From: an uncultured beta proteobacterium
GTDB lineage: Bacteria; Pseudomonadota; Gammaproteobacteria; Burkholderiales; Burkholderiaceae_C
NCBI GenBank assembly: GCA_903954045.1
Contig: CAJBMJ010000341.1
Span: 1 to 34,160, forward strand
DNA: 34,160 bases
Reading direction: 5' to 3'
The notes beneath the pieces are model-generated. The model was not told where the DNA came from. It ran no database searches and saw nothing but the letters and a program-made list of their open reading frames with translations. Positions 1 through 34,160 of the stretch are shown piece after piece. The first letter of the stretch is position 1. Every line of letters begins with the position of its first letter. A program made the translations under genes and the position numbers.

Positions 1-1
1 C

Positions 2-505
2 GCACGCGAAAAGATGTCGCTGGCCTCCACCTACGCCGGTTTTGCGTTTACCCGTGCCAACGTGGGCTACGTCCATGCCATTGCCCACCAATTCGGTGGC
101 AAGTACCACACGCCGCACGGCCTCGCCAACGCCATCATGCTTCCCCTGGTGCTCAAATTCTCCAGCCCCGCCATTACCGACCGATTGGCCCTTTTGGCCG
201 TTCGCGCCAAGGTGGGCACTGAAGGTGAATCCAAAGAAGCGCTGGCGCAAAAGTTTCTGGATGCGGTGGACCAGCTTAACCGCGATCTGAACATTCCCAC
301 CACGCTGCAAGCCTTGCAGGAAGCCGACATTCCTGCTCTGGCCCGGGCTGCGTGCCACGAAGCCCACACCGGGTACCCCGTGCCACGCTACATGACCCAA
401 GGCGAATGCGAAGAGCTGATTGCCAAGGCTTTGCCACAGCCGGAACCGGCGGCGCCCAAGGCTGTGGCCCGCAAATCAGCCCGCAAGATGACGCCTAAAC
501 GCTAA
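2..505 (+). CDS. Iron-containing alcohol dehydrogenase, C-terminal part (gene enters from the left edge)
   Basis: The reading frame is open from base 2, so this is the 3' part of a longer gene; the first ATG at 14 is internal. The visible protein carries the C-terminal metal-binding signature of group III (Fe-type) alcohol dehydrogenases: HAIAHQFGG followed by TPHGLANAIMLP. In FucO-like enzymes the histidines here ligand the catalytic Fe2+/Zn2+. The family reduces aldehydes to alcohols, or the reverse, with NAD(P)H in the cytoplasm. The last ~20 residues (PQPEPAAPKAVARKSARK...) form a basic, Ala/Pro/Lys-rich tail not typical of the family; the next gene ends in a similar tail. It lies ~50 bases upstream of the AAR-like reductase on the same strand, so co-transcription and a shared aldehyde/alcohol chemistry are plausible. 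Substrate cannot be told from this fragment. Confidence 0.9.
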   Translation, partial: AREKMSLASTYAGFAFTRANVGYVHAIAHQFGGKYHTPHGLANAIMLPLVLKFSSPAITDRLALLAVRAKVGTEGESKEALAQKFLDAVDQLNRDLNIPTTLQALQEADIPALARAACHEAHTGYPVPRYMTQGECEELIAKALPQPEPAAPKAVARKSARKMTPKR

Positions 506-527
506 ACACCCACCACAATTCAATAAA

Positions 528-540
528 GGCGCCCGGCGCC
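528..540 (+). other. Small GC-rich hairpin before the reductase ribosome binding site
   Basis: GGCGC-CCG-GCGCC is a perfect 5-bp stem with a 3-base loop, ending 4 bases before the GAGGAG ribosome binding site of the next gene. There is no U-tract, so it is not an intrinsic terminator. It may affect translation or RNA processing between the two genes, or may be chance in GC-rich DNA. Confidence 0.3.
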
Positions 541-556
541 AATGAGGAGCAAGACC

Positions 557-2758
557 ATGAAGAAAGTAGTCACCGTCACCCTGGGATCTTCGAAGCAGGA
601 CTTCGAATTCAAAACCGATTTTCTCGGTCAGGTTTTTTCCGTCAAACGCATGGGGGCCGATGACGACACGGGCAAGGCCTGGGAACTCATGCGCCGCCAG
701 CAAACCACCGCAGATGCCATTGGCCTGAGCGAGGTGGGCGACCACTACCAGGTCGGCCTGCGCACCGTGGTCAACAAGGAAACCCATCGCCTTCTCAATG
801 TGGTGACCCGCGTGCCTGTCACCACCGGCGCCACTTTGCGGCGCATGTTGCAGGTGCGCGCAGTGCGCTACGTGCAAAAAGAGCTGGGCAACTATTTCAA
901 CAACAACCTCGTGCTGTTTCTCTCGGGCATGCGCAACTACGACATGGCGGTGGCCCTGTCTGACTACACCAAGAACCTGAGCTTTGCCGACGCGCTGTTC
1001 CAGACCGGCGCACCCGCCATGCTGACTTCGCTGGAACAGCTCGAACTGTTTGCCAAGGGCAGTGACCTGATGCTCTCGGGAAAATCCGGGGAAATACTGG
1101 AGTCCGCACTCACAGGCTTCAAAAACAACCGCATCTCCGCGGCAGTGGCCAAATCCCACGTCATCGTGGGTACCTACCACGAGCTCGAAGTCGTGGGCAA
1201 GACCGCCGACCTCGAAGGCAAGACGCTGATCACTTCAGCGGTGGACGACGAGCGACTGGCCTTCTTTACCAAGTGCAAGGTCAACCTGGTGATTGATGTA
1301 TCGCCCAAGCTGTTTGAGAAAGTGGTCGGCATCAACACCCTGGAGGCCATGATTCTGGCCGCGCTGGAGAAGCGCTGCGAAGAAGTGTCGGACGACGACT
1401 TTGAAGAAATTCTGGACGAGCTGCACATCAAGCCCCGCTTGTTGCACCCCACGGGCAAGTTCCGCAACATCCGTCGCTTTGCCTTTGTGATCCACCCCTT
1501 GAGCCAGAATTACATTCGCAAGGCCTTTCCCATTCCCACCTCCACTCCCAAGTTTGTGATGGACAAGGTCGAAACCCTGGCTGCGCACATGCCACCCATG
1601 GTCTATTGCAAGATGGAGAACATTATCTCGCCCACCGGCGCTGAGGCCGAAGGCTGGCTGATATCGGTTGGAGGAACTCCGAAGGAAATGCTCTCACGCA
1701 GCCCCGAGTTCACCTATCGGCGCTTGCTGCATGCATCCAGAATTGCCGAAAAAATGGGCGCCCAAATCATGGGGCTGGGCGCCTTCACCAAGGTGGTGGG
1801 CGATGCAGGTGTGACAGTAGCCCGCCGCTCCAGCTTGCCGATCACCACCGGCAACAGCTATTCTGCGTCGGGCGCCCTGTGGGCAGCAGCAGACGCAATG
1901 CGCCGCATGGGCATTGTCACCATCAACAAGCACAACAAAAAAGTGGCTGCCAAGACCATGGTCATTGGTGCCTCAGGCTCCATTGGTTCGGTCAGCGCAC
2001 GGCTGTTGGCCATGTCCTTTGACGAGGTGTACCTGGCTGGACGCACCCTGAGCAAACTGGAAGAACTCAAGGCTTCCATCCTGCAGGAAACACCGGACGC
2101 GCGGGTCTTTACCACGATCGACTACAACGACCTGCTGGGTGACATGGACATGATCGTCACCTCCACATCGGGTGCGGGTAAAGAGATTCTGGACATCATG
2201 AAGGTCAAGCCTGGCTGCGTGATCACCGACGTGGCCCGTCCCCTGGACCTGCCCGCATCTGACGTAGCCAAGCGCCCCGACGTGCTGGTGATTGAATCTG
2301 GCGAGATCGACCTGCCCACCAAGGTCAAGGGCTTGAAGAGCATTGGCCTGCCACCCAACGTGATTTACGCCTGCCTGGCCGAAACCATTGTGCTGGCGCT
2401 GGAAGGCCGCTTTGAAGTGTTTACCGTGGGCCGCGACACCGAATGGGAAAAGGTCAAAGAAATTTACAAACTGGGTCTGAAACACGGAATGAAACTGGCC
2501 GCCATCTCGGGAGTCAATGGCGTGTTCAGCGACGAGGCCATTGCCAAGGTAGTGACTCTGGCCAAGAAAGCCCGCCTGACCTGGAAAGGCGACGCCCCAG
2601 CCAAATCAGCAAAGTCCGTCAAAAAGCCAGCGGCAAAGAAAGCTGTTCCAGCCAAAAAGGTAACCGCGAAAAAAGTGCCTGCCAAGACAACACCGGTCAA
2701 GACAGCGGCAGTGAAGCCAGTGACAAAAAAGACTGCGGCGAAGAAAGCAGTTGAATGA
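557..2758 (+). CDS. AAR-like (acyl-ACP/acyl-CoA reductase-like) dehydrogenase with unknown N-terminal domain and lysine-rich tail
   Basis: The protein has 733 residues from ATG 557. That start is chosen over the in-frame ATG at 542 because GAGGAG at 544-549 sits 7 bases before 557. Residues ~1-305 match no family I recognise. Residues ~305-655 resemble cyanobacterial long-chain acyl-ACP reductase (341 aa). The matching features are a TGAEAEGW...PKEML segment, LGAFTKVV, a TTGNSYSA stretch, the Rossmann loop GASGSIGS at ~471-478, and YACLAETIVLALEG, whose Cys606 aligns with the AAR active-site cysteine that forms the acyl-thioester. Residues ~677-733 are an Ala/Lys/Pro repeat tail like histone H1. 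Automated annotation would probably say quinate/shikimate dehydrogenase-like. Reduction of an activated acyl group to an aldehyde is inferred; the upstream Fe-alcohol dehydrogenase could then act on that aldehyde. The gene overlaps the MFS gene by 4 bases. Confidence 0.75.
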   Translation: MKKVVTVTLGSSKQDFEFKTDFLGQVFSVKRMGADDDTGKAWELMRRQQTTADAIGLSEVGDHYQVGLRTVVNKETHRLLNVVTRVPVTTGATLRRMLQVRAVRYVQKELGNYFNNNLVLFLSGMRNYDMAVALSDYTKNLSFADALFQTGAPAMLTSLEQLELFAKGSDLMLSGKSGEILESALTGFKNNRISAAVAKSHVIVGTYHELEVVGKTADLEGKTLITSAVDDERLAFFTKCKVNLVIDVSPKLFEKVVGINTLEAMILAALEKRCEEVSDDDFEEILDELHIKPRLLHPTGKFRNIRRFAFVIHPLSQNYIRKAFPIPTSTPKFVMDKVETLAAHMPPMVYCKMENIISPTGAEAEGWLISVGGTPKEMLSRSPEFTYRRLLHASRIAEKMGAQIMGLGAFTKVVGDAGVTVARRSSLPITTGNSYSASGALWAAADAMRRMGIVTINKHNKKVAAKTMVIGASGSIGSVSARLLAMSFDEVYLAGRTLSKLEELKASILQETPDARVFTTIDYNDLLGDMDMIVTSTSGAGKEILDIMKVKPGCVITDVARPLDLPASDVAKRPDVLVIESGEIDLPTKVKGLKSIGLPPNVIYACLAETIVLALEGRFEVFTVGRDTEWEKVKEIYKLGLKHGMKLAAISGVNGVFSDEAIAKVVTLAKKARLTWKGDAPAKSAKSVKKPAAKKAVPAKKVTAKKVPAKTTPVKTAAVKPVTKKTAAKKAVE

Positions 2759-3933
2759 ACCGCAACCTCTGGTTGCTTGCCCTGTGCCAAGGACTCTTTC
2801 TCACCAACAACGTCACATTCATCGCCATCAACGGCTTGGTAGGACTGAGCCTGGCACCTTTTGGCTGGATGGCTACGCTGCCCGTGATGGGCTATGTGGT
2901 GGGCGGCGCGCTCAGCACGCCTTTGGTAGCAAAAACCCAGGCCAGGTTCGGGCGACGTGCCTCGTTCCAGATCGGTCTGGCAGTGGCAGCATTTTCGGCG
3001 CTGCTGGGCGCCTGGGCGGTGATGGAACACCATTTCTGGGCGTTGGTAGCGGCAACGGTCATCGCAGGCTATTACAGCGCTAACGGACAGTTGTATCGGT
3101 TTGCTGCCGCAGAACTGGCCTTGCCCGCTTTTCGTGAAAAAGCCGTTTCACTGGTGTTGGCAGGTGGGTTGATTGGCGCAGTTGCTGGCCCCAACCTGGC
3201 GGCACGCAGTCGCTCGCTTCTGGAGGTTCCTTTTGCCGGGGCCTATATTGCCTTAGCCATCGTGGCACTTGCGGCCATGGCCATGATGGCCCTGATCCAG
3301 TTTCCGGAAGTCAGTGCACCCAAGGGGCCGCAGAACCAAGGACGCAGCCTTGGCACCATCATGCGCCAGCCAGTCTTTGCGGTGGCCTGTATCAGCGCCG
3401 CACTTTCCTATGGGGTGATGAACCTGCTGATGGCCGCTACGCCTTTGGCGATGCAGCAATGCGGCCTGGAGTTTGACGATGCCGCGCTGGTATTGGAATG
3501 GCACGTCATCGGCATGTTTGCGCCAGGATTCTTTACCGGGCACCTCATCAAACGCTTTGGCACGCTCACCATCATGGGTGTCGGCGCACTGTTGAATCTG
3601 TTGTGCATTGCCGTGGCACTGACCGGCGTAGAACTGCACCAGTTTGTGATTTCACTGTTCCTCCTGGGCGTGGGCTGGAATTTTCTGTTCACGGGCAGCA
3701 CGACCTTGTCTTTGGGTGCTTATCGGCCGGAAGAAAAAGACCGCGCCCAGGCCGCTATCAACTTCTGCGTGTTTGCCGTGATGGCACTGACCTCGTTTGC
3801 CTCGGGCGCTCTGGTAACCACACAGGGCTGGACCCTGCTTAATCTGGGCTCCTTGTTGCCCGTGCTGCTGACTGCGCTGGCGCTGGGCTGGCTGGCATGG
3901 AACCGTTCAATGCAACGGGCGAGTCCGAGCTGA
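2755..3933 (+). CDS. MFS transporter
   Basis: This 392-residue, very hydrophobic protein has about 12 predicted membrane segments and the usual two-half layout, with a more polar stretch around residues 185-205 between the halves. The loop after the second membrane segment (AKTQARFGRRAS) is like the basic GxxxDRxGRR loop of the major facilitator superfamily, although the Asp is missing. The start codon overlaps the stop of the AAR-like gene (ATGA), so the two are translationally coupled and probably functionally linked, for example by exporting or importing a substrate or product of the dehydrogenases. No substrate-specific motif is recognised. The gene converges on the large GGDEF-EAL gene with 25 bases between the stops. 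Confidence 0.88.
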   Translation: MNRNLWLLALCQGLFLTNNVTFIAINGLVGLSLAPFGWMATLPVMGYVVGGALSTPLVAKTQARFGRRASFQIGLAVAAFSALLGAWAVMEHHFWALVAATVIAGYYSANGQLYRFAAAELALPAFREKAVSLVLAGGLIGAVAGPNLAARSRSLLEVPFAGAYIALAIVALAAMAMMALIQFPEVSAPKGPQNQGRSLGTIMRQPVFAVACISAALSYGVMNLLMAATPLAMQQCGLEFDDAALVLEWHVIGMFAPGFFTGHLIKRFGTLTIMGVGALLNLLCIAVALTGVELHQFVISLFLLGVGWNFLFTGSTTLSLGAYRPEEKDRAQAAINFCVFAVMALTSFASGALVTTQGWTLLNLGSLLPVLLTALALGWLAWNRSMQRASPS

Positions 3934-3958
3934 AAAGCCATTGGTTTGAGGAAGTCTG

Positions 3959-6900
3959 TCAGCTTTCTCCGTCCGCCAGAGGTGGTGAAGTTTGCACCTC
4001 CAGTGCCAGTGCCTCGAGGGCCAAACTAAGCTCCCGGCTGGCATTGAGCAAAGCCATGCGTTGGCCACCATGGGCCGCCGCACTGTGCGCAATGTGTGTA
4101 GCCCAAATCTCATGCGCCAGCGCGTGCACCTGCTCATGCAGCGGGCCGATGCGCTGAAAAGTTGGAAGGTGACCGTAGCGGGCAGAACCCCCACCATGAA
4201 ACCACTGGCCAAATCCGCAGGTGTCGCTGTTCAATGAAACGGTGACCGCAGTGTCGCCTGCATCCAGCTGCCGGATCAGGGCAGCCATCCAGACCTGGTG
4301 ACTTCGAGCTGCGGTGAGCAGCGGCAAATCGGCAACCGCCGTGGTCATCGGCAGGCGGTTTTTCCAGGGGGTGGTTTCGTTCCAATGGCGCGTCCACTGC
4401 ACAAACTGATCTGCCGGCATGGGGCGAGAAACGCCGTAGCCCTGCACCAGATGGCAACCCAGTTGCAGCAGCACATCGCCGTGCTCCAGTGTCTCTACGC
4501 CTTCGGCAATCACTGGCCGGTTGAAGGCCTGTGCCAGGCGCACCACGCTGTCCACAATGCCCAGGTCGTTCGGGTCTTCCAGCATGTCACGCACAAAGCT
4601 CTGGTCAATCTTGATCATGTCCACAGCCAGACTGCGGAAGTACGAGAGCGATGAGTACCCAGTGCCAAAGTCATCCAGTGCAAAACGGATGCCCATCGCG
4701 CGGCACTGGCGCAGCACTTTGGTAGCCCGCTCCATGTCGCCGATGGCAGCGGTTTCAAGTATTTCCAGTTCCAGGTGGTGCGGCTGCACCTGCGGATACT
4801 TCTTCAGGGCCGCTTCGAGGTGGCCGACAAAGCCGGGCTCGAGTAGATGGTCTGCGCCGATGTTGGCGCTGAACACGCCACCTAGGCCCTCTTCCTGCCA
4901 CTGAGCTATCTGGCGCAGTACATTGGCAATGACCCAATCCCCCACTGCAAACTCCAGTGGTGTACCACCGAGCAACGGCAAAAACGCAGAAGGTGGCAGC
5001 AGGCCGTGCTCCGGGTGTTGCCAGCGAATCAGCGCTTCCGCGCCAATCACTTTCCCGCTGGCCAGATTCACCTTGGGCTGGTAGTACAGCACCAGCTCAT
5101 TTTGGGCCAAGGCCTGTTGCAGGCGTTCGAGCTGCGCCTGGTGGTCTTTGATGAGACGGTCCTGCTCCGAGTCAAACAGGTGGTAGCGATTTTTTCCAGC
5201 CTGCTTGGCGACGTACATGGCCTGATCGGCATGGCGCAAGAGTGCGTCGGCATCGGAGTCGTCTTGCGGATATAGCGTCACGCCGATGCTCGCAGACACC
5301 ATAGCCTGACTGTCACCAAGTTGCACCGGTTGTGCGATGGCTTGCAGCACGCGGGTCAGGGCACGGTGGCTTTCGTCGCGGTGGCGCACATCGGAAAACA
5401 GCAGTACAAACTCGTCGCCACCCAAGCGGGCCAAGGTGTCGTCTTCGCGCAAAACGCCTTGCAGCCGGCGGGAAATTTCAATGAGCAACAAGTCCCCGCT
5501 GGCGTGACCCAACCGGTCATTCACGTCTTTGAAGCCGTCCAGATCAAGCATGCATACAGCCAGCGTGCTGCGGTCGCGCCGGGCGCGTGCCAGTGCCACC
5601 TTGAGCCGGTCGGAAAGCAGGCGGCGATTGGGCACACCGGTCAGCACGTCGTAGTTGGCTATGTGGGCCAGCTCGCTTTCATGGGCTTTAAGTCGGGTGA
5701 TGTCGCTGAACACCGCCAGGTAGTGCATCAGCTTGCCAGCATCATCGCGCACCGTCGAAATCGCCAATAGCTCGGCGTACACCTCGCCGTTCTTGCGCCG
5801 GTTCCAGACCTCGCCACTCCACTGGTCGTGCTGTGAGAGAGACTTCCACAGTTTGGTGTAAAAGTCCGGACCCTGGCGCCCCGAGCTCAGGATGCGCGGT
5901 GTCTGGCCCAGCACGTCGTGCCGTTCATAGCCCGTGATCCGGCTGAAGGCGGGATTGATATCGACGATCACATTGTTGGCATCGGCGATCATGATGCCTT
6001 CGTAGCTGTTGGCAAACACGCTGGCCGCCATCAGCAACTGCTCGCGCGCCTTGCGCTCAGTGCTGATGTCTCGGTTATAGCCATGCCAGATCGTGCTGCC
6101 GTCGCTTTGTCGCACCGGTGTTGCGTGGCCGCTTATCCACTGCACCGACCCACCTGGCATGCGCACCCGGTGTTCGTGAAACCAAGGGGTGAGCTGTGCC
6201 GCGGACTCGGCAATGCTGAGCAACATGCCCGGCAGGTCATCAGGGTGAACGGCATCGAATACGCCGCTCGCATCATCGCGCACCGCCTCGGGCGTCACAC
6301 CATAAATGTCGATGAGGCCTTGACTGGCATACGGAACATGTGCGGTACCGTCGCTGCGCTGGCGAAACTGATAAATCACGCCTGGCACATGGGCTGCCAG
6401 CTGTTGAAAGCGGTCCAGCGCCTCACGTCGCGCTTCTTCGGCCTGTACGCGCGCTGTTATGTCGCGCCCTATGCCCAACACACCAAGTAGCTTCCCGTGG
6501 CGGTCATGCAAAGGCGTCTTGATAGTCTCCAGCAGTTCTTCATGGCCGTCACTGGCAAACGGCACGCGTTCCTCATTGGTGTGGGATTTGCCGCTTTCCA
6601 GGACTTTCAGGTCGTTGGCTCTGAATAAGTCCGCCAGCGCTTTGGGAACAAAGTCATAGTCGGTCTTGCCAACAATCTCCTGCTCAGAGTGCCCGAAAAA
6701 CGTCTCAAAGCGGCTGTTGCAGGCCAAGTACACGCCTTGGGGATCCTTCAACCACATCAAATCCGGCTGGGCTTGCATGAGTGTGCGCAGAGTGTCGTTC
6801 TGGCGCTCCAGAGACTGCTCCAGTGCGCGCTGTGCAGAGATATCACGCGACACACCCAAGAGCGCTGGCTGGCCGTTCCAGCTGCCGCGCACGATGCGGG

Positions 6901-7951
6901 TATCCACCATGAGCTCGGAGCCATCGGCACGCAAGAGCGGCAGCGGGCACGAGTCGCGTTTGCCTTCCAGCATCTCGGTCACGATGGTCCATGCCGTGGC
7001 ATGAACCCGCTCGGGGTGCACTGCCAGCACCGACTGACCCAGCAGTTTTTCGTCGTAACCCAGCTCGGTATATACAGCCGGGTTCACGTACAGCATCTCA
7101 CCTTGCGGGTTCAGTACAAATACGAAGTCGTGCAGGGCATGAAAAAAACCTTCCAGGTTTTGACGTTGGTTTTGCGCGTCCTCTCGCGTCAGGAGCCGTT
7201 CAATGGCCAAACCAAACTGCTCAGCCAGACTTTTCAAGAGCTCGATTGAGGTTGGAGGGAGCCGACGAACGTGCTTGCTGGCCAAATTCAGGCAGGCGTG
7301 CCCGCGACCTACCACGGTGATGGGAAGTACCACCAATGACTCAATACCTTCGGCTTGCAGAGCAGCGTGGTGCACCAGCCCGGGGTCTGTGCAGGGGTCT
7401 TGCGGTTCGGCGCAACTGCAGATCATGCTGCCGCTGTGAATGATTTCTGCACGCGGACCGCCTGGCTCGATATTGCCTGCTTGTTCCAAAAAGGTTTCAC
7501 TTAACCCCCGACTGGCAATCAGATCAAAGCCGCCGTCACCGCGTTCCCAATACAGCCCGCCCCCATCCAGATCAGACAGGTTGAGCACGGTATCGAGCAT
7601 GGCTGCGATCAAGGTCGGACGGTCTGGGCTTTGCGCCAGAACCTGAAAAAACTTTTGCTGCAGTGCGGCGTGCTCAGTCTGGCGCCGGCGCTCGGTAATG
7701 TCGATTAGCACACCGATGCGCTGGCTTGCCTCGACTTTTGCGGTGTGGTCCAGTTGCTGTGCACGCAGCTCATACCACTGCCAGGTGCCATGCGAATCTA
7801 CCGTGCGAAAAACAACTTGTTGCGTTTGCTTTGCCTGCGCCTGTTCCAACAGCGCTTGTAGAGGAGCGCGGTCTTGCGGGTGAATGCGATGGAACTCGAT
7901 GTGCCTTGCCAAGGTCACAGGGCTCAGCTGTTGAACAATTTGAACAAGCAT
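3959..7951 (-). CDS. Multi-PAS/GAF GGDEF-EAL protein with C-terminal CZB zinc-binding domain
   Basis: This 1330-residue cytoplasmic protein has no membrane segment. Domains in order are: a PAS fold lacking its N-terminal half (1-~90), GAF (~100-255), four PAS (~265-380, 385-505, 515-635, 640-757), GGDEF (~765-925), EAL (~935-1185) and CZB (~1215-1320). GGDEF is intact at 844-848, and an inhibitory I-site RxxD lies five residues before it (R835, D838). The EAL domain keeps EAL (972-974), LELEILE, DDFGTGYS (1093-1100), K1114 and AEGVET, so both c-di-GMP synthesis and hydrolysis look possible. In the CZB domain, H1218, C1245 in CGFGQW, H1272 and H1276 in PLHEQVH match the 3His/1Cys zinc site of chemoreceptor zinc-binding domains. 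Inference: a bifunctional c-di-GMP enzyme tuned by small molecules through PAS/GAF and by zinc through CZB. An in-frame stop at ~8019-8021 prevents an N-terminal extension that would restore the first PAS. Confidence 0.93.
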   Translation of the reverse strand: MLVQIVQQLSPVTLARHIEFHRIHPQDRAPLQALLEQAQAKQTQQVVFRTVDSHGTWQWYELRAQQLDHTAKVEASQRIGVLIDITERRRQTEHAALQQKFFQVLAQSPDRPTLIAAMLDTVLNLSDLDGGGLYWERGDGGFDLIASRGLSETFLEQAGNIEPGGPRAEIIHSGSMICSCAEPQDPCTDPGLVHHAALQAEGIESLVVLPITVVGRGHACLNLASKHVRRLPPTSIELLKSLAEQFGLAIERLLTREDAQNQRQNLEGFFHALHDFVFVLNPQGEMLYVNPAVYTELGYDEKLLGQSVLAVHPERVHATAWTIVTEMLEGKRDSCPLPLLRADGSELMVDTRIVRGSWNGQPALLGVSRDISAQRALEQSLERQNDTLRTLMQAQPDLMWLKDPQGVYLACNSRFETFFGHSEQEIVGKTDYDFVPKALADLFRANDLKVLESGKSHTNEERVPFASDGHEELLETIKTPLHDRHGKLLGVLGIGRDITARVQAEEARREALDRFQQLAAHVPGVIYQFRQRSDGTAHVPYASQGLIDIYGVTPEAVRDDASGVFDAVHPDDLPGMLLSIAESAAQLTPWFHEHRVRMPGGSVQWISGHATPVRQSDGSTIWHGYNRDISTERKAREQLLMAASVFANSYEGIMIADANNVIVDINPAFSRITGYERHDVLGQTPRILSSGRQGPDFYTKLWKSLSQHDQWSGEVWNRRKNGEVYAELLAISTVRDDAGKLMHYLAVFSDITRLKAHESELAHIANYDVLTGVPNRRLLSDRLKVALARARRDRSTLAVCMLDLDGFKDVNDRLGHASGDLLLIEISRRLQGVLREDDTLARLGGDEFVLLFSDVRHRDESHRALTRVLQAIAQPVQLGDSQAMVSASIGVTLYPQDDSDADALLRHADQAMYVAKQAGKNRYHLFDSEQDRLIKDHQAQLERLQQALAQNELVLYYQPKVNLASGKVIGAEALIRWQHPEHGLLPPSAFLPLLGGTPLEFAVGDWVIANVLRQIAQWQEEGLGGVFSANIGADHLLEPGFVGHLEAALKKYPQVQPHHLELEILETAAIGDMERATKVLRQCRAMGIRFALDDFGTGYSSLSYFRSLAVDMIKIDQSFVRDMLEDPNDLGIVDSVVRLAQAFNRPVIAEGVETLEHGDVLLQLGCHLVQGYGVSRPMPADQFVQWTRHWNETTPWKNRLPMTTAVADLPLLTAARSHQVWMAALIRQLDAGDTAVTVSLNSDTCGFGQWFHGGGSARYGHLPTFQRIGPLHEQVHALAHEIWATHIAHSAAAHGGQRMALLNASRELSLALEALALEVQTSPPLADGES

Positions 7952-8051
7952 AAAGGGTGAATGGGCTTCTGTAGCGGTGCATCCTACTGCCAGCAGCGCG
8001 CCGCGCCGTGATCCTTATCAAGTTAGCGCGCGCTAAATATGTGTCGCTGCC

Positions 8052-8894
8052 CTAAAACTGCTGCTCCAGCCAGCCCTTTAAGGCAGCAAACACTGCGGAG
8101 GCATCCAACTCATTAAATATTTCATGGTACAGCGCGTCGAAGCACACCGATGTCACCACGGCTTTGGGCGCTGCCTGCGCAAATGCCCGGCTGCCAGCCG
8201 GGTTGAGCAACCGGTCATCCCCTGCGAATATCAACAAGGTAGGTACCGACCACTGGGGCGCCAAGGCCACAGTGGCGGGGCCAGCGGTAGCGATGAAACG
8301 CGCCAGACGCGCCGAGATGCGGTCGTGCACCAGACGGTCTGCCAGGTAGGCCTTGACCACCGCCGGATCGTGAGAAATATATTCAGGCTTCAGGCCGTTG
8401 CCCACCCGCAGGTTGGGAGCGACGGAAGGCAGCACTGCCACCAGAAACTTCTGAAAAGCGCTCAGACCGGGGTCCAGCGCGGGTGACGACATGACCAGCG
8501 CTTCCACCTTGCGAATACCCAGCGACACAAACCGCCCTACCACCAGACCACCCATGCTATGACCCAGCAAGATGAGGGGCACACCCTTGGGCATGTGCTC
8601 ACGGGTGTCGTCCAGCACCTCGGCCAGATCGTCCAGCAGGCGAGTGTCTGATGGCAGACTGCCCGGCAACCCTGCTGACTCACCGTGTCCACATTGGTCG
8701 TAGGCGCGGGCTGCAAAACCCCAACTATTGAGTTGACGCGCCACATGGTCGTAACGACCCGCATGCTCGCCCAGGCCATGCACCATCAGCACCACGCCAC
8801 GCGGAAGTGCACCGGGCTCCAGGGGCCAGTCTTGCACCGCCAGATGCGTGCCGTCACGGGTTACAAACGCGGACAAGGTGGATTCAGCAGTCAT
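8052..8894 (-). CDS. Alpha/beta hydrolase, monoacylglycerol lipase / lysophospholipase family
   Basis: The 280-residue protein has the Hydrolase_4 (PldB/MAG-lipase) pattern. The oxyanion motif is VHGLGEHAGRY at ~38-48, the nucleophile elbow is GHSMGG with Ser113, an Asp lies in AGDDRLL (226/227), and the catalytic His is in ALYHEIF (His257). The family hydrolyses monoacylglycerols or lysophospholipids; the exact substrate here is not determinable. No signal peptide is seen, so it is cytoplasmic. The M20 peptidase gene lies 20 bases upstream on the same strand and the two may be co-transcribed. Confidence 0.9.
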   Translation of the reverse strand: MTAESTLSAFVTRDGTHLAVQDWPLEPGALPRGVVLMVHGLGEHAGRYDHVARQLNSWGFAARAYDQCGHGESAGLPGSLPSDTRLLDDLAEVLDDTREHMPKGVPLILLGHSMGGLVVGRFVSLGIRKVEALVMSSPALDPGLSAFQKFLVAVLPSVAPNLRVGNGLKPEYISHDPAVVKAYLADRLVHDRISARLARFIATAGPATVALAPQWSVPTLLIFAGDDRLLNPAGSRAFAQAAPKAVVTSVCFDALYHEIFNELDASAVFAALKGWLEQQF

Positions 8895-8914
8895 GGGATG
8901 TCCTTAGTTGGGAC

Positions 8915-10375
8915 TCAGGGGCACTGTGCAATCATCTGCGCCACCGCCGCAGTGAGCTTCTTGGCATAGGGCACGTGCAAAAATTCGTTGGGACCGTGGG
9001 CATTGCTCTTGGGGCCCAGCACGCCGCAGACCATCATCTGCGCCTTGGGAAACCCTTTGGAGAGCATATTCATCAAGGGAATGGTGCCACCTTGACCAAT
9101 GTAGCCACAGGGCGCACCAAAGTGCGATTGCGATGCCGCGTTGAGCGCGGTTTCAAACCAGGGGGCTGTGTCCGGTGCGTTCCAGCCAGTGGAACCGGCG
9201 GCGCCCTCAAAAGTGACCTTGGCTTGGTAAGGTGCGTTGTCTTCCAGCAGCGCCTTGAGTTCCTGCACTGCCGCATCGGCCTGCACCAGGGGCGGCAGGC
9301 GCAAAGACAGCTTGAATGCGGTGTAGGGCCGCAGAACATTGCCCGCGTTCTTCAGGTCCGGGAAACCGTCGGCCCCGGTGACGCTGAGCGTGGGTTTCCA
9401 GGTGCGGTTGAGCAAGGCTTCCAGCGGGTCGGTGGTGGTGGGCAGCGCAAAGGTACTGGAGCCACCACAGTCGTAGTGGGCCCAGGGAAAGCGGCGGTAG
9501 ATTTCGTCTCCCAGAATGTCCGCAGCAGCCTGCGCCTGTGCCAGGCGCTCGGGTGGAACCTCGCAATGGAAGCTGGCAGGAAGCAGGCGACCTGTGGAGC
9601 TGTCCTCCAGACGGTCGAGCACCTGGCGCATGATGCGAAAGCTCGAGGGCACCAGCCCGCTGGCGTCACCCGAGTGCACTCCTTCGGTGAGTATTTCGAC
9701 CTTCAACACACCGCTGGCCATGCCGCGCAGGCTGTTGGTGAGCCACAACTGGTCGTAGTTGCCTGCACCTGAATCCAGACACACCACCAGGCCCACATCG
9801 CCCATGCGCTGGCGCAAGGCGTCGATGTAGGGCAGCAGGTCAAATGAGCCGCTCTCTTCGCAGGTTTCGATCAGGCCCACGATGCGGGGGTGCGCCACGT
9901 TCTGCGTCTTGAGGGCCTGAATGGCGGCGATGGCGGCATAGGCTGCGTAACCGTCGTCAGCGCCCCCTCGGCCATAGAGCTTGCCGTCCACCATCTTGGG
10001 TGTCCAGGGCCCCAAGTCGCTGCGCCAGCCCGAGAACTCAGGCTGCTTGTCCAGGTGGCCGTACATCAGCACGGTTTGCGTTGATTCGGTTTTGGTACCG
10101 GTCACCTCAAAGAAGAGGACCGGCGTGCGCCCGGGCAGGCGAACAAGCTCCAGGGTGAGCCCTTCGACCTTCTGTGCCTCGATCCACGCAGCCGTGTTGC
10201 GCACTACCGTGTCGATGAATCCGTTGGCAGCCCAGTCGGCATCGAACATGGGGGACTTGGCGGGTATGCGAATGTAGTCCTGCAACTGGGGAACGATCTG
10301 GTCGTCCCAAGTCTGGCTCACCTGCCCCAGGGCTTGGGTGGCATCCAGCAAAGCGGTCGGAATGCGAGCATTCAT
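8915..10375 (-). CDS. M20-family metallopeptidase (dipeptidase-like)
   Basis: The protein has 486 residues from ATG 10375. A TTG 15 bases upstream is open in frame, but GAGGG lies about 7 bases before the ATG, which decides for it. M20 zinc-ligand motifs are present in order: MYGHLDKQPE (H107, D109), GRGGADDGYA (D140/D141) and ETCEESGS (general base E173, ligand E174). The lid/dimerisation domain lies between ~210 and ~360. The family hydrolyses dipeptides or related amide bonds with two zinc ions. The GRGGADDG form and the length resemble cytosolic dipeptidase/CNDP-type members more than ArgE or DapE. There is no signal peptide. It lies 33 bases downstream of metW. Confidence 0.92.
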   Translation of the reverse strand: MNARIPTALLDATQALGQVSQTWDDQIVPQLQDYIRIPAKSPMFDADWAANGFIDTVVRNTAAWIEAQKVEGLTLELVRLPGRTPVLFFEVTGTKTESTQTVLMYGHLDKQPEFSGWRSDLGPWTPKMVDGKLYGRGGADDGYAAYAAIAAIQALKTQNVAHPRIVGLIETCEESGSFDLLPYIDALRQRMGDVGLVVCLDSGAGNYDQLWLTNSLRGMASGVLKVEILTEGVHSGDASGLVPSSFRIMRQVLDRLEDSSTGRLLPASFHCEVPPERLAQAQAAADILGDEIYRRFPWAHYDCGGSSTFALPTTTDPLEALLNRTWKPTLSVTGADGFPDLKNAGNVLRPYTAFKLSLRLPPLVQADAAVQELKALLEDNAPYQAKVTFEGAAGSTGWNAPDTAPWFETALNAASQSHFGAPCGYIGQGGTIPLMNMLSKGFPKAQMMVCGVLGPKSNAHGPNEFLHVPYAKKLTAAVAQMIAQCP

Positions 10376-10408
10376 GGGGGTTACCCTCAAAAAAGGAAAG
10401 TAATGACT

Positions 10409-10999
10409 TCAGGGTGCGCTGCGTGCGAGCTTGTACACCGAGGTGCCTGCCATCAAGTTAGGCGCAAACCGCACTGTACGGCCATTTTGCAGACCAAAGC
10501 TGTCGAGTACGCGCAAACCCGTGCGCTGTGCAAGGGCGGCCAGATCGGCATGGGTCCCCACGCGGATGTTGGGCGTGTCATACCACTGGTAGGGCAACCT
10601 GCGGGTCACGGGCATGCGCCCTTGAAGGATGCTCAGCCGGTTAGGCCAGTGCGCAAAGTTGGGAAAAGCCACAATGCCCACCCGGCCCACACGCGCTGTC
10701 TCGCGCAGCATGACCTCGGCATTGCGCAAATGCTGCAGGGTGTCAATTTGCAGCACCACGTCAAAAGATGCATCCTCAAACAGGGCAAGCCCCTCGTCCA
10801 GGTTGAGTTGCACTACATTCACACCCCGTTTGACACAGGCCAGCACGTTGGCATCGTCAATCTCCACGCCGTAGCCCGTGCAGCCACGCTCACGCTGCAG
10901 GTACTCCAGCATGGCACCATCGCCACACCCGAGATCGAGCACGCGGGACCCCTGTGGCACCAGTTCGGCAATGGCTTGCTGGATTGTCGCGTCGCTCAT
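10409..10999 (-). CDS. metW: Methionine biosynthesis protein MetW
   Basis: The 196-residue protein is a class I methyltransferase fold with the SAM-binding motif VLDLGCGDG at ~20-28 and the MetW-specific stretches [15 protein letters not shown] and [12 protein letters not shown]. MetW partners MetX in homoserine acylation in many proteobacteria and is normally encoded directly after it. Here its start overlaps the metX stop by 4 bases (10996-10999), so the pair is translationally coupled and under control of the leader upstream of metX. Confidence 0.96.
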
Positions 11000-12207
11000 G
11001 CTGCAACCCCCAGCTCTTTTGCAATGCTATCAAAATAAGAGCTGACTACGCCCATATAACGGGCGTCATCGAGCAAAAAGGCATCATGCCCGTGGGGCGC
11101 ATCGATCTCGGCGTAACTCACATCCCGGCGGTTGTCGAGCAGGGCTTTGACGATTTCACGACTGCGTTTGGGGCTGAATCGCCAGTCGGTAGTAAAGCTC
11201 ACCAGCAAGAACTTGCAGGTAGCGCGAACCAGCGCCTGGCTCAAATCACCACCAAAGGCGCGCGCCGGGTCAAAGTAGTCCAGCGCACGGGTGATCAGCA
11301 AATAGGTATTGGCATCAAAGTACTCGGCGAATTTGTCACCCTGGTAGCGCAGATAGCTCTCAATCTGGAACTCCACGTCTTGCGTGCTGAATTTATAGGC
11401 CCCCACGCTCCCCACTGCGTTGGGTTCGCTGACCCCTGAGGCGGCGCTCAGGTTGCCGTTTCGAACCGCATCAAGCAATTGCCTACCGAACTTCTCGTTC
11501 ATCACATCATCACTCAAGTAGGTGATATGCCCAATCATGCGGGCAATGCGCAAGCCTCGCTTGGGGATGACGCCGTGCTGATAGAAGTGTCCGCCATGAA
11601 AATCGGGGTCGGTCACGATGGCGCGACGTGCCACTTCGTTAAAGGCAATGTTTTCCGCTGTCAGGTTGGGTGCACTGGCCACCACCACGGCGTGGGCCAC
11701 CCGGTCAGGATATTGCAGCGTCCATGAAAGCGCCTGCATGCCGCCCAGACTTCCGCCCATCACCGCTGCGAGCTTTTGAATTCCCAATTGGTCGAGCAAA
11801 CGCGCTTGGGCATGGACCCAGTCTTCCACGGTGACCACCGGAAAATTGGCGCCATACACCTGGCCACTGGCCGAATCCGGGTTGGGATGCATGGGACCGG
11901 TGGAGCCAAAACACGAACCCAGGTTGTTGACGCCAATGACAAAAAAGCGGTTGGTGTCTACCGATTTTCCCGGACCAATCATGTTGTCCCACCAACCTTC
12001 GCTCTTGTCCTGGCCTTCATACACACCGGCCACATGGTGCGAAGCATTCAGGGCGTGGCAGATGAGCACGGCGTTGGACCTGTCGGCGTTCAGCGTGCCA
12101 TAGGTCTCATAACTGAGTGCGTAGCCACGAATCGCCGCGCCACTTTGCAAGGCAAGTGGTGCTTCGAAATGCATGCTTTGCGCAACTGCGATCAAACTCT
12201 TTTCCAA
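10996..12207 (-). CDS. metX: Homoserine O-acyltransferase MetX
   Basis: This alpha/beta hydrolase-fold enzyme acylates homoserine in the first committed step of methionine synthesis. MetX motifs are clear: [33 protein letters not shown], the nucleophile elbow GGSLGGMQ, an Asp in FTTDWRFSP and the catalytic His in [10 protein letters not shown]. Whether acetyl-CoA or succinyl-CoA is used cannot be told by eye. The start is uncertain. Family members usually begin MSLIAVPQSMHF, but the expected ATG is AAG here. I place the start at TTG 12207 ([14 protein letters not shown], 403 aa) because GGGGA lies 6 bases upstream; ATG 12174 is the alternative. A TTG at 12240 is open but lies inside the terminator hairpin. 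The leader carries a SAM-II riboswitch. Confidence 0.95.
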
Positions 12208-12221
12208 CCCAATTCCCCAAT

Positions 12222-12254
12222 AAAAAACCCGGCGTCGCAAAAAACGAGGCCGGG
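12222..12254 (-). terminator. Intrinsic terminator in the metX leader (attenuator)
   Basis: Read on the minus strand, CCCGGC (12254-12249) and GCCGGG (12233-12228) form a perfect 6-bp stem followed immediately by six U (12227-12222). It lies between the SAM-II element and the metX start, so it is in position to stop transcription before metX. The 5' arm (CCC) can instead pair with the 3' strand of riboswitch helix P1; see the riboswitch entry. Confidence 0.8.
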
Positions 12255-12264
12255 TGCTGGTGTC

Positions 12265-12319
12265 GGTCCGTCTTTAGCTGTATTTGTTAAGCGCCCGCAA
12301 GCTGGAGCAAATTGGCGCT
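12265..12319 (-). promoter_or_regulatory. SAM-II riboswitch upstream of metX
   Basis: On the minus strand the element reads AGCGCC (12319-12314), AAUUU, a C/G-containing loop, GGCGCU (12295-12290), AACAAAUAC and then AGCUAAA (12279-12273). This matches, as I remember it, the metX SAM-II aptamer in order and spacing: P1, AUUU, loop, P1', ...AUAAAU..., AGCUAAA. P1 is a perfect 6-bp helix. UCC in the loop can pair with GGA near the 3' end (about 12268) for the pseudoknot. SAM binding would shut off methionine synthesis. GGGCGCU (12296-12290) can also pair with AGCACCC (12258-12252), six pairs with one C-A mismatch. That helix is incompatible with both P1 and the downstream terminator, giving a simple transcription-attenuation switch. 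Confidence 0.85.
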
Positions 12320-12326
12320 GGGGAGA

Positions 12327-12332
12327 ATTGTA
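12327..12332 (-). promoter_or_regulatory. Possible -10 element of the metX promoter
   Basis: TACAAT on the minus strand would place the transcription start about 7 bases downstream, right at the first base of the SAM-II element. No good -35 hexamer is visible at 16-18 bases, so this is a weak call supported mainly by position. Confidence 0.35.
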
Positions 12333-12383
12333 GCAATGTGGGACCGAGTGGTGATCTTTAGGGGGAGGAAGCGACCGGAAGCG

Positions 12384-12404
12384 TGCGCGCCTCCTTAGCG
12401 CGCA
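12384..12404 (-). other. Perfect stem-loop around the glpQ-like stop codon
   Basis: TGCGCGC (12384-12390) and GCGCGCA (12398-12404) form a perfect 7-bp stem whose 7-base loop contains the stop codon of the phosphodiesterase gene. No U-tract follows. It may protect the 3' end of the transcript or act as a Rho-associated end. Confidence 0.4.
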
Positions 12405-13561
12405 GACACCGCGGTATCTGGAAAGTCGCTGAAAACTCCATCTACGCCCAGGGTGTAGAAGCGCTTGTATTCGGCCTTGGGGTCACCCTTGTAGTCCGAC
12501 AGCAAACCAGGTGCCTCGCTGCGGAAGGTGAAGGTGTGTACAAACAGGCCCGCAGCGTGGGCGTTTTTCACCACATCGGTAGGGGGCAGCGCTACGCGGT
12601 CGGCATCGCTGATCTTGCCGTCGCCGTTCAGGTCTTTGGGTTTGCCATCGGTGCCAAGCACATGGGCGGCGCTGGCCAAATAGGGCTTCCAGGGGCCAAT
12701 GCCATCGGCATACGTGCGAATTTCGGCCAGACCCTTGGGTGTGAGCATGTCCTTGAAGTTACGCCGGTCTTTGGTCAACGCAAAGTCGTAGGGTTTGTCA
12801 AACGGGGCGACCAGAGTGACATTGCCCTTGGAATCCACGTCGTCACCGTCAATGAGCTGCACCAGGCGCACCTGGGTTTTGCCGCGCAGTTCCTGCAGGT
12901 TGAATACCTCGAACGACTGGATGATGACGGGTGAGTCCTTCTTGGTGTAGCCGTACTCGGCCAGCATCGACAACAGGCGCGGCTCAATCAGCAGGCCTTC
13001 CTGTACATGGTAAGACGGGTGCTTGGTTTCGGGATACACGCCAATCGTGCGGCCCGTGCGGGCAGACTCGGCCTTGGCCAGATCCAGAATTTCGCGGAAT
13101 GTAGGGATCTGGAATTGACCGTCATGGGACTTGTCTCGCGCGGCATTGGTCTGTTTAGCGCGCAAGGTGCGCAACTCGGCCAGAGTGAAGTCCGTCACGA
13201 ACCAGCCGGTTTCATTCACACCGTCGACCATGCGTGTGGTCTTGCGTGAAGCGAATTCGGCCCGGGTAGAAACATCGGTGGTGGCGGTGATGTTGGGTTC
13301 GTGGCGGGCGACCAGATGGCCATCCTTGGTAACCACCAGATCGGGCTCGACAAAGTCAGCACCCTGTTCGATCGCCATTTTGTAGGCTGCCAGCGTGTGC
13401 TCGGGCAGGTAGCCACTGGCACCCCGATGACCAATCACCATTGGTTTTGCACCGTCAAGGGTGGGGTACTGGCCGCTGGTGGCAATCGGGGAAGTGGCGC
13501 AGCCTTGTAGCAAGGCCGCTGTTGCGAGGGCAATCACACTGAAACGCAGAGAGGTAGACAT
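12395..13561 (-). CDS. Glycerophosphodiester phosphodiesterase, lipoprotein (GlpQ-like)
   Basis: The protein has 388 residues from ATG 13561. An upstream in-frame start at 13615 would bury the signal peptide, so it is rejected. [21 protein letters not shown] is a lipoprotein signal with lipobox LQGC and lipidated Cys21. GDPD catalytic features follow: GHRGASG (His45, Arg46), PEHT (Glu54), VEPDLV (Glu72, Asp74) and ARHEP (His87). The enzyme releases glycerol-3-phosphate and an alcohol from glycerophosphodiesters in the periplasm, supplying carbon and phosphate from lipid headgroups. The length and the [12 protein letters not shown] stretch near residue 300 (EF-hand-like, possibly Ca2+ binding) fit the periplasmic GlpQ type rather than cytosolic UgpQ. 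No transporter gene is adjacent. Confidence 0.9.
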
Positions 13562-13650
13562 GGCGTTGGATCCGGGCAGAGTTGAAAACGCGATGCTGAC
13601 CGACCCAAATTTCAAATGTGTGACACCCCTCTGAGGCAGATTTGCCTTAC

Positions 13651-14976
13651 TTACCTCGCCACAGTGACGCCATAACTCTGATCCATGGAAACGATGTTCC
13701 AGCTATGCGGCCGAATCCAGTTAATCCACGTCCGGCCGTTGGCATAGGCCCCATAGTGCTCGTGAATGAGTGACGACTCGCTGGTTTGAAAGTTGATTTT
13801 TTGAATCGCCGCGCCACCATAGAAGTTGGTTGACGCATCAATGGTGCGGGCCAGAAAGATGTAGCCGTTCTTAAATACTATGTCAGTTGGCAAGCCAAAG
13901 CCAGACACGGAAGGAAGTCGCACACCAGCGGGGAAACGGCCGGCCCCGTCGTTTACAAGTATGGCGGCCGGCCAGTTGCCCGATTGCTCGTAGCCACCCA
14001 GAAAGACATCGTACTTTCCGGGATCGTAAAAGTTGATCAGCTCTGCCGTGTATATCTTTTGTCCCGCCACAGCAGGGTGGAAACGGGTTGTGTCCTTGCT
14101 GAATGACCCGTTTTGCTGATTCAGCAGAACATAGGGTTTGCCCTCCACCAGCGGGTCAGCCACCACGACGTCAGGGTAACCATCGCCATTGACATCTGCA
14201 GCACTGGCGCTATGGAAATACCCGATAAATGGCAGCCGGAGATGCGAGTACGTGCCATCCGCCTTACTCAGCAACAGATGCATAGATTCGCCGGGATAGG
14301 GGGAGGCATCAAAACCGTGGCAGGCAAAGAGAACGCTGGGTCGCCCCGATTGATTGAAATCCGCAACGATGGCCTTTCGGGGATGCAGGCAACCTGTGGT
14401 GTCGCTCATAAGTTGGGAGGTTTTGTCCTGCCAGGCACCGTCCACCTGCTTCCAGAACTGGATTCGACCGTAGGAAGTCGCCGATGCCAGATTGGAAGGG
14501 TCATATTCCAGAGTGTGGCTCACCATGGAATACGAGCCGTCTTGAAAAAAGTCTGCAAAGGCCACCGCATTTCCAGCCATGGGCTGGCTGCCGAGCGCCT
14601 CCGTGGCTGCAGCAGAGTTTTCATAGGAGGACGACAGAACTGCCAGCGGGATTTGCAGTACGGCCGTTGCACTGGTCGTGCCTCCTGGCCCGGAACAAAC
14701 CATGGTGTATTTGAATTGCCCGCGTGCGTTCAGCGTGACCGACTTGCTTCCTGCAAGTGGCTGCACTCCGATCAGTCCATCTTGCCCGGCACAGGAGGTG
14801 GCATAGGTGGAAGTCCAGCTGAACGTAGAAGCAATACCCAAAGCGCCCTTGGCCGACTCAAAAGCAATATTGACAACTGGCGCCGGACCCGCGCTTCCGC
14901 CCCCGCAGGAAACCAGCAAGAGACAGACACCCAATGCAAACAGAGTTGCGAATTTCATGTGACGCATTGCATTCAT
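13651..14976 (-). CDS. Secreted lipoprotein with FG-GAP/VCBS-type repeats
   Basis: The 441-residue protein has a lipoprotein signal, [18 protein letters not shown] preceded by a short Met-rich lead, with lipidated Cys24 followed by GGG. Residues ~35-110 look like an Ig-like module (WTSTYATSC...[12 protein letters not shown]) of the type repeated in many betaproteobacterial surface proteins. Residues ~130-420 contain beta-propeller style repeats, best seen in [16 protein letters not shown], a calcium-binding DxNGDGxxD loop, with weaker copies such as [15 protein letters not shown]. Such propellers bind proteins or glycans outside the cell; the ligand is unknown. Start codons at 14976, 14967 and 14958 are all in frame and none has a convincing ribosome binding site. 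The gene diverges from amtB. Confidence 0.8.
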
Positions 14977-15026
14977 ATCGGCAGAAAGTCCTCAAACCAA
15001 AGCGGGTGGCCCAAGCACACCATATT

Positions 15027-15060
15027 TGCACATTTTTGGCGACGCCGCACCTTTTTAGCC
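15027..15060 (+). promoter_or_regulatory. Possible degenerate NtrC-type sites upstream of the amtB sigma-54 promoter
   Basis: TGCACATTTTTGGCG (15027-15041) and GCACCTTTTTAGCC (15047-15060) both resemble half-conserved versions of the NtrC target GCACC-N5-GGTGC. They are close to the promoter rather than ~100 bases upstream, and the dyads are imperfect, so this is a weak call. Confidence 0.3.
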
Positions 15061-15064
15061 AATG

Positions 15065-15080
15065 TGGCCTGATTTTTGCT
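15065..15080 (+). promoter_or_regulatory. Sigma-54 promoter for amtB
   Basis: TGGCCT-GATTT-TTGCT matches the -24/-12 consensus TGGCAC-N5-TTGCW, with GG and GC exactly 10 bases apart. The expected transcription start is about 15091, 71 bases before the amtB ATG. Ammonium transporter genes are commonly RpoN/NtrC dependent, so sequence and context agree. Confidence 0.75.
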
Positions 15081-15085
15081 TTGTA

Positions 15086-15123
15086 TTGGTGCGCAAAAGA
15101 GATTTCGTCCTCTTTTGCACCAA
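15086..15123 (+). repeat. Long imperfect inverted repeat in the amtB leader
   Basis: TTGGTGC-GC-AAAAGAG, an 8-base loop and CTCTTTTGCACCAA form 14 base pairs with a 2-base bulge. The outer arms TTGGTGC/GCACCAA look like NtrC half-sites. Because the predicted start (~15091) falls in the left arm, the RNA would begin with a 9-bp hairpin (15093-15101 with 15110-15118). It could be a regulator-binding palindrome, a 5'-stabilising hairpin, or both. Confidence 0.6.
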
Positions 15124-15161
15124 ACTCAGTCAAAAACCAAAAATCTACCTCAGAGATACTT

Positions 15162-16364
15162 ATGGAAGCACCAAATCAGGGCGCAAACGCATTGTTCATT
15201 TTGTTGGGCGCTGTGATGGTCTTGGCCATGCACGCCGGATTCGCGTTTCTGGAGCTGGGCACTGTACGCCGCAAAAACCAGGTCAATGCACTGGTGAAGA
15301 TTCTGGTGGACTTCTCGGTTTCTACCGTGGTCTATTTCATGGTCGGATACGCCGTCGCCTATGGAGCCACCTTTTTTGTGGGCGCAGAACAACTGGCGGC
15401 CAAAAATGGTTATGAGCTGGTCAAGTTCTTCTTTCTGCTGACTTTTGCGGCAGCCATACCCGCCATTATTTCGGGCGGCATTGCCGAACGCGCCAAGTTC
15501 TGGCCCCAGCTCATTGCTACCGCCGTGATTGTTGGGTTCATCTATCCCTTCTTCGAAGGTATTGCCTGGAACCAGCACTTTGGGGTGCAAGCATGGATCA
15601 AGGCCCTGACTGGCGAAGAGTTCCACGACTTTGCTGGCAGCGTGGTGGTGCATGCCGTGGGGGGATGGATTGCACTGGGCGCAGTCATTTTGCTGGGCGC
15701 ACGCAGCAACCGCTACCGCAAGGACGGAGCCATGTCGGCCCACCCCCCTAGCAGCATTCCATTTCTGGCGCTGGGGGCCTGGATTCTGGTGGTGGGATGG
15801 TTTGGCTTCAATGTGATGAGCGCACAAACACTGGACAAAATCTCCGGCCTGGTGGCGGTGAATTCCCTGATGGCCATGGTGGGAGGCACCCTGGCCGCTC
15901 TCGTGCTTGGCAAAAACGACCCCGGCTTTGTGCACAACGGGCCGCTGGCGGGTCTGGTCGCCGTTTGTGCAGGGTCAGACTTGATGCACCCCCTGGGTGC
16001 CTTGGTGGTCGGCAGCGTGGCAGGAGCCATCTTTGTCGTCATGTTCACGCTGACCCAGAACAAATGGAAGATTGACGATGTGCTGGGTGTGTGGCCCTTG
16101 CACGGCCTGTGCGGGACCTGGGGCGGCATTGCAGCGGGCATCTTTGGCAGCCAGGCACTCGGTGGTCTGGGCGGAGTAAGCCTTGGCGCCCAGCTATTGG
16201 GAACCGCCTTGGGTGTGACATGGGCTTTGGCGAGCGGCTTTATCGTTTACGGTCTTCTGAAAATATCGCTGGGCCTTCGCATGAGCCAGGAAGAAGAGTT
16301 TGACGGCGCCGACCTGACCATCCACAGAATCACATCTTCCCCAGAGCGCGAGGCCAACTGGTAA
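15162..16364 (+). CDS. amtB: Ammonium transporter (Amt family)
   Basis: The protein has 400 residues from ATG 15162; the frame is open upstream but the Amt homology begins here, after the sigma-54 promoter. About 11 membrane segments are seen. Amt signatures include HDFAGSVVVHAVGGW, with Asp156 and His164 matching the E. coli AmtB Asp160/His168 pair, and HGLCGTWGG, whose His314 matches His318; the twin histidines line the ammonium channel. It takes up NH4+/NH3 when nitrogen is scarce. It lacks a cleavable signal peptide, which some AmtB proteins have. No glnK/PII gene lies upstream here, unlike the usual glnK-amtB pair. The gene ends 35 bases from the convergent chemoreceptor gene. Confidence 0.95.
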   Translation: MEAPNQGANALFILLGAVMVLAMHAGFAFLELGTVRRKNQVNALVKILVDFSVSTVVYFMVGYAVAYGATFFVGAEQLAAKNGYELVKFFFLLTFAAAIPAIISGGIAERAKFWPQLIATAVIVGFIYPFFEGIAWNQHFGVQAWIKALTGEEFHDFAGSVVVHAVGGWIALGAVILLGARSNRYRKDGAMSAHPPSSIPFLALGAWILVVGWFGFNVMSAQTLDKISGLVAVNSLMAMVGGTLAALVLGKNDPGFVHNGPLAGLVAVCAGSDLMHPLGALVVGSVAGAIFVVMFTLTQNKWKIDDVLGVWPLHGLCGTWGGIAAGIFGSQALGGLGGVSLGAQLLGTALGVTWALASGFIVYGLLKISLGLRMSQEEEFDGADLTIHRITSSPEREANW

Positions 16365-16399
16365 AGCACAGCGAAGCTGCGCTCCCGCAGTCGCCGAAA

Positions 16400-17953
16400 T
16401 CAGGTGTCGCTTATTTTGAAAACCGACACCGTTTGCACCAGCTCGCTGGCCTGCCCCTTTAGGCTGCTCGCTGCCAGAGACATTTCTTCGACCATTTGGG
16501 CGTTTTCCTGCGTCATGCGGTCCATCAAGGCCACCGCATCTCCAAGCTGAGACACATCGTTGCTCTGCTCTGCGCTGGCGGTGCTTATTTCACCCATGAT
16601 GTCCGTCACCTGACGAATACTGCCCACCACTTCCGTCATGGTGGCTCCGGCGTGATCCACCAGCACGGTGCCGTGCTCCACGCGCTCCACACTGGCATTG
16701 ATCAAGGTCTTGATTTCTCTGGCGGCCTCTGCTGAACGTCCTGCCAGAGACCGGACCTCGCTGGCCACCACCGCAAATCCGCGACCCTGCTCGCCGGCCC
16801 TGGCCGCCTCCACCGCCGCATTCAACGCCAGAATGTTGGTCTGAAAGGCAATGCCATCAATGACCTGAATGATTTCTGAAATCTTTTTGGATGACTCGTT
16901 GATGCCCCGCATGGTTTCCACCACCTCGGAGACCACCGTACCGCCTTTGGCAGCCACTGACGAGGCCGACTGCGCCAACTGATTGGCACGCTGGGCGTTA
17001 TCCGCATTCTGGCGAATACGTTCACTAAGGTCATGGACTGCCGCGGTGGTTTGCTCCAGTGAGGCGGCCTGGCTCTCGGTTCGATGTGAAAGGTCCTGAT
17101 CGCTGTGTTCGATTTCATTACTCGCAGAAGCCACACCGTCCGCCCCCACGCGCACCTGCCGCACCACGTCCTTGAGTTGCGACTGCATTGCCTGCAATGC
17201 AAGCAGCAGCGTGGACGTTTCGTTGGTGCCCTTGGCCGCAATCGGCTGGCTCAGGTCTCCGCCCGCGATGGTGTGGGTTATCGCTACCGCCTGCGTTAGT
17301 GGCTGCATGATGGTACGAATGATCACCGCAGCAAACACCACGGCTACCGCGATGGTCGTCAATACGCTGATCCACATACCTGTCTTCATGGTGGCCGCAG
17401 CAGCCACAGCTTCCACGGTGACCTGCCCTGCCTGCTCGATCTGCTGCTTGCGAAAAGCTTCGAGCTCAGCACGAATCACTTCGCTTTCTTTGTCAAATCC
17501 CGGGGTGCTGGCGGTGCCCTTCATCAACAGGTTGCCAGCCTCCAAGCCTTTATCAATGTAGGCTGCGGCCATGTCCTTGCCAGAGGCATAAAACCGGTTG
17601 AACTTGGCTTCCAGCCGGTCCAGTTGTGCAGTGGACTGCCCATCGTCTTTGTAATAGACGCGAAACTTCTGAACGCCGCTGTGAAATGTCTTGGCAGCCT
17701 CCTCGGCCTCCTTGTAACCGGCAGGGTCATGTGTAGCGGAAACATCTGTCAAAAACTGCTGGACCTCCGATCGACTCAGGTCCATTTCATCGGCAACCAG
17801 CACATGGGGCAAGGTTACCTGGTTGATTTGCGTTACATCATGGGTCAACTGCGTTAGCAGGGTACCAAGGATCACCAGTGTCGCCACAAAAATGACCGTC
17901 AGGCTGGCGAAGGCGGCACTGATCTGAAGTTTGATACTCACGTTGCTGAACAT
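16400..17953 (-). CDS. Methyl-accepting chemotaxis protein
   Basis: The protein has 517 residues from ATG 17953, chosen over an upstream in-frame start at 18064 because GGGGGAG precedes it and the first membrane helix follows directly. TM1 is at ~10-33, a periplasmic four-helix-bundle-like sensor at ~35-190, TM2 at ~193-215 and HAMP at ~216-270. The long cytoplasmic coiled coil has the highly conserved signalling tip at ~363-400 (IDGIAFQTNILALNAAVEAA, RGFAVVASEVRSLAGRSAEAA). It relays ligand signals to CheA/CheW. The C-terminus (VFKISDT) has no NWETF-type CheR/CheB tether. It follows the GGDEF-EAL gene by 73 bases on the same strand and may be co-transcribed. Ligand unknown. Confidence 0.95.
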   Translation of the reverse strand: MFSNVSIKLQISAAFASLTVIFVATLVILGTLLTQLTHDVTQINQVTLPHVLVADEMDLSRSEVQQFLTDVSATHDPAGYKEAEEAAKTFHSGVQKFRVYYKDDGQSTAQLDRLEAKFNRFYASGKDMAAAYIDKGLEAGNLLMKGTASTPGFDKESEVIRAELEAFRKQQIEQAGQVTVEAVAAAATMKTGMWISVLTTIAVAVVFAAVIIRTIMQPLTQAVAITHTIAGGDLSQPIAAKGTNETSTLLLALQAMQSQLKDVVRQVRVGADGVASASNEIEHSDQDLSHRTESQAASLEQTTAAVHDLSERIRQNADNAQRANQLAQSASSVAAKGGTVVSEVVETMRGINESSKKISEIIQVIDGIAFQTNILALNAAVEAARAGEQGRGFAVVASEVRSLAGRSAEAAREIKTLINASVERVEHGTVLVDHAGATMTEVVGSIRQVTDIMGEISTASAEQSNDVSQLGDAVALMDRMTQENAQMVEEMSLAASSLKGQASELVQTVSVFKISDT

Positions 17954-18026
17954 AGTTCCGTCTCCCCCAATGGAGGCACCCTTGGATTGGAGCACCACGG
18001 GGCATTCTACGGTTTGTATATCAGCG

Positions 18027-20159
18027 CTAGAGGGCCTCGTACCAGGTTTGAAGGGCGGCTCCAAACAAGGGCTTGCTGGCCAGATAGCCCTGCATCACAT
18101 CACATCCCAGCGCAGCGATGGTGGATCGTTCCGCCTCGGTCTCTATTCCTTCCGCGGTCACCATCATGTCAAGCCCGTGGCCCATTTCGATCATGGTTTT
18201 CATCAGCCTCTGGCTGGCTGGCGATTTGTCAATTCCGTCCACAAAGCTGCGGTCAATCTTGAGCTCGTTGACTGGCAGTTTCTGCAAATAGGCCAGAGAC
18301 GAATAGCCTGTGCCGAAATCATCAATCGACAAAGGCATGCCCGTTTCACGCAAGCTGTGCAAAAGCTCCACGCTGCGCGCAGGATCTTCCATCAAACCAC
18401 TCTCTGTGATCTCCAGACGCAAAGACTTCGGATTGACATCCTGGGCCAACAACAGGCCCTGAATGCGAGCGGCCAAGCCTGCATCCAGCAAATCCCTGGT
18501 GCTCAGGTTCACTGCAATACTCAGTTCCGGGTGCACCGGGGCCCACCGCGCCAGGGTATCCACAGCCTGAGTCAGCATCCAGTGGGTCACCATGCTGATG
18601 TAGCCCGTCTGCTCGGCAAATGGCACAAACTCGGCAGGCGACACAAAGCCCCGCGTGGGATGCTGCCAGCGCACCAGGGCCTCTGCCCCCACGGCCTTGC
18701 CCGTGGCCAGCGAATACTTGGGTTGAAGCCACATCTGCAGCTGCGAATTGGCAACGGCCAGACGCAAGTCAGACACCAGGCTCAGGTGCCCCAGGCGGGC
18801 GGCTTCCTGGGCCTCGCTGTACCAGGCAAACCCACTGGCAGCACGCTTGGCGGCATGCAGTGCCACCTCAGCGTTGCGCATGAGGGTATTGACCGGCTGA
18901 TGGGTCGTTGACTGGGCAAAGCCATAGGTCAGATTCAGGTCCACACTGTGCTCGCCACACACCGCTGGTGCGGTCAGGGCTAGCTCCATGCGTTCCCGCA
19001 AAATTTCTACGGTTTCTCGGTCAGCCGCCTTGAAAAAGGCAGCAAAGGTTCCACCAGACAGACGCGCCACCACCGGATGCGAACCAATCAAACCGCTATC
19101 CGTTGCCGCCTGAAACACGGCACTGGCGCGCACGGCAATTTCCTTGATCAAGGTATCCCCCGTGGCGTACCCCAAGGTTTCATTGATGACCTTCAGACGC
19201 GCCAAGTCCATCAGCACCAGAGCATTGCAAGCATCTTCGCGCTCCTGTGCAGGCGTGAGAAGGGCGGTGCGATTGGGCAAGCCAGTGAGTGGGTCGCTGT
19301 AGGCCAGCCGGACAATTTGATTCTCCCGATGCGCAACTGCTTCTGCCATGGTGTTCAAAGCCAGCCCTACGCGGTCTACTTCCTGGGCACTGGAGCTGGG
19401 CACACGCACCGCATAGTCGCCATCGGCAATGTGGCGGGCCGCCAGCTCCAATTGGGCCAGTGGGCCCACCACGCTCCTGGTCGTGCGCCATGCCAGCCAC
19501 GCAGCAAGCACTACCACCAGTAAAGAAATTAGGCCCACCCACATGGTCACCTTGCGGAACTTGCTTTGCACGGCCTCCAGTTCCCCCTCGATGCGTTCAC
19601 GTTCACGCGAGAGAAGCATGTTGGATTCCGTCAGCATGGCCTTCAGCGCCGGATTGATCTGCTCATTCAGTGCCCGGGAGGCGGCTTGCAAATCATCTGC
19701 CTCCACCTCGTCCACGGTGGCAATGAACGCCTGCGCATACAGGGTGCGGCTGGCTTTGAGTCTTTGGAGTGTGTCCTCCTGGCCAGAGTCCTTCAGATCA
19801 TTGATGAGCGACTCCACGATGCCATCGATGCGACGGTTGCGCTCATCTACTTCGGCGTATTCCATCACCCGGCTCTCGCGTGGCGCATTCATCAAGCGGA
19901 TCATGGCACTGCCCACGCCTTCGGTCAGTATTGACAGCGCTTGCACGCGCAGGAGACGTTGCATATCTCCGGTAGCAAAACGCTGTGTGACATCGCTCAC
20001 CATCTTCAGTTGCCAGCCCACCTGGGACAAAACAAGCAGCATGAGCAGCACCAACGCGCCAAACCCCAAGGCCAGGCGTCGCCCGATGCGTCGGGGCCAA
20101 AGCGTGCGCCCTGGTAACTTTGGCTCTGTCAATGCACTGGTTGAGGGATCTTCGGCCAT
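18027..20159 (-). CDS. Membrane HAMP-GGDEF(degenerate)-EAL protein, predicted c-di-GMP phosphodiesterase
   Basis: The 710-residue protein has TM1 at ~29-50, a periplasmic helical sensor at ~51-200, TM2 at ~206-226, HAMP at ~227-280, a GGDEF-like domain at ~285-450 and EAL at ~460-705. The GGDEF motif reads SGGTF (368-372) and the upstream metal-site segment is LVLMDLARLKVINETLG, so cyclase activity is unlikely. EAL residues are intact: E493 in AEAL, NLS, RLEITES, DDFGTGYS (613-620), K634 and AEGIET (E670). The likely role is hydrolysis of c-di-GMP in response to a periplasmic signal, favouring motility; the dead GGDEF may bind GTP as a regulator. It starts 9 bases after the DoxX stop of the bufferin cluster and precedes the chemoreceptor gene, so read-through from the cluster is possible. 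Confidence 0.93.
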   Translation of the reverse strand: MAEDPSTSALTEPKLPGRTLWPRRIGRRLALGFGALVLLMLLVLSQVGWQLKMVSDVTQRFATGDMQRLLRVQALSILTEGVGSAMIRLMNAPRESRVMEYAEVDERNRRIDGIVESLINDLKDSGQEDTLQRLKASRTLYAQAFIATVDEVEADDLQAASRALNEQINPALKAMLTESNMLLSRERERIEGELEAVQSKFRKVTMWVGLISLLVVVLAAWLAWRTTRSVVGPLAQLELAARHIADGDYAVRVPSSSAQEVDRVGLALNTMAEAVAHRENQIVRLAYSDPLTGLPNRTALLTPAQEREDACNALVLMDLARLKVINETLGYATGDTLIKEIAVRASAVFQAATDSGLIGSHPVVARLSGGTFAAFFKAADRETVEILRERMELALTAPAVCGEHSVDLNLTYGFAQSTTHQPVNTLMRNAEVALHAAKRAASGFAWYSEAQEAARLGHLSLVSDLRLAVANSQLQMWLQPKYSLATGKAVGAEALVRWQHPTRGFVSPAEFVPFAEQTGYISMVTHWMLTQAVDTLARWAPVHPELSIAVNLSTRDLLDAGLAARIQGLLLAQDVNPKSLRLEITESGLMEDPARSVELLHSLRETGMPLSIDDFGTGYSSLAYLQKLPVNELKIDRSFVDGIDKSPASQRLMKTMIEMGHGLDMMVTAEGIETEAERSTIAALGCDVMQGYLASKPLFGAALQTWYEAL

Positions 20160-20168
20160 GGTGGAAGA

Positions 20169-20639
20169 CTAACCTGCTTTCAGTAGCTTATGCACCCAGG
20201 GGTCCAGGGACCACTTTCCACACCCAAAAATTGCCAGACCCGCCAGCAGCACGCCCCAGGTCAGGTGCTGCTGCAAAGCCGCTGGAGCAATGTCAGCGAG
20301 GGACCATACCGCCACCACATTGACCACACTAAGCCCCAACGCCGCGAATCTGCCACCCAAACCCAGCACCAGCAAGGCCGGCAAGGCAATTTCACCTGCC
20401 GTGCCAGAAACTGCGGCCCATTGCGGGGAAAGCAATGGCACCTTGTATTCGTCAGTGAACAAGGCCAGGGTGATATCCCAATCCCTGAGCTTGGTCAGGC
20501 CGGAAGCAAAAAACACCTGCGCCACATACAGACGCGCCAGCAAACTGGCAACGGGCTGCAGGGCGTTGAGAAACTTCGCTCCAAGATCTGCCAGAGACAG
20601 GCAGGATCGCATCACCCCGGCGAGGGAGTTGTATTTCAT
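20169..20639 (-). CDS. DoxX-family membrane protein of the bufferin cluster
   Basis: The protein has 156 residues from ATG 20639, chosen because GGAAAGAG lies ~7 bases upstream; a longer form from 20678 would overlap the preceding gene. It has four membrane segments and the DoxX pattern RLYVAQVFFASGLTKLRDW, then GEIALPALLVLGLGGRFAALGL. DoxX/DoxD proteins are quinone- or thiol-linked membrane proteins. A DoxX gene is the usual last member of hvfABCD/bufferin operons, where its exact function is not established. It follows the DUF2063 gene by 22 bases. Confidence 0.9.
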   Translation of the reverse strand: MKYNSLAGVMRSCLSLADLGAKFLNALQPVASLLARLYVAQVFFASGLTKLRDWDITLALFTDEYKVPLLSPQWAAVSGTAGEIALPALLVLGLGGRFAALGLSVVNVVAVWSLADIAPAALQQHLTWGVLLAGLAIFGCGKWSLDPWVHKLLKAG

Positions 20640-20661
20640 TTCACACTCTTTCCATGAATCA

Positions 20662-21459
20662 TCAATTGATGCAATCACCGCTGGGAACCGGGCACGTGGT
20701 CACGCCCACAACCAGGGCATTGCTTACTGCCAGGGGAAACCAGCTGGCAAAGTCGAGCAAGGGAGATGCGTCCAAAGCAGCGGCTAACGACTTCCCTTGC
20801 AGAACCGCCGACAGCAAATCAAATTCCCCCTGCTGTGCCAGGCGAAAGCGTGGCTTGAAGTGCTCCCGCCAAATAACCAGGTCTTCGGCGATTGGCGCTT
20901 GCAGGGCCTGGGCCAAAACCTGGAAACTCGGATGCGACTGCAGATGGGCGGACAACAAACTGGCCACTGGCCATGCGCTTTGCGCCACCGCAAACCCGGC
21001 GGCCAGGCGCAGATACAAATGAGCGGGGTCGTGTTCGGTCAGGAGCGCAAAACTTGTCGGGTCGGGCAATACATCGTAAGCCGTTGCACAACGGTGCAGC
21101 GCCCATTCCGCCAGCGCCACATCGGCCAGGTAGGGTTCACTGCGCAGTTGCTCGTCGTCGCGAACAAAATCAGCCAGGTTCATACCCCACCGACCCACAT
21201 CACCGCAAGTTGGGGGATGAGCATGCCAAAGGGCCCGTGCCAATTCCGCAAAGCTTTCTTTCCCAAGCAATTGCGCCACCACCGGATAGGCTGCCAACAA
21301 GGCCCGCTCGGCCAGCATATGACCGTTGGTTTGATAGACCTTTAGGCCTCTAGCGCCCGCTCCTACTGCATGAATAGCTATTGAACTTGTAGCATCGTGC
21401 GCAGACCCATCGAACAACGCACGCAGGAAAGCGTCCTGTTGCTGGGCCAGCAGACTCAT
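20662..21459 (-). CDS. bufC: DUF2063 protein, bufferin maturation partner (BufC/HvfC-like)
   Basis: The protein has 265 residues from ATG 21459, which overlaps the stop of the DUF692 gene (ATGA); an upstream in-frame start at 21552 would run far into that gene. DUF2063 features are an N-terminal helical domain ([13 protein letters not shown], then [29 protein letters not shown]) and a C-terminal half with LADFV...[13 protein letters not shown]. In related systems the DUF2063 protein is the partner of the DUF692 oxidase and delivers or recognises the precursor peptide. Translational coupling and adjacency to DUF692, the precursor peptide and DoxX support that role here. Confidence 0.92.
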
Positions 21460-22370
21460 ACGCTCAACCCCACTACTTCGCTGACCGCGCAACTTCGCGC
21501 AGTCCGGGCTTCCTGCAAAAGCACCTCCAAAGAAGGTACGTCGGTGTCCCACTCAACCAGGGTGGGAACTGCACCGAACCTCTGCATGGCATGGCGATAC
21601 AGAGTCCAGACCTCGCCACACACCTGGCTGCCATGGTCGTCCACCACGATTTCGCCATGTTCGTCATTTACATGGCAGTGACCAGCCAGATGGATTTCAC
21701 CCACCCTGTTTGGGGGAATGGCATCCAGCCACTCCCGGCAAATTTGCATCGGCTCCAGCGCCGGGTCTTGAATGCGGGCGTTCAAGGCATTGACATAGAT
21801 ATTGTTCACGTCCACCAGCAGCTGGCATCCCGTACGACGCGACAACTCGGATAGGAAATACGGCTCCGACAAGGCCTTCTCAGCTTCTGGCACCTCAAAA
21901 TAGACGTAGGCCGACAGGTTTTCCACCAACAGCGGCCGCTGGAGCCTGTCCTGCACTTGCTGCACATTGGCACACATAAGCCATAGCGCCTCGATGCTGA
22001 AGGGAATCGGCAACAAATCGGCGGCATGTACCGAAGTGCCGCGCAGGGTGGCGCGGGCAAAGGCAGCATGGTCACTGACGCGCACCGGATCTACGCGCTT
22101 CACCAGATTCGCCAGTTGATCCAGGTGCCAGGGGTCTACCCCAAGGGCGGATCCCAAAGACAGCCCCACGCCATGCAAACTGATGGGGTAATTCGCACGC
22201 CCTTGCTCCAGCACAGCGAGCGCAGCTCCTCCGGCATGGAAAAAATTTTCGGAGTGCACTTCCAGGAAATCCAGCTCCGGTTTTTGCTCCAGCATTTGGG
22301 CGTAATGCGGATGGCGCCATCCCAGCCCGATGTGGGGCTTGAGGGACGGACGACTGCCAGCAGTGGCCAT
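21456..22370 (-). CDS. bufB: DUF692/MNIO multinuclear iron oxidase, bufferin-modifying enzyme (BufB/HvfB-like)
   Basis: The 304-residue TIM-barrel protein has the DUF692 motifs that hold the multinuclear iron site: [60 protein letters not shown] and a late DDHG. MNIO enzymes use O2 and Fe to convert peptide cysteines into heterocycles; MbnB of methanobactin belongs to the family. Bufferin MNIOs, as I recall, turn precursor cysteines into thiooxazoles. The substrate is very probably the four-cysteine peptide encoded 19 bases upstream. All expected ligand segments are present, so it looks active. Confidence 0.95.
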
Positions 22371-22389
22371 GGCCTGGTGGTCCGCGCAA

Positions 22390-22659
22390 TCAGGCTTTGA
22401 GCTTCTTGGCCTCCTCCAGCGAGAGACCGTTCATGCTTTTGCAGGTACCCTTTGCCACATATTTCCACTCTGACTTGTCCATGTCGACCTTGGACTGACC
22501 GGCACAGGAATGGGTGCCAAATACATTGGCGCAATCGTTCTGACCCGCCTTGGCGATACCAAAGCATTTCTCTTTTTCCTGCGCTGCGGCGGGTGCGGCC
22601 ATCAGGCCCATGGACATTACTGCGGCTGCAGTTGCGGCGATCATTGCACGTTGGTTCAT
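22390..22659 (-). CDS. bufA: Bufferin-type RiPP precursor peptide (DUF2282, BufA/HvfA-like)
   Basis: The 89-residue secreted peptide has a Sec-type signal, [20 protein letters not shown] then AAPAAA, with cleavage expected after AAA26. The mature part has exactly four cysteines, Cys32, 43, 52 and 73, in the DUF2282 pattern [33 protein letters not shown]. In bufferins some of these cysteines are oxidised by the MNIO to thiooxazoles and the peptide then binds copper in the periplasm, protecting the cell (established for Caulobacter, from memory). AGGAG lies 7 bases upstream of the ATG as ribosome binding site. It is the first gene of bufA-bufB-bufC-doxX and diverges from the ECF sigma gene. Confidence 0.95.
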
Positions 22660-22714
22660 TGAGAAACTCCTAAGTAGTGTGTGGAAGAGGCATCAACCAG
22701 AATCGCTTTCGCAG

Positions 22715-22768
22715 TGTAAGCAGTAGCGCTGGTTATGGTTTAGTCTGGGCAACGGGACGTTTCTTACA
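22715..22768. promoter_or_regulatory. Mirrored ECF-type promoter-like elements between bufA and the ECF sigma gene
   Basis: Plus strand: TGTAAG (22715-22720), 17 bases, GTTTAG (22738-22743). Minus strand: TGTAAG (22768-22763), 17 bases, GACTAA (22745-22740). The inverted GTGTAAG/CTTACAC copies flank a shared central GTTTAGTC/GACTAAAC. The minus-strand form, TGTAAG-N17-GACTAA toward bufA, looks more like an ECF promoter; the plus one would serve the sigma gene. Promoter assignment is inference; the repeated box and equal spacing are seen directly. Confidence 0.45.
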
Positions 22769-22846
22769 CCGGTCGAATAAAAATGTGTGTGAGTTTTCAA
22801 TCATGAACAAACCGTACACTGGCCAGCATGCAAACAGCAAGACGCC

Positions 22847-23413
22847 ATGGCCCCCTTTGAAAACCAGGTCGCTGAACTGCGCGACTACCTGATGAAGTTC
22901 GCACGGCTTCAGCTGCGCAACGACGCCTGGGCCGAAGATGCCGTGTCAGAAACCGTGGTCGCTGCCCTTGCCAAGCCGCAGGCTTTTGGCAATCGCTCGC
23001 AGCTCAAAACCTGGCTGGTTGGTATTCTGAAACATAAGGTGGTTGATTCCTTGCGCCACCACAACCGAGAAGTCAGCGGCTTGGGGGGCACGGACGACGA
23101 GCAGGCCGACCCACTCGACTACATTGCATTCAAGGCCGATGGTCATTTTGTGGAAAGTCCAGCCGATTGGGGCAACCCGGAGCAGGATTTGGCGAGCCGC
23201 CAGTTTTTCGAAATATTGGAGGCCTGCGCATCCAAACTACCAAGCAACCAGGGTCGCCTTTTCTTGATGCGTGAGTGGCTGGAGCTTTCCAGCGAGGAAA
23301 TTTGTAAGGAGTTGCAGCTCACACCGACCAACCTCTATGTATTGCTGCACCGCGCCAGGTCGCGCCTGCGGGAATGCCTTGAAATTCACTGGTTTGCCAA
23401 GGAAGTTGTGTGA
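22847..23413 (+). CDS. ECF RNA polymerase sigma factor
   Basis: The 188-residue protein has sigma-70 region 2 at ~12-75 (DAVSETVVAALAKP, then KTWLVGILKHKVVDSLRHH) and region 4 at ~125-180 (LELSSEEICKELQL, TPTNLYVLLHRARSRLRECL). The linker of about 50 residues containing DDEQADPLDY and WGNPEQDLASRQF is typical of the ECF subgroup found beside DUF692/DUF2063 operons, for example the gonococcal Ecf next to its HvfABC-like genes (from memory). It probably drives bufABC transcription and its own. It overlaps the anti-sigma start (TGATG). The ATG at 22847 has no strong ribosome binding site, so the start is less certain. Confidence 0.93.
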   Translation: MAPFENQVAELRDYLMKFARLQLRNDAWAEDAVSETVVAALAKPQAFGNRSQLKTWLVGILKHKVVDSLRHHNREVSGLGGTDDEQADPLDYIAFKADGHFVESPADWGNPEQDLASRQFFEILEACASKLPSNQGRLFLMREWLELSSEEICKELQLTPTNLYVLLHRARSRLRECLEIHWFAKEVV

Positions 23414-23625
23414 TGATGCCGTTAAGCAGAACCTGCCGCGACGTGGCTGCCCTGCTGGTAGCCCAGGAAGATCGTCGTCTGGGATTGGCCGATAGACTGG
23501 CGCTGCGCCTGCACCTGGCCATGTGCGAGACATGCCCCAAATTTGAGCGCCAACTTCTCACCATGCGTAACCAGATGCGTCTGTGGCGTGCATACACCGA
23601 CGAGGAAACTAAGGGTTCTCCATAA
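23413..23625 (+). CDS. Small zinc-finger anti-sigma factor
   Basis: This 70-residue soluble protein carries a ZAS-type zinc site: Cys8 and then HLAMCETC, giving His34-x3-Cys38-x2-Cys41. There is no membrane segment, so it is a cytoplasmic anti-sigma. Release of its sigma factor could follow zinc loss or cysteine oxidation or metallation, which would suit a copper- or oxidant-responsive bufferin operon; that is inference. The start ATG 23413 overlaps the sigma stop, with AAGGA ~9 bases upstream; ATG 23416 is also possible. Confidence 0.88.
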   Translation: MMPLSRTCRDVAALLVAQEDRRLGLADRLALRLHLAMCETCPKFERQLLTMRNQMRLWRAYTDEETKGSP

Positions 23626-23810
23626 TGTTGTTTTGTGCCAACGATTAGGTTTCTTTCTCAAACTGACGGATAATGTTTTCGCATTTCCGAAATATCGGTT
23701 TGTAAGTTTGCGGTGTTTAGTCAGTTTCGCGTCTGCTTTAAGTCTTCATTGGTTTGTTGATTGCGGTTTTGGACTCCATCGCGTTTTGAGTTATTTTGAG
23801 GAGTCCTTTC
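23626..23810 (+). other. Leader region of the RNA-binding protein gene
   Basis: These 185 bases without a gene are AT-richer than the surroundings. They contain a short dyad, CCGA-AATA-TCGG near 23688-23699, and end in GAGGAG before the RRM start. A long leader is common for cold-inducible RNA-binding protein genes. I see no convincing -35/-10 pair and no known riboswitch. Confidence 0.35.
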
Positions 23811-24242
23811 ATGGGCAACAAACTTTACGTGGGCAACCTGCCCTATTCTTTCCGTGACGAAGATTTGCAACAAGCATTCGCCGCCCACGGTTCCGTTTCC
23901 AGCGCCAAGGTCATGATGGAACGCGACACTGGTCGCTCCAAAGGTTTCGGCTTTGTGGAAATGGGCAGCGATGCTGAAGCCCAAGCAGCCATCAATGGCA
24001 TGAACGGACAACAATTCGGCGGCCGCGGTCTCGTGGTGAACGAAGCCCGTCCCATGGAGCCACGTCCTCCCCGTTCCGGCGGCTTCGGCGGCGGCGCTGG
24101 TGGTGGTGGTGGCGGTTACGGCGGTGGTGGCGGTGGCCGCTCCGGTGGTGGCGGCGGCGGTTACGGCGGTGGCGGTGGTGGCGGTGGCCGCTCCGGTGGC
24201 GGTGGCGGCGGTGGTTACGGCGGCGGCCGTAGCAGCTACTAA
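23811..24242 (+). CDS. Glycine-rich RRM RNA-binding protein
   Basis: The 143-residue protein starts at ATG 23811, with GAGGAG 8 bases upstream; a TTG 15 bases earlier lies in the ribosome binding site itself and is rejected. Residues 1-~80 form one RRM with RNP2 LYVGNL and RNP1 KGFGFVEM, including the aromatic residues that stack on RNA. Residues ~88-143 are a low-complexity GGYGGG/RSGGG tail resembling eukaryotic and cyanobacterial glycine-rich RNA-binding proteins. Such proteins are typically RNA chaperones induced by cold. The GGT/GGC-rich coding repeat (about 24090-24230) is prone to length change. A strong terminator follows, so the gene is monocistronic at its 3' end. Confidence 0.93.
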   Translation: MGNKLYVGNLPYSFRDEDLQQAFAAHGSVSSAKVMMERDTGRSKGFGFVEMGSDAEAQAAINGMNGQQFGGRGLVVNEARPMEPRPPRSGGFGGGAGGGGGGYGGGGGGRSGGGGGGYGGGGGGGGRSGGGGGGGYGGGRSSY

Positions 24243-24264
24243 GCAGCTAACAGCTTCCAAAATT

Positions 24265-24287
24265 AAAAGGGCCTTCGGGCCCTTTTT
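24265..24287 (+). terminator. Intrinsic terminator of the RRM gene
   Basis: AAAA-GGGCC-TTCG-GGCCC-TTTTT forms a 5-bp GC stem with a stable TTCG tetraloop, flanked by A- and T-tracts that extend it. It is 23 bases after the stop codon and could also serve the convergent short-chain dehydrogenase gene. Confidence 0.93.
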
Positions 24288-24317
24288 GCATTTAGAACTA
24301 TCGAATTGCTTGGCGAT

Positions 24318-25094
24318 TCATGTCTCGCCACTACGTGGCTTGCGTGGTCGCCCAGCGAAGGCTTTATCAAAAAGTGCATTGGGCAGCAAGCGCAGCAGTT
24401 TGGCCACCACGCCCATTTGCCAGGGAATCACACGGTAGCTGGTCTTTGCTTCGATGGCTGCGAAGGCCTTCTCTGCAAAGTCTTCGGGTTGCATCAAAAA
24501 AGGCATGCGGTAACTGTTGTTTTGGGTTAGGGGCGTGGCAATGTAACCGGGGCAAATCGTAGCCACATGAACCCCGCTGGCGCGCAACTCACCACGCAAA
24601 CTCTCGCAGTAGTTGATGACGGCCGCCTTGCTGCCACAGTAGGCTCCGTGTCCCGGAAGACCCCGGATACCCGCCACGCTGCCGATACCCACCAGCGTGC
24701 CAGAACCACGCTGAACCATGGCATCGATAAACGGATGAAAGGTGGCCGCCAAGCCCAGGTTGTTGGTGGCAAACACGCGGGCCATCACGTCCAGGTCCCT
24801 GCGCACCGCGGTGTCCATACCGATGCTGATGCCCGCATTGGCGATCACCACATCGGGCACGCCCTGCAGCTGCAGACATTCGCGTCCAGCTGCCACGATG
24901 CTGTCGGCAATCGCAACATCGGCACTATAAATTCGATAGCTATCTGTGCATATTTCATGGGCGCTAGCCCAGCTTTCTATCTCTGAAGTACGTCTTGCCA
25001 CCAGGGCCAAGGCATAGCCAGCCTGGTAAAAACGCCAAGCCAGCGCCTGACCAATTCCGCTGGAGGCCCCGGTAATGAATATCAGCTTGGCCAT
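24318..25094 (-). CDS. Short-chain dehydrogenase/reductase (SDR)
   Basis: The 258-residue protein has the classical SDR pattern: nucleotide motif TGASSGIG (8-15), IANAG, a catalytic Ser in IGSVAG, AYCGSK (YxxxK) and PGYIATPL. An Arg-rich segment after the second strand (VARRTSE) suggests NADPH preference. The basic C-terminal segment after ~residue 225 may associate with membrane. Substrate unknown. It starts 20 bases after lptC on the same strand, so it is probably co-transcribed with kdsD-kdsC-lptC. Confidence 0.92.
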   Translation of the reverse strand: MAKLIFITGASSGIGQALAWRFYQAGYALALVARRTSEIESWASAHEICTDSYRIYSADVAIADSIVAAGRECLQLQGVPDVVIANAGISIGMDTAVRRDLDVMARVFATNNLGLAATFHPFIDAMVQRGSGTLVGIGSVAGIRGLPGHGAYCGSKAAVINYCESLRGELRASGVHVATICPGYIATPLTQNNSYRMPFLMQPEDFAEKAFAAIEAKTSYRVIPWQMGVVAKLLRLLPNALFDKAFAGRPRKPRSGET

Positions 25095-25114
25095 CGCATT
25101 TTCCTTGGGAAGGG

Positions 25115-25726
25115 TTATTGGGGACCAGGCACCAGAGTGCCACGCACTCGACCACGCATTTGCAGCACCTGCTCCACATTGTCGAAGTCGAGGGTATCGG
25201 CCGTAAAGCGGTCCCTGCCCCGCAATAGCTCCACCGGTTTATGGGACTTGACCTGTTCTGTGTTCATAAAGGCATGTAAAAACTCGCCCCGGTATTCCAT
25301 GCGCGGAGTCGCCTTGGCACCCTGGCCTGGATCAGACTCCCGAATCACTACGGCGTTGCCTATCAGCTGGACTTCTGAGCCATCTTCATTGGTCAGGCCG
25401 CGGTTGGCAGTTGCAGTTGTCAGACGACCCTGGTCATCAAAGGAGCGGATCCGGATGAAATCAATCTCCAGCCGCTGGGTGTCCGGATAATGGCGCGCCT
25501 TTTCACCGATCACCTCAGAGCGCATCCGTCCGGTGGCATCAAAAGTTTTGACGGTAAAGCCATCCATAAAGTAGTCAGGGTCATGGCTGGGGGCACGCTG
25601 GGCTGCCGGGGCTGCAGCCTGGGGCGTGGTCTGAACAAGCCAATACGTCACCAGTGCCAAGGTGCCCATAAACACCAGGGGCAAATAGAGCAAAAATCGC
25701 TCCCAGGCTTCGCGCAGCAGAGCCAT
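25115..25726 (-). CDS. lptC: LPS export protein LptC
   Basis: The 203-residue protein has one N-terminal membrane anchor (~11-30, LLYLPLVFMGTLALVTYWL) and a periplasmic beta-jellyroll carrying YFMDGFTVKTFDATG, ADTLDFDNVEQVLQMRGRV and other LptC-type strands. It passes LPS from the LptBFG extractor to LptA in the periplasmic bridge. The start ATG 25726 shares one base with the kdsC stop (TAATG). lptA and lptB do not follow in this window; an SDR gene does. Confidence 0.93.
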   Translation of the reverse strand: MALLREAWERFLLYLPLVFMGTLALVTYWLVQTTPQAAAPAAQRAPSHDPDYFMDGFTVKTFDATGRMRSEVIGEKARHYPDTQRLEIDFIRIRSFDDQGRLTTATANRGLTNEDGSEVQLIGNAVVIRESDPGQGAKATPRMEYRGEFLHAFMNTEQVKSHKPVELLRGRDRFTADTLDFDNVEQVLQMRGRVRGTLVPGPQ

Positions 25727-26304
25727 TACCGCGCGTACTCTTGCAAAAGGTCTGCATAGCGGCCACTGGCCACTGCCAGAATGTCGCAAAACTCGCGCAC
25801 GGCTCCATGCCCACCCTGGGCTTTGGTGACATGCTGTGCCACGGCCAGCACTTCTACGTGCGCGTTGGCGGGAGCACATGCGAAGGCGCAGCGCCGCATA
25901 ACCGGCAGATCGGGCCAGTCGTCACCCATGGCTGCGGCCACCGACCAGTCCAGCCCCAGTTCGGCGAGTGTCTTCTGTGCCGCAGGGCGCTTGTCCTCGG
26001 TGCCAAAGTGCGCATGGGTGATGCCCAGCGCTGAAAGACGGGTACGCAATGGCTTGCTGTCACGCCCGGTGATGACCACCGGCGTGATTCCGATCTTCTG
26101 CAGCATCTTCAGGCCATGACCGTCCAGCGTGTTAAAGCGTTTGAGTGTTTCGCCTGTCTCTGAGAACAGCAGTCCACCGTCGGTCAGCACGCCGTCAACG
26201 TCCAGAAAAGCCACCTTGATACCTTGGGCCTGGAGCAGCAATTGGGGAGCCAAATTCAAAGCTGGCTCGAGCGCAGGCAAGTCGACGGCGGGTGCAGCTT
26301 TCAT
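25726..26304 (-). CDS. kdsC: 3-deoxy-D-manno-octulosonate 8-phosphate phosphatase KdsC
   Basis: The 192-residue HAD phosphatase of the KdsC type has FLDVDGVLTDGG (nucleophile Asp35, Asp37), VITGRDSK, the lysine-containing EDKRPAAQ, and GDDWPDLPVM. It removes phosphate from Kdo-8-P to give Kdo for LPS inner core. The ~20-residue N-terminal extension before the core is slightly longer than in E. coli. It is packed between kdsD (1 base apart) and lptC (overlapping). Confidence 0.95.
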   Translation of the reverse strand: MKAAPAVDLPALEPALNLAPQLLLQAQGIKVAFLDVDGVLTDGGLLFSETGETLKRFNTLDGHGLKMLQKIGITPVVITGRDSKPLRTRLSALGITHAHFGTEDKRPAAQKTLAELGLDWSVAAAMGDDWPDLPVMRRCAFACAPANAHVEVLAVAQHVTKAQGGHGAVREFCDILAVASGRYADLLQEYAR

Positions 26305-26305
26305 A

Positions 26306-27307
26306 TCAGATCACCTTCGCACGCATCAGGTCGTTGCTGTTGAGCGCACCGCAAAGTCGGCCCTGGCTATCCACCACCAGCACGCTGGTGATTCGCTTGC
26401 GCTCCATAAGGTCTGCCGCGTCCACAGCCAGCGCCTGGGCGAGCACCGTGGCAGGCGCGGCGTGCATCACTTGCTGGGCCGTGGTGCTGCGTAAATCCGT
26501 GCCCTGTTCCACCAGGCGGCGCAAGTCCCCGTCGGTAAAGATTCCAAGCACCCGGTCTTCTGCGTCCACGATGGCGGTGGCTCCCAGTCCCTTGGCGCTC
26601 ATTTCACGCATCAGCACACTAAAGCTGGCTGTGGGTGGCACCCGGGGAATGGCCTCACCCGTTCGCATCACGTCGCTGACATGGGTAAGCAACTTGCGCC
26701 CCAGAGAGCCGCCGGGGTGCGACCGGGCAAAATCTTCTGCCTTGAAGCCACGGGCATCCAGCAGGGCAACCGCCAGAGCATCGCCCAAAGCGAGTTGGGC
26801 TGTGGTGCTGGCCGTGGGGGCTAAATTGAGCGGGCAAGCCTCTTTGGCAACTGCACTGTCCAGCCAGACATCGGCGTGGCTGGCCATGGTGGAGCTGCCA
26901 TTGCCAGTCATCGCAACCAAGGGCGCCCCAAGCCGTTTAAGCACTGGGAGAATGGCCGCCATTTCTTGTGATTCGCCGCTATTGGAAATCATCAGCACCA
27001 GATCGGACGCGGTGACCATGCCCAGGTCGCCGTGGCTGGCTTCGCCTGGGTGCACAAACATGGCGGGCGTGCCGGTGGAAGCCAAAGTGGCTGCGATCTT
27101 GCGACCCACATGACCACTTTTGCCCATGCCCATCACCACCACCCGGCCCGTGATACCCAGAACCATGGACACGGTTTGCGCAAATGAAGCGCCAATACGG
27201 GTTTTCAAACCTTGCACGGCGGCGGCTTCAATGTCCAGTGTTTCGTGGGCCAGAGCAATCGCACGCTGTGCCTGAGAGGACGATAGGGGCACGGCGTGTT
27301 CGGTCAT
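26306..27307 (-). CDS. kdsD: Arabinose-5-phosphate isomerase KdsD
   Basis: The 333-residue protein has an N-terminal SIS domain (~40-190: GMGKSGHVGRKIAATLASTG, HPGEASHGDLGM, ISNSGES) and two CBS domains (~215-270 and ~280-333, the last with TSVLVVDSQGRLCGAL). It converts ribulose-5-P to arabinose-5-P, the first step of Kdo synthesis. It is the first gene of kdsD-kdsC-lptC-SDR. A TATAAAAT sequence ends about 10 bases before the start codon, close for a promoter, and no good -35 is seen. It diverges from the antiporter gene across 68 bases. Confidence 0.95.
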   Translation of the reverse strand: MTEHAVPLSSSQAQRAIALAHETLDIEAAAVQGLKTRIGASFAQTVSMVLGITGRVVVMGMGKSGHVGRKIAATLASTGTPAMFVHPGEASHGDLGMVTASDLVLMISNSGESQEMAAILPVLKRLGAPLVAMTGNGSSTMASHADVWLDSAVAKEACPLNLAPTASTTAQLALGDALAVALLDARGFKAEDFARSHPGGSLGRKLLTHVSDVMRTGEAIPRVPPTASFSVLMREMSAKGLGATAIVDAEDRVLGIFTDGDLRRLVEQGTDLRSTTAQQVMHAAPATVLAQALAVDAADLMERKRITSVLVVDSQGRLCGALNSNDLMRAKVI

Positions 27308-27375
27308 GGGCTCATTTTATAGACGGCGGCTTCGCAAATGTCTGCCCGGACTTGTGGGCTTGCTAGTATGGAGGC

Positions 27376-29361
27376 ATGAACGCCCTGGAAATCACTCTGC
27401 TGTACCTGCTCGCCGCAGTATTGGGCGTGGTGGTGTGCCGTTCATTCAAGCTTCCGCCCATGCTGGGGTACCTGGCTGTCGGTGTGGTGATTGGCCCTAA
27501 TGCACTGGCGCTTTCCAATAACGCGGACGGTGTGCGCTACCTGGGCGAATTTGGCGTGGTGTTTTTGATGTTCGTGATCGGACTGGAGTTCAACCTGCCC
27601 AAGCTGCGGGCGATGCGAAGGCACGTGTTCGGCTTGGGCCTACTGCAGGTGGCCGTCACCATGCTGGGAGCCACCGCGACAACTTTGGCTCTGGCGTATT
27701 TCTCGCCCGGTTTGTGGGGCATGGGCTGGCAAACCGCCTTGGCGCTTTCCAGTGCTCTGGCCATGAGCAGCACAGCGATCATTGTCAAGCTCATGGTGGA
27801 ACGACTGGAGATGGAGTCGGAGCACGGCAAGCGGGTGATGGGCGTACTGCTGTTTCAGGACTTGGCAGTGGTGCCTCTATTGGTGCTGATACCTGCGCTG
27901 AGTGCCTCCGGCGATAACCTGATGGAGTCTCTGGGCCTGGCGGCGCTCAAAGCCACGGTGCTGGTCACCGTGCTGCTCGTGGGTGGGCAGCATGTCATGC
28001 GTCGCTGGCTCACGCTGGTGGCGCGGCGCAAGAGCGAAGAGCTGTTCGTGCTGAACCTGCTGCTCACCACGCTGGGTCTGGCTTGGCTTACCGAAATGGC
28101 GGGTTTGAGCCTGGCATTGGGTGCCTTCATTGCAGGCATGCTGATTTCGGAAACAGAATTCAAACACCAGGTGGAAACCGACATTCGTCCTTTCCACGAT
28201 GTGCTTCTGGGGCTGTTTTTTATCAGCATTGGCATGCTGCTGGACTGGCGATTGGTGCTGGAGCGCTGGCCTCTGGTGCTGTTGCTCCTGATCGTGCCCA
28301 CCTTTCTCAAGGCTGCGCTGGTCACCGTGTTGGCACGTGCACTGGGGGCCACCTCGGGCGTGGCTTTGCGCACAGGTTTGTACCTGGCGCAAGCAGGAGA
28401 GTTCGGCTTCGTGCTGCTCACCCTGGCCCAGAAAAACTCCCTGGTTCCACCGGCCTTGCTCAACCCGATATTGGCCAGCATGGTGCTGTCCATGCTGATC
28501 ACACCGTTTATCGTGATGTACAGCAACCGCATCGTGATGAAGCTGGTAGCCAATGAGTGGCTGCAACAGTCATTGCAGATGACCACCATCGCACGTAAGT
28601 CGATCAATACCAACCGGCACGTCATCATCTGCGGCTACGGACGCTGCGGCCAGAATCTGGCCCGCATGCTGGAGCGCGAAGGTATTCCGTACATGGCGCT
28701 GGACCTCGACCCGGACCGGGTGCGACAGGCAGCTGCTGCGGGCGACTCAGTGGTGTTCGGTGACGCTGCACGCCTGCAGGCCCTGATGGCCGCAGGCCTG
28801 GCCCGCGCCAGCGCTGTGGTGGTGACCTATCTGGACGAAGCTGGTGCACTGCGGGTGCTGGCCAACACCAAGTCGCACGCACCGCAGGTGCCGGTGATTG
28901 TGCGCACCCAGGACGACCACAACCTGGAAAAACTGCAGGCCGCAGGGGCCACTGAAGTGGTGCCGGAAGCACTGGAAGGTTCGCTCATGCTGGCCAGCCA
29001 CGCATTGGCCCTGGTGGGGGTGCCCATGCGCCGAGTGATCCGCATTGTGCAAGACCAGCGTGATGCCCGCTACAACCTGCTGCGCGGCTACTTTCATGGA
29101 GCAGACGACGACTCGGTGGACGAACTGCAGCACGAACGTCTGTCCAATGTAGCCCTGCCATTGCACGCCAAGGCCGCAGGCCGGACATTGGGAAGTTTTG
29201 CCCTGCTTCCTCTGGGGGTGCGAGTGGTGAACCTGCGTCGCCACTCCGGCAAGTCTGTCGATGCTTTAGAGGACACTTTGCTGGAAGGCGGCGACACACT
29301 GGTGTTGTCAGGCACTGCGGAAAGTCTGGCAATTGCTGAACAAAAACTGCTCAAAGGATAG
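27376..29361 (+). CDS. CPA2 monovalent cation:proton antiporter with RCK domains (KefB/YbaL-like)
   Basis: The 661-residue protein has a membrane domain of ~12-13 helices (1-~385) with the CPA2 ion-site pair Gln161-Asp162 (LLFQDLAVVP) and LAQAGEFGFV. It is followed by an RCK_N/TrkA-N Rossmann domain from ~414 (VIICGYGRCGQN) and an RCK_C domain (~575-660, RTLGSFALLPLGVRVVNL). It exchanges K+ or Na+ for H+ at the inner membrane, gated by nucleotide or other ligands on RCK. The glutathione-binding residues that define KefB/KefC cannot be confirmed by eye, so YbaL-like is equally possible. GGAGG just before the ATG is the ribosome binding site. apt follows 70 bases later. Confidence 0.94.
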   Translation: MNALEITLLYLLAAVLGVVVCRSFKLPPMLGYLAVGVVIGPNALALSNNADGVRYLGEFGVVFLMFVIGLEFNLPKLRAMRRHVFGLGLLQVAVTMLGATATTLALAYFSPGLWGMGWQTALALSSALAMSSTAIIVKLMVERLEMESEHGKRVMGVLLFQDLAVVPLLVLIPALSASGDNLMESLGLAALKATVLVTVLLVGGQHVMRRWLTLVARRKSEELFVLNLLLTTLGLAWLTEMAGLSLALGAFIAGMLISETEFKHQVETDIRPFHDVLLGLFFISIGMLLDWRLVLERWPLVLLLLIVPTFLKAALVTVLARALGATSGVALRTGLYLAQAGEFGFVLLTLAQKNSLVPPALLNPILASMVLSMLITPFIVMYSNRIVMKLVANEWLQQSLQMTTIARKSINTNRHVIICGYGRCGQNLARMLEREGIPYMALDLDPDRVRQAAAAGDSVVFGDAARLQALMAAGLARASAVVVTYLDEAGALRVLANTKSHAPQVPVIVRTQDDHNLEKLQAAGATEVVPEALEGSLMLASHALALVGVPMRRVIRIVQDQRDARYNLLRGYFHGADDDSVDELQHERLSNVALPLHAKAAGRTLGSFALLPLGVRVVNLRRHSGKSVDALEDTLLEGGDTLVLSGTAESLAIAEQKLLKG

Positions 29362-29431
29362 GCCAACGCTCCTGTGAGGCAGGCACAATCGTGTCTGGCA
29401 ACCGGCCCTTACCTACCCCAAAGACAATCCC

Positions 29432-29986
29432 ATGCAACACCAGAGCGTTAACCAGTATTTACGAGACCACATTCGCACCGTCCCGAATTGGCCTGCGCCT
29501 GGCGTCCAGTTTCGGGATATCACTCCCTTGTTGCAGGATGCCAAAGTATTTCGGGTGTTGATCGATGCCTTCGTACACCGCTACATGGATGCCGACATGC
29601 GCCCGGATGTCGTGGCGGGGCTGGACGCACGGGGCTTCATTTTGGGCTCCGTCATTGCGTATGAGCTCAATGTCGGTTTTGTTCCCATCCGCAAAAAAGG
29701 CAAGCTCCCGTTCACCACAGTGGAAGAGACGTACGAACTGGAGTACGGCAGCGCCACGGTCGAGTTGCACACCGATGCGGTCAAACCCGGCAACCGGGTG
29801 CTGCTGATCGATGACCTGATTGCCACCGGCGGCACCATGATGGCGGGCAAAAAACTGCTTGAAAAACTGGGTGCGGTGGTAATGGAAGGCGCAGCGATTG
29901 TCGACCTGCCTGAACTCGGCGGTTCACAGAAACTGCGCGATTCTGGCCTGCCCCTGTTTACCCTGCTGGACTTTGCCGGTCACTGA
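29432..29986 (+). CDS. apt: Adenine phosphoribosyltransferase
   Basis: The 184-residue type I phosphoribosyltransferase has N-terminal [20 protein letters not shown], the flexible-loop [16 protein letters not shown] and the PRPP loop [12 protein letters not shown] (~124-135). It makes AMP from adenine and PRPP in purine salvage. The length is normal for Apt. It converges on the hypothetical gene with 6 bases between the stops, and no terminator is visible between them. Confidence 0.96.
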
Positions 29987-29992
29987 GCCGAG

Positions 29993-30529
29993 TTATCGCA
30001 GCTCACCAAATTGGGTACCGCTCAGGGGTGAGGGCCGCTCCACAATTTGGGTTTCCTGAAAGTCCTGCGAAGGCGCTGGCTTCGAAGCGCTGGCGGCTGG
30101 TGCAGAGACTTGTGGCATGGCCGCTGAAAGCGACGACGAAGCAACGGTCACCTGCTCATTGATGCGCCAGTACACCGACGCCACCAAAATGTCGTGGCGG
30201 TTTTTTGCGTTGCGGGCGATCAGACTTTCCATTTCTGGCAAGCGCGCACTGTTAGCCACCAGTTCGCGGGGAACGTCCATCATCACCACATACTGGTTGC
30301 CACTGGAGTCCAGTGAAAGCACCTTGAACTTGTAACTTGCAGACAGCACGCCAGCCTGGGTCATGCTCTCGCGCACGATGGCATACAGAAGTTCTCGACG
30401 CGCGTGCCGTTCACCGCGCGAGGTGCCATGACCATGCCCCTGGCTGGGCCACGAACTCGGACTTGTTCCCTCAGCTTCTTGCGGACCAGAAACGGGGTTC
30501 TTGCGCGAAAACCAGTTGAAAAGCGACAT
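29993..30529 (-). CDS. Hypothetical protein, no recognised domain
   Basis: The 178-residue protein has a short N-terminus (MSLFNWFSRKNP), a polar low-complexity stretch (~14-42), a likely folded core at ~43-125 (RRELLYAIVRESM, YKFKVLSLDSSGNQYVVMMDV) and a Ser/Ala/Pro-rich tail. No signal peptide or membrane helix is seen. I do not recognise the family; similar short proteins of this shape occur in Burkholderiales. It lies downstream of mnmE on the same strand (42-base gap) and could be the last gene of the rnpA-yidD-yidC-mnmE transcript. Confidence 0.75.
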   Translation of the reverse strand: MSLFNWFSRKNPVSGPQEAEGTSPSSWPSQGHGHGTSRGERHARRELLYAIVRESMTQAGVLSASYKFKVLSLDSSGNQYVVMMDVPRELVANSARLPEMESLIARNAKNRHDILVASVYWRINEQVTVASSSLSAAMPQVSAPAASASKPAPSQDFQETQIVERPSPLSGTQFGELR

Positions 30530-30571
30530 GATGTGACGAAAAGGTCCGATGGATTAAAGAGGTACGCAAGA

Positions 30572-31978
30572 CTACTTGCCAATGCAAAACCTGGAAAAGA
30601 TGACACCCAACAAATCGTCAGACGTGAACTCCCCGGTAATTTCACCCAATGCATTTTGACCCAGACGCAACTCTTCTGCCAATAAATCAAGTGACTGGGC
30701 CCGCGCTGCCAGGTGCGCTGCGGCTTCCAGGAGGTGTGCATCCACCCGACGCAAGGCATCCAGGTGCCGGGCGCGTGCAATGAAAACCCCGCTGGCGGCG
30801 CTGGCTTGCCAACCTGCGGCCTGCAGCAGTGCCTGACGCAGCGCATCCAGACCCAGGCCGGTCTTGGCGGACAAAACCAGACCCGACATGGGATTGGCTG
30901 GCGCAGCATCCGCCTTATTCCAAAGGTCGATAACGGGCACCGATTCAGGTGCCTTTTGGCCGATAGCGAGCGCTATTGCTGCATCAAGCGCTACATATTC
31001 AGGAGCATCTGCTCTGGTCAAATCATGCAGAAAAAGTACGGCGTCTGCTCCCTCAATGGCCTCCCAGGCCCTGGCTATACCAATTTGCTCCACCGCATCG
31101 TCACTGTCGCGCAAACCAGCGGTGTCGATGATGTGCACTGGCACGCCCTCAATCTGTATGGTTTGCTGCACCTTGTCGCGCGTGGTTCCGGGAACCGGCG
31201 TCACGATGGCCAGTTCGGCTCCGGCCAGCGCATTGAGCAAAGACGACTTGCCTGCGTTGGGCTGCCCGGCAATGACCACCTTGATACCCTCGCGCAGCAA
31301 GGCACCCTGTCTGGCGGTTTGCAGCACTGTGGCCAGTGCGTCTTGCAGCCGCTGCAGTTGCCCCAGCGCATCGGCCTTTTGCAGAAAATCGATTTCTTCT
31401 TCAGGGAAATCCAGTGTGGCCTCCACCAACATGCGCAAATGGATCAGGGCGTCACGCAAACTGTGAATCTGTTTGGAGAATGCGCCCGACAAAGACTGGC
31501 TGGCCCCACGCGCGGCTGCTTCGGTGCTAGCGTCAATCAAGTCGGCTATTGCTTCGGCCTGGGCCAGATCGATCTTGTCATTGAGAAAGGCCCGCTCGCT
31601 GAACTCCCCGGCCTGGGCAATTCGCAATCCGGGCAACAGAGGGCGATGGGAAACTGCATCGGATTCGCAAGACAGTTCCAGGCACCTTGCAAGCAGTAAT
31701 TGCAGCACCACCGGCCCGCCATGGGCCTGCAGTTCCAGCACGTCCTCGCCCGTAAAGGAATGCGGTGCTGGGAAATACAGCGCCAGCCCCTGATCTATCG
31801 CGACACCCTCAGAATCGGAAAAAGGAAGATAGCTTGCTTCACGCGGGCGCAAGTCGCGCCCCAACAGGTGCTTGGTGAAAGCTTGTAGGTCTTTCCCACT
31901 GATCCTCACAATCCCCACCGACCCCCGCCCCGGAGCCGTAGCAATAGCGATGATGGGATCGTGATGCCGCGCGAGCAT
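30572..31978 (-). CDS. mnmE: tRNA modification GTPase MnmE
   Basis: The protein has 468 residues from ATG 31978; the frame is open further upstream through the REP-like repeat, but [19 protein letters not shown] is the family start. The N-terminal folate-binding domain is followed by a helical domain with an inserted G domain: G1 GQPNAGKSS (238-246), DTAG (285-288), NKAD (354-357). The invariant C-terminal CIGK (Cys465) is present. With MnmG it installs the cnm5/cmnm5 group on U34 of certain tRNAs. It sits in the conserved order rnpA-yidD-yidC-mnmE. Confidence 0.97.
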
Positions 31979-32052
31979 AAGAATGGGGATGGATGAGGGG
32001 GAGTCTAGGCCAGGGACGCCGTGGATCTGGCTTTGCCAGTCCACAGGCGTCG

Positions 32053-32093
32053 CCCCCCTTCCAAAGGGGGGAGGCGCGCAGCGCCTCGGGGGG
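32053..32093 (-). repeat. REP-like palindromic element after yidC
   Basis: On the plus strand, CCCCCCTT-CCA-AAGGGGGG (32053-32071, 8-bp stem) runs straight into GAGGCGC-GCA-GCGCCTC (32071-32087, perfect 7-bp stem) and GGGGGG (32088-32093), which touches the yidC stop codon. The outer C6 and G6 can also pair to enclose both hairpins. I recall near-identical elements scattered through Comamonadaceae genomes between genes. There is no U-tract. It may end or stabilise the yidC transcript. Confidence 0.75.
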
Positions 32094-33815
32094 TTACTTA
32101 AACTTCGGCAAATTGAACTGCGGTGGCACGCCCATGCGGGTGTTGATGATCCACTGCTGCGCAATCGACAGTACGTTGTTGGTAATCCAGTACAAGACCA
32201 GACCCGAAGGGAAGAAGAAGAACATGACGCTGAAGGCCAGCGGCATAAACCACATCATCTTGGCCTGCATGGGGTCTGGCGGTGCCGGATTGAGCGCCGT
32301 TTGCAGCAGCGTGGTCAGGGTCATGAACAGCGGCAGGATGTAATACGGGTCAGGCGAAGACAGATCGTGGATCCAGAGCGCCCACGGCGCATTGCGCATC
32401 TCCACGCTGGAGAGCAGCACCCAGTACAGGGCAATAAACACCGGGATTTGAACCATGATAGGGAAGCAGCCACCCATGGGGTTGACCTTCTCCTTGCGGT
32501 AAATCTCCATCATCTCCTTTTGCATCTGCTGCGGGCTGTCTTTCAGACGCTCGCGCATTTCCATGATTTTGGGATTGACCGCCTTCATCTTGGCCATGCT
32601 GGCGTACGCCTTGGCGTTGAGCCAGTAGAACGCAATCTTGAGCAGCAACACCAGGGCCACGATGGACCAGCCCCAGTTTTGAAGCAGGGTGTGCAGCTGG
32701 TCGAGCAACCAGTACAGAGGTTTGGCCAAAATGGTCAGCCAGCCGTAGTCTTTCACCAGTTCCAGCCCAGGAGCCAGAGATTCCAGCATTTTTTCAACTT
32801 GCGGACCCGCAAACAACTTGGCATCCACCACCTTCGATGCGCCCGGGGCAATGGCCTCCAAAGGAGCGATCATGGTGACGCGGTAGCAGCAATCGGGCAA
32901 CGTGGCGCCAATATCAACAGCATCCAGACTCAGGCTGCGCGGAATTCCGTCAGGAAGCATCCAGGCACTTGCAAAGTAATGCTGCACCATGGAGATGTAG
33001 CCGTTGGTTGCCTGTTTTTCCACATCAAAGTTCTTCTTCTTGATGTCGGCGAACTCGGCTTTCTGGTATTTTTTGGCTTCGGTGTAAATCGCAGGACCCG
33101 TGAAGGTGGAATAGAACGACGACTCACCCGCGGGCTTGTTGCCGTCTCGCACCAGTTGCAAATACAGCTGCGGCGCGATCGGCGCATTGGACGTGTTGAT
33201 CAACTCATGCTTGACCGCCATGTCGTAGGCACCACGGCGCAAGGTGTAGGTCTTGATGAGCTTCAAGCCACCCACTTCGGGCGACGCAAATTGCAGAACC
33301 ATCGAATCCTGCCCGTCTGCCAGCGTGCGCGGCCCAGTAGCGGTCATCGGTGTCTTGTGATTGGGAAAGGCGCCACCGGCGGCACCGGCGGCGACACCGG
33401 TCTGGGCCAGATAGATACGGTCTTTGGAATCGTCGAGCAGCACAAAATTGCGGCTCTTGTCGGCCATATCGCTGTACTTCAGGAACTCGGCGCGCACCAG
33501 CGAGCCGCCTTCGGTGTCAAAGGTGAGCTTGAGCACATCGGTCGTTACCTCAAAACGCTCTTTGGGCGCTGCAGGTGCTGAGGGTGCAGAAGGCACTGTA
33601 GGAAGCTGAGCCACAGTGGCACCCGGTGCAGCGACAGCCGATGGTACGCTGGCGTCGGAAGCCCCTTTGGAAGCAGCAGTGGCAGCAGCCTGTTGCTGCG
33701 CTGGATTGGGAAAGAAAGTGGCTTTGTTGCCGTTGTACACCTGCCACTGGTCCCACAGCAACACCATGGAAAAGCCAAAAATCACCCACAAAATGGTGCG
33801 GCGAATATCGTTCAT
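32094..33815 (-). CDS. yidC: Membrane protein insertase YidC
   Basis: The 573-residue protein has TM1 at ~8-22 ([17 protein letters not shown]), an Ala/Pro-rich linker (~35-85), the periplasmic P1 beta-sandwich (~88-360) and the five-helix insertase core (~370-560). The core has [46 protein letters not shown] and [12 protein letters not shown]. The conserved hydrophilic-groove arginine of E. coli (Arg366) is a lysine here, in [10 protein letters not shown]. It inserts inner-membrane proteins alone or with SecYEG. Its start overlaps the yidD stop by 4 bases. Confidence 0.97.
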
Positions 33816-34084
33816 GAGGGTTTCTTTTCAGTGGAGGTTGAAATCAGTCGGCTAAACAGGCGCGGCGCAGTCTGCGGCACCGGGTCATCGCCTCCCGCAC
33901 ACCAGGGATGGCAGCGCACCAGGCGTGCCACGGTCAGGTAGCTGCCCACGGCAGCACCGTGGGCTTGCAATGCTTGCAGGGAATATTGGGAACAGGTGAG
34001 CTCAAACCGGCAGGAAGAACCCAGCCACGGGCTAAGGAACAGCCGGTAGGCCTTGACCACCGCCATCAGAAACCTTTGCATCAT
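33812..34084 (-). CDS. yidD: Membrane protein insertion efficiency factor YidD
   Basis: The 90-residue YidD-family protein has AYRLFLSPWLGSSCRFELTC, YSLQALQAHG and RLVRCHPWCAGGDDPVP, the usual Cys/His-rich pattern. It is membrane-associated through an amphipathic N-terminal helix and assists YidC-dependent insertion. Its start overlaps the rnpA stop (ATGA at 34081-34084); a second ATG follows at 34081. The C-terminal tail overlaps yidC by 4 bases. Confidence 0.95.
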   Translation of the reverse strand: MMQRFLMAVVKAYRLFLSPWLGSSCRFELTCSQYSLQALQAHGAAVGSYLTVARLVRCHPWCAGGDDPVPQTAPRLFSRLISTSTEKKPS

Positions 34085-34160
34085 GGGGTTCCCTTGCTGC
34101 CAGCCATAGCAAAAAGCTGCTGCAATTCTGAACGCACTGCTGCCTTGAGGGCGTCTGAAG
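34081..34160 (-). CDS. rnpA: Ribonuclease P protein component, C-terminal end (gene leaves at the right edge)
   Basis: The last ~25 codons of an open frame run in from the right edge and end in TGA at 34083-34081. The peptide reads SDALKAAVRSELQQLFA then MAGSKGTP; the ALKAAVRSEL part looks like the C-terminal helix of RnpA. The position directly upstream of yidD, overlapping its start, is the conserved place for rnpA. Too little is visible to show RNA-binding residues. Confidence 0.75.
   Translation of the reverse strand, partial: SDALKAAVRSELQQLFAMAGSKGTP

Follow-up and report, generated by a model that had tools for sequence, protein, structure and literature searches.

The window analysed here, a 34,160-nt stretch of contig CAJBMJ010000341.1 (assembly GCA_903954045.1) from an uncultured beta proteobacterium, carries upstream of metX-metW a leader that resembles a SAM-II riboswitch and runs into a hairpin with a U tract. 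This raises the questions of whether the leader belongs to the known SAM-II class and which of its strands would serve as antiterminator. The first-pass annotation described SAM-II core elements in order with a perfect P1, followed by a GC stem with six U, and its coordinates and minus-strand orientation were confirmed in these respects (Table 1), with all six P1 pairs present and P1 closing a loop that contains AUUUG and UUGC.

Table 1. Features of the metX leader and neighbouring genes in the window
Feature	Position	Strand	Evidence or remark
Glycerophosphodiester phosphodiesterase-like gene	13615-12395	same as metX	upstream of leader
metX leader	12340-12190	minus	precedes metX-metW
-10-like promoter element TACAAT	12327..12332	minus	sequence reading; 7 nt 5' of P1
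P1 5' strand AGCGCC	12314..12319	minus	pairs with 12295-12290; RF00521 alignment
Pseudoknot P2 5' strand UCC, in P1 loop	12304..12306	minus	3 bp with GGA 12269-12267
P1 3' strand GGCGCU	12290..12295	minus	sequence, RF00521 alignment, genus pair counts
SAM-II core GCUAAAG, conserved	12272..12278	minus	RF00521 alignment
Pseudoknot P2 3' strand GGA	12267..12269	minus	pairs with UCC 12304..12306
Candidate antiterminator, 5' strand (SAM-II core with 3' strand of pseudoknot)	12264..12278	minus	minimum-energy nascent-RNA fold; swap, shuffle and pair-count tests
Candidate antiterminator, 3' strand (segment of terminator 5' arm, the loop and opening bases of the 3' arm)	12237..12252	minus	same fold and tests
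Terminator hairpin	12227..12255	minus	12255-12244 with 12238-12227; 11 pairs, one C.C mismatch
U tract, six U (UUUUUU)	12222..12227	minus	sequence reading
metX, homoserine O-succinyltransferase-type MetX, TTG start, 399 aa	10996..12195	minus	NCBIfam NF047916 (MetX_succinyl), 636.1 bits, cut-off 560
metW	10409..10999	minus	TIGR02081, 233.4 bits, cut-off 189.5; overlaps metX end

Class and layout of the metX leader

The covariance search with RF00521 (SAM_alpha/SAM-II) that had been suggested as a check gave an end-to-end match, with all 79 model positions aligned to 12328-12252 of the minus strand and a score of 30.0 bits (E 3.4e-5 when 281 bases were scanned against all 4227 Rfam families at a lowered threshold), but one that falls short of the gathering score, the curated cut-off of 36 bits, so that no entry appears when the window is scanned with Rfam defaults. 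When the whole genome was searched with RF00521, the element was the best SAM_alpha match (E 1.2e-4); nine matches were obtained at E≤10, a limit at which all 14 control genomes also match. One of these (L003, 22.7 bits) was dropped because no GCUAAA core was seen by eye. In the 281-base scan, Bp2_287 on the opposite strand (19.7 bits vs a cut-off of 70) and the remaining low-scoring matches, with E of 3 or more, were set aside.

Scores among relatives suggest that the RF00521 score declines gradually from clear members to the window element. In the order, 147 of 399 genomes match at E≤1e-4, 69 of them above the cut-off; for the family the count is 111 of 200 at E≤1e-3 (50 above the cut-off), compared with 0/14 controls. 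In the genus, matches at E≤0.1 were obtained in 50 of the 61 genomes searched, but this limit is loose and admits 3 of the 14 controls as well; 30 genomes match at E≤1e-3 (manual count), and none of the 61 reaches the cut-off, which thus appears to hide SAM-II switches across the genus. The gene downstream of the element is metX in 102/108 family, 27/29 genus and 26/85 order rows. Starting from the protein, the best 80 of 585 MetX relatives were kept, including those of Rhodoferax, Curvibacter, Limnohabitans and Acidovorax, which points to a betaproteobacterial host, probably in Comamonadaceae and possibly Rhodoferax. Upstream sequence of 200 nt or more was available for 78, and a strict SAM-II motif was present in 70 of these, every one of the 70 with a terminator. 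The -10-like motif, P1, core and terminator follow one another in the same order in the relatives. Three of the eight leaders lacking the strict motif (L307, L355 and L360) have a variant element by eye. In the other five (L319 from Limnohabitans, L328, L333, L365 and L376), no SAM-II element was recognised within 300 nt upstream of metX, which suggests loss or another form of control.

Conservation within the aligned leaders is high. GCUAAA, a motif that also served in part to locate these leaders, is present in 108/108 of the family; the P1 core bases are kept in 107-108 of the 108, and the TA.A positions equivalent to those of TACAAT are T in 105, A in 105 and A in 106. In an alignment of 24 genus leaders, 99.3% of P1 cells are paired, with almost no variation, as are 92.6% of those of the terminator helix. 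The pseudoknot, only 3 bp in the window, is paired in 98.6% of cells and invariant, hence without covariation. In swap tests, which compare natural with swapped partners, its two strands (r2 x r6) gave z -2.8 (11/5000) for 63 leaders of family and order and 39/5000 for the order alone; within the family no covariation was found (z 0.5, 3368/5000).

A simple consensus scan for promoters and terminators detected, under the rules built into it, neither the sigma-70 promoter nor the terminator; one likely reason why a stem interrupted by a mismatch was missed is that the loop allowed is 3-8 bases. The mechanically called metX ORF starts within the terminator, at 12240. By-eye comparison with a relative (L097) points to the TTG at 12195 as the probable start codon, 26 nt beyond the U tract.

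Judged by sequence and architecture, the element is a real SAM-II-type attenuator, though not an accepted Rfam match, and the RF00521 match, the terminator and the MetX relatives support the earlier reading of a SAM-II-type aptamer with an intrinsic terminator before metX in a betaproteobacterium. It shares with SAM-II P1, the AUUUG and UUGC loop motifs, the GCUAAAG core, a methionine-synthesis gene downstream and also a terminator, as reported for many members (PMC1273637); it differs in its score below the Rfam cut-off, in a P1 that is almost invariant across the family and in the short 3-bp pseudoknot. A terminating SAM-II in a betaproteobacterium, put forward as a useful variant, is not new in view of the literature, and the element is an ordinary member of the known class. 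Putative terminators were described for many SAM-II representatives in 2005, with Bordetella among the aligned species (PMC1273637), and were reported in 2007 to be most frequent in alpha- and beta-proteobacteria (PMC2258182); the class itself is described as most common in alpha-, beta- and gamma-proteobacteria (PMC2704228).

A third precedent is the metXZ element of beta-proteobacteria (Leyn et al. 2014, PMC4239095), described as six conserved regions with a helix formed by regions 1 and 4, a pseudoknot by regions 2 and 6, a terminator and a poly-U stretch, located before metX or metZ, found in 10 of 11 Comamonadaceae, and proposed to act by a terminator-antiterminator mechanism. The window element has in common with it metX-metW, the Comamonadaceae, the helix and candidate pseudoknot, and the terminator with poly-U. 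That report treats metXZ as new and separate from SAM_alpha, which it gives as reported only in Rhizobiales and Rhodobacterales, whereas the window element matches SAM-II. From the published description of architecture, genes and taxa, metXZ is very probably the RNA of the window, and an orphan element would very probably be resolved into a known class. Among the papers listed in searches of the open-licence PMC literature, none was seen to equate metXZ with SAM-II or to name the core as antiterminator.

The antiterminator first proposed, with the P1 3' strand

The antiterminator of the first-pass annotation, GGGCGCU (12296-12290) paired with AGCACCC (12258-12252), was not borne out. Six of its seven pairs can form, with a mismatch at C12293.A12255, and folds in which it was enforced reached -10.5 to -13.2 kcal/mol, vs -17.3 to -23.9 for the free RNA, a cost of about 7 to 13 kcal/mol. 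Across the 24 genus leaders 64.1% of its cells are paired, or 122/168 (73%) when the C.A position is left out; the eight positions include three that lack a pair in 16-23 of the 24 leaders and a fourth that lacks it in 9, and the outer part is not conserved. The covariation that was to be looked for in leaders of relatives was not seen, with no covarying pair in the 24 genus leaders. Because P1 is near-invariant in the family, covariation on the P1 side of this helix would be invisible; the terminator side varies in the genus leaders and in doing so breaks the helix.

Swap tests with the P1 3' strand had no clear effect. When the target was extended to bases lying 5' of the terminator arm, the 63 non-redundant leaders gave z -0.4 (1644/5000), the arm alone giving z 0.5 (3379/5000); the order alone gave z 1.3 and 1.8, and the 29 non-redundant family leaders, with the loop, z -1.6 (291/5000). 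An earlier test on 94 leaders showed a very small effect (-6.91 vs -6.80 kcal/mol, 34/2000), with 98/2000 for 49 non-redundant leaders and, for the arm alone, 52/2000 (94 leaders) and 582/2000 (49 leaders). Swaps of arm plus loop gave z 0.1 (main swap tests), -0.1 (phylum sample) and +3.3 (named metX set, 70 leaders); these omitted the bases 5' of the arm, and a repeat including them left the outcome unchanged. Against shuffled hairpins the Stouffer values were -1.3 (29 non-redundant family leaders) and 0.1 (34 order leaders). This candidate was rejected on the enforced folds, swap tests and pair counts together.

A predicted alternative helix between the aptamer core and the terminator

Folds of the nascent RNA that ran through the terminator loop showed a different helix of 13 bp, with P1 kept. 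It pairs 12264-12266 with 12252-12250, 12268 with 12248, 12269-12275 with 12246-12240 and 12277-12278 with 12238-12237, and has in the window an unpaired U12276.U12239, a bulged U12247 and a mismatch A12267/C12249. One of its sides is made of the core and pseudoknot 3' strand, the opposite one of the terminator 5' arm and loop, so that it would exclude both the SAM-bound pseudoknot fold and the terminator; on paper, 12252-12250, 12246-12244 and 12238-12237 are paired in antiterminator and terminator alike, with different partners. Just before completion of the terminator 3' arm, P1 together with this helix has -23.9 kcal/mol. The finished terminator fold is more stable (-32.5 kcal/mol), and the antiterminator must therefore win kinetically. 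Truncated folds that ended before the terminator loop had shown no excess of pairing between the aptamer and the terminator arm (38/94 natural vs 39 to 48 swapped); the pairing emerged once the fold was extended to the terminator loop and the strand after the core. Among 23 leaders resembling that of the window, duplexes of up to 15 bp were found (e.g. L082).

Conservation of this helix was examined in several sets. The family set comprised 113 matches in 111 genomes, of which 110 loci plus the window gave 108 rows (the motif finder missed L026, L107 and L111; L120 and L121 are outside the counts). The order set, 85 of 89 loci examined (L128, L147, L150 and L152 were missed), represents part of the matches in the 147 genomes. 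For the main swap tests, 164 of the 172 leaders with terminators were used and reduced to 63. The phylum sample used 49 of 50 loci (L261 was missed), part of the matches listed; 41 of the 49 have terminators, and the sample lies mostly outside the class, being presumably alphaproteobacterial.

In the 63 non-redundant leaders of family and order, the core with r6 pairs better with its natural hairpin than with swapped ones (-12.02 vs -10.45 kcal/mol, z -5.6, 0/5000), although not in every subset. The 29 family leaders gave z -4.7 (0/5000), the 34 order leaders z -2.6 (21/5000) and 17 non-redundant leaders of the phylum sample z -2.8 (28/5000); the named metX set gave z -6.6 (0/5000) with 70 leaders and z -1.6 (245/5000) with the 9 non-redundant ones. 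With r6 alone, the part beyond the core, the family values were z -4.0 (49 leaders, 0/2000) and 11/5000 (29 leaders), and there was no clear effect in the order (z -0.8, 1007/5000) or the non-redundant named metX set (N=9, z -1.4, 470/5000). Compared with shuffled hairpins, the core with r6 reached Stouffer values of -7.8 (29 non-redundant family leaders) and -6.6 (34 order leaders), and pairing with the terminator arm and loop exceeded that of the shuffled hairpins at positions 0 to 15 from the core in the family (94 leaders) and about -4 to 12 in the order (78 leaders). A strong match of the core itself is not general across leaders: at least 6 of the 7 GCUAAAG bases have partners in arm and loop in 22/94 family and 26/78 order leaders (shuffled, 10.2% and 5.0%).

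The genus alignment consists of the window and 23 of 29 genus loci; L264 was omitted for want of a terminator, and L278, L284, L285, L286 and L289 as near-duplicates by eye. In it, 88.9% of the cells of the alternative helix plus P1 are paired (84.3% for the helix alone), as against at most 49.3% for slid versions, a comparison that by itself favours the natural register, as the counted structure was derived from one of the 24 sequences. Shuffles reached the paired percentage and the covariation score in 0/500 cases, although relatedness can also beat shuffles. One pair is C-G in 12 leaders, G-U in 11 and a gap in 1; this sole two-sided change in the genus is perhaps a single inherited event. 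Three positions of the helix are unpaired in 9, 13 and 12 of the 24 leaders, and another three in 3 to 6. A further count used leaders with NUUU(A/G)GC before a stem and U run (63/222, 50 distinct): in 39 of the 50 distinct cases the base that follows GCUAAA is paired with its partner, compared with 32.0 when permuted (41/10000), L273 being scored as a miss with its motif taken from the linker.

The alternative helix is a better antiterminator candidate than the one proposed at first. Leyn et al. speculated, much as the first-pass annotation did, that the GC-rich regions 3 and 4 of metXZ contact the terminator as antiterminator (PMC4239095); the swap and pair-count results do not support this, and regions 5 and 6, which by our mapping would correspond to the core and the pseudoknot 3' strand, fit that role better.

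Another complementarity was met by eye in other families, between the aptamer loop L1 and the terminator. In L126, L131, L133, L134, L154 and others of the order, the terminator interior contains AAGCUG or GCAAGCUG, complementary to the loop sequence CAGCUUGC, which is perhaps a second antiterminator design. The order-level swap test was not significant (z -0.1), the family giving z +2.7, and pairing of this loop with the terminator was not retained as a candidate at either level.

Proposed switching scheme, alternatives and other SAM-II elements

The leader combines an aptamer match, a terminator and an alternative helix conserved beyond the swap controls, with mutual exclusion on paper. On the evidence of these sequences, it is likely a riboswitch of the SAM-II class, with metX-metW repressed by transcription attenuation through the alternative helix. 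At low SAM, the stretch made up of core and pseudoknot 3' strand (12278-12264) would be free and would pair, in the emerging RNA, with the terminator 5' arm and loop (12252-12237), forming the antiterminator so that metX is transcribed; without SAM this helix would be the first to form, its 3' strand being already transcribed while the terminator 3' arm is still incomplete. With SAM bound, 12278-12264 would be held in the SAM site and pseudoknot, the terminator 5' arm would join its own 3' arm, and transcription would stop at 12227-12222. P1 would be formed in both states, which agrees with the protection pattern described for a SAM-II RNA, in which P1 is protected with or without SAM and P2 and L1 change with SAM (PMC10907184).

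For Burkholderiales, and probably for terminating SAM-II leaders generally, we lean somewhat towards the view that GCUAAAG and the pseudoknot 3' strand form the antiterminator strand, so that the nucleotides of the ligand pocket would double as expression platform and metXZ would be a SAM-II riboswitch of this kind. This offers a testable switching scheme for a class whose gene-control mechanism had, in the words of a 2007 report, 'not yet been experimentally established' (PMC2258182). A comparable case is the metZ riboswitch of S. meliloti (Scheuer et al. 2022, PMC9373788), likewise a SAM-II element before a methionine gene, with a terminator predicted to be SAM-induced and an RNA of about 100 nt that fits termination; it differs in its alphaproteobacterial host.

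Other explanations of the leader were weighed against this scheme. That P1 opens without SAM and its 3' strand takes up AGCACCC might be argued from the four inner pairs CGGG/CCCG, which are invariant in the 24 genus leaders, from the frozen P1, which hides covariation on that side, and from the very small effect in the earlier swap test and the family value of z -1.6; set against the enforced folds, the pair counts and the swap results given above, it is quite improbable. A little less so, though still unlikely, is a SAM-II aptamer that affects translation or RNA stability and is followed by a constitutive terminator setting the basal level. A terminator beyond the SAM-II aptamer of S. meliloti metA, not predicted to be SAM-affected (PMC9373788), would be a parallel; the complementarity of the core/P2 strand to the terminator across families argues against such an arrangement here, as does the position of the likely start codon, so far beyond the U tract that the aptamer would not cover the ribosome site.

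A further reading keeps the fold but has it sense a SAM relative such as SAH instead of SAM. The score under the SAM-II cut-off, which none of the 61 genus genomes exceeds, would be in keeping with another ligand, but elements of the family that carry the GCUAAA core reach as much as 48.6 bits and the set of target genes is shared in part with SAM-II elsewhere (PMC4239095), and we think this very unlikely. It is hardly credible that the terminator belongs to the phosphodiesterase-like gene, with the aptamer resemblance a product of decay: that gene does lie upstream on the same strand, but the conserved order of -10-like motif, P1, core and terminator in relatives, and the metX gene that follows nearly all family and genus elements, speak against it.

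Several further SAM-II elements were met during the searches. The genome of the window contains a second SAM-II match (L122:2389-2720, G000:C569; 26.1 bits); some 180 nt beyond it come a further SAM-II-like element recognised by eye (no Rfam match at E≤1), a GGAGAG and an 11-codon ORF. No methionine gene was recognised near L122, and the two downstream ORFs had no Pfam match. Tandem SAM-II elements are in print, with 44 cases (PMC9481103). SAM-II aptamers with neither a terminator nor metX were found in two other genomes, G121 (L119:4341-4417 and 6258-6334) and G966 (L294 and L297). Those of G121 lie within two near-identical 264-bp inverted repeats that extend as far as the 3' end of the aptamer, are about 1.8 kb apart and face outward, and G966 has two similar copies with related downstream sequences. 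In the metX leaders of Hylemonella sp. (L355) and Hylemonella gracilis (L360), the stretch from P1 to GCUAAA is 37-40 nt long vs about 12; both are otherwise SAM-II-like and by eye have apparently a hairpin inserted between P1 and the core.
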